Shown in pieces: positions 1-64,000 of a stretch of DNA of 64,000 nucleotides. A model generated the notes under the pieces. It made no database searches and was not told where the DNA came from. It saw only the letters and a program-made list of their open reading frames with translations. The first letter of the stretch is position 1. Each line of letters starts with the position of its first letter. The translations under genes were made by a program, and so were the position numbers. Origin of the DNA: an uncultured Lachnospiraceae bacterium (GTDB lineage Bacteria > Bacillota > Clostridia > Lachnospirales > Lachnospiraceae); assembly GCA_947178125.1 (NCBI GenBank), contig CAMWXB010000001.1:62001-126000 (forward strand). Reading direction: 5' to 3'.

Positions 1-1570
1 CTTTTCCGGCATCTCCGGCCCTCGCCGCCTCTATGGAAGCGTTCAGCGCGAGAAGGTTCGTCTGTGAACTGATAGAAAGAATTTCTTCTGTCAGCGTATC
101 TATCTCCCGCACTTTCTGACTGTCCGCTATCGCCATTTCAAGTTCTTCTTTGGTTTCCTGATATAGCGCGACCGCCTCCTCGCTGGAAGTTTCCGAACTC
201 TCATGCTGCTTCCCGGCCCGTTCCATAATATCTCCCGACTGCTCCGCGGCTTCTCCTGCTTTCTTTGCCACCGCCTCGACCTCCAGATACAGTTCCTGTC
301 CGGTACTCTTTATTTTATCAGCCAGCTTTTTTGCCTCTGTCGTCTGATTCAATACCTGCAGCGTAGAGTCGGCGATTTCGGAAATATCCTTTGTCAGCAC
401 CGTCATTTTCGCGGAAGTTTCCTCCGCTATCGTACCAATGCTTCCTGCCTCTTGTTTCGTGTTCAGAATAATGCCCCTGATTTGCTGCTTTACTTCCACG
501 GTCGCCGTCTTAATCTGCTCTGTTTCGTTTTTATACTCTTTGGGAATACCCTTCTCACTGACAACATTTTCCGAAAAGTCGCCAGACGCAAATTGTTTCA
601 ACATCTGCACCGGCTCTAACATTTTTCCAATCAGTCCCGCCATAATAGCTGCGACAATCACTGTAATAAAAAGAGCAATGATAACCGCTACCGTAATCAT
701 GACGAGCAAAGAACTCCTGACGTTTGCCGTAGGCACGACCACGCCCATTTTCCACTGACTTCCGTCAATGCCCGCCGCTGCAAAATAGCATCTGCTGCCG
801 TCATAATCAGTAAGTTCTATCACACTGCCGCTTGTGCCGGATATCAAATCCATGAGCCCGGGCATAATATCCGTTACGAGAACCGCATTGTCCGCCGAAG
901 GTTCATATGCTTTATTTTTATGCGCCACATACTGCCCGCTGCTGTCTACCAGGAATCCATATACACCTTCCGCAAAGTCAATGCTCGCCGTCAGGTCTGT
1001 CACCGTGCCAAGCGTTACATCCAGTCCGATGACCGCCTCCAATTCATTATCTATATATACCGGCGATGCAATTGTCGTGCACATCTGATTCGTGATCACA
1101 TCCCAGTAAGGATCCGTTACAATAACCGTGCCTGCCGCGGCCGCCTGCTGAAACCAGCCGCGCTGTACAGGATCATATCCTTCCGGTATTTCCGCTTCTT
1201 TATTGGATTGAATGAACCTGCTGTCCTTTGTCCCGCAATATAAATTCAAAAGTTCTCCCCTGCCTGACGCAAAGGTATCCATGACGGACTGAATGAAATC
1301 GCTGTCCGTATTCTGCGCCGCTTCTATACTGTTTGCCGCTCCTTCTGCCAGCATCTTTTCATTTTCAATCCATGTATTAATTTCTTCCGCATACTTATCT
1401 GCATAAATCTGCAATGCCTCCGTCTGGTCTTTGATCAGGCGTCTTCCTGCTACGATAACAATGCCCATCGTAGTCAGTAAAATGCTCACCACAACCATAC
1501 AGATTACACTGATCGTCAATTTTCCTTTGATGGTTTTCCCCACGGTCCTGTACCTCGCTTCTATCATCAT
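1..1570 (-). CDS. Methyl-accepting chemotaxis protein, cut by the window edge
   Basis: About 523 residues are visible; the gene runs off base 1, so the end of the signalling domain is missing. After a short basic N-terminus there is a membrane segment (about residues 18-41). A periplasmic-type dCache sensor follows, with the family's signature stretches DPVQRGWFQQ and VTDPYWD, then a second membrane segment near 283-306 and a cytoplasmic HAMP/coiled-coil region. The last visible residues, QTNLLALNASIEAARAGD, are the conserved MCP hairpin tip that contacts CheA/CheW. The protein would sense a small extracellular ligand and signal to the flagellar motor. ATG at 1570 was chosen because in-frame stops lie just upstream; no strong ribosome binding site is seen. 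The ligand cannot be told from sequence. Confidence 0.93.
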   Translation of the reverse strand, partial: MMIEARYRTVGKTIKGKLTISVICMVVVSILLTTMGIVIVAGRRLIKDQTEALQIYADKYAEEINTWIENEKMLAEGAANSIEAAQNTDSDFIQSVMDTFASGRGELLNLYCGTKDSRFIQSNKEAEIPEGYDPVQRGWFQQAAAAGTVIVTDPYWDVITNQMCTTIASPVYIDNELEAVIGLDVTLGTVTDLTASIDFAEGVYGFLVDSSGQYVAHKNKAYEPSADNAVLVTDIMPGLMDLISGTSGSVIELTDYDGSRCYFAAAGIDGSQWKMGVVVPTANVRSSLLVMITVAVIIALFITVIVAAIMAGLIGKMLEPVQMLKQFASGDFSENVVSEKGIPKEYKNETEQIKTATVEVKQQIRGIILNTKQEAGSIGTIAEETSAKMTVLTKDISEIADSTLQVLNQTTEAKKLADKIKSTGQELYLEVEAVAKKAGEAAEQSGDIMERAGKQHESSETSSEEAVALYQETKEELEMAIADSQKVREIDTLTEEILSISSQTNLLALNASIEAARAGDAGK

Positions 1571-1698
1571 TATCTTTTGAGTGCTTTTTCCAGTTTATCA
1601 GAAAAAAGGGGAAGGATGATATGTTTGGGTACACATCGCATTTTTTAGGGTATTGTTTGTATCTATTCACGCCCACGCGACGCACGACGGGATTTTTT

Positions 1699-1730
1699 CC
1701 TGTTCTTCGCTGCCCGCGCAAATTTGGATT
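1699..1730 (-). repeat. Dispersed leader repeat, copy 1
   Basis: The 32 bases here match 21752-21783 at 28 of 32 positions (shared core CCTGTTCTTCGCT and CGCGCAAAT on the + strand). Both copies lie in the same orientation upstream of minus-strand genes, the chemotaxis receptor here and the 90-residue protein ending at 21315 there. The rest of the 1571-1869 interval shows no convincing gene. Confidence 0.55.
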
Positions 1731-1846
1731 GTACAAGCATATAAAACCCTATGGAGTATGCTCGCCTTTATCTTGACAGAACTATGCAGATGTGGATAGA
1801 TGCTGAGGATTCGTTGGAACTATGGCAAATAATTCTTAAGTCAAAA

Positions 1847-1883
1847 CAAGCACTAAATGATTTATAATGTCATTTGGTGCTTG
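1847..1883. terminator. Stem-loop terminator, possibly bidirectional
   Basis: A 14-bp stem (CAAGCACTAAATGA pairing with TCATTTGGTGCTTG, one G-T pair) encloses a 9-nt loop. T-rich tracts flank both sides (TTTTATA on +, TTTTGA on -). It lies at the end of the toxin remnant, whose stop codon falls inside the stem. Confidence 0.6.
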
Positions 1884-2022
1884 TTTTATAGATTTCGTCC
1901 TTGATACTGTCAACCTGTCCTTTGGCATTTTCGGGAGCAAATTTCTCATTTGCAATATATTCGTAAATGTGGTCTAATTCACGGATTGCTCTGGGGTTGA
2001 CTTTTACCTTGTATTTATCCAA
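1870..2022 (-). pseudogene. RelE/ParE-family toxin, C-terminally truncated
   Basis: A 50-residue product beginning DKYKVKVNPRAIRELDHIY matches the N-terminal half of RelE/ParE toxins, which usually run 90-100 residues. The conserved second half (the YRQLFVKN...IIYR strand region that carries the RNase or gyrase surface) is absent; the frame ends in TSTK and a stop inside a terminator hairpin. The presumed TTG start at 2022 overlaps the stop of the upstream antitoxin-like ORF, the usual coupling of such pairs. The fragment is probably inactive, the result of a 3' deletion. Confidence 0.6.
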
Positions 2023-2224
2023 AATGTTTTTTCTCCAATTCTGCAAAAACTATTTCTGCGTCAACTGCTTCTGCTCCGTTAGCAATTTCCTGCTCGGATT
2101 CGAAGATTGCTTGGCCAATGTGCATAAGAAACGACGCAATAATGACTGTAAGCGGATTCTTCTTTTTATCCTTCCGTCCCGTTTCGCCGGTAATCGGTCG
2201 GAATCCTTCTTCCGTTGGTTCCAA
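2015..2224 (-). CDS. Small antitoxin-like protein upstream of toxin remnant
   Basis: A 69-residue frame whose end, AEIVFAELEKKHFG, resembles the C-termini of antitoxins encoded directly before RelE/ParE toxins. A TTG at 2224 is the most likely start: it lies one base past the stop of the yhcG-like gene, and an AAGGG ribosome binding site sits about 7 nt upstream. The next ATG would leave only 36 residues. The frame overlaps the toxin remnant by 8 bases. The family is not securely recognised; the antitoxin role is inferred from position and the C-terminal motif. Confidence 0.45.
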   Translation of the reverse strand: MEPTEEGFRPITGETGRKDKKKNPLTVIIASFLMHIGQAIFESEQEIANGAEAVDAEIVFAELEKKHFG

Positions 2225-2225
2225 A

Positions 2226-3335
2226 TCAATGCCCTTCACTATACATTTGCTCGCTCTGCTTTTCTTTCTGCTGTAAATAAAACATGGTTTTTTGTATTTC
2301 AATTTCTTTTCGCAGTTCTTCTTCTGTCGGTAAATACAATTTATATTTTGATGCAAATAACTGCTCATTGCCATGAAGAACAGAATACCTTGCGATATCT
2401 TCATCAGTTTCTGTACAGAGTACAATACCCAATGTCGGATTATCGTCTGTACCTTTCTTCAATTCATCGTACATACGAATATACATGTCCATCTGTCCTA
2501 CATCCTGATGCGTAATTTTACCTGTTTTCAAGTCAATCAGAACAAAACACTTCAAAATGTAATTGTAAAATACAAGGTCTATAAAATAATCCTCTTTCTC
2601 TGTCTTGATATGCTGCTGACGAGCTACAAAAGCATATCCTTTTCCCATTTCCATCAAAAATTTCTGAATATTAGAAATAATACTGGTCTCCAAATCGGTT
2701 TCCGTAAAATCTGTATTGGACGATAATCCAAGGAATTCCGCTATGACAGGATTTTTGACAAATTCCAGCTTATCATTCTGGAAACCGGAAGTCTTTTCAA
2801 GCATTTCCTGTTCAACTAAATCTTTATGTTGAGACTGTAGTATGCGGTAATAATATTGTGTATTGATATTACGCTGTAAAGTGCGGACACTCCATGCATG
2901 CTCATACGCTTCTTTCTCATACCAACTGCGGGCAGCAGAATCTGCCACCTGTAGCAATACACGATAATGAGACCAGGAAAGCACTCCTTGAGATTTTCCA
3001 CACAATGTGTGGAAAATCTCAGGAAAACATTTATAAAAGGAATAGAAATTGTATAAATTAGTCTTTGTGAAACCTTTTCCATATAATTTTGTCAATTCTT
3101 GCGATAATTTTTTAATAATATTTGCGCCGTATTCTGCGCGGTTTTCACCCTTTAATTCTTCCTCTGCAATTCGGTATCCAATCAGCCAGTTTCTTTGCGA
3201 CAAAATTGTGTCAACTGCACGATAGGCTTGCCGTTGGGAAGTCTCTATAATATTTTGTATATCTGATAATATATTTTCTGATTTCTGGTATATACTCATA
3301 ATATCAGTATTTTCAGTTTTTATGGGTTCATTCAT
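2226..3335 (-). CDS. YhcG-like PD-(D/E)XK nuclease (DUF1016)
   Basis: A 369-residue protein with the DUF1016 architecture. The N-terminal helical half includes GENRAEYGANIIKKLSQEL and YNFYSFYKCFP. The C-terminal half is a PD-(D/E)XK fold with FVLIDLKTGKITHQDVGQM as the catalytic strand and NPTLGIVLCTETDEDIA after it. Full length for the family. Such proteins are found in defence islands and next to type I R-M genes; a restriction-like role is suspected but not established. Here the neighbours are a decayed toxin-antitoxin pair and a 42-codon hsdM scrap, which suggests an eroded defence locus. Confidence 0.85.
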   Translation of the reverse strand: MNEPIKTENTDIMSIYQKSENILSDIQNIIETSQRQAYRAVDTILSQRNWLIGYRIAEEELKGENRAEYGANIIKKLSQELTKLYGKGFTKTNLYNFYSFYKCFPEIFHTLCGKSQGVLSWSHYRVLLQVADSAARSWYEKEAYEHAWSVRTLQRNINTQYYYRILQSQHKDLVEQEMLEKTSGFQNDKLEFVKNPVIAEFLGLSSNTDFTETDLETSIISNIQKFLMEMGKGYAFVARQQHIKTEKEDYFIDLVFYNYILKCFVLIDLKTGKITHQDVGQMDMYIRMYDELKKGTDDNPTLGIVLCTETDEDIARYSVLHGNEQLFASKYKLYLPTEEELRKEIEIQKTMFYLQQKEKQSEQMYSEGH

Positions 3336-3521
3336 AATACACCTCTCACAGCCTTATGCTGTTGACATCGATCCACATATTTTAGTAACCTACATCTTTT
3401 ATTCAGCATAATCTTTCATCAACACTTTGATTCCATATTTATTGTTATCCTCTAAGAACTGCAATAAATTGTTCTTCTCTAATTACTATATATTTTTCTT
3501 TCCCGACACAATACGCAGAAC

Positions 3522-3650
3522 TTACAATTCCTTCATATCAACTAACTCCCAAGGCACTTTTCCGCATCCCGTAGTGAAGTATCCGGTCAATTTATCCGTA
3601 ATCGCCCATATTAAAGCTGCTTTTTCATTTATACTTGTGCTTAAATTCAT
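3522..3650 (-). pseudogene. hsdM N-terminal remnant
   Basis: A 42-residue frame starts MNLSTSINEKAALIWAI and continues TDKLTG. This is the beginning of type I DNA methyltransferase subunits (compare IWSIADLIREYYKPHEYG in the intact hsdM of this window). After 23 residues the similarity stops and the frame closes. The rest of the 3336-3748 interval holds no other convincing gene. I read it as a scar of a deleted type I R-M locus. Confidence 0.45.
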
Positions 3651-3687
3651 ATGGTATCCCTTCTGTATTTCTTAAAACATTCTCAAA

Positions 3688-3724
3688 ATTCCCGCCATGA
3701 CACACCTCTGCCAATGACGGGAAT
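3688..3724 (-). terminator. Terminator after the GltB-like gene
   Basis: ATTCCCG pairs with CGGGAAT around a long loop, and the minus-strand sequence after it is T-rich (TTTTGAGAATGTTTT). It lies 25 bases past the stop of the glutamate-synthase-like gene. Confidence 0.45.
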
Positions 3725-3748
3725 CTTATTTTTACTGCTTTTTACGCT

Positions 3749-5176
3749 TCAGGCATGTTCAATATTCGTATACTCCGCAATTTCTCTGCTAATCGTACAC
3801 AAATCATCTACCGATAATTCATGAATATCACTGTGTCCCGTAATTCTTGCGAAGGTCTTCATCTCTTCTGCGGAACAGCGCAGGTAATTGGAAACTCTTG
3901 CGGCTGCAGCATCGATATGCAGTCTCTCCCGCAGAACAGGATCCTGCGTTGCCACACCTACCGGACACATGCCAGAACCACAGATACGATACTGCTGGCA
4001 GGCCGCCGCCACCATCGCCGCCGATGCGACTGCTACGGCATCCGCTCCCATCGCGATTGCCTTGGCAAAATCCGAAGATACCCTGAGCCCGCCGGTAATC
4101 ACAAGATCAATCTGAGCATTGACGCTGTCAAGATATTTTCTCGCACGATACAGCGCATAAACCGTCGGCACACTTGTCGAATCACGGATGATCGCCGGAG
4201 ATGCGCCGGTTGCCCCGCCTCTTCCGTCAATCGTAATAAAATCAGGCTCGGCATACACGCAAAATTCCAAATCCTTTTCGATACGCCCTGCGGCAATCTT
4301 AATACCAATCGGTCTTCCCTCACTGCGCGTACGAAGCTCGCTTACCAGCTTCTTCAAATCGTCTTTCGTATCGATTCCCGGAAATTTTGACGGGCTGATA
4401 ACGTCTTTTCCTAACGGTTTATTCCGAATTTCCGCAATTTCCGGCGTCACTTTACCGCCTGGCAGATGACCGCCCATGCCCGGTTTCGTTCCCTGTCCGA
4501 TTTTAATCTCAATCGCATCCGCCGTTTTCAGATTTTCATCCGTCACACTATATAAATTGGGTACATATTCAAATATGTATTTATATGCGGCTTCTTTTTC
4601 CTCCGGCAGAATGCCGCCCTCACCGCTGCACATCGCCGTCCCGGCCATCGCGCTGCCTTTTGCCATCGCAATTTTGGTCTCTTTGGAAAGGGCCCCGAAT
4701 GACATATGGGAAATATATACCGGCATATCCAACACCATCGGCTTTTTCGCATGTTTTCCAATGACCGTCTGCAAAGATACTTCTGCATGTTCTTCCAATG
4801 GCATCGGATTTAACTGTGCTCCCAGCACGAGAATGTCATCCCAGCCCGGCATCTTCATCTCCGTTCCCATCGCCTCGATTGCTGATTTTCCGGTAACGGC
4901 CATCTCATGAATTTCCTTCATATAGCGGTAACTGCCGTCCGTCTTTCTCGTGTCTTTCGGATAGCTTAAATCCAATTCCCCGGTATTCTCCGCGCCTGCC
5001 ACTTTTTCTTCAGCGCTTTCTGCTTCATTTTCCGCCTTGCTCTCACTGCTTGTCTGTACCGGTTCCAGTTTCTCGACCGGCTGTTTGCACAACGGACATT
5101 CCGTTATCTCCGAAATCGACTTCCCCTCTTTTTCCTCGTCATAAACATACCCGCAGATACTGCATTTGTATACCAT
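3749..5176 (-). CDS. Rubredoxin-tailed glutamate-synthase-like FMN protein
   Basis: 475 residues. The first 45 form a rubredoxin-like knuckle with CSICGYVYDEE and CPLCKQP. An acidic linker follows, then the FMN-binding barrel of the large glutamate synthase subunit. Recognisable parts include GGHLPGGKVTPEIAEIR, PSKFPGIDTKDDLKKLV, TIDGRGGATGASP and the cysteine-rich CGSGMCPVGVATQDP. The glutaminase and central domains of complete GltB are absent, as in the short family common in anaerobes. It probably moves electrons to an amide-transfer or related reaction; the partner is not visible here. The start at 5176 is set by AGGAGG eight bases upstream; an in-frame ATG 18 bases earlier lacks such a site. 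Confidence 0.88.
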   Translation of the reverse strand: MVYKCSICGYVYDEEKEGKSISEITECPLCKQPVEKLEPVQTSSESKAENEAESAEEKVAGAENTGELDLSYPKDTRKTDGSYRYMKEIHEMAVTGKSAIEAMGTEMKMPGWDDILVLGAQLNPMPLEEHAEVSLQTVIGKHAKKPMVLDMPVYISHMSFGALSKETKIAMAKGSAMAGTAMCSGEGGILPEEKEAAYKYIFEYVPNLYSVTDENLKTADAIEIKIGQGTKPGMGGHLPGGKVTPEIAEIRNKPLGKDVISPSKFPGIDTKDDLKKLVSELRTRSEGRPIGIKIAAGRIEKDLEFCVYAEPDFITIDGRGGATGASPAIIRDSTSVPTVYALYRARKYLDSVNAQIDLVITGGLRVSSDFAKAIAMGADAVAVASAAMVAAACQQYRICGSGMCPVGVATQDPVLRERLHIDAAAARVSNYLRCSAEEMKTFARITGHSDIHELSVDDLCTISREIAEYTNIEHA

Positions 5177-5197
5177 AAAATTTCCTCCTATCATATA

Positions 5198-5599
5198 TTA
5201 TTGACCGTTTACTATCTTATCACGATATACTTTCCATCTTTCAAATGAAGTGGGCTTATCCGGGCTGATAAATTCACCTGTACTACAATCTATAAGCCGG
5301 GTATGCAAATCAGCCTCCAGCATCGCAAATACTTCTTTTGGCTCACCTCCTCTGATAAGCAGCATGACCGATTCCGTCTCCGCATCTTTCCCAACATTGA
5401 ACTCTATTGACCAGCTATTACAGTCCAGATTCTGCCATGACAAATTATCACAATTATAAACGGCTCCGAGTCTGGCTGAAATTTTCTTTATCTCACAGGC
5501 GATTTCTGTTTGATTGAACAAAATAATATTTTCGCTTTTTATCTCGTCTATTGCCTCATTGTTGGTTTTTGTTCTGATCATTATGACATCCCAACTCAT
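5198..5599 (-). CDS. Hypothetical protein, possible immunity-type
   Basis: 133 residues, soluble, no signal peptide. I do not recognise the family. It contains SWSIEFNVGKDAETESVMLL and ends ERWKVYRDKIVNGQ. It starts after GGGAGG with good spacing and lies 16 bases downstream of the DUF1963 gene on the same strand, so the two are probably cotranscribed. Small soluble proteins beside DUF1963 proteins often belong to polymorphic-toxin immunity arrays, but no toxin gene is in view, so this is only a suggestion. Confidence 0.55.
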   Translation of the reverse strand: MSWDVIMIRTKTNNEAIDEIKSENIILFNQTEIACEIKKISARLGAVYNCDNLSWQNLDCNSWSIEFNVGKDAETESVMLLIRGGEPKEVFAMLEADLHTRLIDCSTGEFISPDKPTSFERWKVYRDKIVNGQ

Positions 5600-5615
5600 T
5601 TATCGAATCCTCCCA

Positions 5616-6578
5616 TCAACCGCAATCCCATGTATACAGGACTTTCGAAAAATCACATTTGGCAAGATTCTCTGCGCTTATGAAAAAATTGCCTACGCCA
5701 TAGTCCCCCCACATGATTTCGTCGTCCCAACCGCTATCGCCGCCGCTTTCGCTGTCAAGTTGAAAAAGCAGGATATTGCAATTCCTGTATTCTTCGTTAT
5801 CCGCACGCGGGTCGCACTGTGTAAATACCGGATAACCGCCCAGCCCGCTTCCGGATTTGGCACGCACTTCATAAATCGCATCATAAAGTGCCTTATCGAC
5901 CTGACAGATTCCTTTCCTCCCATCGCGGTCAGCCCACATGCCGACTACATCTCCGCCAAAAAGCGTATTATAGCTTTCTGCAGCCGCCTGATCAAAACGA
6001 TAGTCACAAACGGTTATCGGACTCAAATCTCCTTCCCCCGCATTCAGCAAAAACTCTCCCGTAAAAGGATAATAATCCTCCTCACCGTCAAACTCAGGCA
6101 TATCCGCTTCCGATATCAGCTTTGCAGCATCGCCGATGATATTTTCATGATAAATAACGCGAAAACCATTCTGATAAAGACCATCATCAAAATTTATCCC
6201 ATAAACATCATCATCGTCACAGCCCGCAAAAAACTGTAAAATTCCCTTCTTTGGAAAGCCTTCCAGATGCGGCAGCTTTTCAAAATTAAGCTGTGCAAGC
6301 AATTTTAACGGCCGGCCCTTGAGATTTCCTTCCAAAACTTTTGGATATTCCATATTCTTCGGAAAATAGGGGACGCCTCCCAGCTTACTGTCAAATACCG
6401 AAGTTGACTTTACACGAACCGGTTTAAGCTTTAAATGGGGTAACGGCGGAAATTTCTCATCAAGCAGTTCAAACAGCGACTCCAACTTTTCCAATGTCTC
6501 CTGCGTAAACTCTCTCCTACTCGTTTTCAATTCTTCCCGAATCTCCTCTTCAACAGATTTTCTCTTTAAATCCGACAT
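5616..6578 (-). CDS. DUF1963 (YwqG-like) protein
   Basis: 320 residues with the DUF1963 signature: KLGGVPYFPKNMEYP, LKLLAQLNFEKLPHLEGFP and KKGILQFFAGCDDDDVYGI, then FTQCDPRADNEEYRNCNIL and LLFQLDSESGGDSGWDD near the end. Cytoplasmic, no signal peptide. YwqG-family proteins have no settled function; many members sit in immunity arrays of polymorphic toxins. The start has a clear GGAGGGAGG site. It is the first gene of a two-gene unit with the 133-residue protein downstream. Confidence 0.82.
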   Translation of the reverse strand: MSDLKRKSVEEEIREELKTSRREFTQETLEKLESLFELLDEKFPPLPHLKLKPVRVKSTSVFDSKLGGVPYFPKNMEYPKVLEGNLKGRPLKLLAQLNFEKLPHLEGFPKKGILQFFAGCDDDDVYGINFDDGLYQNGFRVIYHENIIGDAAKLISEADMPEFDGEEDYYPFTGEFLLNAGEGDLSPITVCDYRFDQAAAESYNTLFGGDVVGMWADRDGRKGICQVDKALYDAIYEVRAKSGSGLGGYPVFTQCDPRADNEEYRNCNILLFQLDSESGGDSGWDDEIMWGDYGVGNFFISAENLAKCDFSKVLYTWDCG

Positions 6579-6730
6579 AATACCTCCCTCCTGAATCTCA
6601 AAATTCTGCCATGATTATTTCCAATATCTTATTGCTAAAAAGTATAGCATATTATGCCAACACATACTATTCGTTTTCCCTTATATTTTCTTATTCGGCA
6701 GGAAACCCGAAAACCGCTTCGCACATATGC

Positions 6731-6759
6731 TTTTCGGACTGAGCAAAATATGATACAAT
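6731..6759 (+). promoter_or_regulatory. Candidate promoter of the GH5-esterase operon
   Basis: An extended -10, TGATACAAT (6751-6759), sits 17 bases after a weak -35-like TTTTCG (6731-6736). Transcription would begin at about 6765, within or just before the first hairpin, so nearly the whole leader to 6909 would be structured RNA. Confidence 0.45.
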
Positions 6760-6760
6760 A

Positions 6761-6909
6761 GACGCAAGCCCAGCGGCTTGCGTCACAAGAATTGCGCTGC
6801 AATTCTTGCTTACGCCACACGAAATTGATATTGAAGGGAAAAGGTTGAAAGAAAAGCGCTTTCAACTATTGATTTGAGTGTCTGCTGAAGCAGACAAATG
6901 GGTATAAAT
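6761..6909 (+). promoter_or_regulatory. Structured 5' leader: four successive stem-loops before the GH5 gene
   Basis: Four inverted repeats follow one another. GACGCAAGCC pairs with GGCTTGCGTC (6761-6784) and CAAGAATTGC with GCAATTCTTG (6786-6808), both perfect 10-bp stems. GTTGAAAG pairs with CTTTCAAC (6844-6866), and GTCTGC with GCAGAC (6880-6895) around a TGAA loop. The last ends exactly 14 nt before the ATG at 6910. The last two stems with their ATTGATTTGAG linker recur before the lrp gene (54812-54890) and, partly degraded, before the Gfo/Idh gene (63443-63500), with the same 14-nt spacing. Confidence 0.7.
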
Positions 6910-8061
6910 ATGAAACGGAAAAAATATCTGATATCTGCCTTAATCATTGTTCTTAGTTTGAGTTTTAACCTGAACGGATGCGGACAGAAAGAAAACGTAA
7001 CTGACAACAAAAAGGAAACGGCTAACGACGCTGCAGCCAAAAACGAAACGGAGACAGAATCAATGAGCAGAGAAATAACGGAAGTAACAGAAGTCACAGA
7101 AGTAACAGAAAACACAACCAACACAGTAGAACCGAACAGCGCACAGACACCTCTCGCCTTACATGGCGCACTCCATGTAGAAGGCACCGCCCTGACGGAC
7201 AGTCATGGAAACCCGGTACAGCTTCGGGGAATGTCCACGCACGGTATCGCATGGTTCCCGGAATACATCAATTATGAAACATTCCGGTACCTGCGCGACG
7301 ACTGGCACACGAACTGCATCCGGCTTGCCATGTATACCGCAGAACCGGACGGCTACTGCAGTGACGGCAATCGGGAAGAATTGAAAAATCTGATCAAAAA
7401 CGGCGTGGAATATGCTTCCGAACTTGGCATGTATGTTATTATCGACTGGCATATCCTGAGCGACCAGAGCCCCCTCACCTATAAAACAGAGGCCATACAG
7501 TTTTTTGATGAGATGTCGAAGCTGTATGCAGGCTATGATAATGTCCTTTATGAAATCTGCAATGAACCCAACAATGCCGGAACATGGGATGCCGTATGCA
7601 CTTATGCCAATGAGGTGATTCCCGTTATCCGCGCAAACAATGCAGATGCCGTTATCCTTGTCGGCACGCCTACTTGGAGCCAGGATATCGATCAGGCGCT
7701 TGCCGCACCGCTCGACTATGAAAATATTATGTATGTCCTTCACTTTTATGCCGCGACCCACACGGACTGGCTCCGGGAACGGATGAAAACCTGCATCGAA
7801 AGCGGTCTCCCGGTCTTCGTCAGCGAATTTGGCATATGCGATGCTTCCGGCAACGGCGCAGTCGATACCGCACAGGGAGACGCCTGGAAAGAACTGATTG
7901 AAACATATAACGTCAGCTATCTATGCTGGAATCTCGCGAACAAAAACGAATCCAGCAGCATTCTTATTCCCGGCTGCCCAAAACTTTATGACTGGAGCGA
8001 TGCGGATCTGAGCGAACAGGGAAAATGGATTCGAGAATGGTTTTTAAGCGAGACAGAATAA
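6910..8061 (+). CDS. Glycoside hydrolase family 5 lipoprotein (endoglucanase type)
   Basis: 383 residues. A signal peptide ends in a lipobox (LNGC), so the enzyme is tethered outside the membrane; a Thr/Glu-rich linker follows. The catalytic barrel shows the GH5 landmarks: RGMSTHGIAWFPEY, VIIDWHILSD, the acid/base ICNEPNN (Glu about 219) and the nucleophile VFVSEFGICD (Glu about 306). It would cut beta-1,4-glucan or mannan; the substrate cannot be decided. The second ATG (6910) is preferred over 6898, because the equivalent layout before the Gfo/Idh gene puts the ribosome binding site between the two ATGs. The esterase gene follows after 30 bases. Confidence 0.9.
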   Translation: MKRKKYLISALIIVLSLSFNLNGCGQKENVTDNKKETANDAAAKNETETESMSREITEVTEVTEVTENTTNTVEPNSAQTPLALHGALHVEGTALTDSHGNPVQLRGMSTHGIAWFPEYINYETFRYLRDDWHTNCIRLAMYTAEPDGYCSDGNREELKNLIKNGVEYASELGMYVIIDWHILSDQSPLTYKTEAIQFFDEMSKLYAGYDNVLYEICNEPNNAGTWDAVCTYANEVIPVIRANNADAVILVGTPTWSQDIDQALAAPLDYENIMYVLHFYAATHTDWLRERMKTCIESGLPVFVSEFGICDASGNGAVDTAQGDAWKELIETYNVSYLCWNLANKNESSSILIPGCPKLYDWSDADLSEQGKWIREWFLSETE

Positions 8062-8091
8062 ATAACAGCAGTTTTAGAAGGGAGCAAGCCA

Positions 8092-8877
8092 ATGGCATAT
8101 TATCGCATCAAATTTTTTTCAAATTCCTTAAAAAGAAATACCTGTTTTGAAATGTTTCTCCCCAATGACATACGCGAGGATATCCCTCATGAGGATACCG
8201 TATACAGCCAGCGGCAAATGAAAACATTATTTCTGCTTCATGGCTACACAGGCTGCGCGGAAAACTGGGTCCCTGAATATCTGGCTGAAAAATACAACTT
8301 CGCAATCGTTATGCCAAACGGGGAAAATTCTTTCTGGCTCGATGGCATTTCTACAGGCCATCAGTTCTGTACTTTTGTAGGGATAGAACTGGTAAATTAT
8401 ATCCGCAAAACGTTCGGACTGGCAATGAATGCAGATGAAACTTATATCATGGGAATGTCAATGGGCGGATTCGGCGCACTTCATACCGCTTTTTATTATC
8501 CCGAAAGATTCGGTAAACTGGCCGCTCTCTCATCGGCATTAATCGTGCATGAAATTGCGCACATGAAAGAAGGCGGCGGAAATCCGGTCGCAAATTATGC
8601 TTATTATCATGAATGCTTCGGTGATTTGGAAACAGTCGAAGAAAGCGATAATAACCCTGAAACACTCGTTCAGAAATTGAAGAGTGAATGCAAAAAGATT
8701 CCCGAAATCTATATGAGCTGCGGCACGGAAGATTTTCTTCTGGAAAATAACCGCGCGTTCCATACATTTCTGGAAAGCAGCGGCATCGAACACATTTATG
8801 TGGAAAGCAGCGGCGGACATGATATGACCTTCTGGAGTGAATACGCCGTTAAGTTCGTGGAAAAGATGTTCGCATAG
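8092..8877 (+). CDS. Putative esterase (EstA / tributyrin-esterase type)
   Basis: 261 residues of the alpha/beta-hydrolase esterase family. The oxyanion region is LFLLHGYTGCAENW, the nucleophile elbow GMSMGGFGAL (Ser about 123), the acid CGTEDFLLENN (Asp about 214) and the histidine SSGGHDMTFW (about 243). There is no signal peptide, so it acts in the cytoplasm. It lies 30 bases after the GH5 lipoprotein, with a GAAGGGAG site; the pairing suggests deacylation of imported acetylated or feruloylated oligosaccharides, which is an inference. Confidence 0.85.
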   Translation: MAYYRIKFFSNSLKRNTCFEMFLPNDIREDIPHEDTVYSQRQMKTLFLLHGYTGCAENWVPEYLAEKYNFAIVMPNGENSFWLDGISTGHQFCTFVGIELVNYIRKTFGLAMNADETYIMGMSMGGFGALHTAFYYPERFGKLAALSSALIVHEIAHMKEGGGNPVANYAYYHECFGDLETVEESDNNPETLVQKLKSECKKIPEIYMSCGTEDFLLENNRAFHTFLESSGIEHIYVESSGGHDMTFWSEYAVKFVEKMFA

Positions 8878-8882
8878 GGCGC

Positions 8883-9623
8883 TCATCTTATAAACACATA
8901 TTTCTCTGCACCGGACAGCTCCTTTACATAGGAAAAGCCCAGTTCCCGGAATGTTTTGATTTCTTCCGGCTCGCAGATTGCCTTTTCTGCCAGAAATCTT
9001 ACCATCTCGCCTCTTGCCATTTTGGCAAGGGTTCCTTTTTGTTTTACTTTACCATCTATCATTTCGCCGAACTCTATCGTGATGAACCGCTCGGCCGACG
9101 TTATGTACTTTTCGATACACCTGGAATACTCTTTTGAGGCGAGATTGATAATAACGCCGTCATCATCCACCAGCTTTTCATATAAACGCCCGCCCCAAAA
9201 ATCATACAGGTCTTTACATCCTTTTACGGATAATGCAGCCTGCATTTCCAGCCGATACGGCGTTACCCCGTCAAAAGGCCGCAGCAGGCCGTAAAAACCG
9301 GATAGAATACGAAGGTGCTCTCCAATATAGGAAAGCGCCTCCGTCGTGAATACCCCCGGTGCCATATGCTGGTACTGCAGCCCCTCATAAGATATGACAG
9401 CCGGTGTCAATGATCTTCTCAAGTCCATTTTCTGAAAACGCTCATAATTCAGCTGTGCCAGCTTGTCATTGCATTTCCATAACGCCTTTGCCTCCGAAAA
9501 AGACAACGCTCTGATATTCTCCATGAGGATTTCGGCATCATCTATAAATTCCGGCAGACCGGCGATTTCAAACGTATCCGTATCCACATTCATCTTTTTC
9601 GCCGGTGAAATAATGATCTTCAT
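8883..9623 (-). CDS. yaaA: Peroxide stress protein YaaA
   Basis: 246 residues, full length for the YaaA/DUF328 family. It begins MKIIISPAKKM and contains the family blocks KALWKCNDKLAQLNYERF, GLYG-type LLRPFDGVTPYRLEM, LYDFWGGRLYEKL and the C-terminal KTFRELGFSY. In E. coli YaaA limits free iron and DNA damage under peroxide stress. It converges on the esterase gene with only 5 bases between stops, so no terminator fits there. A peroxiredoxin gene lies 4 bases upstream, making an oxidative-stress pair. Confidence 0.93.
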   Translation of the reverse strand: MKIIISPAKKMNVDTDTFEIAGLPEFIDDAEILMENIRALSFSEAKALWKCNDKLAQLNYERFQKMDLRRSLTPAVISYEGLQYQHMAPGVFTTEALSYIGEHLRILSGFYGLLRPFDGVTPYRLEMQAALSVKGCKDLYDFWGGRLYEKLVDDDGVIINLASKEYSRCIEKYITSAERFITIEFGEMIDGKVKQKGTLAKMARGEMVRFLAEKAICEPEEIKTFRELGFSYVKELSGAEKYVFIR

Positions 9624-9627
9624 AAAT

Positions 9628-10080
9628 TTATAACTCCCCGAGCATCTGTGCCGGATTCTCCGCCGCTTTTACGTTCCCATAGGCTTTCTCGATGATACCT
9701 TTCTCATCAATCAGGTAGGTCGTCCGCACCACGCCCATGCTTACCTTTCCGTAATTTTTCTTTTCCTGCCATACATCATAAGCTTGAATGCAGGACAGTT
9801 CCGTATCCGAAAGCAGGATAAAAGGAAGCCCGTATTTTTCTTCAAACTTTTTATGGGATGCCACGCTGTCCTTGCTGACGCCGATAACGACCGCACCTTT
9901 TTCCTGAAACTGCGGATAAAGTCCGCCAAAATTACAGGCCTGTTTCGTGCAGCCCGGTGTATTATCTTTCGGATAAAAATACAAGATTACCTTCTTCCCC
10001 TTATACTCTTCCAATGTGTGTATCTGTCCATTCTGGTCCGGCAATGAAAATGCCGGCGCTTTTGTTCCTACTTCTAACAT
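9628..10080 (-). CDS. bcp: Thioredoxin-dependent peroxiredoxin (BCP type)
   Basis: 150 residues. The active-site segment PKDNTPGCTKQACNF carries the peroxidatic cysteine (C44) and a resolving cysteine (C49) five residues on, the classic BCP/PrxQ arrangement. YFYPKDNTPGC and GVSKDSVASHKKF are standard for the family. It reduces hydrogen and organic peroxides at the expense of thioredoxin in the cytoplasm. Four bases separate it from yaaA downstream. Confidence 0.94.
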   Translation of the reverse strand: MLEVGTKAPAFSLPDQNGQIHTLEEYKGKKVILYFYPKDNTPGCTKQACNFGGLYPQFQEKGAVVIGVSKDSVASHKKFEEKYGLPFILLSDTELSCIQAYDVWQEKKNYGKVSMGVVRTTYLIDEKGIIEKAYGNVKAAENPAQMLGEL

Positions 10081-10110
10081 TCTCTCTCATACCTCCTGCT
10101 AACATTCCCT

Positions 10111-10812
10111 TTAGATGTCCAGTCCCGGACAATACTTTCGAATTAAATTGAATACAGCTTCGGCCTGCTTCCCGTTGTCGAGATAGAGGCTGTCCTGCCT
10201 GTTCGCATTCTCTGATGCCGAACCTTCTTTGTATTCGATGATCAGGGAAATTCCCGTCGTCATATTCTGCATAACACGGTAATCTCCCAGATTGTAGCGT
10301 ATTCTCGATTTTTCTTCTTTACAGTAAATATCTTCGATATCCGCCACCCTGATAAAACGGCAGTACAAATCCCGGTTGAACATCAGATATTCGCTCCCGG
10401 CCATAAAACGGCACGGATATTTATCGTACATGGTATTCATAAAAGTAATCTTCCCCAAACTGCCCGATTCTATTTGCCGCACAAAAGCTTCTTTTTCTTC
10501 TTCAGAAGTAAAAGCCGCCGCAATCGCCTTTTCATAGCCGGGACGCACCTTCTTCTCCGATGCTCTTTTCTTCTGGAACCAGAAGCAAAGCCAGATGAAC
10601 AGCGCGATACCGCAGCCCACCGGAAAATTCATCTTTAATACGGAAACGACATCGCCGCCTGACAGAAGTCCGATTGCCGGCAGACCGACCACACTGATTG
10701 CCATCCACAGATACGACATTTTCGTCACTTTTTCATTAAATTTCTTAAAGTCTGCGGAAAACTCCTTCAATTCTCCATCCAGCCACATTTGAATACGCTC
10801 ATCCATTTTCAT
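10111..10812 (-). CDS. Hypothetical membrane protein
   Basis: 233 residues, family not recognised. Two neighbouring membrane segments (about 31-50 and 61-80) follow a charged N-terminus. A cytoplasmic domain of about 150 residues then carries FMAGSEYLMFNRDLYC and SRIRYNLGDYRVM. The fold could be PH-like, as in several bacterial membrane proteins of this layout, but I cannot show that. It lies between the peroxiredoxin gene and cutC on the same strand with short gaps. Confidence 0.65.
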   Translation of the reverse strand: MKMDERIQMWLDGELKEFSADFKKFNEKVTKMSYLWMAISVVGLPAIGLLSGGDVVSVLKMNFPVGCGIALFIWLCFWFQKKRASEKKVRPGYEKAIAAAFTSEEEKEAFVRQIESGSLGKITFMNTMYDKYPCRFMAGSEYLMFNRDLYCRFIRVADIEDIYCKEEKSRIRYNLGDYRVMQNMTTGISLIIEYKEGSASENANRQDSLYLDNGKQAEAVFNLIRKYCPGLDI

Positions 10813-10830
10813 ACCCCTGCCTTTCTCCTG

Positions 10831-11586
10831 TTATTCATTTTCTGCCAGTACTTTTCTGGCTTCCGCCACCACTTGACTGTCTGTCCTGAAAATATGGTAT
10901 TCACTCATCATCGGAAGCCCCATCGGCACACCTTCCCTGCGGTAACGCATCGAGCTCTCCACCGTTTTTTTCGCTGACAAATGAAAACTTGTAATATCCG
11001 TCTTAACAAGGAACTGCCTGATAACATCCGGCGTCACCCCGGCCCCCGCCATAATCTGCGGGCCGCCGTTTGCCCTCTGCAATTCCGCTAACTGCTTTAA
11101 CAGAGGCAGTCCCGCGAGGCTGCTGCTTTTCTGCCCCGATGTCAGAATCGTATCGATTCCAAGCTCTCCTGCCTGCTCATAAGCTGCAGCCGGGTCGGCG
11201 CACAAGTCGAACGCCCGATGCAGCGTTATCTTCATTCCGCCTGCTGCCATCATCAATTCTTTCATCTGCTCCAAATGAAGACTTCCGTCCTCTCTCAGGC
11301 AGCCGATGACAATGCCTTCCGCTCCCTTTTCCCGAAAAAGCTCTGCCTCCTTTCTCAAAATGGCAAACTCATATTTTGTATAAAGAAAATCACCAAAACG
11401 TGGACGCAAAAGAACTCTCACCGGGAGTCTGCAGCACTCCCTGACCTGCTCAAATAATGCAAGCCCCGGTGATATGCCTCCTGTCACCAGCGCCGCGCAC
11501 AATTCCAACCGGTCCGCACCGCCTTCCTCCGCCGCTATTGCAGATTCCACACTGTCTACACAGCATTCTAACGTATATCGTCCCAT
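10831..11586 (-). CDS. cutC: Copper homeostasis protein CutC
   Basis: 251 residues of the CutC barrel family. Signatures include LECCVDSVESAIAAEEGGAD, RLELCAALVTGGISPG, VRVLLRPRFGDFLYT, ITLHRAFDLCADP, TILTSGQ and IMAGAGVTPD. Members bind Cu(I), but their physiological role outside early E. coli work is uncertain. It is cytoplasmic. The gene lies 51 bases after the nitrilase-family gene on the same strand and may share its transcript. Confidence 0.94.
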   Translation of the reverse strand: MGRYTLECCVDSVESAIAAEEGGADRLELCAALVTGGISPGLALFEQVRECCRLPVRVLLRPRFGDFLYTKYEFAILRKEAELFREKGAEGIVIGCLREDGSLHLEQMKELMMAAGGMKITLHRAFDLCADPAAAYEQAGELGIDTILTSGQKSSSLAGLPLLKQLAELQRANGGPQIMAGAGVTPDVIRQFLVKTDITSFHLSAKKTVESSMRYRREGVPMGLPMMSEYHIFRTDSQVVAEARKVLAENE

Positions 11587-11637
11587 AAACCGTTCCGCCT
11601 TTTCCTTTTTTCTCTCTTATCCTCTCTTCCCTATCCT

Positions 11638-12516
11638 CTAGTCCCGATAGTCTTCCCGTATGAACGGAAACGCAATTTTCTTCTCCGTCAAAAGCCCGTA
11701 CTTCTCAGGATGCCTGTACGCATTGCCGTGCACTTCCTTTTTCCGGTATCCGCGGAGCATATCAACGTCCAGTTCCGCAAGATAAATCCCTTCCGTCTCT
11801 CCGGCTTCCAGGATACAGGTATCCCTGGAGCCAGGAAGCTCCGGAAGATAGGCAACACCGTCAAATACCGTCGAGCGGCCGTTGCAGTCCGGCTGGTCTT
11901 TCGGATAATTGCAGGTGGCGATTGCCAGCATATTCTCGTATGCCCGCCCCCTTAACTGCGACAAACGATTGATCTCCATCGGGCACGCATTCGGCACAAG
12001 TAAAAGTTCCGCCCCTTTCAGCATCAGAATGCGGGCGCTTTCCGGAAATTCCCTGTCATAACAGATCATGGAACCGACTTTTATTTTCCCCTTCGCCGTA
12101 TCCAGATCCGCTACATAAAAATCCTCTCCGGCATTCAAACGGCATTCATCCCCAAAATCACAAGTATGTACCTTAGCATATGTATACTGTAATCTTCCGT
12201 TTCTGTCGAACAGGCATATCGTATTCCGCGGCAGAGGCTCATGCGCTTCCAGAAAGGTAATCCCGACCGCCATATCGAGTTCTTTTGCCAAATCCGCAAA
12301 AGAACTGACAAATTCACCGTCGACCGGAACCGCCAGCGCTTTCAATTCAGCAATATCCTCCGGAATCAAATACCCGTTATTCCACATCTCCGGGAATAAT
12401 GCGATATCGGCCCCCTGCTGCTTCGCCTTTTTACAAAATTCGATTCCCTTCTGCAGATTGCCCTGTACCGTTCCCGTGCCCGCAATCTGCAAAAGCGCGA
12501 TTTTCAATTTATCCAT
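11638..12516 (-). CDS. Carbon-nitrogen hydrolase (nitrilase superfamily amidase)
   Basis: 292 residues with the complete catalytic set: Glu43 in ALFPEMWNNG, Lys115 in YAKVHTCDFG and Cys152 in GSMICYDREFPE. It probably hydrolyses a linear amide or carbamoyl compound in the cytoplasm; the substrate is not identifiable. The start at 12516 (MDKLKIALLQ) is preferred because family members begin there, although the frame is open about 58 codons further upstream inside the preceding gene. It lies 2 bases after the polyferredoxin stop. Confidence 0.88.
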   Translation of the reverse strand: MDKLKIALLQIAGTGTVQGNLQKGIEFCKKAKQQGADIALFPEMWNNGYLIPEDIAELKALAVPVDGEFVSSFADLAKELDMAVGITFLEAHEPLPRNTICLFDRNGRLQYTYAKVHTCDFGDECRLNAGEDFYVADLDTAKGKIKVGSMICYDREFPESARILMLKGAELLLVPNACPMEINRLSQLRGRAYENMLAIATCNYPKDQPDCNGRSTVFDGVAYLPELPGSRDTCILEAGETEGIYLAELDVDMLRGYRKKEVHGNAYRHPEKYGLLTEKKIAFPFIREDYRD

Positions 12517-12518
12517 CT

Positions 12519-13409
12519 CTATGACTCCGCTCCCTTCTTCGTGTGCAAATTTATATTTTCCGATGTGCCCTCCCGCTTTCCACTCCTGCCAAAATGCAGA
12601 CACGCCTCGGGACATGCTTCGATACATTTCCCACAGCGGATACATTCCGGCGAGCGGGATATTTCGGCTATGGAAAGCGCTGCCGGACACGCTCTTTCAC
12701 ATGCTTTACAGGAAATGCAGCGTTCTTTCTCCCAGTGAATCTGTACCAGACTGAAACGGTTAAAAAGTCCATAAATCGCTCCAAGCGGGCACAAATACTG
12801 ACAGAATGGACGAAAATATTTTATGGAAAGAATAACAATCAAAAGCAGAATGCCAAACTTCCAGAAAAACAGGCCCCCAATCTGGCTGCGCAGCGATTCA
12901 TTCGCGCTAAGCAGCGGAATCGCTCCGAGCAGCGTTCCGGAGGGACATAAATATTTGCAGAAAGCCGGAACCTTTGCAAATCCCCCAAAAAGAAACATGG
13001 AACCGACACCTACCAACAACAGAAGCACCGCATATTTTCCATATTTCAAATACCTGTGAAAAGGCAGCGTTTTCTTTTTCCGAAAGACAGGAATCTTATG
13101 TAAAAGGTCCTGAACCAGCCCGAACGGACACAGCCATCCGCAGACGAACCGCCCAAGAAGGCTCCCGAACAAAAAGAAAAATCCAATCATTGCAAAAGGT
13201 ATCTGAAATCCCTGCTGATTCAGCAACGCCTGAAGCGCACCAATCGGGCATGAGGCAAACGCCCCCGGGCAGGAATAGCAGTTCAGTCCGGGAACACAGA
13301 CATATTTCAGTCCGCCCCGGTATATTTTCCCGTTCAGGAATCCATAAGTATAACCATTTGTAATAATGGTAAAAAGGAGTTGTACTGTCAGCCGTATTTT
13401 TTTCATCAT
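12519..13409 (-). CDS. Membrane 4Fe-4S polyferredoxin (NapH/CcoG-like)
   Basis: 296 residues. Membrane segments alternate with cysteine motifs: NCYSCPGAFASCPIGAL near the N-terminus, CGWLCPFGLVQDLLHKIP, YLCPSGTLLG and YLCPLGAIYG. The C-terminal pair CISCKACERACP / CIRCGKCIEACP would hold two cubane clusters. Such proteins pass electrons across or along the membrane to reduce extracytoplasmic thiols or corrinoids. Directly upstream are a CXXC micro-protein and a TlpA-like lipoprotein, supporting a thiol-redox role. Confidence 0.88.
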   Translation of the reverse strand: MMKKIRLTVQLLFTIITNGYTYGFLNGKIYRGGLKYVCVPGLNCYSCPGAFASCPIGALQALLNQQGFQIPFAMIGFFFLFGSLLGRFVCGWLCPFGLVQDLLHKIPVFRKKKTLPFHRYLKYGKYAVLLLLVGVGSMFLFGGFAKVPAFCKYLCPSGTLLGAIPLLSANESLRSQIGGLFFWKFGILLLIVILSIKYFRPFCQYLCPLGAIYGLFNRFSLVQIHWEKERCISCKACERACPAALSIAEISRSPECIRCGKCIEACPEACLHFGRSGKREGTSENINLHTKKGAES

Positions 13410-13455
13410 ACTTCACACTTCCCGCATGTCGCCACAGGCGACAATCAATTCACTT

Positions 13456-13602
13456 TTATCCAATCCCGATACATTCCATACAGATCATGACCGCCTTCTG
13501 CCAAATGACAGCCAGCTGCCCCTGTGCGGCTCCTATGGCCAACAGAATCACTCCGGCAAGCACGCCGCAGAGCCACTGTCTATTTTTCCGCCAAAAGCCC
13601 AT
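13456..13602 (-). CDS. CD1871A-type CXXC micro-protein
   Basis: 48 residues: one membrane segment (about 11-27), then LAVIWQKAVMICMECIGIG with the CMEC pair at 41-44. This matches the short CXXC-containing family typified by C. difficile CD1871A, normally found exactly between a TlpA/ResA-like protein and a polyferredoxin, as here. The start at 13602 overlaps the 3' end of the TlpA-like gene by 23 bases, so translation is probably coupled. The role is presumed to be electron or thiol relay in the membrane; this is context, not experiment. Confidence 0.8.
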   Translation of the reverse strand: MGFWRKNRQWLCGVLAGVILLAIGAAQGQLAVIWQKAVMICMECIGIG

Positions 13603-14185
13603 CAATCTTTTCCTCCCATGCCGATTTCTCCATAGCGCCGACAACGGTATCCAACAAGACGCCGTTCTCATCAAAAAAGAAAGTTGTCGGCACCGCCATG
13701 ACATCCGTCAAAAGCGCATTGTAAAGCGACTCATTGATCAGCAGATGCGTATAGGCCGCTCCTGTCTGCTCAATCAGCGCTTCTGCCATATCGACGGCTT
13801 CCTGCTGCGCATTCTCCGGCACATCGCTGATAATGCCGATAATCTGAAAATCCCCGGTATCATACGCCTGTGCCAGTTCACCGAGGGCCGGCATTTCGTT
13901 CAGACAGGGATTACAATAGGTAGCCCACACATTGACCATCGTAATCTTCGACTGCGCAAAGATTTCGGAAGAAACTGCGTTGCCTTCCATATCATGCGCT
14001 TCAAAACCAGTCTGTCCGACCAGGTCTTCAGGAACCGCTAACGGCGCATCCTGCTGGCCGGCGCCTGTCTGTTCTGTTTCTTTTATTTGTTCTGTTCCGT
14101 CTTTTCCCTGTGCGTTTCCGCCGGCGCAGCCGCCAAGTAATGCAGCCGACAGGAGAAACGGCAGGATAATTGATTTCTTTTTCAT
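13580..14185 (-). CDS. TlpA/ResA-like thiol-disulfide lipoprotein
   Basis: 201 residues. The signal peptide ends in the lipobox LLGGC, so the protein is anchored outside the membrane. The thioredoxin-like domain shows VNVWATYCNPCLNEMPAL with a CNPC active site and the cis-proline region VMAVPTTFFFDENG. It would keep an extracytoplasmic partner reduced. It starts an operon of TlpA-like protein, CXXC micro-protein, polyferredoxin, amidohydrolase and perhaps cutC. Confidence 0.92.
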   Translation of the reverse strand: MKKKSIILPFLLSAALLGGCAGGNAQGKDGTEQIKETEQTGAGQQDAPLAVPEDLVGQTGFEAHDMEGNAVSSEIFAQSKITMVNVWATYCNPCLNEMPALGELAQAYDTGDFQIIGIISDVPENAQQEAVDMAEALIEQTGAAYTHLLINESLYNALLTDVMAVPTTFFFDENGVLLDTVVGAMEKSAWEEKIDGLLAEK

Positions 14186-14377
14186 AAATTGTCCTCCGAT
14201 AATTTATTTTACACCAATATTGATTATTTTAACATACCCAGCCCTCTTTTTACCATTTTCTCCCAAAAATCCCATGTGCAACCTGAAATTGCGGAAATGT
14301 AAGCGTAAAGCGATAGATATTCTAATGTTGTATGCTATGATTATGCTATGCAGAAGAAACCGGCAGGAGGAAAAGAT

Positions 14378-15145
14378 ATGACATTCGGGGAAAAATTATA
14401 TCAGTTAAGAAAGGCGCACGGACTTTCCCAGGAAGCCCTGGCAGAAAAACTCAATACCAGCAGACAGGCCGTCAGCAAATGGGAAAACAATAATGGATAT
14501 CCCGAAACGGAAAAAATCATTTTAATCGGCAGGCTGTTTCAGGTAAAACTGGATGATCTGCTGATCGATGACAGGGATATCCACGCTGATAAAGAACAAA
14601 CGACGCAGAAAGAAACACAGGGATTTTATGTGAGCAGGGAAACCGCTAACGGTTTTCTGCTTTATTATAAAAGACAGTTCCTATTATTGTCTGCGGTATG
14701 TGGAATCGCCATAGGCTGTAATGCCGTATCTTATACATCTACGGAACATTACTTTTTTGTCTCCAATGTTGCACCGATACTTACGACAATATCGATTATG
14801 ATGCTGCTCGCGATTGCAATCTATATTGCCCTAAAACAAAATCCCTATCGCATACTTCGAAAAAAAGAACTTATTTGGTCGGAAGAGGTACGAAAAGAAA
14901 TACAGGATGAATTTTCTAAGATGAAAAAAATACTGGTCAGCGGCATTGCCCTTGGACTTGTAATATTTGGAATAAGCAACAGCGGCTGGGGACTTTCCAT
15001 ATTTGAAAATATGAATTACAGGGATATTCTCTTTTACCTTGTATTTTCAATGGTACTGACGGCGGTCAGCGGATTTATTACCTTTTTTTGTATCGGTATC
15101 TACTGGTCTTATTCGATATTGCTCCGAAATCCGGAAAGGTGGTAA
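14378..15145 (+). CDS. XRE regulator with four-helix membrane domain
   Basis: 255 residues. Residues 1-60 are a helix-turn-helix (KLYQLRKAHGLSQEALAEKL, then SRQAVSKWENNNGYPE). A linker leads to four membrane segments (roughly 90-115, 125-150, 185-205 and 215-245). The start at 14378 follows GGAGG at 8 nt; an ATG at 14348 has no such site. It lies 5 bases before the BceA-like gene, so it probably regulates this transporter by sensing in the membrane, where a BceRS two-component system would be usual. Confidence 0.85.
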   Translation: MTFGEKLYQLRKAHGLSQEALAEKLNTSRQAVSKWENNNGYPETEKIILIGRLFQVKLDDLLIDDRDIHADKEQTTQKETQGFYVSRETANGFLLYYKRQFLLLSAVCGIAIGCNAVSYTSTEHYFFVSNVAPILTTISIMMLLAIAIYIALKQNPYRILRKKELIWSEEVRKEIQDEFSKMKKILVSGIALGLVIFGISNSGWGLSIFENMNYRDILFYLVFSMVLTAVSGFITFFCIGIYWSYSILLRNPERW

Positions 15146-15150
15146 TACGC

Positions 15151-15924
15151 ATGAAGGAATATCGTTATATCGAAGTGAGAAATCTTGTAAAAAATTATGA
15201 ATCAGAGCATATGAGCGTAAACGCGGTCAATCATGTAAATTTCTATGTGGATAAGGGCGAGTTCATTGGAATTATGGGAGCATCCGGCTCGGGAAAGACC
15301 ACCCTGTTAAATATCCTTTCTACCATAGATACGATGTCGGACGGTCAGATTTTTTATGACGGCGCTGATATTTCAAGGATGAACGAAGATGAACGTTCGG
15401 ACTTCCGGCAGAAAAATCTTGGATTCGTTTTTCAGGATTATAATCTCTTGGATACATTGAGCATTGAAGAAAATATCATGCTTCCCATGGCCCTTTGCGG
15501 GAAAAACAAAAGCGAAATAGAAAACCGGGTTAAGAGTATTTCGGAAACTTTGAATATTTGTGATATTCTGGATAAATTTCCGTACGAAGTGTCCGGCGGG
15601 CAAAAACAGCGGGCAGCCTGTGCAAGAGCGCTCATCAATCATCCGAAACTGATTCTTGCGGATGAACCGACCGGCGCATTGGACTCAAAGTCCTCCTCTA
15701 TGCTACTCAATACCTTTCAGATCATGAACAAAGAATTGAGCGCAACAATTTTAATGGTAACGCATGATGTCTTTTCAGCATGCTATTGTGATAGAATCCT
15801 GTTCTTGAGTGACGGTAGAATATGCGCCGAATTAGAGCGTGGAAACATAAACAAAAGAGATTATCTGGACCGCATTCTTACTCTCCAATCTACGATTGGG
15901 GATGAAATCGGAAATTGGCGGTAA
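15151..15924 (+). CDS. ABC transporter ATP-binding protein (BceA type)
   Basis: 257 residues. Walker A GASGSGKTTLLNIL, Q-loop FVFQDYNLLDTL, signature VSGGQKQRAACARAL, Walker B LILADEPTGALD and switch histidine VTHD are all intact. The length and sequence fit the BceA/VraD group that works with large FtsX-like permeases in peptide-antibiotic resistance. The start at 15151 follows AAAGGTGG. It pairs with the permease 110 bases downstream. Confidence 0.9.
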   Translation: MKEYRYIEVRNLVKNYESEHMSVNAVNHVNFYVDKGEFIGIMGASGSGKTTLLNILSTIDTMSDGQIFYDGADISRMNEDERSDFRQKNLGFVFQDYNLLDTLSIEENIMLPMALCGKNKSEIENRVKSISETLNICDILDKFPYEVSGGQKQRAACARALINHPKLILADEPTGALDSKSSSMLLNTFQIMNKELSATILMVTHDVFSACYCDRILFLSDGRICAELERGNINKRDYLDRILTLQSTIGDEIGNWR

Positions 15925-15927
15925 ATA

Positions 15928-16010
15928 GGTTGAAAAATCAAAGATTTTTCAACCGCAAGTTTGTGCTTGCGCCCAAACTCGCAGGTTGAGAGAAGGCATG
16001 ATTATTAGAT
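15928..16010 (+). repeat. Hairpin-module leader before the permease gene
   Basis: GGTTGAAAAATC pairs perfectly with GATTTTTCAACC (15928-15954, 3-nt loop) and CGCAAG with CTTGCG (15954-15971). Then comes the module CTCGCAGGTTGAGAGAAGGC-ATG-ATTATTAG (about 15979-16008). The first and last modules recur, inverted, at 46466-46489 and 46391-46417. A following second purine tract (GAGAGAAAGG) precedes the permease ATG. Confidence 0.65.
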
Positions 16011-16034
16011 TGAGAGAAAGGAATTGCTATTTCT

Positions 16035-18104
16035 ATGATAAATGAACTCACAGGTAAGATTGCATTACGAAACGCCCGCAGATTGTGGAAAGATTATTTC
16101 AATTATTTTCTGACTTTATGTATGATAACCGCCTTTATGTTTTCTTTCCATTCCCTGCTCTTTTCAAAAGATATTTATAAAATGATTCATTATGGAAATA
16201 CCGGAGAACTATCTACCGCGGGAACCATGCTGCTTACTTTTATGGCAATTTCCACGGCAGTAATCCTCTTCATTGTCGCCTGGCTGATGAATTATATGAC
16301 ACGATTTATTTTGGAAAAAAGGAGCCGGGAATTTGCCATTTATTTATTATCGGGAATGAAGAAAAAACAAATCGCAGCGCTTTATTGGAAAGAGAATTTC
16401 TATCTCGGTATATGCGCTTTCTTTATCGGCCTGCTTCTTGGCAGTGCATTGCAACAGATATTATTTTTTATCTTCTACAAAAGTATTGGAAAACATTATG
16501 AATTTACAAAACAAGACCTGCAGACAATCCTGATCGTTGTTTTTGTAACGGGCATTTTATACTGGACATGCTTTTTCGCCGCCCTTTTTCGGAATAAAAA
16601 GACCTTTTCCCGTATAGAGATCATCTCCCTGATCAATATGGATAAACAGAATGAAATGGTGAATGAGAAAAGAATTTCCACATGGAAATGGTTTTTCTTT
16701 CTTTCGGTTGGAAATATATTGTTTCTATATTTTCTGATCTTTGCCGGCAAGATAACAAAACTGACTGCGATCATGGAAATGGTCGGGCTTACTTTCACAT
16801 TCTATTTTTTTTACCTGGGACTTTCTGCTTTTCTGATGAAATATATAAAAAACAAAGGAAACCTGCTCTACAAACGGGAATCTCTTTTTTTAATGAGACA
16901 GTTTTCCTCAAAAATAAGAAATACCTGTTTTGTATTAGGAACATTAAGTCTTTTATTTATGTTCGCCCTCGTAGGCAGTTCGCTTGCACTTATGCTGAGC
17001 GATTACCAAAACAGACAATTGGATGTGGAATATCCGTTTGACATTATTATCATTCGTGACGATATCGGGTACAATTTTTCCAAAGAGGAAGCATTAATAA
17101 GCGAAAGTGTGGCGATAAAGGATACACTAAAATACTTTGTCTATCAAAATGGGACTAGCGATATGGGCGATTTTTTATATCAAAATCTAAGGCTGTTTTC
17201 CGACCGGGACAGTAATCCGGCTATGGCAGAAGGAAAACGTGCCGTGGCCTATTATGACCATGATGTCTACATGGGAATCACCGATTATAATCATTTGCGA
17301 AGAATGCTTGGTCTGACGCCTGTTATTTTACCGGATGATCAGTTTTTAATTCATATATCGAACCGGGTATATCAGGAAATCAGGGATAAGCGTATCGAAC
17401 TGGAAAACAGCCTGCACACAGGGCTTGACTTTGCCGGATTTAAAACGGAAGGTTTTGCACAAAACGGACATAATGGAACGGATTATTTACTGGTCGTGCC
17501 GGATGCCGAACTCACGGAGATGAAAAAATATTTTTCGCTTATGGCCGTTATGGCACAGGGAAACGTGCCGGAAAGCCTATCGGAATCTCTTTATGAATCG
17601 GCCGGAAAAATCAGGGGATATGATGAACTTGCCGATTACATCAAAATCGGGAGTGAAGAACTCTTCTTAATGCCCGCTTCAATACAGGTCAGAAGCCGTG
17701 AAGTATTAGAATTAAGATTTTTGATGAGTACCCTGTCATTTCCTCTGTTCTATATCGGGCTCGTATTCTTGTGTGTATCGCTGACTGTTCTTTCCGTACA
17801 GCAGCTAAGCGATTCCAATAAGCATCGATTCCGCTATCAGATTTTGAACAGACTCGGCATGCGGAAAAATAAAATCAGAATCGTAATGGCAAAGCAGCTG
17901 TTTTTCTATTACCTGTGTCCCGTTATCCTTTCGGTCATTATCAGCGCGGCGTTCATCTTGTATATAGGGCGGCAATTTGTTGCTTATACGGGAATAGGAA
18001 CAAATTGGGGATTTTATTTCGGAATTTCACTCCTCGGCTTTCTCGGAATATATATTTTGTATTTTGGCGTGACCTGTATTCAGTTTGTGGGGAGTGTTGA
18101 ATAG
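16035..18104 (+). CDS. FtsX-like permease (BceB type)
   Basis: 689 residues with ten predicted membrane segments and the large extracellular loop between segments 7 and 8 (about residues 340-555) that marks BceB-like permeases. The N-terminal ELTGKIALRNARRLWKDY is typical. With the ATPase upstream it would detoxify or sense cell-wall-active peptides. Its last 78 bases overlap the 3' end of the convergent gene that stops at 18027, so the two transcripts would be complementary there. Confidence 0.88.
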   Translation: MINELTGKIALRNARRLWKDYFNYFLTLCMITAFMFSFHSLLFSKDIYKMIHYGNTGELSTAGTMLLTFMAISTAVILFIVAWLMNYMTRFILEKRSREFAIYLLSGMKKKQIAALYWKENFYLGICAFFIGLLLGSALQQILFFIFYKSIGKHYEFTKQDLQTILIVVFVTGILYWTCFFAALFRNKKTFSRIEIISLINMDKQNEMVNEKRISTWKWFFFLSVGNILFLYFLIFAGKITKLTAIMEMVGLTFTFYFFYLGLSAFLMKYIKNKGNLLYKRESLFLMRQFSSKIRNTCFVLGTLSLLFMFALVGSSLALMLSDYQNRQLDVEYPFDIIIIRDDIGYNFSKEEALISESVAIKDTLKYFVYQNGTSDMGDFLYQNLRLFSDRDSNPAMAEGKRAVAYYDHDVYMGITDYNHLRRMLGLTPVILPDDQFLIHISNRVYQEIRDKRIELENSLHTGLDFAGFKTEGFAQNGHNGTDYLLVVPDAELTEMKKYFSLMAVMAQGNVPESLSESLYESAGKIRGYDELADYIKIGSEELFLMPASIQVRSREVLELRFLMSTLSFPLFYIGLVFLCVSLTVLSVQQLSDSNKHRFRYQILNRLGMRKNKIRIVMAKQLFFYYLCPVILSVIISAAFILYIGRQFVAYTGIGTNWGFYFGISLLGFLGIYILYFGVTCIQFVGSVE

Positions 18105-18668
18105 CAGCCTGCTCCCCTTCTCACATATTTCATAGATCTCATCATACTTTGCCTCAATCAACGGTGTCATCTTCCCCGTCTGTTTTTCCAAAATCTTTCT
18201 ATAGAGAAAATAAGGAAATATCCATCCAAGAAATGCCGGTACAGCGAGGAAGATACACAAGAGGATATGCGGCGGCTGTGCCGTTATGGCAAATACAGAG
18301 CCCGCCATAAAAGCGGTTCCGATCATTCCAAGAATGAGCGCCCAGACGGTCGCCGCCGATGACTTGTTTTTTTCCAGCATCTGGATTTCAGCTACACACG
18401 CCTCGAAGTTCCTCTGCAGCCGGGTAAGTTCCATTTTATTCACGATCTTACGGTCGCGTTTCAGATGGAGCGTCGTCTTGGAGCCGCTTCCCGCTTTTCC
18501 TCTCATGCCATTCTCCGGAATATTTTCATTCACTTCCCAACCGAAATTTTCATAGCCGTCCAGAAGCAGGGAGACCATGCTGTTATCTGCCACGATTTCT
18601 TTGTATTCATATCCTATATAATTCTTTTGCTTTTTTTCAGCAAATGCTCTTTCTTCCTTATCATCCAT
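18027..18668 (-). CDS. Hypothetical membrane protein at the end of the TCS operon
   Basis: 213 residues, not recognised by family. A charged N-terminal half is followed by two adjoining membrane segments (about 102-127 and 132-155) and a C-terminal helix rich in Glu and Lys. The last 26 residues are encoded inside the overlap with the convergent permease gene and may be a recent extension. A strong GGAGGTAGG site precedes the start. It lies 18 bases after the sensor kinase and likely belongs to the same transcript. Confidence 0.65.
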   Translation of the reverse strand: MDDKEERAFAEKKQKNYIGYEYKEIVADNSMVSLLLDGYENFGWEVNENIPENGMRGKAGSGSKTTLHLKRDRKIVNKMELTRLQRNFEACVAEIQMLEKNKSSAATVWALILGMIGTAFMAGSVFAITAQPPHILLCIFLAVPAFLGWIFPYFLYRKILEKQTGKMTPLIEAKYDEIYEICEKGSRLLFNTPHKLNTGHAKIQNIYSEKAEE

Positions 18669-18686
18669 TCTTTTGCCTACCTCCTC

Positions 18687-19673
18687 CTAAACCTCTGTTC
18701 CGACCGCGGGAAGCGTTACCAGAAAAGAACTGCCTTTCCCTACTTCGCTGCTGATCTGGATTTCTCCGTTCATCAACTCCAACACCCTTTTTACCAATGC
18801 AAGGCCAAGTCCGTTCCCTTCCGTGGAATGAGAAGTATCCCCCTGATAAAATTTATCAAAAATACGGTTCATGCTCTCTTTCGCTATGCCGCACCCTGTA
18901 TCCGACACCGATATCCTGATATGCTCTTCGTCCGATGTCTGCCGGACTACAATGCTTCCGCCCCGCTCCGTAAATTTCACTGCATTGGAAAGCAGATTGT
19001 TCCAGACAAGTTCCAGCAGGTCCGCATCCGCTTCTATCATCGCCGTATCTTCAATATCCGCTTCCAGATTCAGTTCCTTTTCTTCTACTGCATCTTCAAA
19101 TAAAAAGATACTCTCACACAGCTGCCTGCATACATCGTATACCTCTATCTCCGGTGTGATATTCTGATGTTCCAGCCTATTCAGTTTCAGAATATTACTG
19201 ATTAGAGAAGAAAGCCTTGCTGCAGCATCCTCAATCCCTTTTGCATATTCCTGCCTCTGTTCCGCCGATACCTGCTCTGCCCGTAAAAGCTGAGCATAAT
19301 TTTTGATGATCGCTATCGGCGTTTTCATCTCATGAGATACGTTGGAAATAAAATCCGTCTTTAAAGTCTCGATACTCCCAAGTTCCTCTACCATTTTGTT
19401 AAAATCCAGAATCATGACATCCAGATAATCCAGTTTATCCGCCGTATGCAGAGGTGGTACATATACGGAAAAATCTCCCTTAGCAACTTTTCCGGCTGCC
19501 TCTGCCATGCTGTGGAGGGGTATTTCATAAGTATTCCTCACCCTTTTCCTCGTATATACTGTAATTCCCACTGCTGCGATTCCCCAGTATAAGATAGGCA
19601 CAACAGACTGGCTAAAATCATTCCATTGGAGGTCATTCATCAGCACGATCAATCCTGTATGAATGCCGGACAT
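18687..19673 (-). pseudogene. Sensor histidine kinase lacking its original start
   Basis: The frame encodes HAMP (about 45-95), dimerisation helix FISNVSHEMKTPIAIIKNY with the phospho-histidine, NLLSNAVKF, DTGCGI and GNGLGLALVKR, so the kinase core is complete. The ATG at 19673 lies inside the first membrane helix. The frame is open upstream to about 19767 (FTLSLFAIYSGVLLL), where it meets the response-regulator sequence without any start codon. A deletion has removed the kinase 5' end and the regulator 3' end. Some product may start at 19673 but would lack part of its first membrane segment. Confidence 0.7.
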
Positions 19674-19998
19674 CAGGAGCAGGACGCCGCTGTAAATTGC
19701 AAAAAGAGAAAGCGTAAATCGCTTTTCTTTTACCCTTCCTTGATAATCGTCTCTCTCTTTTTTTAAACAGAATCGGGATTGTTTTGTTTACCTGTCTTAC
19801 CGTACGCGCAAATTCAAAACCGTCGATTTCCGGCATCATGATGTCAGAAATAATCAGTTCATACAGATTGTTATACATTTCCTCATAAGCTTCCTTTACA
19901 CTCAAACAGCCTTTTGCCAAAAAACTGCTGTTATTTAAATAGGTGCAGACAATCTGATTCAGCTTTACATCATCTTCCACTACCAATATATGAATCAC
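19633..19998 (-). pseudogene. OmpR-type response regulator truncated in the receiver
   Basis: The GTG at 19998, after AAAGGAGA, opens a receiver domain: HILVVEDD acidic pocket and LIISDIMMPEIDGFE phospho-acceptor. It ends at NKTIPILF, in beta-4. The rest of the receiver and the winged-helix DNA-binding domain are gone. The frame reads on into kinase sequence in the wrong frame and closes at 19633. The start overlaps the preceding membrane-protein gene by 29 bases. The product could at most act as a phosphate sink. Confidence 0.75.
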
Positions 19999-20920
19999 GA
20001 ACCGCTTCTCCTTTCCCAACTTTCTTCACCCGCCTGGCCGCGTGTATTATCATATAAATTGCCATCCCCAGCACGATGATGCTTACGCCCGCTCCGGTAG
20101 ATGCCGTCATAATCTGCCGGAAATCCGCATCATCCGCCGCCCCAAACTGCGTCAGCATAGCCGTTTCCAGCGAGAGCATGGATACCATTGCCGCCGTCAG
20201 GTTGATCACTTTGGCTGCTGATAAAACGGGACTTCCATATTTTCTGAATTTGATCACATTCCAGACTGCGATGATCGTCGCATAGAACGTATACATCGCC
20301 ATAACATAAATCAGTACTCCGGGATATTCAAATCCGCTGTTCTGATGTACCACGAGAATAATAATGCCTGCCAGCACAACGTTCATAAACAATAAACTGA
20401 TACCACACAGACGGTATCTTCTCCATTCAGAAATTTTGTTCCGGCCAGACCGTTCTTCTTTCCGCACATGATGAAGCAGAGAAAGCCGCATGGCAGCGAG
20501 CAGGATATAATATACTGCAAGTGTTACGAACCATACGGATTTATAGCGGATTCCCGAAAACAGCTTGATGCCTGTATACAGAAAGTTGATGAAAAACCCC
20601 TGATATAAAGCAGCCTCTGCCCTGAAGGTATCTTCCTTCAAATACCTGTCAACTAAGGAGATACCCAGCACCTTCTTAACGAGCGCTTTCTCCCCTATTC
20701 CCCGTCGACCCCAACGAACGATACGCACAATTCCCGTCACCGTAATCGTAAGTGCATAAGCCGATAAAAGATATGAGGCATAAGCAATCGCCGGATTCAC
20801 ATTTTCACCTGCGAGTGCATAAATAACGAACAGATAAGCCGGAACCGAAATCAGGAGGGTCGGAATCGGTGATAGAAAAAATAGTTTTTCCAATATCCTT
20901 TTTATCCTTTGCAAACTCAT
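19970..20920 (-). CDS. Multi-pass membrane protein of the TCS operon
   Basis: 316 residues with about eight predicted membrane helices. Family not recognised. It contains LFFLSPIPTLLISVPAYLF at the N-terminus and a short basic tail. The gene sits between a small four-helix protein and the truncated response regulator, all on one strand with short gaps or overlaps, an arrangement seen in clostridial two-component loci with accessory membrane proteins. A sensing or export role is possible. Confidence 0.7.
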   Translation of the reverse strand: MSLQRIKRILEKLFFLSPIPTLLISVPAYLFVIYALAGENVNPAIAYASYLLSAYALTITVTGIVRIVRWGRRGIGEKALVKKVLGISLVDRYLKEDTFRAEAALYQGFFINFLYTGIKLFSGIRYKSVWFVTLAVYYILLAAMRLSLLHHVRKEERSGRNKISEWRRYRLCGISLLFMNVVLAGIIILVVHQNSGFEYPGVLIYVMAMYTFYATIIAVWNVIKFRKYGSPVLSAAKVINLTAAMVSMLSLETAMLTQFGAADDADFRQIMTASTGAGVSIIVLGMAIYMIIHAARRVKKVGKGEAVRDSYIGSGR

Positions 20921-20949
20921 CGAACACCTCTCCTGTATCAGATTATAGC

Positions 20950-21318
20950 TTATTTTAATCCTTTAATAAAGGGAATCAGGCAAAGGAGCGCTACAATTCC
21001 TATGATCCCGATGATGATACCAACGACCATATTATTCCATACCATCGTAAGACACATACCAACACCGAACAACAAGAATCCCACAATTCCAATCAGCATT
21101 GCGCCAATTGTCTTTCCTGCAAGTTTGACCGGCTCTTTGTTTTCCGTTTTTCGCCATACAAGCACCATGATCAACAGTACGGCTATTCCAATCACTCCCA
21201 TAATAACGCCGGGCTGAAACGCATTCCATTCCGGAATCAATGCCATACACATACCGAGTGCAAATAAAATTCCGCCGACTGTTCCTAAGATCATCGCAAC
21301 AAATGTACTTTTTTTCAT
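20950..21318 (-). CDS. Small four-helix membrane protein
   Basis: 122 residues, two repeats of a helical hairpin. Each half has the pattern G-x-hydrophobic-x-x-F-x-x-GMC (LFALGMCMALIP and LFGVGMCLTMVW), so the protein seems to arise from internal duplication. Function unknown. The start overlaps the stop of the 90-residue gene by 4 bases (ATGA), indicating coupling. Second gene of the operon. Confidence 0.7.
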   Translation of the reverse strand: MKKSTFVAMILGTVGGILFALGMCMALIPEWNAFQPGVIMGVIGIAVLLIMVLVWRKTENKEPVKLAGKTIGAMLIGIVGFLLFGVGMCLTMVWNNMVVGIIIGIIGIVALLCLIPFIKGLK

Positions 21319-21587
21319 GCTTCCATACCATCCTTTCTGTTCTTTGCACTTTTTTCTTCTCTTTCCCTCTGCTCTGCCGCCAACCGTGTCTTCGCTTCCT
21401 CCACGGACTCGCCTTCTTTCGTCAAAAAATTATCTACGAATTTATCAGCGATTTTGTTAAAGCCTTCGACCGCACCTTCCTCAATTTTTTTGCAGCCGCT
21501 GACTACGCCTTCTTCGATTTTTTTGTAACCGCCGACTACGCTTTCGGCAATTTTTTCATTTGCTTCTACTAATTTAGATTTTGCCAT
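21315..21587 (-). CDS. Small amphipathic repeat protein, first gene of the TCS operon
   Basis: 90 residues. The middle consists of related 11-residue units (GGYKKIEEGVV, SGCKKIEEGAV, EGFNKIADKFV) that would form an amphipathic helix with a membrane- or partner-binding face. No signal peptide. The start at 21587 follows GGAGGG at good spacing; an in-frame ATG further upstream has no site. The family was not recognised. It leads an operon of membrane proteins and a two-component pair, and may be an abundant regulated product. Confidence 0.7.
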   Translation of the reverse strand: MAKSKLVEANEKIAESVVGGYKKIEEGVVSGCKKIEEGAVEGFNKIADKFVDNFLTKEGESVEEAKTRLAAEQREREEKSAKNRKDGMEA

Positions 21588-21642
21588 GTTTCTTCCCTCC
21601 GTTTTTGTTCGTTTCATTTGATGGTATGAGAATAACATGGCA

Positions 21643-21679
21643 TTGTTTATGGAATGTTTGGGTTTTGTTTACGAAATGT
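21643..21679 (-). promoter_or_regulatory. Tandem 15-bp direct repeat, probable response-regulator site
   Basis: TTGTTTATGGAATGT (21643-21657) and TTGTTTACGAAATGT (21665-21679) differ at two positions and start 22 bases apart, two DNA turns. This is the usual layout of OmpR-family operators. They lie 56 bases upstream of the first gene of the operon that encodes the now truncated response regulator. Confidence 0.55.
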
Positions 21680-21731
21680 TAATTGTGGGGAATTTTCCTT
21701 GAACGCCTGGCGGCTGCCGCGGTGCTCTTCA

Positions 21732-21783
21732 CAGGGAAATACAAGCATTTCCCTGTTCTTCGCTACTCGCGCAAATAAGGATT
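21732..21783 (-). repeat. Dispersed leader repeat, copy 2, with hairpin
   Basis: A perfect 9-bp stem, CAGGGAAAT / ATTTCCCTG (21732-21755), adjoins the 32-base block that also occurs at 1699-1730. Upstream of a minus-strand operon, as is the other copy. Confidence 0.55.
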
Positions 21784-21804
21784 TATTGAGTTGATTTTTA
21801 GAAA

Positions 21805-21894
21805 TTACACCATCTTTACACCATTGCCTTCAGCTTCTAATTTGCTCATTTCCGATATGAGCGTGTCTTCCGTCACATGGCAGTATTTAGAGTT
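21805..21894 (-). pseudogene. Tyrosine integrase C-terminal remnant
   Basis: Twenty-nine codons read KYCHVTEDTLISEMSKLE and end NGVKMV. The phrase Y-x-HVT-x-D-T followed by an acidic helix is the tail of Tn916-type tyrosine recombinases, just past the catalytic tyrosine. No upstream part is present. It marks the end of a lost mobile element. Confidence 0.45.
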
Positions 21895-22034
21895 TTAAGA
21901 AAATAAGCATGGATAATCTAAGGGCATTTGAGAAAGAAATACTGACTAAAATCCATTGCAGAATCCACCAATGCCAAACCTAATATTTCATGAGAGTTAA
22001 ACCGAATAAAATCTTTGATTCTTTCTTCTTTTTT

Positions 22035-22211
22035 TTAAGCGGTACCGCTCAATTTTTGAGTACCATGCCGGTAAAATACAACAACAAAACCATCATCTGG
22101 TGTTTCAAACTCTACCCTGCATCCTGCTTTATCACAGGTATCCTTAATCCGATTTAATCCTGTTGCAAAGCTTTCCAGCTTAATATCTAATAAATTTTTA
22201 AATGACTTCGG
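22035..22211 (-). pseudogene. ATP-binding protein (AlbA_2/RecG-like) C-terminal remnant
   Basis: The 58 codons contain LNRIKDTCDKAGCRVEFET and FVVVFYRHG, the closing segment of the AlbA_2-domain 'ATP-binding proteins' that resemble RecG-like helicases. The frame closes at 22035 and nothing upstream matches. Between here and 22279 there is an inverted repeat (ACTGTCTAT / ATAGACAGT, about 22219-22255), otherwise nothing. Confidence 0.45.
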
Positions 22212-22279
22212 GGGGCACTGTCTATGTCTACACCTATCAGCAATAGACAGTAATCTATTTTTTAGGCAGATAAATTCAT

Positions 22280-23341
22280 TTATCCTTCCACGCCATAAAA
22301 CTCTATTTTCCAGTCATCTTCCTCTTTGACAAGTATAAATGTTAGATACAGAAACATATCTTCATAGTTACTGTCCCTGAATTCCATGGAAACATTACAT
22401 TTCCCATTTTCAATTTTTTTCTCATCAGTATCTGACAATCCCTTCACAGTTAAATCACTTATCGCTCCTGTACCCTCATATATATCGATCTCCCCTTCAT
22501 ATGTACTTGCCAGAAACTTCTGAACGCCATCAGCATTGCCATCAAAATATGATTCCGCAAACGTCTCCAAAACAGCTCTGATTTTCTGACAATCTTCATC
22601 TCCCAGGTATTCGCCTGTCCCTATGATATCATTCGCCTTTTCATTATTATCTGCTCCATTCGATAATGCAAACGTATTCACAATCACAGGAAATTCTCTT
22701 CCCCATCCGTCTTCAAAATCAACCGGATAAGAATAGAATATTCCCCATACGTTACTTTCAAACACTTTCTGTTCGACATGATATATCAAATCTCCCTCCT
22801 GTTTCCACCACTTATGGGAGTCCTCCTCCGCATAACCATCATCTTCAAGTTTCTGATTAACAGAATCCACTGATTCGCCTTCAAAATGTGTTATCCAAAG
22901 TGTGACCTGTTCATTGATATCAGTTGTCCATAGGTCAGGAGCAGATAGATGCCACTGCTCATCATCAGGCAGATAGAGGAAATATCCATTACCAATCGCA
23001 AGCGTAGCCTGTTTTTGCTCCTGCTCCCCCTCTTTTGAAAAGGTAAGTGTGATTGTATTTTCCAATGTATTGTTATCAGCAGAAGCATTGTCAACAGACA
23101 TCGATTCAGTTTGAGCTGCTTCCCGCTCAGACTGTTCGGACACATTTCCCATATCTTCATTTGCTGCGTCCTCGCTTCTGATATCCTCTCCTTCCATATT
23201 CTCTTCTTCCGTATTCTCTTTTGTAACAGAACATCCTGCCAGCGTTCCCAAACTGATTGTTAAAACAACTGTACATATCAATATGGAAATCCCATTTTTC
23301 TTTCTGTTTCGAATCAAAATATTTTTCAAACATTTTTTCAT
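22280..23341 (-). CDS. Lipoprotein of unknown function
   Basis: 353 residues. A long basic N-terminus and hydrophobic helix (ILICTVVLTISLGTLAGC) end in a lipobox. An acidic low-complexity linker rich in Glu, Asp and Ser follows (about 40-95), then two apparent domains. The first has ITLTFSKEGEQEQKQATL and LYLPDDEQWHLSAPDLW. The second (about 255-353) resembles an NTF2-like or DUF4878-like fold ending DDWKIEFYGVEG. I do not recognise the family. The start at 23341 follows GGAGGTAC. A truncated 22-codon ORF and a strong promoter lie just upstream. Confidence 0.65.
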   Translation of the reverse strand: MKKCLKNILIRNRKKNGISILICTVVLTISLGTLAGCSVTKENTEEENMEGEDIRSEDAANEDMGNVSEQSEREAAQTESMSVDNASADNNTLENTITLTFSKEGEQEQKQATLAIGNGYFLYLPDDEQWHLSAPDLWTTDINEQVTLWITHFEGESVDSVNQKLEDDGYAEEDSHKWWKQEGDLIYHVEQKVFESNVWGIFYSYPVDFEDGWGREFPVIVNTFALSNGADNNEKANDIIGTGEYLGDEDCQKIRAVLETFAESYFDGNADGVQKFLASTYEGEIDIYEGTGAISDLTVKGLSDTDEKKIENGKCNVSMEFRDSNYEDMFLYLTFILVKEEDDWKIEFYGVEG

Positions 23342-23396
23342 AATCTTTGTACCTCCATAAAATTTCATTGATAAAACGGTTTTCCTGACACATCGC

Positions 23397-23465
23397 TTAT
23401 GAAGCATGGACAGCACTCAACAATAATACATCGATATGGCGTCTAAACGCCAGCGTATTTCCCAT
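23397..23465 (-). pseudogene. 22-codon ORF, truncated remnant behind a strong promoter
   Basis: An ATG after ATGGAGGATAAATAT opens a frame of only 22 codons (MGNTLAFRRHIDVLLLSAV...). The excellent expression signals and palindromic operators suggest that a full gene, perhaps an autoregulated TetR-family repressor, once stood here and lost all but its first codons. Confidence 0.35.
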
Positions 23466-23480
23466 ATATTTATCCTCCAT

Positions 23481-23529
23481 ATTATACGTTTGTATAATTC
23501 ATTATACGGCCGTATAGCGGAACTGTCAA
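23481..23529 (-). promoter_or_regulatory. Sigma-A promoter overlapped by two palindromic operators
   Basis: On the minus strand, TTGACA (23529-23524) and TATAAT (23506-23501) are separated by exactly 17 bases, a consensus promoter. TATACGGCCGTATA (23503-23516) is a perfect 14-bp palindrome within the spacer and -10. ATTATAC-GTTT-GTATAAT (23481-23498) lies just downstream with the same half-site TATAC. The layout is typical of a TetR-type repressor site. Confidence 0.7.
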
Positions 23530-23633
23530 GATAAACCTTATCAAAGCTAAATCACTGCAAAACAAAAGGAACTGCATTTATCCGCAATTCCCTGTCATTG
23601 TATCATATTATTCCTCTACCTTAACCAGTTCCA

Positions 23634-23873
23634 CTACATCATTCGAATCTCCTTCGGAAAATGTCTCAACGATTCTATCGTACAATCCTCAAAATAAGCG
23701 GTCGCACTTCCAAAGAGAAAGTCAATATCACCATAGATATAACATTCCTTATAATATTGCCTCCCATTGATGCGCAGCGCGATCAGCGAAGCAATCCCTC
23801 CCATATCAAAATGTTCCCATAAACGCTGCTGCATTCTCATCCCGAAAATGGCAGACACTTCTATGCCTGCCAC
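23634..23873 (-). pseudogene. Pectinesterase (CE8) fragment with internal deletion
   Basis: The frame contains ALRINGRQYYKECYIYGDID then FLFGSATAYFEDCTIES, the active-site region of pectin methylesterases (YYKxCYIxGxVDFIFG). Between ALRI and RQYYK, family members normally carry about 20 more residues (the F-x-N-C...GYQDTLY segment), which are missing here. The sequence also stops soon after FEDCTIES, joined to unrelated sequence. Neither N-terminus nor C-terminus is present. Confidence 0.55.
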
Positions 23874-23897
23874 GTCCCCATTGCTTCACCGTCCTGG

Positions 23898-24227
23898 TCA
23901 CTTTACCGTCCTGATTACTTTAGAAAGATAATATCCCACAAATATAAACACCCCCATAACTGCTGCATAGTCAATAAGAAAAAGTATAAGAGGTTCCTCA
24001 AAATTAAAGAAGACAAATTGATTCTTTAGCAGCATATAATTTCCTATATCCCTTTTGGCAAAAGCATATATTCCATATCCCGCTGTCAAAAAAGCAATCC
24101 CGCGCAATACCCATTTTCGGATTTCAGATGGCTTTACTATGTACTTTTGAGCTATACCCAGAATCATGCTCCAGTGCAGCCCCAAGTGAAGACTCATGAA
24201 CACGAACCCCCAATATGCAGCCAGCAT
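23898..24227 (-). pseudogene. DUF4405 membrane protein, N-terminus deleted
   Basis: The frame reads LAAYWGFVFMSLHLGLHWSM and LGIAQKYIVK, then three membrane segments. This is the second half of DUF4405 proteins, whose first two membrane helices are absent. Coding similarity in this frame already begins upstream of the ATG (SGWAFFARTLHM), inside the 3' end of the flavodoxin gene in another frame, so a deletion joined the two genes. Confidence 0.6.
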
Positions 24228-24975
24228 ATGCAGTGTTCTTGCAAAAAACGCCCACCCCGAATCGGGAGAAAAGAAATCCGTCTTCCACTACTGCCGCATT
24301 TGGTTCCAGGCTTTGAATCGTACTGATGGTGCTGGAAAAACGGCTGCCATTATGCACATTAAATGGAATGATTGTTTTACCGGAGAAGTCATATTCTTCA
24401 AAGAAACTGTACATGGCCATCGGCATATCATACCACCAGTTAGGATATCCCACAAAAATAACATCATAATCATCAAGATTTTCAATGTGGGAAATCAGTT
24501 CCGGCCGGAAACCATCATCCTGTTCGTCTGCTGCCTGATCGATCAGCGCGCCGCCATCTGCAGGATATATGGTAGACGTCTGGATAGAGAACAGTTCACC
24601 GCCGGTCTGTTCCTGAATCATATCTGCCACAGCCTGGACACGTCCTACTGCCTCCCCGTTAATGGTCGTATAACTGGCTGACGACACTGCATCTACGCCG
24701 CTGTTTTCAGCTGCGGTAAAATACGCAATTAAAATTCCGCTGTCTATTTCCGTTGCTGTAGAATCACTATTCTCAGCAGTCTGGTCATTTTCCTGTGCAT
24801 CGGCTTGTATGTCGGCCTGCGCGCTGCTTTGCGAATTATCCTGTGTACTGTTTTGTGCATCGGATGCCGGAGTATTCTGCCTGCTGCCAGTATCACCGCA
24901 GGCAGAAAGTGAAATTATCATAACTGCTGCTAATATACATGAGAAGATTTTGGTTTTGAAAATTTTTTCAGTCAT
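24124..24975 (-). pseudogene. Flavodoxin-domain lipoprotein with aberrant C-terminus
   Basis: A lipoprotein signal (IISLSACG), a Ser/Gln/Asp-rich linker, and a flavodoxin_4-type domain: GILIAYFTAAENSG, ELFSIQTSTIYPAD, YDVIFVGYPNWWYDMPM, FFEEYDFSGKTIIPFNVHNG and RFSSTISTIQSLEP. After AVVEDGFLFS the true C-terminal helix is missing and the frame runs out of phase through DUF4405 sequence to 24124. The first 230 residues could still fold. The start at 24975 is uncertain; an earlier ATG at 25038 is also in frame. Confidence 0.65.
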
Positions 24976-25102
24976 ATATTTTACCAGTTTTTCTTTTCCT
25001 TTCTGCTGTCTATGCTGCTTCTTTCTCTCCCCGGCCATTTTGACGAACCATTCTACTATATTGGAGTCATAATGGGAAGAGATGGCGTTTCGTTGATTAC
25101 AA

Positions 25103-25623
25103 TTATGCTTTTCTGTTTTGGGTCAGATAGTTCAAATATAATCCCCCGTCTCCTATCTTCCTCATACCTTTTAATACAAATTCTACCGGTTTCCCTTCTG
25201 TAAAAGATGGTATCTGGGTAAATAAGGAAGCGGAACCGCTTCCTCCATCCGTCATCGGCGCCAACACAAGACTGAGTTCGTCAATCATGCCTGCCCGCAG
25301 GAAACTCCAATTAACAATACCACCTCCGCAGATCAGCACCTTCTCGATATGGAACAACTCATACAGCTTTTTCACTGCTATTTCACAATCCAGATTTTTT
25401 TCGCCCGCAATAATATAAGATACACCCTTTTTCCGCAGGTAAGCTTTATAGGATACCGGCGTAGATGCTGTCAGAACTTCGATTACATGAGCCGGTGTTC
25501 TTCCCCTGTTGCTGAACGTTCCCGACTCCCATCCAATCTCACCGTCTCAGTTCCCATGAACGGTCCTGCTATCTTTCCGTCCAGAGAACTTAAAATATGA
25601 CAAATCACATAAGGCCTTTCCAT
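25103..25623 (-). pseudogene. DHFR / RibD-C family protein with internal deletion
   Basis: The ATG at 25623 opens RPYVICHILSSLDGKIAGPF, the standard start of the RibD C-terminal-like reductases. The frame then breaks. A second frame takes up at EIGWESGTFSNRGRTPAHVI and runs through KVLICGGGIVNWSFLRAGMI and LAPMTDGGSGSASLF to 25103, all typical of the family's second half. About 60 residues between them are deleted and the phase is changed, so no normal product can be made. Confidence 0.65.
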
Positions 25624-25734
25624 ACGGCATTCTTCCCTTCCTGCTGCCTGTTCCTTTGCCATGTCTTCGCCCTGCCTTTCTTATTACTTTACTTATCAAT
25701 ATAATTTAAACCGTTTGTATCCTGTTTACAGTAT

Positions 25735-25766
25735 AAAAAAATTGAGACCTCTTCAGAAGTCTCAAT
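25735..25766 (-). terminator. Rho-independent terminator after the GIY-YIG gene
   Basis: On the minus strand ATTGAGAC pairs with GTCTCAAT and is followed by TTTTTTATAC. It lies about 50 bases past the GIY-YIG stop codon. Confidence 0.8.
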
Positions 25767-25817
25767 TCGTTCATCAGTTTATACCAAAAGGTTATAGCTT
25801 GGATATGCTCATTTCAT

Positions 25818-26657
25818 TCAACTTTCTGTCTCTATCTCTTTAAGAGACACTCCATTTTTATTCTTCCAGGCGCTTCTTCCATTAATACTATAGCCTACAA
25901 CTATTTCTGCTGCAAGTGTAGGACTCGTAAATGTCCAATCCTGTGTAAAAGTTAAATCTTCGTCAACGATACCTTTATCCAATAATGATTGCCGTTTATT
26001 CACGACCGACTTAGGCAAAGATGCTGCTATGTTTTTCGCAATCTTTGATCCCTTTAATACTGCAAAACCTTCTGAAACAGGTTTCCCACTTGCCATAGTA
26101 ACAGAACGCTCCTGTAAGGTAAAAAGAGAAGCTTTTCTATCATTTTTACTATTCACAGAAGGTTCTAAAATTTTATGCCCTAATACCCCTAAAATCAAAC
26201 GCATATTATCAATGAACTCCTCCATTTCTGCGCGATCCATTTCAGAGATTAACGCTTCCGTCGGCACATTACTATTTACAACCTCATATCTTTTAGATTC
26301 CTTCGCCAAGATATAAAGATGATTTTCCAGATATTTTATATGCGCTTTATTTAAGTTATTATCCTTACTGATAAACACGATACACTCTGTCCAAAAATCT
26401 TTTTCAGAAAGATGCTGTTTGAGCCTGTTCAATATATTTTCAGCTTCTCCAATATAAACTTGCTCTTCATCTGTTTCATCATCGCACCCGAACAAAAAAT
26501 ACACACCAGTATTACTCAAATCATCTCTATCGGCACATTGATTAACATATGTACGCGGAATTTTATACGCTTTGCCTGTCCAATTAGAAAGTTCACTGAT
26601 CCACCTTCCATCCGCCTGCCCATCAATCAAAAATTGTCGAATCGTCTTTCCTCTCAC
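25818..26657 (-). CDS. GIY-YIG nuclease with DUF4357 tail
   Basis: 279 residues. A GIY-YIG core (GVYFLFGCDDE then VYIGEAENILNRLKQH) starts near residue 50. The C-terminal DUF4357 domain reads NKRQSLLDKGIVDE then FTSPTLAAEIVVGYSINGRS. Stand-alone proteins of this pair of domains are common in defence and mobile regions; the target is unknown. A GTG start at 26657 follows GAGGTGG. A clear terminator lies downstream, so it is likely a single-gene transcript. It sits 16 bases past the GLUG/LysM gene. Confidence 0.85.
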   Translation of the reverse strand: MRGKTIRQFLIDGQADGRWISELSNWTGKAYKIPRTYVNQCADRDDLSNTGVYFLFGCDDETDEEQVYIGEAENILNRLKQHLSEKDFWTECIVFISKDNNLNKAHIKYLENHLYILAKESKRYEVVNSNVPTEALISEMDRAEMEEFIDNMRLILGVLGHKILEPSVNSKNDRKASLFTLQERSVTMASGKPVSEGFAVLKGSKIAKNIAASLPKSVVNKRQSLLDKGIVDEDLTFTQDWTFTSPTLAAEIVVGYSINGRSAWKNKNGVSLKEIETES

Positions 26658-26673
26658 AATTATCCACCTCTCT

Positions 26674-28269
26674 TTAATAAACCGCCATCACCAGATCCAT
26701 CCCCGGAAAAATCAAATTCCCGTCATCGCCAATACACTCTTTATTTTGCTCATAAATCTGCTCCCAGGAATTTCCGTCCCCGTATACCTTATCGGCAATT
26801 CCCCACAAACTCTCCCCTTCCTGCACCGTGACCGTAATCTGATAGCCAAACCTGCTGTCCTTCTCCCATGCCAGATTGGGCCACGCATAATCAGCCACGC
26901 ACATCCACACATCCGACCACTCTTCTTCCGGCCTTTCCAACAGATTCATAAAATCCATTTCCACCAAATGCGCACAATCATAGGATTTGCAATTCCAGTC
27001 CGAAAACTCGTACATTCCCTTGCCAAATCCCACCGTCACGAGTCCTTCCCTGTAATAAAAAGCGGAAGTAGCGCGGTCGTCTATTCCAACGCCGGGAAAG
27101 CCGTAAATATAACCATTATAACGATCATTCGTTGGATAATAAATGTTCGTATCCCTTTCTGGCTCTCTCTCCATCCGATAACCGCCCATCAGGCAGTTCT
27201 GAATCGTGGCTGCGTTAGAAGAGCCCTCTGGTCTGGGGGCGTTCATGCTCTGGATATCACCAATCAATCCGCCTGTGCGGCTATATCCCGTCACATTTGC
27301 CCTGGTATAACATCCGGTCAGGCAGGAACCCATGCCCGTGATTCCGCCCACCTGGTCATACCCCGCCACAGAACCGACCATATAGCTGTTGCGCACGCAG
27401 CAGGCTTCTCCACCAACACCGCCTACACCGCAAAATCCGACCACATCGGCATGTACGGCGCACCCGTAAATATAATAAGCCTCTGCCGCTATGCCGCCTG
27501 CCCCGGAACCCTCCACCGTTCCTGTAAAGCTGCAATTTTTCACGGTAGAAGCGCTGCCCACAATACCGCCGGCAGAAGTTCCTACAATCTTTCCTGTCAC
27601 ATGGCAGTTCTCTATGAAAATGTCACCGCCTTCATACTGAATAAAGTTCCACATACCACCCATGACACCACCTGAATTATAGCCGCCCGTAATATTGCAG
27701 TCTTTGATATAAAGATTTTTTATGACCGTAGTTTTTCTGCTCTGATATTCTCCGCTGTCCAAATCTTCCCCGCGCAGATCTGTTCTCTGTCCAAACAGTC
27801 CCTGTGCCTGCTCTTCCGGGCGATTGATATAGAGTCCTGTAATGATATGTCCATCGCCATCGAAGGTTCCGTTAAAATATCCCGCATCCGTCGCATCGTA
27901 AGTTGCCCAATATGTCTCTCCTTCTCCCGATTCTTCGATTTTTTCCCAGAGAATATCATCCAGACTGTCATCTGAAATATCCCTGTAACCGATAGGCTCC
28001 CATCCCTCTTCTCCCGTACAATACGCCGAAAGGTCAATATCCGCAGTCAGCCGATAAGAGGCCGTGTTCGCCCTGATACCCGGCTCCACCTCCTCATTTC
28101 TGTTCACCAATTGGGCCAGCGTCCGCATATCCTCTGCCGACTGAATCAAATAAATCTGCCCTTCCTTTTCAAAAGCCGCCGTCTCCTTCGCATTGGCATA
28201 AAAACCTGCTTTCAAACACAGAAAAAAGAAAAGACCGATTCCTGCTTTTGTCCAAACCCGAGTCTTCAT
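26674..28269 (-). CDS. Secreted GLUG-repeat protein with C-terminal LysM
   Basis: 531 residues. Signal peptide at 1-25 (LFFFLCLKAGFYANA). The central 350 residues are GLUG-type beta repeats with recurring GGI-x-G pieces (AGGIVGSASTVKNCSFTG, GVGGVGGEACCVRNSY, VGGITGMGSCLTGCYT, TGGLIGDIQSM) spaced about 25 residues, likely a beta-helix. The last 60 residues form a LysM domain (TVQEGESLWGIADKVYGDG) that binds peptidoglycan. It is probably a cell-wall-attached surface protein. The start at 28269 follows AGAGGGG. Confidence 0.82.
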   Translation of the reverse strand: MKTRVWTKAGIGLFFFLCLKAGFYANAKETAAFEKEGQIYLIQSAEDMRTLAQLVNRNEEVEPGIRANTASYRLTADIDLSAYCTGEEGWEPIGYRDISDDSLDDILWEKIEESGEGETYWATYDATDAGYFNGTFDGDGHIITGLYINRPEEQAQGLFGQRTDLRGEDLDSGEYQSRKTTVIKNLYIKDCNITGGYNSGGVMGGMWNFIQYEGGDIFIENCHVTGKIVGTSAGGIVGSASTVKNCSFTGTVEGSGAGGIAAEAYYIYGCAVHADVVGFCGVGGVGGEACCVRNSYMVGSVAGYDQVGGITGMGSCLTGCYTRANVTGYSRTGGLIGDIQSMNAPRPEGSSNAATIQNCLMGGYRMEREPERDTNIYYPTNDRYNGYIYGFPGVGIDDRATSAFYYREGLVTVGFGKGMYEFSDWNCKSYDCAHLVEMDFMNLLERPEEEWSDVWMCVADYAWPNLAWEKDSRFGYQITVTVQEGESLWGIADKVYGDGNSWEQIYEQNKECIGDDGNLIFPGMDLVMAVY

Positions 28270-28358
28270 CTCTATATCCCCTCTACCCATCAATTTTTCA
28301 ACCCTTATTATCGATCATTTGTTTATGCTGAGAAATGATACTTTTCTCGTGTTTTTTA

Positions 28359-31300
28359 TTATTTGTTTCTTAAATCCTTGTACGCTTCCTTTGCAATAGA
28401 TTCCATTACAGACTCATAAAATGCCTTATCTTCAAATAATTTGGAAAATGCTTTCATCTGTTCCATATAGCAGTTCTGTGCTACCTGCTTAAAAATCTCC
28501 GGAAAAATAGAGCGGTTAAATACTTCCTCATCATTTTTTCTGGCCTGCATCTGGATTTTTTCATTATACTTTATACACCTGTTATAAAGCTGCTCTACCA
28601 TTACTCTGTCGCTTTCGACAAATATTCCCTGATATTTCTCATTGATCTTATCAATAATGGTATCTAATAATTTGTCTTCATCCGCACCTTTTCCGGAAAC
28701 TTTCAGCGACTTCGGATTTTCCAATGTAGAAGTTTCTACCGTTGGATTCAAAGAAATATCGCCTTTGAATGTCTGCTCCAGTTTATAAAATTCCAGTTTC
28801 AGTTTATCCTCCAAGTCTACTGATTTTGCATCTACTGCCGGCGGCAGCATTTTCTCCAGATATTGTGTAAAATTAAATTCCTTCTGCAAAGATATGTCAA
28901 ACATTCTGGATATTTGAGTAATATAGGAATACCATTTATTAAAATTATGAATTGTTTTCTTGTAATCGAACCGCTTTTCTTCTGATAATTCCTTATATCT
29001 GTTCACGACCGGCGTAAGCAGACCCGCCATCCTGCCCAGATCAGTATCGTTCTGTGGCGATTTTTTAAAAAGAATCCTTAATAATTTCTCTATATCATCA
29101 TCATTGTATAAACCATAGTTCCTAAGCATAGTTCTGGTATCATAGATCAAGTTGACATTAATCTCCTGATCCAGTTCTGTACACTCAAAATATGGTTCAA
29201 ATGCTGCCTTTATTTCTTCTGCTGTATTTACAAAATCTAAAACAAAAGTGTCTGTTTTGCCCGGACAGGTTCTGTTAAGTCTTGATAAAGTCTGTACTGC
29301 TTTCACGCCCTTCAGCTTCTTATCAACAAACATCGTGTGCAGCAAAGGTTCATCAAAACCTGTCTGATACTTCTCTGCAACAATCAGCATGGCATATTCA
29401 TCTTTATTAAATTCTGCAGGTAATTGGCTCTCCTTAATTGTTGTGCCATCTTTTCTCTTATTCAGACCTTCCTCTGTATACTCTTCTTCTCCATCTTTCA
29501 CAACACCGGAAAAAGCAACCAGAATTTCAAGTTCATTATAACCTTTCAGTTCCAGATATTTTTTAAATTCATGGTAATATCTGATAGCATGTAATCTTGA
29601 TGCCGTAACTACCATTGCTTTTGCATTACCATTAATTTTATTTTTCGTAACACTTCGGAACGTTTCAATAATGATAGCTGTTTTCTGCTGTAAATTATGC
29701 GGATGCAATGACTCATACCGCTGAATTGCCTTTAAAGCCTGTGTAGCAGGAACTTCGGGATTCCCAGGCGTATTCTTCGCAATCTTATAGCAGTTCTTAT
29801 ATGTCATATAATTTTTCAACACATCAAGAATAAATCCTTCTTCAATAGCCTGCTTCATACTGTAAATATGAAATGCTCTGAATTTACCGTCAGGGAGTTT
29901 TTCTCCAAACAATTCCAATGTTGATTCTTTCGGTGTTGCAGTAAAGGCAAAGAAAGAAAGATTTTTATGCCTGCCGTGTGTGAGCATTTGTTCAACTAAT
30001 CTGTCCTCATCATCTTTAATCTGTTCTTCCTCTCTACCTTCTATCTCTGCGAACTCTTTTAGCGCCTCCTCTGTATCAGCAAGAGCCGCTTTCAGCTTCT
30101 GTGCAGACCTTCCCGATTGGGAATTGTGTGCTTCATCCACAATGACCGCGAATCTTTTATCAGTGGTATCACTGATTTCGTCATAAATGTAGGGAAACTT
30201 CTGCAAGGTAGTAATAATGATTTTTTTGCCATCATTAATGGCATTCTTCAAATCAGAAGAATGTTTTTCATCATCTATTTTTTCAACAGTTCCTTTAACA
30301 TGGTCAAAACCAAAGATTGTATTCTGTGTCTGCCTGTCCAAAACAGTTCTGTCATTTATAACAATAACAGAGGTAAAAACAGGTTCATCATTCTTATCGT
30401 GCAGTTCTGATAATTCGTAAGCAAGCCATGCAATAGAATTACTTTTCCCTGACCCGGCACTGTGCTGAATAAGGTAATTCTTACCTCGATAATTCTTACC
30501 AGCACTGTTTTCTTTTACATCCGCAATCAATTTCGTAACAACATCCAGTTGATGATATCGTGGAAAAATAAGTTTAACACTTTTCTTTTTCGTTTCCACG
30601 CCATTTTTATAGACAACCTTCTCTTCCGCCACTCTTTGGATAAATTTATGTATCAGTTCGAGCAGGTTGTCTTTTGTGAGTACTTTTTCCCATAAATAGG
30701 AAGTCGTATAACCATTGAGGTTTTCCGGATTGCCTGCTCCGCCCACTTCTCCTGCTCCATTAGAGCCTTGGTTGAACGGAAGAAAAAAAGTTTCTTTTCC
30801 CGCTAATTTCGTAGTCATTGCTATTTCATATAAATCAACTGCAAAATAGACCAAAAATCTCTTATCGAACTGAAAGCATAATTCTTTTGGGTTTCTGTCA
30901 TACATAAACTGCTTTTTCGCATTAGAAACGGACTGTCCTGTTAATTGATTTTTCAATTCTATTGCTACGACAGGAATGCCATTCACGGAGAGTACCATAT
31001 CGATGCTGTTCTCATGATGGACAGAATATTTGAACTGCCTCGTGCAGGTCACAATATTGCTGTTATAATCGTCAATGACCTGCTGACTTAATTTATTATT
31101 TTCCTTAAAAGCAACAATCGCAATCTTTGCCCCTCTGTCCTCAAAACCATGCCTTAGCACATATAAAAGCCCGAAGGTATCAACACTTTCCTGAAATCTC
31201 TTATAAAATTTCTTTTCTGCATCCGTACCGTAATTTCTTTCGTATCTCTCCCATTGTTTGGGTTGCGTTTTCTTGACAAATGCAATCAATTTGGGCAGAT

Positions 31301-31409
31301 CGACCGCTTTTTCTCTGTCATAGGTCTTTAAATCGCCTTTGGTAAAACCGCCTTGAGAGAGCATATAGCTTTCTATGTCAGATTCGAAGCGTTTTTCTTT
31401 TGTGTCCAT
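28359..31409 (-). CDS. hsdR: Type I restriction enzyme, R subunit
   Basis: 1016 residues. The N-terminal PD-(D/E)XK nuclease is visible as SIDMVLSVNGIPVVAIELKN (about 155-175). A superfamily 2 motor follows with Walker A QHSAGSGKSNS, DEAH box VIVDEAHNSQSG, motif III FFAFTATPKEST and the helicase C block YQTGFDEPLLHTMFVDKKL. The length and all motor motifs are intact. It translocates DNA and cuts unmodified sequence in complex with HsdM and HsdS. It is the last gene of the locus, separated from hsdS by four inserted genes. Confidence 0.96.
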   Translation of the reverse strand: MDTKEKRFESDIESYMLSQGGFTKGDLKTYDREKAVDLPKLIAFVKKTQPKQWERYERNYGTDAEKKFYKRFQESVDTFGLLYVLRHGFEDRGAKIAIVAFKENNKLSQQVIDDYNSNIVTCTRQFKYSVHHENSIDMVLSVNGIPVVAIELKNQLTGQSVSNAKKQFMYDRNPKELCFQFDKRFLVYFAVDLYEIAMTTKLAGKETFFLPFNQGSNGAGEVGGAGNPENLNGYTTSYLWEKVLTKDNLLELIHKFIQRVAEEKVVYKNGVETKKKSVKLIFPRYHQLDVVTKLIADVKENSAGKNYRGKNYLIQHSAGSGKSNSIAWLAYELSELHDKNDEPVFTSVIVINDRTVLDRQTQNTIFGFDHVKGTVEKIDDEKHSSDLKNAINDGKKIIITTLQKFPYIYDEISDTTDKRFAVIVDEAHNSQSGRSAQKLKAALADTEEALKEFAEIEGREEEQIKDDEDRLVEQMLTHGRHKNLSFFAFTATPKESTLELFGEKLPDGKFRAFHIYSMKQAIEEGFILDVLKNYMTYKNCYKIAKNTPGNPEVPATQALKAIQRYESLHPHNLQQKTAIIIETFRSVTKNKINGNAKAMVVTASRLHAIRYYHEFKKYLELKGYNELEILVAFSGVVKDGEEEYTEEGLNKRKDGTTIKESQLPAEFNKDEYAMLIVAEKYQTGFDEPLLHTMFVDKKLKGVKAVQTLSRLNRTCPGKTDTFVLDFVNTAEEIKAAFEPYFECTELDQEINVNLIYDTRTMLRNYGLYNDDDIEKLLRILFKKSPQNDTDLGRMAGLLTPVVNRYKELSEEKRFDYKKTIHNFNKWYSYITQISRMFDISLQKEFNFTQYLEKMLPPAVDAKSVDLEDKLKLEFYKLEQTFKGDISLNPTVETSTLENPKSLKVSGKGADEDKLLDTIIDKINEKYQGIFVESDRVMVEQLYNRCIKYNEKIQMQARKNDEEVFNRSIFPEIFKQVAQNCYMEQMKAFSKLFEDKAFYESVMESIAKEAYKDLRNK

Positions 31410-31451
31410 GAAATGTTTCCTTTCAACTCTTTCTCTGCAATATCAATGGTA

Positions 31452-31586
31452 TCATTTTTCCATCAGTGCATCAGCAAGCCGTTCACTTTTTTCACCTAGT
31501 ATTTTTTTCTGCTGTTCTCTGCCCCACTCAACTGCTTTTTTTAAATCTTCCGGTCTTTCACTCAAGATAACACGTTCTTCACCCAT
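31452..31586 (-). CDS. 44-residue protein before hsdR
   Basis: The ATG at 31586 follows AGAAGGTG. The product is highly charged and helical (SERPEDLKKAVEWGREQQKK, then ILGEKSERLADALMEK). Not recognised. It stands alone 42 bases upstream of hsdR on the same strand and may be a small accessory protein of the R-M locus. The remaining bases of 31410-31711 show nothing else. Confidence 0.5.
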   Translation of the reverse strand: MGEERVILSERPEDLKKAVEWGREQQKKILGEKSERLADALMEK

Positions 31587-31711
31587 ACGCGCACCTTCTG
31601 GTGATTATTATAATCAATAGCTTTATTTAAAAAAATAGCCCTTTTAAATCATATTTCCTGTTCTTTTTCCGTTTTCGTTCTCATTATGCCATCAGAACGA
31701 TAAAATATTTA

Positions 31712-32176
31712 TTATTTACCAAGTTCAGCAAGACAGTCATCCAAAATCATAAATGATACTGCAGACAACTCACATACTTTCCTAATCAATTCACAATCTC
31801 TCGATTTCTTATCTACTACTACCACTCGATTCTCATTTTTGGCAATAGCTATAATAAACGGAATGGCAATAGGTATATTACGCAGCATCTCCATTGATAA
31901 AGGTAAAATTTTAAAAACATCTTTTTGCACTAATTCTCCTAATATAACCGATTCTTTTTGGCTTATCTCTCTAAACATTTTTTTATGCTCATCTAGCCAT
32001 ATATAAGAATCCGTATATTCTAATAGACCTTCTAATCTTTTTCGTGTTTCACGTTCAGCTATTATATCGCCTTCATTACATGCTTTTATAAATTGCTTAT
32101 ATAATTCTGGAACTGCTTTGATAGGAAATTGTTCAAGCATATAAAATAACGCACTATCGTCCAAAATATACTTCAT
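31712..32176 (-). CDS. DUF4411 PIN-like protein, probable toxin
   Basis: 154 residues of the DUF4411 family, a PIN-fold variant. The acidic positions are visible in YILDDSALFYML (start), the Glu-rich ETRKRLEGLL helix and FIIAIAKNENRVVVVDKKSRD near the end. PIN proteins are Mg-dependent ribonucleases and DUF4411 members are usually encoded beside XRE-ImmA/IrrE proteins, as here. Its start shares one base with the stop of the protease gene upstream. The likely pair is PIN toxin plus XRE-protease antitoxin. Confidence 0.78.
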   Translation of the reverse strand: MKYILDDSALFYMLEQFPIKAVPELYKQFIKACNEGDIIAERETRKRLEGLLEYTDSYIWLDEHKKMFREISQKESVILGELVQKDVFKILPLSMEMLRNIPIAIPFIIAIAKNENRVVVVDKKSRDCELIRKVCELSAVSFMILDDCLAELGK

Positions 32177-33279
32177 CAGTATGCACCTCCAAATCTCATT
32201 GAGGCCAACTTTGAAATATGTATTGGTTTCAACTTTGTATACATACCAACCTGAGCTTTTGTTATTTGTCCTGAATAATACGCACTAAAAACTTTATTCA
32301 AATACGCATTACCAAGATAACTCATTCTTGTAAAATAGAAATTACCACCGGATGACTTACTCTCTCTAAAATATAATATTTTCTGATCTCGATAGTAAGA
32401 CGCATCAATTTTATCTTCTTTTAACAGCCTATACATTACCGCATCGTTACTTACACAATAGCGTTTTGCCAATGTGCGAATAACTTCTTCATTTTCAAAG
32501 TCATCGTACAAGCTAAGCTGATGTCGGAAATCTTCTTTTGGTATCAAAAAGAAACTTGCAAAATTATTACAAGCATTCTCCTCATTTTGAGATATATAGT
32601 CTACATCTGCTTCTCTACAAAAAATATGATAAATCTCATGAAAGAGTGTAAATAATTGTCTGGTAAAAGTGGTTTTATTATTTAATAATATAATCGGATA
32701 TTCTTCGTCATAAATACACAATCCCGATACGGTGTTATCTTTAAAAGAATCTTTAAATACATATATACCAATATCATATAATTTATCCCTAAGATACTCT
32801 AATAACTGATCTGCATGATTGTATGATACTTGCTTATCTAAACTCAAATCCAATAATTGACGCAAAACACATATAAGCTTTTCACCGTCCTTGCATTCAT
32901 GTTGCTTCATCAAATCGAAAAAGGTTTTTCCTTTTTCATCTTTATATAATTCAGATAAATTTAATTTATAAATATTGGCACTCTCCATTAATTCCTTTAT
33001 TCGCTTCGATGGCTCTTCATTACCAATACGTCTAAAGGCAACTCTATCCACCTCATATTTCGCTACACTCTTTTCAAAAAAATAAAACATCGGCTTGTTA
33101 TAAAAATCTGACAATTTCTCCAATTGCGCATATGTTGGAAAATCATTTCCATTCTCATATTGCTCTAATACCGAACTTTTAATCTTTGTCTTTACTGAAA
33201 CTTCTTCTATCGTAAGAGCATAATATTCCCTAGCAAATCTTAATGCATCATTATTAACTGATACCATTCTTGCCATCAT
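32176..33279 (-). CDS. XRE-family regulator with ImmA/IrrE metallopeptidase domain
   Basis: 367 residues. The N-terminal HTH (YALTIEEVSVKTKIKSSVLE, then NGNDFPTYAQLEKL) is followed by an ImmA/IrrE (COG2856) zinc protease with the HExxH motif LFHEIYHIFCREADV near residue 215. Proteins of this plan act as antitoxins or as induced repressor-cleaving proteases. The start lies inside the 3' end of the cyclase-like gene (26-base overlap) with GGAGGATA in front, and the stop touches DUF4411. The three genes are therefore translationally coupled. Confidence 0.86.
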   Translation of the reverse strand: MMARMVSVNNDALRFAREYYALTIEEVSVKTKIKSSVLEQYENGNDFPTYAQLEKLSDFYNKPMFYFFEKSVAKYEVDRVAFRRIGNEEPSKRIKELMESANIYKLNLSELYKDEKGKTFFDLMKQHECKDGEKLICVLRQLLDLSLDKQVSYNHADQLLEYLRDKLYDIGIYVFKDSFKDNTVSGLCIYDEEYPIILLNNKTTFTRQLFTLFHEIYHIFCREADVDYISQNEENACNNFASFFLIPKEDFRHQLSLYDDFENEEVIRTLAKRYCVSNDAVMYRLLKEDKIDASYYRDQKILYFRESKSSGGNFYFTRMSYLGNAYLNKVFSAYYSGQITKAQVGMYTKLKPIHISKLASMRFGGAY

Positions 33280-34546
33280 TATCCTCCTCTCTATACAGAA
33301 AACTATATGTATTCATATATTTGCTTGAAATTTCCGGCAACAATGCCTTCACATTTCGTGTCAATTCCATAAATTTTTCTTTATCAATTATCCACTTAAC
33401 ACAATAAGCTACCTTAGGATATCCATTTTTTACTGGAATTTTATCTTCCTTAACAATAAGATTCGATAGATTTCGTCTGCCTGCATTTATTAAAAATTCC
33501 GCACTCGGTGTAAAATGAACGCCTATCCAATTGCACGTCTCATGCCAACTTGCACATTCATCAATTCCAGGCCCTATCATAATATTATTTTTTGTATTAT
33601 ACTCTCCAAAAGTTATTGCTCCTCTAATTGGATATCCCTTTGTAACACATTCTTCCAAAATATATTTTGCTATCTTTGCATGCAATTTGAGTAATTGGAC
33701 TTCATCACATTTAAGTAATTTGGGGGTAAATATTGCTATTGTATCAGAAATGCTAATCAGTTTACTTAATTCCAAATTACTACTATACTCAAATATATCA
33801 TAGGTAAATTCCTGAACTTTCATTTCAATGTTTTGAATTAATTCACTGACTGTTTCCAAGTGATTTCTATTGCTACTCTGCCACAGCCCCTTCCAGCCCA
33901 AAAAATCCATAAAAGTAATTGCACCATTCTGCAGCTTATAACTACATCCTTTACTATATCTATTAATTTCTTCAGAAATAGCATTCAGCTTTTCCTGCAA
34001 TTCATAATGTACCAAATCTTTTTGTTGTAATAATTTCCTTATTTTTCCTACAACTTCATCTGGCAATTCTATAAAGTAATCATTAATATATTCTATGAAG
34101 AACACATTTGTCATGTCATTTTCAAACAAATATAATTCAAAATTTTTATTAACAAAATACAGGTCATATTCCTTACTACAAATATTGGAAAATAATCTCA
34201 TATAAAAAATATGATTTTCCACATAGTATTTTTTTCTTTTTCGCTTTCCACAAAACTTATATGCCACTAATTCATAAAAGGCTTCCGAATTATCTAAAAA
34301 ATAATCGAGCACTTGTGACTCGAGAATACCGTCCGTCTCATCATTTACAGAATATTTTTTAAGCAACGGATTTTTATCAATAGTATAACTGGGATGTTCT
34401 GCTTTTATTTCTGTAAAAAAATGATATGATACTTTTTGTATTTCATTGCCGATAATCTTCTGTTCATTAGTAAGCGCTTTTTTACTAACAAATTTTGTTT
34501 CTACTATTTGTTTTATTAAGTTTTTTACTTTATGGAGTTCATCCAT
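33254..34546 (-). CDS. Putative divergent class III nucleotide cyclase in the R-M locus
   Basis: 430 residues. The N-terminal half (about 1-205) is not recognised. From about 208 the order of motifs recalls class III adenylate/guanylate cyclases: GAITFMDFLGWKGLW (first metal Asp in the F-x-D-F-x-G pattern), LSKLISISDTIAIFTPKLL (second Asp, SD for the usual GD), then GYPIRGAITFGEYNTKNN and IMIGPGIDECASWHE in place of the GIHxGEV...GxxVNxAAR region. The usual transition-state Arg is not evident. Cyclases of this class drive Pycsar anti-phage systems. Base composition is AT-rich like the neighbouring inserted genes. The assignment is by pattern only. Confidence 0.5.
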   Translation of the reverse strand: MDELHKVKNLIKQIVETKFVSKKALTNEQKIIGNEIQKVSYHFFTEIKAEHPSYTIDKNPLLKKYSVNDETDGILESQVLDYFLDNSEAFYELVAYKFCGKRKRKKYYVENHIFYMRLFSNICSKEYDLYFVNKNFELYLFENDMTNVFFIEYINDYFIELPDEVVGKIRKLLQQKDLVHYELQEKLNAISEEINRYSKGCSYKLQNGAITFMDFLGWKGLWQSSNRNHLETVSELIQNIEMKVQEFTYDIFEYSSNLELSKLISISDTIAIFTPKLLKCDEVQLLKLHAKIAKYILEECVTKGYPIRGAITFGEYNTKNNIMIGPGIDECASWHETCNWIGVHFTPSAEFLINAGRRNLSNLIVKEDKIPVKNGYPKVAYCVKWIIDKEKFMELTRNVKALLPEISSKYMNTYSFLYREEDNDGKNGIS

Positions 34547-34615
34547 GTTTTAGTCTCCTTCAGTTTCTCTTATGTCCATTATCTATTCTAATTATACCAT
34601 TGACTACTAGTCTAT

Positions 34616-35905
34616 TCAAATATCGTCTCTAATTTTTTTCTTTCCTGTCACATATTCATAAATAAGTGATTTTTTATAATTTTCTAAATCTGCCAGCAAT
34701 TCTTCTTTCTTTGCAATTAGCTTGTCTATTTCAGGACATCTTTCGTCTAGATATTCCACAATTTCCTTCTGTTCTGCTAATAAAGGTAACAGAACAGGCA
34801 AATTAGCATTTTTTTCAACTGAAACTCTTTTCAATCCCGCACCCTGCATAAGCATAACTAATTGCTCTTGAACAAATTTTGCTTGTAAATTGTAATCCAA
34901 ATAATAAGGATTGACCAACTCCAAATTAGGTCGAATAATAACCAATGATGAGGCAACTACAAACTCTCCTTCAAAATCAACCACTACTGTTTTTCCGACT
35001 GTTCCATCTTTACTTATTAACACGTCATTTATTTGCGGTTTACAGCCATTTTTAACAAGCTGATGATAACTTGATTCAGACGTTTTTAAGCAATCTTCAA
35101 AATCAATCATATGATTCCCTAAATTTACAGTAGAAATAAAGTCATATATACCATTATTTGTTTCAGGAGAAGTATGAGCCCCATCTGTGACTTTTTCAGA
35201 AATCACTTTTACTTTTGTTAATCTCCAATGGCTAGGTATACTTCCTATCCAATCGTTTTCAGAATCTTTCATTTCTACATCAGGATTTAATCCCTTTGTC
35301 ACAACTTCCGTAATAATTGCCTGTTTATATTTCTTATAATCTTCAATCGTTTCCTTTGTTCTTGCGATAACGGAGTCAATTTCTCCAACTTTTTCATCAA
35401 GAAAATCTGCAATTTTCTTTTGTTCTTCAATAGGAGGTCTTACCGTTTTAATCACACCGAAATTTTCTTCTGTCAGAGAATTTCTCAGGTTCTTTGATAA
35501 ATGAAGAAAATATTTTCCATCATCTATCATTCGCAAGAGATAATTATAGTATTGGGCATAGTTACAATTATCCACAACAAATTGGCTATATGCTGGACTA
35601 GTCAGTCCGTTGTTCCTAATATAGCCAATACATCTCGAGGTTACATCAATGTCAAATAAACACATTAATAAATTTCCAGCATATACTTTTTGATATCCGT
35701 CAAAAGACGCTGGCATTTTCCCTATTGGATTTATTAAATCCCGCACAATTACTCCATTCATTGTTAACGAAATAATATCCTCGTTATTGTATTTATCGCA
35801 GATCTCTTTTTTTCTATGCATTATATACTTATGTGGAATAACTTCCCATTCCTCCGGAATCTCCCCAATCCATTCCACCCCGGAATCTTTCATCCGCCTC
35901 GCCAT
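34616..35905 (-). CDS. hsdS: Type I restriction enzyme, S (specificity) subunit
   Basis: 429 residues with two target-recognition domains. Each is followed by a long coiled helix: EEQKKIADFLDEKVGEIDSV ending the first half and LAEQKEIVEYLDERCPEIDK ending the second. Each half begins with a WIG-type motif (DSGVEWIGEIPEEWEV and ENDWIGSIPSHWRL). It chooses the bipartite DNA site for the methylase and nuclease. The start overlaps the hsdM stop by one base. Confidence 0.95.
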   Translation of the reverse strand: MARRMKDSGVEWIGEIPEEWEVIPHKYIMHRKKEICDKYNNEDIISLTMNGVIVRDLINPIGKMPASFDGYQKVYAGNLLMCLFDIDVTSRCIGYIRNNGLTSPAYSQFVVDNCNYAQYYNYLLRMIDDGKYFLHLSKNLRNSLTEENFGVIKTVRPPIEEQKKIADFLDEKVGEIDSVIARTKETIEDYKKYKQAIITEVVTKGLNPDVEMKDSENDWIGSIPSHWRLTKVKVISEKVTDGAHTSPETNNGIYDFISTVNLGNHMIDFEDCLKTSESSYHQLVKNGCKPQINDVLISKDGTVGKTVVVDFEGEFVVASSLVIIRPNLELVNPYYLDYNLQAKFVQEQLVMLMQGAGLKRVSVEKNANLPVLLPLLAEQKEIVEYLDERCPEIDKLIAKKEELLADLENYKKSLIYEYVTGKKKIRDDI

Positions 35906-37677
35906 TACTCACTTCCCCCTTTTCCAAACAATTTCTCTAAAGAAGCCATAATCTCTTTTTCATGACTTGTAATTCTCTCCGCGATCACTTCCGCTTTTTC
36001 CGGGGCTTCATACTTATAGAAATATCTTGTAAAAGGAATCTCGTAACCAACTTTCGTTTTGGATCTTTCAATCCATGCCTCTGGATTATAAGGTTTTACT
36101 TCTCTTTCAAAATAACTGTCAATATCCTCTGTCAGAGGAACATTCTCAAAATCTCTTTTAGAAGCATCTGCCACAGGCTGATTCTTTTTCCCCTTTGTAA
36201 TCAATTTTCCCTCTTCATCATAAGAAGGACTTTCAATCTGGATTCTGTTAAAACCAAAATCCTCATTATTGAAAATCTTGCTTTCACAAAACTTACCATC
36301 CAATTCATAAGTTTTGTTCTTAAATTCACCATAGGCGGTTACAATAACTTCTCTACACTCCTCTGTAATATCATTTCTCTTACTGCCGATATTCTTTCTT
36401 CTCGATACAACCATCTTAGAAGCATCAATAAGCTGTACTTTTCCCTGTCTTTCTTCTGTCTTGTTCTTAGAAATAATCCAGATATATGTAGTGATGCCTG
36501 TGTTGTAAAATACATCTGTTGATAACTGAACGATTGCATCCAGCCAGTCATTCTCAATCATATATCTTCTAATCTCCGATTCCCCCGATTCCGCAGCACC
36601 GGTAAACAGAGAAGAACCATTATGGATGATCGCCATTCTTCCATCATCTTTCAATTTCGCAATCCCATTCAGATCAAAAAGCATCTGCCCGTCACTGATT
36701 TTGGGCAGACCGACAGAAAATCTGCCCTGATCACCAAGCTTTGCTTCTGCTTCTACTGCATTTTTCTCTACTTTCCATTCGATTCCAAACGGTGGATTGC
36801 TGATAATATAATCGAATGTATAATCCTTGAACTTATCATCCGATAAGGTATTACCCTGTCTCATATTATCGCTGTTACCACCACGGATGAGCATATCCGC
36901 CTTTGCAATAGCAAAGGTTTCAGGATTCAATTCCTGTCCAAATACTTTTACATCCGCTTCTGCATCCAGTTCAAGAAGCCTCTCTGTCATACAGGTAAGC
37001 ATCTGGCTTGTACCCATTGTCATATCATAAACAGTTTTTGCAACGCCTTCTTCTATCATGGTATCTTTATCTTCTGAAATCAACAGGTCGGTCATAAGAT
37101 AGATAATATCCCTTGACGTAAAATGTGCTCCTGCCTGCTCGTCATAAGACTCTGAAAACCTGCGGACCAAATCCTCAAAAATATAACCCATATCAACTGC
37201 TGTAATCTTATCTGCTCCCATATAAGCCGCCGGTTTATTAAATGCTTCAATGATCAGGAACAACATTCCATTATTAGCAAGCTTGGTAATCTCTCTGTCA
37301 AACTCAAAATTCTCAATAATATCCTGCACATTATCAGAAAATCCATTGAGATATTCTCTGAAATTCTTTTCAATATGTGTAACATCATTGCACAATTTTT
37401 GAAAATCAAAAGGACTGATATTATAAAATTTATATCCTGATGCGGTTTCCAAAAAACCATCAATCACTTCCAAATGCTTTACTTTTTCATAAGTATCCCA
37501 AACTTTCTGCCTTGTCGGTGCAAGCACATCATTGAATCTCTTAATGACACACATTGGAAGAATTACTTTTCCGTATTCGTGAGGTTTATAATATTCTCTG
37601 ATCAAATCGGCGATAGACCAGATAAGATTTGACTTCTCCTGTACATTGGTTGTTGTCTGCATATGCAACTCGTTCAT
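35905..37677 (-). CDS. hsdM: Type I restriction enzyme, M (methyltransferase) subunit
   Basis: 590 residues. The N-terminal helical domain contains IWSIADLIREYYKPHEYG. The AdoMet fold has motif I in the variant form TMGTSQMLTCM and the catalytic DYIISNPPFGIEWK (NPPF) for N6-adenine methylation. GAHFTSRDIIYLMTDLL is the conserved lead-in. First gene of the locus, followed without gap by hsdS. Confidence 0.95.
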   Translation of the reverse strand: MNELHMQTTTNVQEKSNLIWSIADLIREYYKPHEYGKVILPMCVIKRFNDVLAPTRQKVWDTYEKVKHLEVIDGFLETASGYKFYNISPFDFQKLCNDVTHIEKNFREYLNGFSDNVQDIIENFEFDREITKLANNGMLFLIIEAFNKPAAYMGADKITAVDMGYIFEDLVRRFSESYDEQAGAHFTSRDIIYLMTDLLISEDKDTMIEEGVAKTVYDMTMGTSQMLTCMTERLLELDAEADVKVFGQELNPETFAIAKADMLIRGGNSDNMRQGNTLSDDKFKDYTFDYIISNPPFGIEWKVEKNAVEAEAKLGDQGRFSVGLPKISDGQMLFDLNGIAKLKDDGRMAIIHNGSSLFTGAAESGESEIRRYMIENDWLDAIVQLSTDVFYNTGITTYIWIISKNKTEERQGKVQLIDASKMVVSRRKNIGSKRNDITEECREVIVTAYGEFKNKTYELDGKFCESKIFNNEDFGFNRIQIESPSYDEEGKLITKGKKNQPVADASKRDFENVPLTEDIDSYFEREVKPYNPEAWIERSKTKVGYEIPFTRYFYKYEAPEKAEVIAERITSHEKEIMASLEKLFGKGGSE

Positions 37678-37773
37678 TTCTTATTTCTCCTATGGTTCTC
37701 TCTATTGTAGTTTATTTGCCATCCCATTTTCTGGATTTTACATATCGCTACATGTGTCATTTCCACACCAATT

Positions 37774-37826
37774 CTCTACCCATAAATACACCCACAATCT
37801 GGAATTTCTTCTTCACGGTAATTTAT
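37774..37826. repeat. Left copy of the rlmD 3'-end direct repeat (att-like)
   Basis: These 53 bases equal 43591-43643 at 50 positions, in the same orientation. The right copy contains the last codons and stop of rlmD. Only this short piece of rlmD is present here, 5.8 kb away, as expected for an attachment site duplicated by integration into the gene's 3' end. Apart from this repeat and the terminator at 38013, the interval 37678-38052 shows no convincing gene. Confidence 0.75.
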
Positions 37827-38012
37827 TTTCGAGTGTGCAATAAAGATGCATCTTCCCGTGACTTATTCGCTAAGTCTTGAATTTTTTATGATGCTCTGGC
37901 TTCGCTTGATTTGTGATCTGATCTTTACTATGGCATTTGCTGCTAACTGCAATTTTACCATAGTTTGCTGTTTTCGGATAGTTTTTCCGAAAATGAAATG
38001 GGCAGAAGAAAA

Positions 38013-38038
38013 CCCCCAAATCTTGTTTGACTTGGAGG
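38013..38038 (-). terminator. Terminator after the 62-residue gene
   Basis: On the minus strand CCTCCAA pairs with TTGGGGG (one G-T pair) and is followed by TTTTCTTCTG. It lies about 15 bases past the stop at 38053. A sequence-related hairpin ends the Rpn-type gene at 38711. Confidence 0.6.
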
Positions 38039-38052
38039 CTTTATTTTGTCCA

Positions 38053-38241
38053 TTATACTTCAAACCCTTTTAATTCTTCCTGCGTCAACGGTCTTCCAAG
38101 CTGTTTCGATAACAATATAGCTTCTCTTAGGCGATATACCTTACCGTCAGAGGGTGCTGTTAATCTTCCATCTGGCATTTCTTCCCCAAATTTATCGAAC
38201 TTATCCATAATACTTTTTTGCTTTCTCTCTGCTGCTATCAT
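38053..38241 (-). CDS. Small hypothetical protein paired with GNAT remnant
   Basis: 62 residues, charged, ending REAILLSKQLGRPLTQEELK. Not recognised by family. One base separates it from the frame of the acetyltransferase remnant upstream, so they belonged to one transcript. Small partners beside GNAT proteins can be antitoxins, but this one has no visible DNA-binding motif. It is followed by a terminator. Confidence 0.5.
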   Translation of the reverse strand: MIAAERKQKSIMDKFDKFGEEMPDGRLTAPSDGKVYRLREAILLSKQLGRPLTQEELKGFEV

Positions 38242-38242
38242 A

Positions 38243-38558
38243 TCATTCGCCTTCCTTAAAATATTTTTTAATCAATGCAATTGCAAACAAATGCGCACCT
38301 ACTCCTTTATACTTTCCGTTTCTTCCAACATTATCCGGTGCTGCTTCTACAATGTCTACATGCGTATAATACTGATCTCTGATATGTTTCAATGCAATCA
38401 TGCCCTGAACTTCATCGTCATCTTCCAGTAACAATTCATATACTTCGTCCCGCTGATTGACTGTAGCCTAATATTTTGTGGGCCCAACCTCTTGCATACT
38501 CGCTAACAAGCTCGAACTTTTTTATTGTATGATCTCCTATTTTTTCATAATCTTTCAT
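38243..38558 (-). pseudogene. GNAT-like acetyltransferase, frameshifted and truncated
   Basis: The ATG at 38558 starts KDYEKIGDHTIKKFELVSEY and runs about 34 codons. The reading then continues one frame over as QRDEVYELLLEDDDEVQG, MIALKHIRDQYYTHVDIVEA and GKYKGVGAHLFAIAL before ending. The V-G-A-H-L-F-A piece fits the acetyl-CoA loop of GNAT proteins. The second half of the fold is missing. The family is a best guess. Confidence 0.45.
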
Positions 38559-38710
38559 CCGATACCTCACACTACTATAAACATAATTATCACATTCCCT
38601 TTTTAACTTACCCACCTTATTACTTCATTATTTGCATCATATCGCAATCTGTTATAGGCACTTTCCCCAATAAGTATTAATTTTCTAATACATGTTTTCA
38701 CAAAAGAATA

Positions 38711-38736
38711 CCTCCAAACCTTTGATGACTTGGAGG
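38711..38736 (-). terminator. Terminator after the Rpn-type gene
   Basis: CCTCCAA (+ strand 38711) pairs with TTGGAGG (38730); the minus-strand transcript then reads TATTCTTTTG. It is 18 bases past the stop codon. Confidence 0.65.
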
Positions 38737-38753
38737 CATTTCATTACCTATTT

Positions 38754-39722
38754 TTATGCAAATTCCAATTCTTTCCCCTCAATAATAGCTTCTACCTCTT
38801 CTATATCCTTATTGATAGCAGACGCTATCTGTTCGGCTGTAAATCCATTATTATGCATCGTTACAATTATCTTTGCCTCAGCCGCCGCTTCTCCCATCGC
38901 CTTGCCAATCGCAATCCCTTTTTCCTCGATGCCCTGACTCAGATTACACATAACGCTCACATCCTTTCTAAAACTCTCCTCAATAGGTATATCGTATTCA
39001 TTTCCAATGATATTTAGCTTCTCATCTATCGTAAGTTCTTTTGACAGCAACGCCCCCAGCAGACGATGCAGTTCATATCTTTCATCATGCCCCGGAAGCT
39101 CCTCTGCTAACCCGATCATCACAATGTTCAGTAGATCCAGTTTTCCTTTCCACTCATAGGAACCAAGCACATTGTCATTCATGAGGTGGATATGGTTCAT
39201 GCTGTTTTCGTCCATATTCATACATACCCATATCGAATAAACACGTTTTATGTCATCATAACTGGAATTTTCAAAGTCCCTCTCCTTCTGAGAAGAAATC
39301 AACCGACTCACATAAAAGATTGCCCTGTTCAGTATTTCATATCCTTTCGGCTCATCTTTTTGCGCTTCTACATTAATGATGATCTGTGACAACCCATCTT
39401 TCATCCGGACATAAAAAACAATATCAAATCTTACCAGTCCTTCATTCAGTTCCCCATTTTCAGAATTGAAACCTACAATCCTCTGGCCGCCTTTTTCGCT
39501 TCTGGTATTGGTAAGTCCCGGCTCTACTGGTACTGTACTGATATAAGGCTGTCCCTCAATATAAGAAACCACCTCTTTGGGGTTCATTCCCTTAAACTCA
39601 TCCACCGTTTTTACCAGTATATGTGCCAGTATACTTTTTTGTCCTAACAGCCGTTTGGCACTCTCATCATACTGCGCCTTCGTATCTGTCGCTTTTACCG
39701 CATTTTTCAATTCTGTATCCAC
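38754..39722 (-). CDS. Rpn-family PD-(D/E)XK nuclease
   Basis: 322 residues. The nuclease core reads RFDIVFYVRMKDGLSQIIIN followed by VEAQKDEPKGYEILNRAIFY, the D...(E/V)EAQ pattern of Rpn / 'recombination-promoting nuclease or putative transposase' proteins. The C-terminus carries the usual helical tail (AEAKIIVTMHNNGFTAEQIA). Rpn proteins cut DNA and promote RecA-independent recombination; many sit in mobile islands. A GTG start at 39722, preceded by AAAGGAGG, fits better than the upstream frame extension. Confidence 0.8.
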   Translation of the reverse strand: MDTELKNAVKATDTKAQYDESAKRLLGQKSILAHILVKTVDEFKGMNPKEVVSYIEGQPYISTVPVEPGLTNTRSEKGGQRIVGFNSENGELNEGLVRFDIVFYVRMKDGLSQIIINVEAQKDEPKGYEILNRAIFYVSRLISSQKERDFENSSYDDIKRVYSIWVCMNMDENSMNHIHLMNDNVLGSYEWKGKLDLLNIVMIGLAEELPGHDERYELHRLLGALLSKELTIDEKLNIIGNEYDIPIEESFRKDVSVMCNLSQGIEEKGIAIGKAMGEAAAEAKIIVTMHNNGFTAEQIASAINKDIEEVEAIIEGKELEFA

Positions 39723-39881
39723 GGTCTTCCTCCTTTTTGTATGGAATATAGTCATCAACAAAAAGGTATCCGACCACATTTATATTATATCTTAGCTTTT
39801 TCCTTAAGACAACTAAATTCTACCCCATCCAATAATTGCCTAATAAATTTGAATAAGAATTTTTTATCCCATACTTTTCAA

Positions 39882-41088
39882 TTAATGTTCCCACGCACAG
39901 TCTATACAAAAACCGTTTCCCCCATCATTTTGATGTGAAATCGGTTTCCCGCAGGCAGGGCAGGTCGTATAAGGCTTTTCGCCTTCCCATTCTTCCTCGT
40001 CCCAATTATCATCTATGGTTTGATTAACTATTTCTCTTTCTGACAACGACCCTCCATCCATAACAATAATGGTTCCCTTTGGAATAGAAATTGTCTCTGG
40101 CTCACATGTTATTGTCAGCAGTTCATCATCATATTCCTGTATCAGCTGTCTGGTGCCATTTAACTTTTGTTTAATGACCTCCTCGTTCAAATTATCTATA
40201 TACAGCTTCAAGTTCGCTTCAAAGGAAACCTCGTGCGTTTCCTGAACCTTTACAAATTCCTCAAATAAATATTTGCCATCCTCTTTGTCGTAATAGGAAT
40301 GCTCTTCATCACGCTCCGCATATTCTACACATATCTCAGCTGTGATTTCTAAAGTAACTTCTGCCAGACTGTCTTCAATAATATTAATATACCCTACTTT
40401 ATAGCTTCTGTACTCGACGCTGGTAATATCAAACTCATCATAACAGCCATCTATGTCGCAGTTTGCAGTATATACTTCGTCTACAATATTATCCTTGATG
40501 AACTTATCAATCATACCGCTTTCCATTTGCCTGTTAACTGCTTCTGCCAAGTATTTTGTATGTATAATGACATAATTCAAGAATTTATTTAAACTATCAA
40601 AGGCAACAATTTCTTTATCATCCCGAAACGACTTGCGGAACCCTTTATCTGCGGCGACAACATATATAGACTCCGCAAATTCATTATCACTGATTATTTC
40701 ATAATATTTGCGAATTGATTCTATTGTTATGGTATCTTTAAATTCATTCTGCTTTTTATCTTCAAAAGGCAGCTGTCTCTTAAAATATTTATCAAGTATT
40801 ATATCAATATCTACGTTATTGGTCGGAATCTTTATGGCATGGCAGTCTTTCAAGTAATCATCCCACGCCTGCCACTGTTCATTGGTCAGTTCTTTTTCAT
40901 CCAATAATGCCAGCTGCTTTCACATATTCTTCAATATGCTGTCTCACCTCTCTGTATACCACTTCATTATACAGCAGTATTACACTTTCTGATTCTATCA
41001 GCTCTTTTAGCTTTGTAAATTTCCCATTCTGAAAAGAAAAATTGCTTTCTTCATAAATGTTGGTATCAAGAAACACATAATACGCCAT
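39882..41088 (-). pseudogene. PIN-domain protein with zinc ribbon, one frameshift
   Basis: The ATG at 41088 begins AYYVFLDTNIYEESNF, a PIN start with its first Asp, and runs to YVKAA. There the frame shifts by one base (near 40905). The rest, ALLDEKELTNEQ onward, continues in the next frame with EFKDTITIESIRKYY and IYVVAADKGFRKSF, the remaining PIN motifs of a DUF4935-like domain. About 200 further residues end in a zinc ribbon CPACGKPIS...CIDCAWEH. If the extra base is a sequencing error this is one intact 400-residue RNase-like protein. It lies 49 bases downstream of the KAP gene. Confidence 0.65.
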
Positions 41089-41137
41089 TATCTCACCTGC
41101 TCCTATCATATAAACTTTATCATATGTTTCCTTCTGG

Positions 41138-43162
41138 CTATTCCTGCGGCTTCATATACTCACTGCGTATTTTCTTCAAAGCTTCCGTCAGCCAATCTAA
41201 CTGCATACATTTGATTCTGTCATAATCATCCCGTTTACTGCCCGTGATCCCCATTAGCAATTTCTCTACCTCTTCTCCTTCTTCATCTAATACGCCATGC
41301 ATAAACTGGTTATCATAAACCCGAAAAAGACATGATCGAAAATCATATATATCCTTAGCTGCGGATTCCTGTACTTTAACAATCAGACATTTAATATCCA
41401 ACTGCACTAAAAAACCGCTGCTCCTGTGAATGTCCTGTTTGTTTTTTTCCACATAATCAAGAAGCCTGTTTGCCCATCCGTTACCGCTGGTTATAATTTC
41501 CCCAATTGTGTATTTTGCATTTTCTTTACATGATTCCTGTATAAACTGATTTAATTCATTTAATAGTTCCTTTGTTCGCTGGTTTATACTTCTATCTTCT
41601 CCCGGATGATATAAATCATCAATTGCCACACATCTTTCAAGTAACTTTATATTTGTCTTCATATAGTTAACAGCCCGCTCCAAATAGGCAGATGAAAAAC
41701 CCACTTTCTCTAACTGCAGCATTAGTGGAACTATCCTTGCATACTCACCTATTTTATACTCATTCTTTGAAAGGCCATCCAGCGTTTCTTCCAGATATTT
41801 TTCAACCTCTCCATCCTCCAGAATATGCCAAGAATATTCCAGCTTGCGAAAAGGCATATCATATTCACTTTTGGACAGGAAAAACTCTGCCTCATATATC
41901 TCCAGCATTCTTTCTACGCGTTTGCTGTCAAGAATGCTGTCCACTACAAAATCATCGACAAACCGAAACGCAAGCGATGATCCAAAGATATCCAGCTTGC
42001 TGAATTTTACATTGCCATACTCCTGTTTACTTTCCCATAAATACAGCAAATTACCTGATTTATAATTCACACATATTTTAAAGCAATACTCAAGTATATA
42101 ATTGAAAAAAGCAGTCTGTGCCTGATTCTTAATTCCGCTTATAACAGCATATAAATTTTCTATCTTGGAAAGAAAAAACTGAAAAGTCCTCAAATTCGGA
42201 TGGTTCAGTTCATTCATATACTTTACAAAGAAATCTATATGGTTTCTTAATAAAGTCTTTAAGTCTAAATTCATAGAGGAATCATGAATCAGCGTCTGCA
42301 TAATTTTACCTAAATCCGGATAATAATACAGCGTGATTCCTATCAATTTTTCTCTTATTTTTTCATACGCCGGATTTTTACCAAACAGCTTGTCCACACG
42401 CTCTGTCAACTGTTCGACATGAATCGGCTCTTTCTGTCTCTCCTCATTAGAGTTTTCGTTTTTTGACCTATAAAATTGTAGAATTACATCCTCTTCTTTT
42501 TTAGGCTCAAATTCAATATCCCTGCTGCCTGCTGCAACAAGATATTGTAATTCCCTGCCTTTTTCAGTAACACTCTTACCTATTTCCTCTTGGTTTGCTA
42601 CTATAATCACTTTCATTTTTTCGTGTTCTACAAAAGAATTGATATATCCTAAAATTTCATTAATCGAACAATCACATCTTTCCAGATCATCAAAAATTAA
42701 TATACTGTTATTTATCGGCAGGAAACTCTCAATTACTCCACCAATATCATCTGGCTTCAATTCAGCATTCCCGGTAAACGGTTTTGCAACTTCAAACGCA
42801 ATCGGCACTAAAGAAGATACTACATCAGCCCCCTTTTTTAGCACCTTCCCAAACTTATCTGTCTTCCCTAAATAAGACTCTATACATATTTTTTTAGAAA
42901 TATCCTCAGTCGACTTCACTCCATAAAGAGAAATATAAATTACATTACGCTTTTTATATCCTTTAATGGATTTCTCTTTTTTCTCTTCATGTTCTTTCAA
43001 TTTTGTCTTTAAAGTTTTGAGAACAAAATAAGTTTTCCCACATCCCCATGTACCATCTATCATAACAGCGTAATCATACAAATACTCATCCACATATTTT
43101 TCTATTGCTGCAACAATTGCATTATCATCTAATATGTTCCTGCCCAAATCAAATCTTTTCAT
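41138..43162 (-). CDS. KAP-family P-loop NTPase
   Basis: 674 residues. Walker A is IDGTWGCGKTYFV (about 35-47). Walker B is NSILIFDDLERCD (about 165-177), followed by EILGYINSFVEHEKMKVIIV and ANQEEIG (sensor). No membrane helices typical of classic KAP proteins are evident. The long C-terminal half is helical. KAP NTPases occur in phage-defence loci and often pair with nuclease effectors; here the next gene encodes a PIN protein. It lies inside the repeat-bounded island and is AT-rich. Confidence 0.82.
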   Translation of the reverse strand: MKRFDLGRNILDDNAIVAAIEKYVDEYLYDYAVMIDGTWGCGKTYFVLKTLKTKLKEHEEKKEKSIKGYKKRNVIYISLYGVKSTEDISKKICIESYLGKTDKFGKVLKKGADVVSSLVPIAFEVAKPFTGNAELKPDDIGGVIESFLPINNSILIFDDLERCDCSINEILGYINSFVEHEKMKVIIVANQEEIGKSVTEKGRELQYLVAAGSRDIEFEPKKEEDVILQFYRSKNENSNEERQKEPIHVEQLTERVDKLFGKNPAYEKIREKLIGITLYYYPDLGKIMQTLIHDSSMNLDLKTLLRNHIDFFVKYMNELNHPNLRTFQFFLSKIENLYAVISGIKNQAQTAFFNYILEYCFKICVNYKSGNLLYLWESKQEYGNVKFSKLDIFGSSLAFRFVDDFVVDSILDSKRVERMLEIYEAEFFLSKSEYDMPFRKLEYSWHILEDGEVEKYLEETLDGLSKNEYKIGEYARIVPLMLQLEKVGFSSAYLERAVNYMKTNIKLLERCVAIDDLYHPGEDRSINQRTKELLNELNQFIQESCKENAKYTIGEIITSGNGWANRLLDYVEKNKQDIHRSSGFLVQLDIKCLIVKVQESAAKDIYDFRSCLFRVYDNQFMHGVLDEEGEEVEKLLMGITGSKRDDYDRIKCMQLDWLTEALKKIRSEYMKPQE

Positions 43163-43280
43163 TATACCCCTCGAAATCTATTTTAAATACTTCTTAAAAC
43201 ATATCATAAAGCAACATTAATATACATATTTATTACGTTAGTAATATTAATTTATTAAATAAAAAAAAATTATATCTAGT

Positions 43281-43581
43281 CTAAAAACTATTAATTATTT
43301 CTAACAAATAATCTTTACATTCCGAAAAATCCAGTAGTTTATTTTTTTGATAAATTCCATTAAGATATTTCATTAACTCCGCTGTTTCCACAAATCCATT
43401 TTTTCTTAAATAAGCTTCAAGATTCCCTCCATATACACCATAAAAAAGATAAATCAAAACTTCTGCCTTTTTCGGACTGGCTAAACTTCCAATAAGTATG
43501 TTTTTCTTCCTCTGCCAACTTAGCTAATGTTAAAATTTCTCTTTTACAATTCCATTTTCCTAATCCAATCCTATTTTTCAC
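43281..43581 (-). pseudogene. Small frameshifted gene at the island edge
   Basis: A GTG at 43581 opens IGLGKWNCKREILTLAKLAE. After about 28 codons the coding sense moves by one base and continues ILIGSLASPKKAEVLIYLF, EAYLRKNGFVETAELMKYL and LLDFSECKDYLLEII to a stop at 43281. Together this would be a soluble protein of roughly 98 residues. Family not recognised. It begins 10 bases past the rlmD stop, so it is the first gene inside the island. The remaining 43163-43280 is AT-rich with nothing evident. Confidence 0.4.
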
Positions 43582-43590
43582 TTATAATAC

Positions 43591-43643
43591 CTCTACCCGT
43601 AAATACACCCACAATCTGGAATTTCTTCTTCCCGGTAATCTAT
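43591..43643. repeat. Right copy of the rlmD 3'-end direct repeat (att-like)
   Basis: This is the native 3' end of rlmD, encoding EEEIPDCGCIYG and the stop. It is repeated at 37774-37826 (50 of 53 identical). Ends of rRNA uracil methyltransferase genes are known targets of integrative elements in Firmicutes such as streptococci. Confidence 0.75.
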
Positions 43644-45215
43644 CCTCTTCCGCACTCCGTCTTTCGCTTTATCTGTCTCTAAACCATCTTTCTCCACACT
43701 ATCTTTCTGTTCATCGTCATCTGCGCTCTTCCTCACAAGCTGACATACCGTCTCCACATGCACCGTCCCCCCAAACTGGTCCACTCCACGCACCTTCTTC
43801 ACCTCATACCCGCCATCCACCAACACCCGCAAATCCCTCGCAAGCGTCGCAGAATCACAGCTCACATACACAATCCGCCCCGGCTTCATCGCGAGCATCG
43901 TTTCAAGACACCTGTCATCACAGCCCTTTCTCGGCGGGTCTACCACGATCACATCCGCCCTGACTGCTTCCTTTTCATATTTCTCCGGCAGAACTTCCTC
44001 CGCTTTCCCCACATAAAACTCCGCATTGTCGATACCGTTAATACGCGCATTTTCCCTGGCATCCTCAATCGCCTGCGGAATGATTTCCACCCCGTATACC
44101 TTTTTGGCATACTTCGCGAGAAAAAGCGAAATGGTTCCGATTCCACAATATAAATCCCACACCGTTTCTCTTCCAGTCAGGCCCGCATAAGCGAGCGCAA
44201 GGCTGTACAGCTTTTCCGTCTGAAGCGGGTTGACCTGATAAAAAGAAAGCGGCGAGATGTGAAATTTTATCCGGTTTTCCTCTGCTGTCCCCAAAACCCG
44301 GATACTGTCCTCAATATAGCCCCTGCCCCATAATACCCGAATCTCTTTTCCCATAATGACATTGGTTCTTTCCATGTTCACACTGACGGAGATGCTCACA
44401 ATCCGCTTTTCGACAGCATTCTCGGATTCTGCCTTTTTCCCGGCATCTTTTTGATGACTTTCTGCCTCATTCAAAGAAGCGGCCCCTGCCCCTGTTAAAG
44501 AAACCTCTGTTAACTTTTTCACAAGTTCCTCTTCCAGCGGCAGCTTTCTTCCATTGATGACCAGGCATACCATAATCTCACCGGAAGCAAAGCCCGTCCG
44601 AATCAGGATATGGCGCACCAGTCCTTTTCCGCTCTGTTCCCTGTACGCCGTGACATCGTTTTCTTTCATATAAGAAAGCACCGCTTCCAATATCTGTTTA
44701 TTTTCAGCGGCGCCCAGAAGACAGTCCGTATTGGGAATAATATCATGCGTACGGCCTGCATAAAATCCTGTGATCAGATTTTCGTTCTTATCATATCCTA
44801 CCGGAAACTGCGCCTTATTTCGGTAGCGCCACGGATTTTCCATTCCCACAATCGGTTCCATGACCTCATCGAGCAGCGCCGCTTCAAAACCGCCGATACG
44901 AATCAGATTATTTCTGATTTTCTGCTCTTTAAAAAGAAGCTGCCTTTCATAATCCATCGCCTGAATCTGGCAGCCTCCGCATTGTCTGTGATAAGCACAT
45001 TCCGGTTCTACACGAAAAGAAGAAGGGGTAATGACCCTTTCCACTCTCGCGTATCCGTAATTCTTTTTTACTTTGGTAATCTTCGCCTCAACAAGATCGC
45101 CGATGACCGCATCTTTGACAAACAGGGCATAACCGTCTATTTTTCCGATTCCTTCACCGTCATTGCCGATATCATCAATCTGTATTGTCACCACATCGTT
45201 TTTCCAGTATTCCAT
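43593..45215 (-). CDS. rlmD: 23S rRNA (uracil-5-)-methyltransferase RlmD/RumA
   Basis: 540 residues. The N-terminal TRAM domain includes DIGNDGEGIGKIDGYALFVK. The cluster-binding stretch is CAYHRQCGGCQIQAMDY. The AdoMet fold includes VWDLYCGIGTISLFLAK, the motif VDPPRKGCDDR and the nucleophilic cysteine in RIVYVSCDSATLARDL. It methylates U1939-type positions of 23S rRNA. Odd: a 40-residue insertion around 250-290 and a charged C-terminal extension ending GCIYG. The start at 45215 follows GGAGG; an upstream TTG is less likely. The 3' end serves as an att-like site. Confidence 0.92.
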   Translation of the reverse strand: MEYWKNDVVTIQIDDIGNDGEGIGKIDGYALFVKDAVIGDLVEAKITKVKKNYGYARVERVITPSSFRVEPECAYHRQCGGCQIQAMDYERQLLFKEQKIRNNLIRIGGFEAALLDEVMEPIVGMENPWRYRNKAQFPVGYDKNENLITGFYAGRTHDIIPNTDCLLGAAENKQILEAVLSYMKENDVTAYREQSGKGLVRHILIRTGFASGEIMVCLVINGRKLPLEEELVKKLTEVSLTGAGAASLNEAESHQKDAGKKAESENAVEKRIVSISVSVNMERTNVIMGKEIRVLWGRGYIEDSIRVLGTAEENRIKFHISPLSFYQVNPLQTEKLYSLALAYAGLTGRETVWDLYCGIGTISLFLAKYAKKVYGVEIIPQAIEDARENARINGIDNAEFYVGKAEEVLPEKYEKEAVRADVIVVDPPRKGCDDRCLETMLAMKPGRIVYVSCDSATLARDLRVLVDGGYEVKKVRGVDQFGGTVHVETVCQLVRKSADDDEQKDSVEKDGLETDKAKDGVRKRIDYREEEIPDCGCIYG

Positions 45216-45250
45216 TTTATCGTATTTCCTCCACGCCGCCGAACCCAAAT

Positions 45251-45280
45251 GAAGAATGCTTGTTTTTCAAAGCATTCTTC
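45251..45280 (-). repeat. Stem-loop module between yhaM and rlmD
   Basis: GAAGAATGCTT pairs perfectly with AAGCATTCTTC around an 8-nt loop. The same GAAGAATGC...GCATTCTTC module, with other loops, occurs at 46271-46298 and 55978-56004. It could attenuate or protect the mRNA between the two genes. Confidence 0.6.
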
Positions 45281-45290
45281 CCTCGCTATT

Positions 45291-46235
45291 CTATTCTGTC
45301 CTAGTCTTCATCAGATTGGACTCGAACAGCCTGTTATAGCCAAGCCATCCCGTTTCCGTCGTTCCATTCAACAATTCCGTAAATGTCTGCATCTTGGCAT
45401 CCGTATTATCCGCAAAATTCAATGCCACCGCTTCCATAATTGCAGGCTTCTTCGGAGAACCAAATTCATATTCTCCATGATGGGATAAAATACAGTGCTT
45501 TAACTCGCTCGCCAAAATCTTCGGGAAACCTTCGATATCACGGATTTTTTCTCCCACCAGTTCCACACCGATAACAATATGTCCTAAAAATTGTCCGTCA
45601 TCGGTATAATCATTTTGGGGAAAAGGAGAAATCTCCTGCGTCTTTCCGATATCATGGCAGAGCGCCGCGCTAAGAAGCAGATCTCTGTTCAAAGGCGGAT
45701 ATTGGGTGCAATAAAAATCGCACATCTTTGTCACGCTCAACGTGTGTTCAAGCAGCCCGCCCACAAAACCATGATGCACGGTCTTTGCTGCGGACGACTG
45801 TGAAAATGCTTTCATGAATTTTTCATCTTTTATAAACAATGCCTGTAAAAGTGTTTTTAAATAGTGATTCTGGATGCTGTCGATAAATCCAAGCAATTCT
45901 TTTTTCATTGTATCGATGTTTTTACTGCTGACCGGAAGATAATCAGACGGATCATACTCCCCTTCCCGACAGCATCTGACTCTTTTTACATTGACCTGCA
46001 GAGCCCCCTGAAAACTATTGACATCGCCATAGACTTCTATGTAATCCAGCGAATCAAATTCCTCGATTCCGGCGCTGTGCGGGTCCCATATCTTCGCATC
46101 AAGCGTTCCTGTCTTATCCTGCAGAATAACATTATCATAAGGTTTCCCATTTTTCGTCACCGCAGACTGCTTATGTTTACACAGATAAATATCCGAAATC
46201 CTGTCTCCCTCTTTATAATCCTTAATATATTTCAT
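45291..46235 (-). CDS. yhaM: 3'-5' exoribonuclease YhaM family (OB + HD)
   Basis: 314 residues. An OB-fold nucleic-acid domain (NVILQDKTGTLDAKIWD) is followed by an HD domain: HHGFVGGLLEHTLSV, LLSAALCHDIGKTQE, the HCILSHHGEYEFGSP block and the closing ADNTDAKM. Metal-dependent 3'-5' exonuclease on RNA and single-stranded DNA. It lies between the HtrA-like gene and rlmD on one strand. A 250-base hairpin-rich leader separates it from the former. GGAGGAAAG precedes the start. Confidence 0.9.
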   Translation of the reverse strand: MKYIKDYKEGDRISDIYLCKHKQSAVTKNGKPYDNVILQDKTGTLDAKIWDPHSAGIEEFDSLDYIEVYGDVNSFQGALQVNVKRVRCCREGEYDPSDYLPVSSKNIDTMKKELLGFIDSIQNHYLKTLLQALFIKDEKFMKAFSQSSAAKTVHHGFVGGLLEHTLSVTKMCDFYCTQYPPLNRDLLLSAALCHDIGKTQEISPFPQNDYTDDGQFLGHIVIGVELVGEKIRDIEGFPKILASELKHCILSHHGEYEFGSPKKPAIMEAVALNFADNTDAKMQTFTELLNGTTETGWLGYNRLFESNLMKTRTE

Positions 46236-46263
46236 GATCTTTCCTCCTTTTATTTACTTTCAT

Positions 46264-46490
46264 TTATTTGGAAGAATGCCCGTATTTCAGGCGTTCTTTG
46301 AGGCGAACCTGTTCGCCTTCAGGTGAAATTTATGCATGCCATTGCTGCGAGTGAAAATTGCCAAAGGCAATTAGAAGTTCTTCTCACACTAATAACCATG
46401 CCTTCTCTCAACCTGCGATATTTGCGCCGCAGGCGCAATATTCGCAAGACGAATAAATTCATCTATGAAAAATCTTTGATTTTTCAACCT
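46264..46490 (-). repeat. Chain of stem-loop modules before yhaM
   Basis: From the HtrA-like stop toward yhaM the modules are, in order: TGAAAAATC / GATTTTTCA (46466-46486), an imperfect GCGAATATTGCGCC / GGCGCAAATATCGC arm pair, the GCAGGTTGAGAGAAGGCATGG block (46391-46417), and a GTGTGAGAAGAACTTCTAA block with an AATTGCC-AAA-GGCAATT hairpin inside it (46338-46389). The last two are AGGCGAAC / GTTCGCCT (46301-46318) and the GAAGAATGCC module (46271-46298). Each also occurs elsewhere in the window or is a perfect hairpin. Confidence 0.7.
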
Positions 46491-47874
46491 ATTCCCTTCT
46501 TGCTAATGTAACCGTAACCTTCATCTCCTGAAAAGAATCGATTCCCTGCCGCATCAGGGTTATGGTTACAACATCCTCCGGTGAGGAATTATAAAGTTCA
46601 TTCAACAGTTCGCTGTAAGTGGCAATTTCCGTATCGTTTATCTGAACGATGACATCCCCGCTCTGAATGCCTGCCGTCATTGCCGGGGAATCCATCTCAA
46701 TTTCTTTAATATAAGCGCCGCGCGGCACATCGGATTCTAAAATTGCTTCCAGCGGCACATCCGCTCCGTGAATCCCAAGATAGGCCCGATACTGGTTATT
46801 CGACATTTTGGCAATGGTTCTCTTCAGTTCCGAAATGCCGTAAGCAGAAATCAGGTTCCCTCTGTCGCTGCTATTATAAGAATTATCGATGATCCCAATT
46901 ACCATTCCTTTCAAATCCACGAGCACGCCCGTTGCATTTTTGCTCCCGTACATATCCGTAGACATGAGTTTATACGCGGAATCCACCTGATCGATCACCG
47001 TACTGGAAGATGTAATAATGCCGTAACAGACTGAACCGCTTGTTCCCATCGGACTTCCCAGCGCCATGACCGGTGTGCCCGGCAGATTTCCCGTGTTGGA
47101 ACTTCCGAGCGTCGCAATATTTATAACATCCATCGTCTTTTCCCCTATCGTCATCAGAGACACCGACAATATGGCAAACCCCGTGGAAGCATCCTTCTGT
47201 ACCAGCCTTGCAACCGTCTGTGTCTGGTCGCAAAAAGTCACAACGATTTTTTCCGCCTCTTTAATATTCTTCATATTGACAAGAATCAACATTGACTGCT
47301 CGTTATTGGCGACGATCACACCCGATGCGACCGCCTCACTCTCATAAATATTATTGAACCAGTCCACATCGGAAGTAACACCGGTCACAGTCACAATAGC
47401 CCGGTTGACATCCTGGGCCAACGCCGAAAGTTCATCGTATACAGTCCCGTATTCTTCCAGACCGAACCTCACCTGCGAGAGCAGTTCCTGAATCTGTTCA
47501 TCTACCAGTTCTATCGGCGGAGTTTCTTCCTCCGGCTCATCTACGGTCAGCATGTCCTCCGGATTCATCTCCTCCGTGATCGTCTCTTCCGGAAACTGTA
47601 CTTCTTTTGCTTCTTCCGGCGGATAAAGCCAGTTGTTAATGACCGGTTCCAGAATCAAAAAGGTGAGACACGCCACAATTCCAAATACGACCGCCATAAC
47701 CGCCGTAATAATCGTTCTGCGAAGCAGTTTTCTCTTATTGACTGGCCGCTGTTTCATTTTCTCCCGCAGAAAATCCGACTGCACCGAGGGCGTATATTCT
47801 GCCTGTTCCTTTACCTCTTCCGCGCTGCCGCCTTCCACTTTCTTTCCATGCTCCTCCGCCATACCAATAACCAT
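46489..47874 (-). CDS. HtrA/DegP-like membrane protein lacking the catalytic triad
   Basis: 461 residues: cytoplasmic tail, one membrane helix (about 52-76), acidic linker, a trypsin-like S1C domain and a C-terminal PDZ domain (AGIQSGDVIVQINDTEIATY). The fold is clear from VASGVIVANNEQSMLIL, TGFAILSV and GTPVMALGSPMGTSGSVCYG. However, the histidine motif (TNxHV) reads ILVNMKN, the Asp motif (TDLAVL) reads TGFAIL, and the serine motif (GNSGGPL) reads KNATGVL. It is most likely a pseudoprotease used for binding. The start may be 47874 or the ATG at 47862. Confidence 0.85.
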   Translation of the reverse strand: MVIGMAEEHGKKVEGGSAEEVKEQAEYTPSVQSDFLREKMKQRPVNKRKLLRRTIITAVMAVVFGIVACLTFLILEPVINNWLYPPEEAKEVQFPEETITEEMNPEDMLTVDEPEEETPPIELVDEQIQELLSQVRFGLEEYGTVYDELSALAQDVNRAIVTVTGVTSDVDWFNNIYESEAVASGVIVANNEQSMLILVNMKNIKEAEKIVVTFCDQTQTVARLVQKDASTGFAILSVSLMTIGEKTMDVINIATLGSSNTGNLPGTPVMALGSPMGTSGSVCYGIITSSSTVIDQVDSAYKLMSTDMYGSKNATGVLVDLKGMVIGIIDNSYNSSDRGNLISAYGISELKRTIAKMSNNQYRAYLGIHGADVPLEAILESDVPRGAYIKEIEMDSPAMTAGIQSGDVIVQINDTEIATYSELLNELYNSSPEDVVTITLMRQGIDSFQEMKVTVTLARRE

Positions 47875-47899
47875 GCCTTTCTCTCAGCCTGCAAACTTT
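47869..47899 (-). repeat. GCAGG-TGAGAGAA-GGCATGG module at the HtrA-like start
   Basis: On the minus strand GCAGGCTGAGAGAAAGGCATGG and TTATTGGT, the block that also appears before the permease (15979-16008) and before yhaM (46391-46417). A shorter match precedes the HAD gene (63685-63708). Here its internal ATG is the first codon of the HtrA-like frame. Confidence 0.5.
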
Positions 47900-48046
47900 G
47901 AATCGACGCCAAAAGCGTCCTGGCACCAATCCAGATATGTCTAAGTATATCTTTTTCATAGTAAATTTACAACCTTTATGGTATGATATTTCTAAAACGA
48001 CTGAACCATTACAAAACAATTTTCACACAAACAAAGAGGTCTCATC

Positions 48047-50422
48047 ATGAACAATAAAGCATTACAGATTTTAGAATACAATAAAATCATCGACCGCCTG
48101 ACCGATAAGGCGACTTCCGAACCGGGAAGGAAGCTCTGCAGGGAATTGCTTCCAATGACCGCACTGGAAGAAATCGAACACGCCCAGAGAGAAACTTCCG
48201 ACGCACTGAGCCGCCTTTTTAAAAAGGGCTCCACTTCCTTTGGCGGGAATAAGGATTTAAGCTGGTGCATCAAATCGCTGGAAGTGGGAAGTGCGCTTTC
48301 CTCAGCGGAACTTCTGCAGATTGCCGCCATGCTGGAAAATACGGGCAGAGTCAAGGCATATGGAAGAAATGACAGAGAAGATGCGCCCGGCGATTCGCTG
48401 GACGAATACTTTAACGGCCTGGAGCCTTTGACAAATCTGGCCAATGAGATCCGCAGGTGTATTTTATCGGAAGAAGAAATCGCAGACGACGCAAGCCCGG
48501 CATTAAAGCACATCCGCCGGAAAAAAGCGCTCACCAACGACAAGATCCATTCCCAGCTCACCTCTATGGTAAACGGCTCTTATCGGACGTATCTGCAGGA
48601 TGCCGTTGTCACCATGCGGAATGACCGATACTGCATTCCGGTCAAGGCTGAGTACAAAGGGCAGGTTCCGGGCATGGTACACGACCAGTCCTCTACCGGT
48701 TCAACTTTTTTCATCGAACCGGCTGCGGTTGTATCGCTCAACAATGAACTGAAAGAACTCGATTTAAAAGAAAAAGAAGAAATAGAAGCAATTCTTGCCG
48801 ATCTGAGTGCACAGGCCGGCGAACATACGGATGCGCTCGCCGAAAATCAGCGGCTGATGACAACGTTAGACTTTATTTTTGCCAAGGCCGCCCTTGCCAT
48901 GGACGAAAACGGAACCATGCCAATCTTCAACACGGAACACCGCCTGAAGCTCCGCAAGGGCCGGCATCCCCTGTTGGACAAAAAGAAAGTCGTTCCAATC
49001 GACATCGAACTTGGCACGGATTTCGATTTATTGGTCATTACCGGCCCCAACACCGGCGGAAAAACGGTTTCCTTAAAAACAGTCGGCCTTTTGACCCTGA
49101 TGGGGCAGGCAGGCCTGCATATTCCTGCGCTTGACCGCTCCGAACTGTCTATTTTTACGGAAGTCTACGCAGACATCGGAGACGAGCAGAGCATCGAACA
49201 GAACCTCTCTACTTTTTCTTCTCATATGACCTCTATCGTCTCGATTTTGCAGAATGCGGATGCGGACTCTCTCTGTCTCTTTGACGAACTGGGGGCAGGA
49301 ACGGATCCGACGGAAGGCGCCGCCCTCGCCACCGCTATTCTGGATGACTTGCACACCCGCGGCATCCGCACGATGGCAACGACGCATTACAGTGAATTGA
49401 AAGTATACGCACTTTCCACGCCGTTTGTGGAAAATGCCTGCTGCGAATTTAATGTGGAAACGCTGCGGCCGACTTACCGCCTGTTAATCGGTATTCCCGG
49501 TAAAAGCAATGCTTTTGCCATTTCTTCCAAACTGGGGCTGTCCGATGCTATCATCGAAAGCGCCAAAAAGCATATTACCGAGGATAAGGAAAGTTTTGAA
49601 GATTTACTGACCAATCTGGAAAACAGCCGCGTTATCATCGAAAAAGAACGGCTGGAAATCGCCTCTTACAAGGAGGAAATCAAAACGCTGAAACAGCGGC
49701 TGGAATCCAAGCAGGAAAAAATCGACCAGTCAAAGGAGCGAATCCTGCGGGAAGCCAACGAAGAAGCGAGACAGATTCTACAGGATGCCAAGGAAGTTGC
49801 AGACGAGACAATCCGTACCTTCCAGAAAGCGGGTACTTCCTCCATAAAAGACCTGGAACAGTCACGTCAGAAAGTGCGGGATAAAATTTCCGAAAAAAAT
49901 GCGAAGCTGTCTCTGAAGACCCCGGAGAAACCGACCCATAAACTGCTAAAGCCGAATCAGGTCAAACCCGGCGACCGCGTCAAAGTCGTTTCGATGGGGC
50001 TTACGGGAATCGTCAGTTCCCAACCTGACAGAAACGGTAAGTTATTCGTACAATGCGGCATTATCCGTTCCCAGGTAAATCTAAATGACCTGGTCCTGTT
50101 AGAAGAAGAGACCGTTACGACCACAAGTCCCATGCAGCGGACCAGTTCGGGCAAACTGAAAATGTCCAAATCCTATTCCATCTCAACGGAGATCAATCTT
50201 CTCGGCAAAACGGTAGACGAGGCGCTGTCCTCCCTCGATAAATATCTGGACGACGCCTATCTGGCACACCTGCCAAGCGTCCGCATCGTGCACGGAAAGG
50301 GAACCGGGGCACTGCGAAAAGCCGTACAGGATTATCTGCGCCGCTGTAAATATGTCAAAAGCTATAGGCAGGGTGAATACGGAGAAGGCGATGCCGGCGT
50401 CACGATTGCGGAATTTAAGTAA
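48047..50422 (+). CDS. mutS2: MutS2 ATPase/endonuclease
   Basis: 791 residues. The MutS-type ATPase has Walker A VITGPNTGGKTVSLKTVG, Walker B LCLFDELGAGTDPTEGAA and TTHYSELK. A long coiled coil follows (about 520-620) and then a C-terminal Smr nuclease domain (EINLLGKTVDEALSSL ... RIVHGKGTGALRKAV ... GDAGVTIAEFK). MutS2 restrains recombination and rescues collided ribosomes in Firmicutes. Full length. It is divergent from the HtrA-like gene, with 172 bases between starts. Confidence 0.96.
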   Translation: MNNKALQILEYNKIIDRLTDKATSEPGRKLCRELLPMTALEEIEHAQRETSDALSRLFKKGSTSFGGNKDLSWCIKSLEVGSALSSAELLQIAAMLENTGRVKAYGRNDREDAPGDSLDEYFNGLEPLTNLANEIRRCILSEEEIADDASPALKHIRRKKALTNDKIHSQLTSMVNGSYRTYLQDAVVTMRNDRYCIPVKAEYKGQVPGMVHDQSSTGSTFFIEPAAVVSLNNELKELDLKEKEEIEAILADLSAQAGEHTDALAENQRLMTTLDFIFAKAALAMDENGTMPIFNTEHRLKLRKGRHPLLDKKKVVPIDIELGTDFDLLVITGPNTGGKTVSLKTVGLLTLMGQAGLHIPALDRSELSIFTEVYADIGDEQSIEQNLSTFSSHMTSIVSILQNADADSLCLFDELGAGTDPTEGAALATAILDDLHTRGIRTMATTHYSELKVYALSTPFVENACCEFNVETLRPTYRLLIGIPGKSNAFAISSKLGLSDAIIESAKKHITEDKESFEDLLTNLENSRVIIEKERLEIASYKEEIKTLKQRLESKQEKIDQSKERILREANEEARQILQDAKEVADETIRTFQKAGTSSIKDLEQSRQKVRDKISEKNAKLSLKTPEKPTHKLLKPNQVKPGDRVKVVSMGLTGIVSSQPDRNGKLFVQCGIIRSQVNLNDLVLLEEETVTTTSPMQRTSSGKLKMSKSYSISTEINLLGKTVDEALSSLDKYLDDAYLAHLPSVRIVHGKGTGALRKAVQDYLRRCKYVKSYRQGEYGEGDAGVTIAEFK

Positions 50423-50488
50423 ATCAGGATATGGCACGCAAACAAACATAAAAAGTACGATAAAAGTTTCGGAAAGGTGGAATGACAA

Positions 50489-51190
50489 TTGGTAAACAAA
50501 CAGAAAATTTTAATCGTGGACGACGATAACAATATCGCCGAACTGATTTCCCTTTATTTGACCAAAGAATGCTTTGAAACGATGATCGTCAACGACGGGG
50601 AATCCGCTCTGGCGGCAGTAAAAAGCTTTGAACCGAACCTGATGCTTTTAGACCTGATGCTTCCCGGTATTGACGGTTATCAGGTCTGCCGGGAAGTCCG
50701 TACGAAGTCTTCTCTGCCCATCATCATGCTTTCCGCCAAAGGCGAAGTTTTTGACAAAGTACTCGGACTGGAGCTCGGCGCCGATGACTATATGGAAAAA
50801 CCTTTTGACTCCAAAGAACTCGTCGCAAGAGTCAAGGCGGTCCTACGCCGTTTTAAACCCGTTGCCGCCGCGCCGGGCGCTTCCGATACCAAATGCGTAG
50901 AATACCCCGACCTTGTCGTCAATCAGACAAATTACTCCGTCATTTATATGGGAAAAACGGTGGAAATGCCGCCAAAAGAACTGGAACTTCTTTATTATCT
51001 CGCGGCTTCTCCCAATCAGGTCTTTACAAGAGAGCAGCTTCTTGACCAGATATGGGGATACGAATATGTCGGCGATACCCGTACGGTCGATGTGCATATC
51101 AAACGTCTCCGCGAGAAAATCAACGACCACGAAAAATGGCGGATTGCCACCATCTGGGGCGTCGGCTATAAATTTGAAACAAGGGCCTGA
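50489..51190 (+). CDS. OmpR-family response regulator
   Basis: 233 residues. Receiver with KILIVDDDNN, phospho-acceptor LMLLDLMLPGIDGYQ, Ser/Thr switch IIMLSAKGEV and Lys in ADDYMEKPF. The winged-helix domain ends with TREQLLDQIWGYEYVGDTRT and VDVHIKRLREKI. A TTG start follows GGAAAGGTGG. It is coupled to the kinase 3 bases downstream. The regulon is not apparent; it lies behind mutS2 with only 66 bases between, so it may be read from that transcript too. Confidence 0.93.
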   Translation: MVNKQKILIVDDDNNIAELISLYLTKECFETMIVNDGESALAAVKSFEPNLMLLDLMLPGIDGYQVCREVRTKSSLPIIMLSAKGEVFDKVLGLELGADDYMEKPFDSKELVARVKAVLRRFKPVAAAPGASDTKCVEYPDLVVNQTNYSVIYMGKTVEMPPKELELLYYLAASPNQVFTREQLLDQIWGYEYVGDTRTVDVHIKRLREKINDHEKWRIATIWGVGYKFETRA

Positions 51191-51193
51191 ATT

Positions 51194-52618
51194 ATGAGAA
51201 AAACGTTATACTTAAAATTTATACTGGCTTATTTCATTTTTGGATTTTTTGGTTTTATCGTTGTAGCTACCTTTGTCTCTAACATGACACTGGACCATTT
51301 GAAAAAAGATAAGGCGGATTCCCTTTACCGCGAAGCAACGCTGATCGCCAATACTTATGCCTCAGACCTGTATAGCAGCGAGACGACGCTGGATGCGGTA
51401 AAGACCCAGTTAGATGCACTGGATACCTATCTGAATGCCGTCATCTGGATCATCAACCCTTCCGGCCGTATGGTGCTCGATTCTTCATCTCCAATCGATG
51501 TAGAAAATGAAATTGTCATCGAAAACTTCGACTCGACTATTACGGAAGGTTCCTATTATACGACAGGCAACTTTTTTGGTTCCTTTACGGAAGAAATGCT
51601 GAGCGTTTTTGCACCCATTACTTCCGATTTTAAAGTAAAAGGCTATGTTGTCATTCACTGCCCTATGAGCAGCATCCAGAATTCCACCAACAGCCTGCTG
51701 AATATTTCCTATATTATGCTGGTAATCCTGTTCCTGCTGTCTCTGATCATTTTGATTTTTTTTACGGAAATGGTCTATATTCCTTTGCGCAAAATTACAG
51801 AAGCAACGGAACAGTATGCAAGCGGCAATATGCACTATGAACTTTCCATGGAAAGCGGGGACGAAATGGGATATCTGGCGGCCGCGTTGTCCTATATGGC
51901 AGGTGAAATTGCCCGTTCCGAAGACGACCAGAAAAAATTTGTTGCCAATGTCTCCCATGATTTCCGCTCTCCGCTGACCTCTATCAAAGGCTATCTGGAA
52001 GCCATGCTCGACGGCACGATTCCGTCGGAACTGCATGAAAAATATCTAACCATTGTCCTAAATGAAACGGAACGGCTGACGAAGCTTACCAACAGCCTGC
52101 TGACCCTGAACAATCTGAACACAAAAGGAATGCTTCTGGAAAAAACAGATTTCGACATCAATCAGGTCATTCGAAACGTAGCGGCTTCCTTCGAGGGAAC
52201 CTGCCGGGAAAAAAAGATTGCCATCGAGCTTATCCTGACCGGCGAAGAAATGTATGTTACCGCAGATATGGGAAAAATCCAACAGGTATTATACAATCTG
52301 CTCGATAACGCGATCAAATTCAGCCATCACAACTCTATTATTAAACTGGAAACGACCGAAAAGCATAGCAAAATTTTTGTCAGCGTCAAAGACTCCGGTA
52401 TCGGCATCCCGAAAGACAACCTGAAACTGATCTGGGACCGCTTTTACAAATCGGATATCTCCCGCGGCAAAGACAAAAAAGGGACCGGCCTCGGTCTCTC
52501 TATTACAAAAGAAATCATCCAGTCCCACGGTGAACATATTAACGTCATCAGCACGGAAGGCGTCGGCACAGAATTTATCTTCTCTCTGCCGGAAGCCGAT
52601 ATCGAAGATGACTATTAG
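51194..52618 (+). CDS. Sensor histidine kinase (PhoR/WalK-like)
   Basis: 474 residues. Membrane segments at about 8-30 and 170-192 flank a 140-residue extracellular sensor. HAMP, HisKA (NVSHDFRSPLTSIKGYLEAM) and HATPase_c (NLLDNAIKFS, DSGIGIP, GTGLGLSITKEI) follow, all intact. It partners with the regulator just upstream. Its stop overlaps the convergent trmL stop by 4 bases, so no terminator lies between them. Confidence 0.93.
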   Translation: MRKTLYLKFILAYFIFGFFGFIVVATFVSNMTLDHLKKDKADSLYREATLIANTYASDLYSSETTLDAVKTQLDALDTYLNAVIWIINPSGRMVLDSSSPIDVENEIVIENFDSTITEGSYYTTGNFFGSFTEEMLSVFAPITSDFKVKGYVVIHCPMSSIQNSTNSLLNISYIMLVILFLLSLIILIFFTEMVYIPLRKITEATEQYASGNMHYELSMESGDEMGYLAAALSYMAGEIARSEDDQKKFVANVSHDFRSPLTSIKGYLEAMLDGTIPSELHEKYLTIVLNETERLTKLTNSLLTLNNLNTKGMLLEKTDFDINQVIRNVAASFEGTCREKKIAIELILTGEEMYVTADMGKIQQVLYNLLDNAIKFSHHNSIIKLETTEKHSKIFVSVKDSGIGIPKDNLKLIWDRFYKSDISRGKDKKGTGLGLSITKEIIQSHGEHINVISTEGVGTEFIFSLPEADIEDDY

Positions 52619-53109
52619 GGTTTCCAGTGCAGGCGGTGAAGTTCCCCCTCCCGCTGCATACTTCCGAAATCGTTCTGCCGCAGCGCTTCATAGAGCACGA
52701 CCGCGACGGCATTGGAAAGGTTTAGGGAACGTATCTGGTCGAGCATGGGAATCCTGATACAGTTTTCCTCATTCTCGACCAGAATTTCTTCCGGAATACC
52801 CGCACTTTCCTTTCCGAACATGATAAAATCATTCATCCCGAAAGCCGCCTCCGTATAGACCTTTTTGGCCTTAGTCGTCGCCATCCATATCTTTGCGCCT
52901 GGGTTCTTTTCCAGAAATTCCCGATAATTTATGTATCTTGTCACATCAAGCTGTTCCCAGTAATCCATGCCGGCACGTTTGATGGAACGTTCATCCAAGC
53001 GGAAACCGAGCGGCTCGATCAGATGTAAGCCCGTTCCCGTCGCCACACAGGTTCTTCCGATATTTCCCGTATTCGCCGGTATCTCCGGCTGATGCAAAAC
53101 AATGTGCAT
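52615..53109 (-). CDS. trmL: tRNA (cytidine(34)-2'-O)-methyltransferase TrmL
   Basis: 164 residues, the compact SPOUT fold: HIVLHQPEIPANTGNIGRTC, RSIKRAGMDYWE, FGKESAGIPEEIL and the knot SLNLSNAVAVVLYEALRQ. It modifies the wobble base of leucine tRNAs. The start at 53109 follows AGGAGG, not the ATG 18 bases earlier. The stop overlaps that of the kinase gene on the other strand. Confidence 0.95.
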   Translation of the reverse strand: MHIVLHQPEIPANTGNIGRTCVATGTGLHLIEPLGFRLDERSIKRAGMDYWEQLDVTRYINYREFLEKNPGAKIWMATTKAKKVYTEAAFGMNDFIMFGKESAGIPEEILVENEENCIRIPMLDQIRSLNLSNAVAVVLYEALRQNDFGSMQREGELHRLHWKP

Positions 53110-53165
53110 GGCAATCCTCCTGTACATTCAATCCGCCCTGCTGATTCCTCCATCAAAGGTACTCT

Positions 53166-54332
53166 TTAACCCTTCCGTAATCTCTCGATAAACTCCGCCA
53201 GTCTTCCCATCGCAATCTTCAGATTCTCCAGAGAAGAAGCATAGGATATCCGCAGAAAACCTTCTCCGCAGTCGCCGAACGCCGTACCCGGCACGATCGC
53301 TACCTTTTCTTCTTTAAGGAATCTCGTCGCAAATTCATCGCTGGTCAGGCCAAATTCCTTAATACATGGGAATACATAAAATGCGCCGAAAGGTTCAAAA
53401 CACTCCAGCCCCATTTCCTTGAAGGCACTCATCAGATATCTTCTTCTCTGATTATACGCCTCTCTCATTTCCGCCACATCCTCATCCCCGTTCCGCAGCG
53501 CCTCTACTGCCGCATACTGGCTGGTCGTCGGCGCGCACATGATCGCGAACTGATGAATTTTAAGCATCTGTGCAATGATTTCTTTTGGACCACACGCGTA
53601 ACCGAGACGCCATCCCGTCATGGCATATGCTTTGGAAAAACCGTTAATGAGAATGGTCCTCTCCTGCATTCCCGGTATTTCCGCAATCGATACATGTTTG
53701 TCTTTATAAGTCAGTTCTGCATATATTTCATCGGACATCACGAATATATCATGTTTGATAATGACCTCCGCGATTTCCTCCAAATCTTTTCTCTCCAGAA
53801 TAGCGCCAGTCGGATTATTCGGAAACGGAAGCACCAGAAGCTTTGTTTTCTCCGTAATGGCATCTTCTAATTCCTTCGCCGTCAGGCGGAATTCGTTTTC
53901 CGCTTTCAACTCGATGATGACCGGAACGCCGCCTGCCAGTATCGCACAGGGCTCATAGGACACAAAGCTTGGCTGTGGTATCAGCACTTCCTCACCAGGA
54001 TTCAGCATGGCGCGCATCGCCGCATCAATTCCTTCGGAACCTCCCACCGTCAGGAATACCTCATCCTTCGGGTCATATTCCAGGCCCTGTTTTCTTTTCA
54101 TGTAATGGCATATCTCTTCTTTCAGTTCCTTCAATCCGGCATTGGAAGTATAAAAGGTACGCCCTTTTTCCAACGAATAGATGCCCTCGTCCCGAATATG
54201 CCAGGGTGTGTCAAAATCCGGTTCTCCGACGCTCAGAGAAATGACATCATCCATCTCACTGACAATATCAAAAAATTTTCGAATACCGGATGGTTTTATC
54301 TCTACTACTTTATCTGCTAAAGGACTTCTCAC
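53166..54332 (-). CDS. Class I/II aminotransferase (PatA/AlaA type)
   Basis: 388 residues, fold type I PLP enzyme. Lys in LINGFSKAYAMTGWRLGYAC binds PLP; FPNNPTGAI, DEIYAELTY and FLRISYASSLENL are the other family blocks. It probably acts on aspartate, alanine or aromatic amino acids with 2-oxoglutarate. Its start overlaps the stop of the Lrp/AsnC gene by 4 bases, so the two are coupled and the regulator likely controls it. Confidence 0.9.
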   Translation of the reverse strand: MRSPLADKVVEIKPSGIRKFFDIVSEMDDVISLSVGEPDFDTPWHIRDEGIYSLEKGRTFYTSNAGLKELKEEICHYMKRKQGLEYDPKDEVFLTVGGSEGIDAAMRAMLNPGEEVLIPQPSFVSYEPCAILAGGVPVIIELKAENEFRLTAKELEDAITEKTKLLVLPFPNNPTGAILERKDLEEIAEVIIKHDIFVMSDEIYAELTYKDKHVSIAEIPGMQERTILINGFSKAYAMTGWRLGYACGPKEIIAQMLKIHQFAIMCAPTTSQYAAVEALRNGDEDVAEMREAYNQRRRYLMSAFKEMGLECFEPFGAFYVFPCIKEFGLTSDEFATRFLKEEKVAIVPGTAFGDCGEGFLRISYASSLENLKIAMGRLAEFIERLRKG

Positions 54333-54811
54333 GGTGTCACCTTCTCTCTCGTATCTTCATGTTTCTTCATCAGAATCGTTCCATGGTCTTTGTATTTTTT
54401 CAAAATAAAATGCGTTGCCGTGCTGAGTACCGTATCCAGCGTAGAAAGCTTATCCGATACAAAAGCGGATACCTCTTTTAAGGATTTTCCTTCCAGCGTA
54501 ACAAGAAGGTCATAGCCGCCGGATATCAGATAAACGGAATTTACTTCCGGATATTTGTAAATACGCTCCGCAATGTTATCAAAACCCTGGCCTCGCTGCG
54601 GCGTCACTCTTACCTCGATCAACGCGCTGACCTTTTCGATGGAAGTCTTTTCCCAGTCGATCAGCGTATGGTAACCGCAGATAATTCCCTCGCTCTCCAA
54701 TGCTGCAAGTTCATTCACGATATCAATTTCTTCCTCTCCCATGAGAACGGCCAGTTCCTTTACATCGATTCGGCTGTTCTTTTCAATCATTGACAATAAT
54801 TTTTCTCTCAT
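54329..54811 (-). CDS. Lrp/AsnC-family regulator
   Basis: 160 residues: N-terminal winged helix (MIEKNSRIDVKELAVLMGEE, NELAALESEGIICGYHTLID) and a C-terminal RAM ligand-binding domain (VYLISGGYDLLVTLEGKSL). It senses an amino acid and probably regulates the coupled aminotransferase. The mRNA leader carries the conserved two-hairpin element, whose last stem ends 14 nt before this ATG. Confidence 0.88.
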   Translation of the reverse strand: MREKLLSMIEKNSRIDVKELAVLMGEEEIDIVNELAALESEGIICGYHTLIDWEKTSIEKVSALIEVRVTPQRGQGFDNIAERIYKYPEVNSVYLISGGYDLLVTLEGKSLKEVSAFVSDKLSTLDTVLSTATHFILKKYKDHGTILMKKHEDTREKVTP

Positions 54812-54910
54812 TTTTACTCCTCTCTGTCTGCTTCAGCAGACGCTCAAATCAATAGTTGAAAGTTCTTTTCTTTCAACCTTTCTCCATGCTCCTTTCTCAA
54901 CGCGCGAGTC
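54812..54910 (-). promoter_or_regulatory. Two-hairpin leader before the Lrp/AsnC gene
   Basis: In the sense direction: a TTGAGAAAGGAGCATGG block, GTTGAAAG / CTTTCAAC (about 54854-54877), the linker TATTGATTTGAGC, then GTCTGC-TGAA-GCAGAC (54841-54826) and a 14-nt tail AGAGAGGAGTAAAA that contains the ribosome binding site. Nearly identical to 6844-6909, inverted. The rest up to 54939 holds a GTGAGAAGAAGTTCC piece of another module. Confidence 0.7.
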
Positions 54911-54939
54911 CTATGACGAGACGTATTTGGAACTTCTTC

Positions 54940-55926
54940 TCACGCTTTGATCAACTTATAGAATTGGTCTGTCTTCGGCGGTTCCAAAAAACGCCGCTCT
55001 TCCTCATTGAAAAGTACTCTGTCGTTTCCGGCAGTTGTTTTTCCGACAACGACCGCATGGATGCCTTCCCTTTCCAATGCCGCAGCAAGACCGTTTCCAT
55101 CCTCCGCCGTCATCAAAAGGCATCCTCCCGACGACAATTCATACGGATTCAGATCATAAAACTCACATATTTCAATAGTTTCCTGCCTGACCGGCAGTTT
55201 TTTCAAATCGATTTCCAGTCCAACGCCGGCTCCATTAGCCATTTCCCACAGCGCGCCGAAAATGCCGCCCTGTGAAACATCATGGATTCCGCAGACGCCG
55301 GACTTACGGGCGGTAGCGGCCTCCGGTATAATGGAGAGGAAACGCTCAAAACCCGCCGCCTCATCTATCATTCTGGCCGGATATCTGGTAAGCAGCGCTG
55401 CTCTGTACTCTCTGGCAATCCGCACCGTGCCTTCCAGTCCGATCCATTTACTGACAACAACATCCTGACCGGGCTTTATACGCCGCATATCCGTATCCGC
55501 TTTCCTTCGCTTCCCGATACCTGTAACGGTCAGGACCGGCTGTGTCACCGTTTCCGTCAATTCCGTATGCCCGCCAGACAGCTGAACATAATACTGTCTG
55601 CAGATTTCCTCCGCCTGTGCCATCATATCCTGAAGCGCAGGTTCTTCCGTTCCTGCCGGAAGCATAGCAGAAATCAAAATACCCACCGGCTCCGCTCCTG
55701 CTGCCGCTATATTATTCAAGGCCCTGTGCATTCCATAAACGCAGACCATATCCGCCGGCGCACTGACGGGATTCGTAGAAAGAACAGTTTCTTCGTCCTC
55801 ACCAAACGATAAAACGGCGCAGTCTACCCCTATCCCTGCGCCGCATACTACTTCTTCTCTTTTGGTCTTTATCTTTCTCAAAACGGAGCGCATAAGCACA
55901 CTCTCCGATATTTTCCCGTCTCTCAC
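54940..55926 (-). CDS. AIR-synthase-related protein (HypE/ThiL-like)
   Basis: 328 residues with the PurM/HypE plan. ATP-binding pieces are GAGIGVDCAVLSFG and MHRALNNIAAAGAEPVGIL. A ligand region reads QLSGGHTELTE, and the C-terminal AIRS_C domain begins GICGIHDVSQGGIFGALWEM. No other hydrogenase maturation genes are near, so HypE itself is unlikely; the substrate is unknown. The GTG start at 55926 is chosen for its GGAGG at 5 nt. A frame extension upstream reads through the leader and is unlikely to be translated. Confidence 0.82.
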   Translation of the reverse strand: MRDGKISESVLMRSVLRKIKTKREEVVCGAGIGVDCAVLSFGEDEETVLSTNPVSAPADMVCVYGMHRALNNIAAAGAEPVGILISAMLPAGTEEPALQDMMAQAEEICRQYYVQLSGGHTELTETVTQPVLTVTGIGKRRKADTDMRRIKPGQDVVVSKWIGLEGTVRIAREYRAALLTRYPARMIDEAAGFERFLSIIPEAATARKSGVCGIHDVSQGGIFGALWEMANGAGVGLEIDLKKLPVRQETIEICEFYDLNPYELSSGGCLLMTAEDGNGLAAALEREGIHAVVVGKTTAGNDRVLFNEEERRFLEPPKTDQFYKLIKA

Positions 55927-55977
55927 AATAACCTCCAAGATGAATCTCAAAATCCGAACACAAATAAATTTGTGATG

Positions 55978-56091
55978 AAGAATGCCCGTATTTTGGGCAT
56001 TCTTTGGTGTGAGAAAGATTTGCCTTTGGCAAATCGTAGAACTTCTTCACGAAGCAGCCATTGCTGCGAGTGTTAGAAGTTCTTCTCACAC
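55978..56091 (-). repeat. Branched stem-loop element before the AIR-synthase-like gene
   Basis: The outer stem GTGTGAGAA / TTCTCACAC (56007-56015 with 56083-56091) encloses two hairpins. One is AGAACTTCT / AGAAGTTCT with GCAGC / GCTGC at its tip (56038-56083). The other is GATTTGCC / GGCAAATC (56017-56035). A separate AAGAATGCCC / GGGCATTCTT stem follows (55978-56004). The first block shares about 35 bases with the element at 46338-46389. The upstream end touches the VanW stop codon, so it may also end that transcript. Confidence 0.72.
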
Positions 56092-57623
56092 TATTCGCCT
56101 TCCGGCGCCGGTTGTGGTTGCGGCTCTGGCTGTGGTGCCGGTGGCTGCTGTTCTGCCGCTGCCTGTGCTGCCGCCGCATCGGCCTGTGCCTGATAAGCGC
56201 CTGCTACCGCTTTTACCTGATCGATACTATTGGTGGCAATTGCCGCCATGATCGCATTATATGCCTCCGGGTCCGCCGTTGCGGTTCCAACCGTCGCATT
56301 TCTCGGTGATTTATTATAAGAACTGCTGTTTATCTGTTCTCTGCTGACTTCCACGCCATTTACTTTAACGACTTTCCACAGCTGGGCCTTATAGCCGACA
56401 TGCGCCGACTGAACGGAACAATAACCGAGCGGCAAAGATTCATTGGCGTAGATGATTTCTTCCTCCGGTACATTTCTTTCCAATACAACGCTCTCATAAA
56501 TAACTTCTCTGTTGCTGTCTCTCGTCTCTACACCGTAAATCGTAAAAGTAATCTGTTTATCGGGCGTTGTAATTCCTTCAATATAAATCGGATAATTTGT
56601 ATTGTTCACAAACTTAAAATCTTTTCCCGAAGATTCCGCAATCGCCGCATCCGCAGAGGGGTCTACATAAGTAACGATCATGGAATGATTATACCGTTCC
56701 GTCACTTCCAGTTCCGCACGCAGAACCGCATTATACAAAGTCGTAGAAACCTGGCAGATACCACCGCCGAGACTGTCCACCACCTGTCCGTTCAAATAAG
56801 ATGCCGCCATATAATATCCGTTCGCCTGCGAAAAAGGAGAAACCGCTTCATAAGCCGAAAATTCATCCCCCGGATACAGCGTATGACCATCAATCAGTTT
56901 ACAGCCATTTGCCACATTCGCGCTGCGGGAGCCATTGGATGTGGAATAACTTGTCGTAAAAGTTCCAAGCACATCCGTCACCTTCGCCAGATCCTCCGCA
57001 TTGCCCCGCGGCTCCTGAACAGTCACTGCCAAATCGACGTAACCCGCCTCACCCTGCCAGTCATTGACCAGATAGTTGTAGACCGCTTCCGTGGACGCAT
57101 TGACATCGATTACTATCCCCGACTGCCCTTCCTCAATCCGGAAAACACCATCCGTCCTTGTCAGCACCGCATCGACTGCCTCTTTATTATACTGCGCACT
57201 TTGCTCTTCGATCAGCGTCCTGATCTTCTCTTTATCAAAATCAAATTCTACTTCATAGATTTTATTGCTATATTCCAAATCCTTCAGTGCTTTATAACAC
57301 TGAACAATATTTCCATCTTTTCCAAGGCCTGCCGCCTCATCAATAATCTCCGGATTCGCCCACTTCAGCCCTATCTCTGACGCCGTTGTAACAATTGCCT
57401 GATCATCCACTGCATGCAGCGTAATCTGCAGATCACTGAAAGAATCTACATAAGCCTGTACCTCACTTCTTGCTTCGGAAACAGTCAATCCGGAAAGATC
57501 GATCTGATCCGCATAAATCCCCGATTCAATTTTTTCTTCTTCGGCATGAACCGTCATACCCATTGACAGAACCCCAACCATCAATGTTGCTATGAATGTC
57601 AGCCTTCCCCTTACTTTTAACAT
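56091..57623 (-). CDS. Secreted VanW-family protein with PG-binding domains
   Basis: 510 residues. Signal peptide at 1-27 (LMVGVLSMGMTVHA). Two YoaR-like putative peptidoglycan-binding segments (about 28-210) come next, then the VanW domain with GGGICQVSTTLYNAVLRAEL, TERYNHSMIVTYVDPSADAA and KFVNNTNYPIYIEG. A G5-type strand region and an Ala/Gln/Pro-rich tail (PAPQPEPQPQPAPEGE) suitable for spanning the wall close the protein. Function of VanW proteins is unproven. The start at 57623 (MLKVRGRL) follows AGGGGAG and gives the signal peptide; the frame extension upstream does not. Confidence 0.88.
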   Translation of the reverse strand: MLKVRGRLTFIATLMVGVLSMGMTVHAEEEKIESGIYADQIDLSGLTVSEARSEVQAYVDSFSDLQITLHAVDDQAIVTTASEIGLKWANPEIIDEAAGLGKDGNIVQCYKALKDLEYSNKIYEVEFDFDKEKIRTLIEEQSAQYNKEAVDAVLTRTDGVFRIEEGQSGIVIDVNASTEAVYNYLVNDWQGEAGYVDLAVTVQEPRGNAEDLAKVTDVLGTFTTSYSTSNGSRSANVANGCKLIDGHTLYPGDEFSAYEAVSPFSQANGYYMAASYLNGQVVDSLGGGICQVSTTLYNAVLRAELEVTERYNHSMIVTYVDPSADAAIAESSGKDFKFVNNTNYPIYIEGITTPDKQITFTIYGVETRDSNREVIYESVVLERNVPEEEIIYANESLPLGYCSVQSAHVGYKAQLWKVVKVNGVEVSREQINSSSYNKSPRNATVGTATADPEAYNAIMAAIATNSIDQVKAVAGAYQAQADAAAAQAAAEQQPPAPQPEPQPQPAPEGE

Positions 57624-57684
57624 AGCAAATCTCCCCTTTCTGCTACATTGCTTCTCCGTAAAAAATATGTTAAACTTAAAATGT

Positions 57685-57792
57685 TCAACCGGCAACACTT
57701 AGTACGAGCGGCAGTACCATAGCCAAAACCAATATGACAATAATGACCGCTGATATTCTCTGCCTCGATTTTTTATTATGAAGCGAAAACAT
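57685..57792 (-). CDS. 35-residue membrane micro-protein
   Basis: The ATG at 57792 follows GGGAGG at 8 nt. The product is a basic head (FSLHNKKSRQR) and one membrane helix (AVIIVILVLAMVLPLVLSVAG). It lies 61 bases upstream of the VanW gene on the same strand, probably on its transcript. Family not recognised. Confidence 0.6.
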   Translation of the reverse strand: MFSLHNKKSRQRISAVIIVILVLAMVLPLVLSVAG

Positions 57793-57865
57793 ATAATGAA
57801 CCTCCCTTATACTCAATCTGCGAATTTTGACGTAAGGACAATACTATTCTGAAAGGATATTATAT

Positions 57866-58474
57866 ATGAAATTTCCTCTTTTTGCAAGTTTCCTCGTATT
57901 TACTGCATGGCTTACTTATGAGATTTCCAAACACAACCGTATAGATGCCGAAAAGGACCGTTCCTTCTGGGAAAAAGAACGCCAGGCCAACAATACAAGA
58001 CGCCAGCCGTTAGACGACCTTCCCTATATTAAAATTCCATTCGAGCGCCTTTCCATGCAGCTTCTTCCGGATGATGAACAGGCCGCCGAATATAAAGAAA
58101 CGCTCCGTACATTAAGTGAATCCGAAATCGTTAATTTTACCGGAATCACCAACACGGACTTAAAACTGAAATATGGCGCGCCCAATATTGATTTATTGTC
58201 CAAGTATGACCAGAACTATACCATTCTCGCCAGGACTCTGAATCAATGGGCCTCTTATCTGCATAAAAACGGATATACCAGGGAAGCCCGCGAAATTCTG
58301 GAATTTGCAATTTCTACCGGAACGGATGTCAGCGGCTCCTACAAGCTTCTTTGTGAAATATATAAGGAAGAAAACACTCCCGAAAAAATCAAACAGCTCT
58401 ATCCGACCGCAGAATCCCTGAACTCTGTGATGAAAAACGCTATCGTTCGTATTCTGCAAGAATCCGAGTCATAA
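57866..58474 (+). CDS. Membrane-anchored TPR-like protein
   Basis: 202 residues. One N-terminal membrane helix (LFASFLVFTAWLTYEIS) without a cleavage site is followed by a charged linker and a helical domain with a tetratricopeptide look (LNQWASYLHKNGYTREAREI, SYKLLCEIYKEENTPEKIK). Family not recognised; a scaffold or lipid-envelope role is possible. GAAAGGATATT precedes the start. The final 35 bases overlap the convergent exonuclease gene. Confidence 0.7.
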   Translation: MKFPLFASFLVFTAWLTYEISKHNRIDAEKDRSFWEKERQANNTRRQPLDDLPYIKIPFERLSMQLLPDDEQAAEYKETLRTLSESEIVNFTGITNTDLKLKYGAPNIDLLSKYDQNYTILARTLNQWASYLHKNGYTREAREILEFAISTGTDVSGSYKLLCEIYKEENTPEKIKQLYPTAESLNSVMKNAIVRILQESES

Positions 58475-59141
58475 TGCGGCTCGCCTCGTTGCGGGTAAGC
58501 TTTTCCAATTGATAGTCTACTTTTAGTCTATGCTTGTCTATCAATTTATATAACTGTTCTTTTTGCGGTATGGTAATCGGCGTTTCCCGTTTCGCATGAT
58601 ACACAAGGGCTGCCGGTTCAAATACCGCTTCATTTTCGCGATAAAAAAGTTCCGCCATCTTATGATATAAAGCCGCCGTTGCTTTTGCATCGGCAAGCGC
58701 CCGGTGCGCGTTGTGCTCAATCTTAAAATGTTCGCATAGGAAAGCAAGACTTCTGCTTTTTAGTTCCGGCAGAAAAGTTCTCGCCAGTTTCAGGGTATCG
58801 ATTCCCTTTTTCTCAAAAACAAGACGCTGATTGACCGCCGCCTTTTTCATAAAAGAGTAATCAAACAGCACTCCATGGCCGAGCAGTATATCATCGCCGA
58901 TAAAGGCAAGCGCCTCCGGCAGAATTTCCGCAATATCCGGCGCGTCCGCAAGCTGCTTATCTTCAATTCCCGTCAGTTCGACAATACGCTGTTCGAGTAC
59001 CCTCCCCGGATTTACAAAAGTTTCCATCTGCGCAGTAATTTCCCCAGCGCATACTTTCACCATACCGATTTCAATTATTTTGTCATGTTTCGGATTAAGT
59101 CCGGTCGTCTCCAAATCCAAAGATACATATGTGTCAATCAT
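58440..59141 (-). CDS. DnaQ-like 3'-5' exonuclease (DEDD)
   Basis: 233 residues. Exo I motif SLDLETTGLNPKHDKIIEIG, Exo II GHGVLFDYSFMKKAA and Exo III HRALADAKATAALY carry the four acidic residues and the final histidine of the DEDDh group. A C-terminal 60-residue extension is not assigned. It acts in DNA proofreading or repair, or RNA trimming. Coupled to nth upstream (4-base overlap), forming a repair pair. Its 3' end overlaps the TPR-like gene by 35 bases. Confidence 0.88.
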   Translation of the reverse strand: MIDTYVSLDLETTGLNPKHDKIIEIGMVKVCAGEITAQMETFVNPGRVLEQRIVELTGIEDKQLADAPDIAEILPEALAFIGDDILLGHGVLFDYSFMKKAAVNQRLVFEKKGIDTLKLARTFLPELKSRSLAFLCEHFKIEHNAHRALADAKATAALYHKMAELFYRENEAVFEPAALVYHAKRETPITIPQKEQLYKLIDKHRLKVDYQLEKLTRNEASRIMTRILAEYER

Positions 59142-59830
59142 GCCCGCGCTCCGTTGTCCTTCTGTTTACTGCCGCCTGTAGAAGCGCGTCGATTCTGTTT
59201 TTCCCGCGCATTATAGTCTGCACAGTGCTCCTTCAAAAAACACTCCCCGCATTTCGGCGTCGGTGCCTTACATATCTGACGGCCCAACGTGATGATCTGA
59301 ATATTCCAGAGAATCCAGTGGTCTTTCGGAAGTGCTTTCATCAATTCCTTCTCCACCTTGACGGGTTCATCTTCTTTCGTAATGCCGAGTTTTTTGGAAA
59401 TTCGTTTAACATGCGTATCCACTACAATACTTGGCTCATGAAAAATATTGCCGCGTATGACATTGGCCGTCTTGCGCCCAACTCCTGCAAGGGATGTCAA
59501 TTCTTCTATGGACTTCGGCACTTCCCCGCCGAATTTATCCCGCAGGTCCTGACAGCAGGCGATGATATTTTTCGCCTTGTTGTGATAAAAACCGGTAGAA
59601 TGAATATCCTGTTCCAGTTCTTTCAAATCAGCATTGGCAAAGTCGTCGATGCAGGTATATTTCTGAAACAAATCCTTTGTTACAATATTTACTCTGGCGT
59701 CAGTGCACTGTGCACTCAATATCGTAGCAATCAAAAGCTGCCAGGCATTTTCATGATTCAGGTAACAGATGTACTCCGTTCCATAGTGGGCGTCCAGCAA
59801 ATCCAGAATGGCTTTTGTTCTTTTGGTCAT
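59138..59830 (-). CDS. nth: Endonuclease III
   Basis: 230 residues. Helix-hairpin-helix LTSLAGVGRKTANVIRG with the catalytic Lys, catalytic Asp in IVVDTHVKRISKKLG, and the cluster loop CKAPTPKCGECFLKEHC (C-x6-C-x2-C-x5-C) for the 4Fe-4S cluster. It removes oxidised pyrimidines in base excision repair. The C-terminus has about 20 extra basic residues. It starts within the stop of the radical SAM gene (one-base overlap). Confidence 0.96.
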   Translation of the reverse strand: MTKRTKAILDLLDAHYGTEYICYLNHENAWQLLIATILSAQCTDARVNIVTKDLFQKYTCIDDFANADLKELEQDIHSTGFYHNKAKNIIACCQDLRDKFGGEVPKSIEELTSLAGVGRKTANVIRGNIFHEPSIVVDTHVKRISKKLGITKEDEPVKVEKELMKALPKDHWILWNIQIITLGRQICKAPTPKCGECFLKEHCADYNAREKQNRRASTGGSKQKDNGARA

Positions 59831-61686
59831 CAGTCTGATATCCTTTCTTCGTCCGCAGGAATGACGGCATAGCGCGCCGCATAAGTCAGCGCATCCCGCA
59901 CTCTGTAATCGAACAGCACCATACAGGGTGTTTCCAGCCTCCGTATGCGCTTTTTTGGCTCCTGTTCCCAGACCGGATAATCAAAAATCTCCATATGCGT
60001 CATTTTGCCAAGCTGCCGCCCATCGTATCTCTCATAACCGGGCAGATAACGGTGTGTCTCTTCTTCCTTCTTATAAAAGTCATGAAAAGCTGATTTATAC
60101 GACGATAAATCTTTTGCAAAATCCGGTCTGCTCTTCATATTTTCTCTCAAATACAAATCAAAAGTCAAGACCTGACGCAGCATTTCTTTCCGCTCGGAGA
60201 TTTCTACTGGAAATTCCTCCGAAAAGTCCGCATTCACAGCAAAATCGAGCAGCGCCTGATAGCGGCTGCTCCGGGAAGGCGACGAAAGAAAATAACCTTT
60301 CTCCCGATAAAAATCCGACAGGCACAAGTACATCGCATAAGCATCCGAAAAAGCCATCCGTACAACAGGAAGCGTGTATAGGAACTGGCTGCTGTTATAG
60401 TACAGCTCCACCATCTCTTCCACCTGTTTTAACCGCAGGATTTCTCCATAAGAAAGCCATTTCGTGGAAAGCACTTCATAGGGCGGCGCATCCATATATT
60501 GAATCTCATAGTCCGCCGCTTTTTCACACATATAGGAGCCTTTCAATACCTTCAAAAAGCCGAGCTGCAGCTGCTGCGGCCCCATATCGTGAACACAGTT
60601 AAAAGAATGGACAAAGCTTTCATAATCTTCGTAAGGAAGCCCGGCGATCAAATCCAGATGCACATGAATATTATGCCCTTCCTCAATACGTTCCACGACT
60701 CTGCATATTTTATTCAAATCGGCAGACCGCCGGATTTCCCTAAGCGTCTCCGGGTTGACCGTCTGCACGCCAATCTCCAGCTGTGCCAGTCCCGGCCGCA
60801 TCTTTGCAAGAATGCCCAGTTCTTCTTCCGTTATAATATCCGCCGCGATTTCAAAATGAAAATTTGTTACGCCATTATCGTGTTTTGCAAGATACTGCCA
60901 TATTTCTTTTGCATGTTCATGGTCACAGTTAAACGTTCTGTCTACGAACTTTACCTGTTTTACTTTATGGTCCAGAAAAAACTGCAATTCTTTTTTAACG
61001 ATATTGATATCGCGCAGACGCACCCTTTTATCGATGGAAGAAAGACAGTAACTGCACCGGTAAGGACATCCTCTGCTGCTCTCATAATAGAGGATCCTAT
61101 TCTCGAACTTTCCCAGATCGTCATATAAAAAAGGCAGCGCAGACATATCCGTCAGTTCTCTGGCCAACGTACGACAAACCTCGCCATTCTGCGCACGATA
61201 GAGGATTCCCCGTATCGCACCCAATCCCGCGTCGCCGCCTTTTCCATCACAGTTGTCTGTACCGCAATCCTTTTCTCTGTTACTGCAGACCGCATCATCA
61301 CAGTAGTATTCTGCCAGTTCCCGAAAAGTCTCTTCTCCTTCACCTGTCATGATACCCGTTACCGTCGGATAGCATGCAAGCACTTCTTCCGGGTCATAAG
61401 AAACCTCCGGCCCGCCGAGCCAGACAGAAACACCCGGCAGTATCTTAGGCAGTTCCGTCAACAGACTTCCGATGAGGCTCCAGTTCCAGATATAACAGGA
61501 AAAAGCGACTACATCCGGTTTTCTTCGATAAAGGTCAGCCAGGATTTCTTCTTTCCGGTTATTAATCGTATACTCCGCAATCTCAAGAAACGGCTGTAAA
61601 TCCCCGCCCGCACAGGCACGAAGACTGTAAACGGCCGGGTTGGAATGAATGTACTTGGCATTGACTGCAGTCAGAAGAATTTTCAT
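59830..61686 (-). CDS. B12-binding-domain radical SAM protein (DUF4080)
   Basis: 618 residues. The N-terminal B12-binding-like domain (ILLTAVNAKYIHSNPAVYSL, GVSVWLGGPEVSYDP) is followed by a radical SAM core with the cluster motif SRGCPYRCSYCLSS (about residue 205). LAQLEIGVQTVNPETLREI and IHVHLDLIAGLPYEDYESF follow, then a C-terminal DUF4080. The reaction is unknown for this family. A stretch near 150-175 is rich in Cys and Gly. Head of an operon with nth and the DnaQ-like gene. Confidence 0.9.
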   Translation of the reverse strand: MKILLTAVNAKYIHSNPAVYSLRACAGGDLQPFLEIAEYTINNRKEEILADLYRRKPDVVAFSCYIWNWSLIGSLLTELPKILPGVSVWLGGPEVSYDPEEVLACYPTVTGIMTGEGEETFRELAEYYCDDAVCSNREKDCGTDNCDGKGGDAGLGAIRGILYRAQNGEVCRTLARELTDMSALPFLYDDLGKFENRILYYESSRGCPYRCSYCLSSIDKRVRLRDINIVKKELQFFLDHKVKQVKFVDRTFNCDHEHAKEIWQYLAKHDNGVTNFHFEIAADIITEEELGILAKMRPGLAQLEIGVQTVNPETLREIRRSADLNKICRVVERIEEGHNIHVHLDLIAGLPYEDYESFVHSFNCVHDMGPQQLQLGFLKVLKGSYMCEKAADYEIQYMDAPPYEVLSTKWLSYGEILRLKQVEEMVELYYNSSQFLYTLPVVRMAFSDAYAMYLCLSDFYREKGYFLSSPSRSSRYQALLDFAVNADFSEEFPVEISERKEMLRQVLTFDLYLRENMKSRPDFAKDLSSYKSAFHDFYKKEEETHRYLPGYERYDGRQLGKMTHMEIFDYPVWEQEPKKRIRRLETPCMVLFDYRVRDALTYAARYAVIPADEERISD

Positions 61687-61905
61687 ACAAATTTTTCTGC
61701 TCCTTTTACTATAATTTTATCGGCAAAAATTCTATTTCGATTATTGTCAAGTGCAAATTTTACCTTATTTTGTGTTATTTTTTCTCTTTTCCTTTTTTCC
61801 CCAATATTCAATAAAGAATAAACATTCCATGCAGAATATACCAATTAAAAATTGGAATGCTCTGCTCCGGAAAACAATATACAATAGAAGAAAGGATATT
61901 TACAG

Positions 61906-62250
61906 ATGAAAACACGAATCAAGGAATTACGATTGGAAAAAAATTTAACACAGAAAGTTCTTGCCGAATATCTTGGTGCAAACCAGACCATGCTAAGCAA
62001 AATCGAGACCGGCACCAGCATTCCTGATGCCCTGCTTCTAATTGACCTGTCACGTTTTTTCCATGTCTCCACCGATTACATTCTTTATCTTTCTGAAGAG
62101 CGGACGAATGCGGATTCCCTGCTCGCAGATAATATGCACAATCTCAAGAAATATCAAAGGCTTATATCCTTATACCAGAAAATGAATAACGAACAACAGG
62201 GAGATTTTTATACTTTTCTCTCCAGTATGCTCGGTATTTCCAAAGAATGA
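61906..62250 (+). CDS. Small XRE-family regulator
   Basis: 114 residues. A helix-turn-helix fills residues 3-60 (IKELRLEKNLTQKVLAEYLG, NQTMLSKIETGTSIPDALLL); a short helical tail with Gln and Asn follows. AGAAAGGAT precedes the start. It stands alone between convergent and divergent neighbours, with a terminator behind. The upstream 219 bases (61687-61905) hold an AT-rich promoter region with -10-like TACAAT at 61881. Confidence 0.82.
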   Translation: MKTRIKELRLEKNLTQKVLAEYLGANQTMLSKIETGTSIPDALLLIDLSRFFHVSTDYILYLSEERTNADSLLADNMHNLKKYQRLISLYQKMNNEQQGDFYTFLSSMLGISKE

Positions 62251-62329
62251 TAAAGCCGGGATAGAATCACATCTGCATATCTACGGATAATTCTTATCCG
62301 TTCTGCGCAATCTCCATTGCGTGTCTCAA

Positions 62330-62359
62330 ATACAGGCGGCTTTATTGCTCCGCCTGTAT
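62330..62359 (+). terminator. Terminator of the XRE gene, overlapping the Gfo/Idh 3' end
   Basis: ATACAGGCGG pairs perfectly with CCGCCTGTAT (10 bp, 10-nt loop), then TTTCTTC on the + strand. The stop codon of the convergent oxidoreductase gene lies in the loop. Confidence 0.7.
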
Positions 62360-63442
62360 TTTCTTCTGTAATTCGGAATCATACGCCTTGCTGTCGCAAG
62401 GTATCTGCAATGGCTTCTGCTGCCAGTCAGATAAGTAGGCCGCATTACAGTTCTCCAACGCACGTCTTCCGTCGCAAAGCGCCGCCAACGGTTTCTCCCT
62501 GCCTTCCATCGCATCGACAAAATTCTGAAGAATGACCGTATACTCATTTTCCGTCTGTTCCACTTCCCTGCGCTCTTCCGTATAAGGAATCTTCGGATAC
62601 ATCTCCTGCGAAGTTTTTGATACTTCCGCTGTGGAAACCTCATTTTTGTACAGCGTGATATACCGATTGTCTTCTACGACCAATTTTCCCATCTCTCCAT
62701 GGATTTCAAGCCGGTTCGTCCCAGGTGAATCCCCGCTGGAAGACAGGAAAGTTCCCCACATACCATTCTCATGCCGGAAAAAGAGAGAAGCCTTGTCATC
62801 CACATCGATATCGCTGTAACACCCATAGCCGAGCTGCGCCGAAACCTCACAGGGCTGCCCGAAAAGCCAGTTCCACATATCAAGCAGATGCTGACACTGA
62901 TTGATCAGCAGGCCGCCGCCTTCACCGCCCCAACTGCTGCGCCAGCCGGAAGCATGATGATAATATGCCGGACGGTACCAGAAATTAGCGACCCATATTA
63001 CCTGTGTAAGCCGCCCCAGTTTTCCGGTATGGATATATTCGTAGACCTGTCGGTAAACTTCCCGTGCCCGCCAGTTGAAGATCATGGCGCTTACGGTTCC
63101 CGTATCTTCATAAGATAATGCTCCGCACTCCTCTACCGTTACGCCGAGCGGCTTTTCACACAGGACATGAAGTCCCGCCTGCTGCGCCCTTTTCACGACC
63201 CGCACATGCTCTTTATGCGGTGTTGTAATGATCAGCGCATCGAAATTTTCCCGCGCCTGAAACATACTTTCTTCGTCCGGGAAAATTGCGGCTTCCGGCA
63301 TACTCTCCCGAATCTTCTGCTGTCCCGGCTGATTGCGGCACAAAATGCCATAAAGCGACAGGCCTTTTATTTTACCGTTATAGATTTTTTCGGCATACTG
63401 GCCTCCCATGTTACCATAACCGACAATAACTGCTTTTTTCAT
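62342..63442 (-). CDS. Gfo/Idh/MocA-family oxidoreductase
   Basis: 366 residues. Rossmann start AVIVGYGNMGGQYAEKIYNG for NAD(P). The substrate Lys sits in LHVLCEKPLGVTVEECG (the EKP motif), and the C-terminal alpha/beta domain includes GGLLINQCQHLLDMWNWLFG and TNRLEIHGEMGKLVVED. It oxidises or reduces a sugar or inositol derivative. The start at 63442 is chosen because the ribosome binding site lies between it and an upstream ATG. The conserved hairpin leader precedes it. Confidence 0.9.
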   Translation of the reverse strand: MKKAVIVGYGNMGGQYAEKIYNGKIKGLSLYGILCRNQPGQQKIRESMPEAAIFPDEESMFQARENFDALIITTPHKEHVRVVKRAQQAGLHVLCEKPLGVTVEECGALSYEDTGTVSAMIFNWRAREVYRQVYEYIHTGKLGRLTQVIWVANFWYRPAYYHHASGWRSSWGGEGGGLLINQCQHLLDMWNWLFGQPCEVSAQLGYGCYSDIDVDDKASLFFRHENGMWGTFLSSSGDSPGTNRLEIHGEMGKLVVEDNRYITLYKNEVSTAEVSKTSQEMYPKIPYTEERREVEQTENEYTVILQNFVDAMEGREKPLAALCDGRRALENCNAAYLSDWQQKPLQIPCDSKAYDSELQKKIQAEQ

Positions 63443-63505
63443 GTTCACTCCCATCTGTCCGCTTCAGCAGACACTCAAATTCAATCGTTGAAAGCGCTTT
63501 TCTTT
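63443..63505 (-). promoter_or_regulatory. Two-hairpin leader before the Gfo/Idh gene, second stem degraded
   Basis: In the sense direction: GTTGAAAG-type arm present but its partner arm changed (TTCCC in place of TCAAC), linker ATTGAATTTGAGT, then GTCTGC-TGAA-GCGGAC (63472-63457) and the 14-nt tail AGATGGGAGTGAAC. The A-to-G change in the stem keeps pairing as a G-U. Same spacing as at 6880-6909 and 54841-54812. Confidence 0.65.
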
Positions 63506-63616
63506 TCCCTGTAAGATTCCTCGTTGGCTTTTCCGGCCAATCTTCCCTATGATTATAGATTAGCCGATATACTTCGTTTTTACAAGACAGGAATTGCCTA
63601 TCCGGCATCTTTTGAT

Positions 63617-63644
63617 TTGCTAATGCTTTTATATATGCTACAAT
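63617..63644 (+). promoter_or_regulatory. Candidate promoter of the HAD gene
   Basis: TTGCTA (63617-63622) and TACAAT (63639-63644), spacer 16, with TG before the -10. Confidence 0.5.
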
Positions 63645-63708
63645 AGGAACATGATTGAAAGCTGACTATACAAATATTACAATTCGAAAGAAAGGCATGG
63701 TCATAATA

Positions 63709-64000
63709 ATGAAATATGAGCACATTGTATTTGATGTTGACGGAACGCTGGTCGATACGGAATACGCAGTCCTGCACTCTTTACAGGATACGATCAAAAC
63801 ACTCACGGGTAAAGTGACACCGCTTGAAGAGTTGACTTTCTCGATGGGAATTACGGGAGACGATACGCTGAAACAATTAGGTTTTCAGGATATTCCGGCG
63901 GCACTGGAAGTATGGTTTCGATACTTATACGGATACGACAATACTGTGAGTCTCTTCAACGGTATCGCGGATACACTGGATGCCCTGTCACAAAAAGGCT
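63709..64000 (+). CDS. HAD-superfamily phosphatase, cut by the window end
   Basis: The first 97 residues are visible. They open with the HAD nucleophile motif HIVFDVDGTLVDTEYAV and the cap-domain region typical of phosphoglycolate or pyrophosphate phosphatases (TLKQLGFQDIPAALEVW). The start at 63709 is tentative: an in-frame ATG at 63697 lies within the AAAGGCATGG-TCATAATA leader module and has the purine tract too close. The rest is beyond the window. Confidence 0.85.
   Translation, partial: MKYEHIVFDVDGTLVDTEYAVLHSLQDTIKTLTGKVTPLEELTFSMGITGDDTLKQLGFQDIPAALEVWFRYLYGYDNTVSLFNGIADTLDALSQKG

Follow-up and report, generated by a model that had tools for sequence, protein, structure and literature searches.

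The PATEs of Haloquadratum are, in the part of their description used here, short non-coding units that carry palindromes near their ends, produce no target duplication and include a possibly mobile 52-bp form, and their ends are related to those of IS605-type transposons (PMC3119063). REP/REPIN units with RAYT transposases are described as many short palindromic intergenic repeats with variable stem sequences and composite arrangements. In Streptococcus pneumoniae, some of the small, interspersed BOX repeats give the start codon to an expressed ORF (PMC3049150, in part), and in marine Beggiatoaceae the TAACTGA repeats have been proposed to be the binding site of a post-transcriptional regulator (PMC4679880, in part).

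The element described here, three copies of which lie in the window (the whole 64,000-nt stretch of DNA that was analysed), is closest in its anatomy to PATEs and to REP/REPIN units, as far as the portions of the sources used here describe these. Like PATEs, it has palindromes near both ends, its ends (GGTTGAAA and GGTATAA) are not inverted repeats, and there is no clear target duplication at pncB or at the rplK–rplA junction, where at most one A is ambiguous. It differs from PATEs in that no relation of its ends to IS605-type ends was found in the Y1 loci of draft genomes, and in that an SD–ATG target is not described for PATEs in the part of the report considered (PMC3119063). With REP/REPIN units it shares the features listed above, but the GTAG/CGTC tag ascribed to REPs is not in its consensus, the genome of the window (G000) has no match to the Y1/RAYT family (PF01797), and REPs are described as extragenic repeats, not as units at start codons. 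REP/REPIN membership was rejected on the first two of these grounds, and MITE membership because the unit ends are not inverted repeats and there is no clear target duplication. Thus, the element works like a PATE, but since the REP tag and a RAYT match in G000 are lacking and no IS605-related ends were recognised in the Y1 loci inspected, we do not file it as a PATE or as a REP. The ORFs started by BOX repeats are reported to have no good SD candidates (PMC3049150, in part), in contrast to the SD-like end of the present element. The TAACTGA repeats resemble it in being mostly forward and a few nt from the start codons of unrelated genes, but they are seven-nt direct repeats with little SD character (PMC4679880, in part). 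In the open-access literature we found analogues only and no report of a mobile element addressed to the SD–ATG region; start-directed insertion of a PATE/REP-type repeat thus looks new. We propose that the element is probably a non-autonomous miniature mobile element directed to translation starts, and not the leader of a regulon.

Three copies of a two-hairpin element in the window

The first copy (repeat unit GG...TAA, 6843..6907, + strand), whose ends are placed by analogy with the 63-nt tandem units of the Lachnospiraceae genome CANSUS01 (G104), precedes a GH5 gene. Its hairpin 1 (6844..6866, +) consists of GTTGAAAG, AAAAGCG and CTTTCAAC, with positions 6844–6851 pairing with 6859–6866, and is followed by the conserved linker TATTGATTTGAGT (6867..6879, +), by hairpin 2 (6880..6895, +; GTCTGC–TGAA–GCAGAC, a stem that appears to have undergone compensatory changes across subfamilies) and by the 14-nt tail AAATGGGTATAAAT (6896..6909, +), directly after which comes the ATG of the GH5 gene at 6910. 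The tail would be an SD-like replacement, its last two bases being taken as original flank; its limits are based on the tail-like left flanks and tandem joints described below. On direct reading, GAAGGG (6833..6838, +), now 5' of the element, is the putative former SD of the GH5 gene, the general test being that on rejoined sites. The second copy (unit 54814..54878, − strand; stem 2 at 54826–54841) lies before an Lrp/AsnC gene, and its tail AGAGAGGAGTAAAA (54812..54825, −) covers the 14 nt before the ATG, which begins at 54811. The third (unit 63445..63509, − strand; stem 2 at 63457–63472) lies before a Gfo/Idh gene and likewise ends in a 14-nt tail, AGATGGGAGTGAAC (63443..63456, −), in front of an ATG that begins at 63442; the 5' arm of its hairpin 1 has decayed to GGGAAAAG. 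The first-pass annotation, which described a two-hairpin unit ending 14 nt before the ATG, is thus borne out for all three copies, as is its statement that one stem of the Gfo/Idh copy is decayed, except that the unit extends one G further left in the GH5 and Lrp copies than first described. By analogy with the tandem copies of G104, the right end of the window copies would lie 2 nt before the ATG.

Pfam assigns the three downstream genes to GH5 cellulase, the Lrp/AsnC ligand-binding domain and GFO_IDH_MocA. The sequence GTCTGCTGAAGCAGAC, with at most 3 mismatches, has 6 matches in the window (three places, both strands) versus 0.25 expected from a shuffle control, and the 26-nt core TTTCAAC..GTCTGC has 2 matches versus 0.00 expected. 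Both hairpins form in RNA folding of the GH5 copy (z = −3.74). A search of the 64-kb window with Rfam at the gathering threshold gave no match, and a known riboswitch or leader was rejected on this basis.

The tail ATGGGAGTAAAAATG (6898, +; 63454, −) contains an upstream ATG in frame, 12 nt from the start codon, which is why mechanical ORF calling placed the starts of the GH5 and Gfo/Idh genes four codons too far upstream. Several gene starts (47874, −, and 16035, +, in the window; L020, L025 and L155) have another repeated leader, roughly CGCAGGYTGAGAGAAAGGCATGGTTATTA..ATG; in L020 and L025 this leader is directly adjacent to the hairpin element, which gives the impression of stacked leaders.

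Position and orientation of the copies in two genomes

To locate further copies, we used a covariance model (R1) made from 19 copies; as it covers nothing beyond stem 2, it presupposes no particular distance to the ATG. In G000, a 4.14-Mb draft of 131 contigs (93% complete), R1 gave 51 matches at E ≤ 1 and 45 at E ≤ 0.01. Among these 45, an ATG stands exactly at +14 in 31 and only elsewhere within 12 to 16 in four, the remaining ten having none at 11–17; an ATG-initiated ORF of at least 100 aa begins 10–40 nt downstream in the sense direction for 32 copies and in the antisense direction for five. The same model gave 46 matches at E ≤ 0.01 in G104, of which 43 were examined: the ATG is at +13 or +14 in 34 (the tail of a burst subfamily being one base shorter), at +12 in one and absent from 11–17 in eight, with a sense ORF of at least 100 aa 10–40 nt downstream of 32 copies and an antisense one of none. 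The fixed 14-nt spacing that had been claimed from three genes is therefore common genome-wide without being universal, and tabulation shows that distance and orientation to starts are not random.

An identical 52-nt hairpin–linker–hairpin core is present in 11 of the 43 examined G104 copies, and G104 holds a recent burst of the element; some of these identical recent copies, which lie in unrelated places, have no ORF of at least 60 aa. Ten downstream genes scanned with Pfam are unrelated to each other. That the resemblance between the leaders is due to chance similarity of hairpins and SDs, or to duplication of gene starts with no target preference, is extremely improbable: SD-like tails are indeed common before genes and some decayed matches (e.g. 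C50:2160 and C9:72166) look like chance, but the shuffle controls given above, the reversed-pattern control (0 and 1 matches versus 37 and 32 for the pattern itself) and the identical core at 11 places all speak against it, and it is already contradicted by the clean empty sites described below.

Conservation of stem 2

Among the close copies (set A2), covariation is not significant. The 88 copies of G000 and G104 comprise 27 distinct stem-2 hairpins, in which 90.7% of the positions pair (G-U allowed) versus a mean of 74.9% and at most 81.5% when the arms were re-dealt 2000 times, an excess that is supportive and does not represent a probability, since re-dealing ignores relatedness; in either genome taken alone, none of the re-dealings reaches the observed pairing. 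The main stem types are GTCTGC/GCAGAC (34 copies) and GTCCGC/GCGGAC (22), with GCCTGC/GCAGGC, GTGCGC/GCGCAC and GCGCGC/GCGCGC as rarer ones. An alignment designated A3 was kept out of the covariation count because the registers of stem 1 are mixed, some minus-strand 3' ends are cut and one copy appears twice. Altogether, these comparisons support the idea that compensatory changes preserve stem 2 across subfamilies; the covariation that the first-pass annotation had proposed to look for is thus found at that level, but not at a significant level among close copies alone. Several copies have a decayed hairpin 1 or none at all.

Empty sites in relatives

The rplK–rplA junction is uninterrupted in all 19 relatives fetched, 17 of which read exactly GTAGAAGAGTAATGGAGG and two of which have one change, whereas in G000 about 65 nt are inserted between GAGTA and ATGGAGG. 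The ATG behind this insert is not the start codon of rplA, the SD of which is downstream of the insert. Comparison of the empty junction (GAGTAATGG) with the filled one (GAGTAAATG..GAGTATGG) reveals one ambiguous A at most and no clear target duplication; the tail of this copy is shorter than the consensus. At pncB, which we take by eye to encode nicotinate phosphoribosyltransferase, the empty form is present in G035, the one relative fetched; here, too, the ATG behind the insert is not the start of the gene, and the junction, within a run of A's, likewise has no clear target duplication. Clean empty sites at non-start insertions thus number only two, rplA and pncB, the latter resting on one relative. 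Judged by sequence, a copy of a longer-stem subfamily (L127, in G034) lies after apparently the same upstream gene as the pncB-site copy. At lysS, the left flank in G000 (..GAAAGGCACAGGTATCAAG) is alignable with G006 (..GAAAGGCATGGTTATTAAG|ATG) as far as the last base in front of the G006 ATG.

The element is absent from all fetched genus orthologues of lysS (15/15), purH (15/15), Lrp (14/14, the gene behind the second window copy), rplA (19/19), rplI (6/6), frr (6/6), purF (4/4) and rnfE (2/2). One of the lysS orthologues (L166) has another hairpin–SD leader. Compared with the empty sites of relatives, the element thus stands out as a discrete insert.

These observations bear on the possibility of a cis-acting translational leader, whose linker and hairpins would be bound by a protein or an sRNA and whose copies would be kept at starts by selection for regulation. 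Such a leader would agree with the +14 phase fixed in 31 of 45 copies, with the sense orientation and with the compensation in stem 2 and the conservation of the linker across subfamilies. We nevertheless consider it unlikely, since the downstream genes are unrelated, none of the fetched orthologues has the element, insertions occur before ATGs that are not start codons, identical recent copies of G104 lie at unrelated places, some with no ORF of at least 60 aa, and no Rfam family matches the window. A regulon of shared function was rejected because the targets are unrelated and the fetched orthologues are devoid of the element. Of the two suggestions made in the first-pass annotation, that of a mobile translational leader largely stands, as the empty sites reveal insertion and the tail has an SD-like sequence; that of one post-transcriptional regulon does not, given the ten unrelated Pfam-scanned genes, the orthologues fetched from the genus and the non-start ATGs at rplA and pncB.

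Ends of the unit, target sequence and fixed phase

Three tandem pairs with a spacing of 63 nt are present in G104. Their joints read ..GGGGTATAA|GGTTGAAAG.. or ..GGGGTGTAA|GGTTGAAAG.., which fixes the G104 unit as |GG...TAA|. The 17 G104 copies beginning with GGTTGAAAGAAAAAC all have AA immediately to their left; on their right side stand A-N-ATG (14 copies), AAACG (one), AATAT (one) and the next tandem unit (one). The element lies in the sense orientation after an SD-like, A-ending sequence (roughly GGnnnAA|), in most cases with 2 nt between it and a following ATG, and there is a resemblance between its left flank and its own right end (GGGAGTAA or GGGGTATAA). With a weight matrix derived from the tails of 32 G000 copies, the left flank scores about 6 sd above offsets of 15–149 nt.

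The test on rejoined sites drew on G000 and G104 and covered the 43 copies whose left end can be recognised and which have an ATG at +13/+14 and an ORF of at least 60 aa; an SD match was defined as 4 nt or more, no further than 20 nt from the ATG. In silico removal of the unit left such a match in 65%, whereas windows further upstream averaged 30% (maximum 42%); 35% of the rejoined sites have no SD by this rule. With the unit in place, the figure is 81%. The unit thus tends to separate the ATG from the former SD, and at its right end it imitates the sequence behind which it is inserted. The first-pass annotation had argued that a transposed repeat would not keep its phase; this argument does not hold where insertion is target-specific and the unit has a target-like right end, as found here.

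From the resemblance between right end and flank we infer that an enzyme may recognise this sequence. More specifically, a unit of about 63–66 nt, with hairpin 1 as a palindrome at its left end and hairpin 2 as a second one, 11–12 nt from its right end, would insert at an SD-like, A-ending sequence before an ATG. On its entry between SD and ATG, the right end would re-create the target, and the old SD would be pushed upstream while a substitute is supplied in the same phase, so that insertions at housekeeping genes could be tolerated. The same spot could then be hit again, giving tandem and stacked units. A unit placed between the old SD and the ATG, with a look-alike right end, accounts for fixed phase, orientation and stacking with no need for regulatory selection, and the fixed phase most likely comes from the insertion site and not from a regulon. 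In its strongest form, which we put forward as a tentative possibility, somewhat less probable than its negation, the proposal is that of an element class addressed to translation starts, in which the enzyme recognises SD and ATG, the right end copies this address, the RBS is swapped at each hit and, in lineages of this group, dozens of leaders have been rewritten in successive, stacked waves. Recognition of SD and ATG might rely on the DNA motif or, conceivably, proceed by way of the mRNA or a ribosome bound to it.

The weaker points of the mobile-element reading are that no mobiliser was found in the genomes searched (see below) and that 10 of 45 G000 and 8 of 43 G104 copies have no ATG at 11–17; the rejoined sites with no SD, the small number of clean empty sites at non-start insertions and the short tail at rplA also count against it. 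In addition, the tails of three stacked G104 copies (L262, L267 and L272) agree with that of the older unit to their left and not with the burst consensus, which is not predicted by a simple cut-and-paste unit; they look as if they had been exchanged at insertion or converted later.

If the element is indeed mobile and start-directed, the leaders of unrelated, even housekeeping, genes can gain a common sequence, structure and phase with no shared regulation, although such a common-leader pattern is normally read as a regulon. The natural filled and empty alleles would offer a way to measure how far a start region tolerates replacement of its SD, and should the enzyme be found, its SD-then-ATG address would set it apart from the usual transposition or recombination systems.

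Two further arrangements were seen around the element. L293 and L295 (G104) are composite: in these copies a third hairpin (GCGCGTCGCAACGCGC) separates hairpin 2 from the tail. A GCCGC..GCAGGCGGCATG palindrome, which ends in ..GGAA or ..GAA, stands directly to the left of the element in L009 and L030 (G000) and in L265, L277, L279, L280 and L293 (G104), suggesting that other repeats serve as landing sites.

Search for a mobiliser

No mobiliser was found in G000 or in the genomes tested for Y1 and IS110. A Y1 transposase (PF01797) has no match in the drafts of G000, G034, G017, G104, G105 and G107, among which are the richest carriers, whereas it is matched in 24 of 60 genus genomes and in four of the seven named-scan genomes that carry the element, these four having one or two R1 matches each. 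The linker motif is absent from the 12 Y1 loci inspected, and in the nine that were properly placed (not L102, L103 and L112) the flanks around the Y1 gene bear no resemblance to the element. IS110 (PF02371) is present in four of eight genomes tested, including G104 and G034, and was set aside as a candidate mobiliser, being absent from the G000 draft. Draft assemblies often lose insertion sequences, so the absence of a transposase is weak evidence. The upstream ORFs of nine G000 copies that have no hairpin 1, inspected by eye for an autonomous long form, contain no transposase. The element has no match in plasmid and phage collections, and a narrow pattern for it has none in IMG/VR; a plasmid, phage or viral origin was rejected accordingly. 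Readings of the ends as integron attC or Helitron-like were also rejected, being at odds with the bases found at the lysS and rplA junctions.

A possible, if rather doubtful, reading assigns the element to the IS200/IS605 (HUH, Y1) world as a remnant or passenger; it would then be a PATE mobilised in trans by a transposase that acts on single strands and recognises hairpins. IS608 carries a guide sequence before its hairpin; here hairpin 1 starts at the left end, which leaves little room for an IS608-like guide. The absence of Y1 matches from the six drafts named above and the 12 Y1 loci with no linker motif, nine of them with flanks unlike the element, also argue against it. On the other hand, the near-terminal palindromes, the lack of a clear target duplication, the left end abutting a short conserved sequence and the small size are as in PATEs, and, in the part of the report used, strain-specific PATE insertions are described although the IS200-type transposons of one strain are all pseudogenes (PMC3119063). 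The Y1 genes in the genus and in named-scan carriers counted above are likewise in its favour.

Relatives and subfamilies

Among 61 genomes (G000 and 60 relatives), nine, G000 included, have R1 matches at E ≤ 0.01. In G034 an analogous element has a similar hairpin 1 and the same linker core TTGATTTGAG, but its hairpin 2 is longer and of another sequence, and its tail reads CATGGAGGCAAAAATG. A linker/spacer/SD–ATG pattern, which does not allow TTGAATTTGAG and so misses most G000 copies, matches nine of 77 genus genomes; hairpins are recognised by eye in seven of these (G000, G082, G034, G072, G032, G092 and G003), the stems of these relatives including ATTCCGC/GCGGAAT, while the matches in G084 and G009 were set aside as looking like chance by eye. 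The narrow pattern run over named genomes identified 11 loci, all in MAGs of Lachnospiraceae bacterium, Roseburia sp. or Acetatifactor sp., G104 being one of these genomes. One orthologous pair among the loci (L130 and L134) has the element in both members; a second pair (L136/L129) shares it too, but only L136 has hairpin 1.

Hairpins of the AAGAATGCC..GGCATTCTTC type also stand before genes in the window, at about 55950 (−), 46235 (−) and 45248 (−), and similar hairpins precede the ATTCCGC/GCGGAAT leader type in relatives (L118 and L121).
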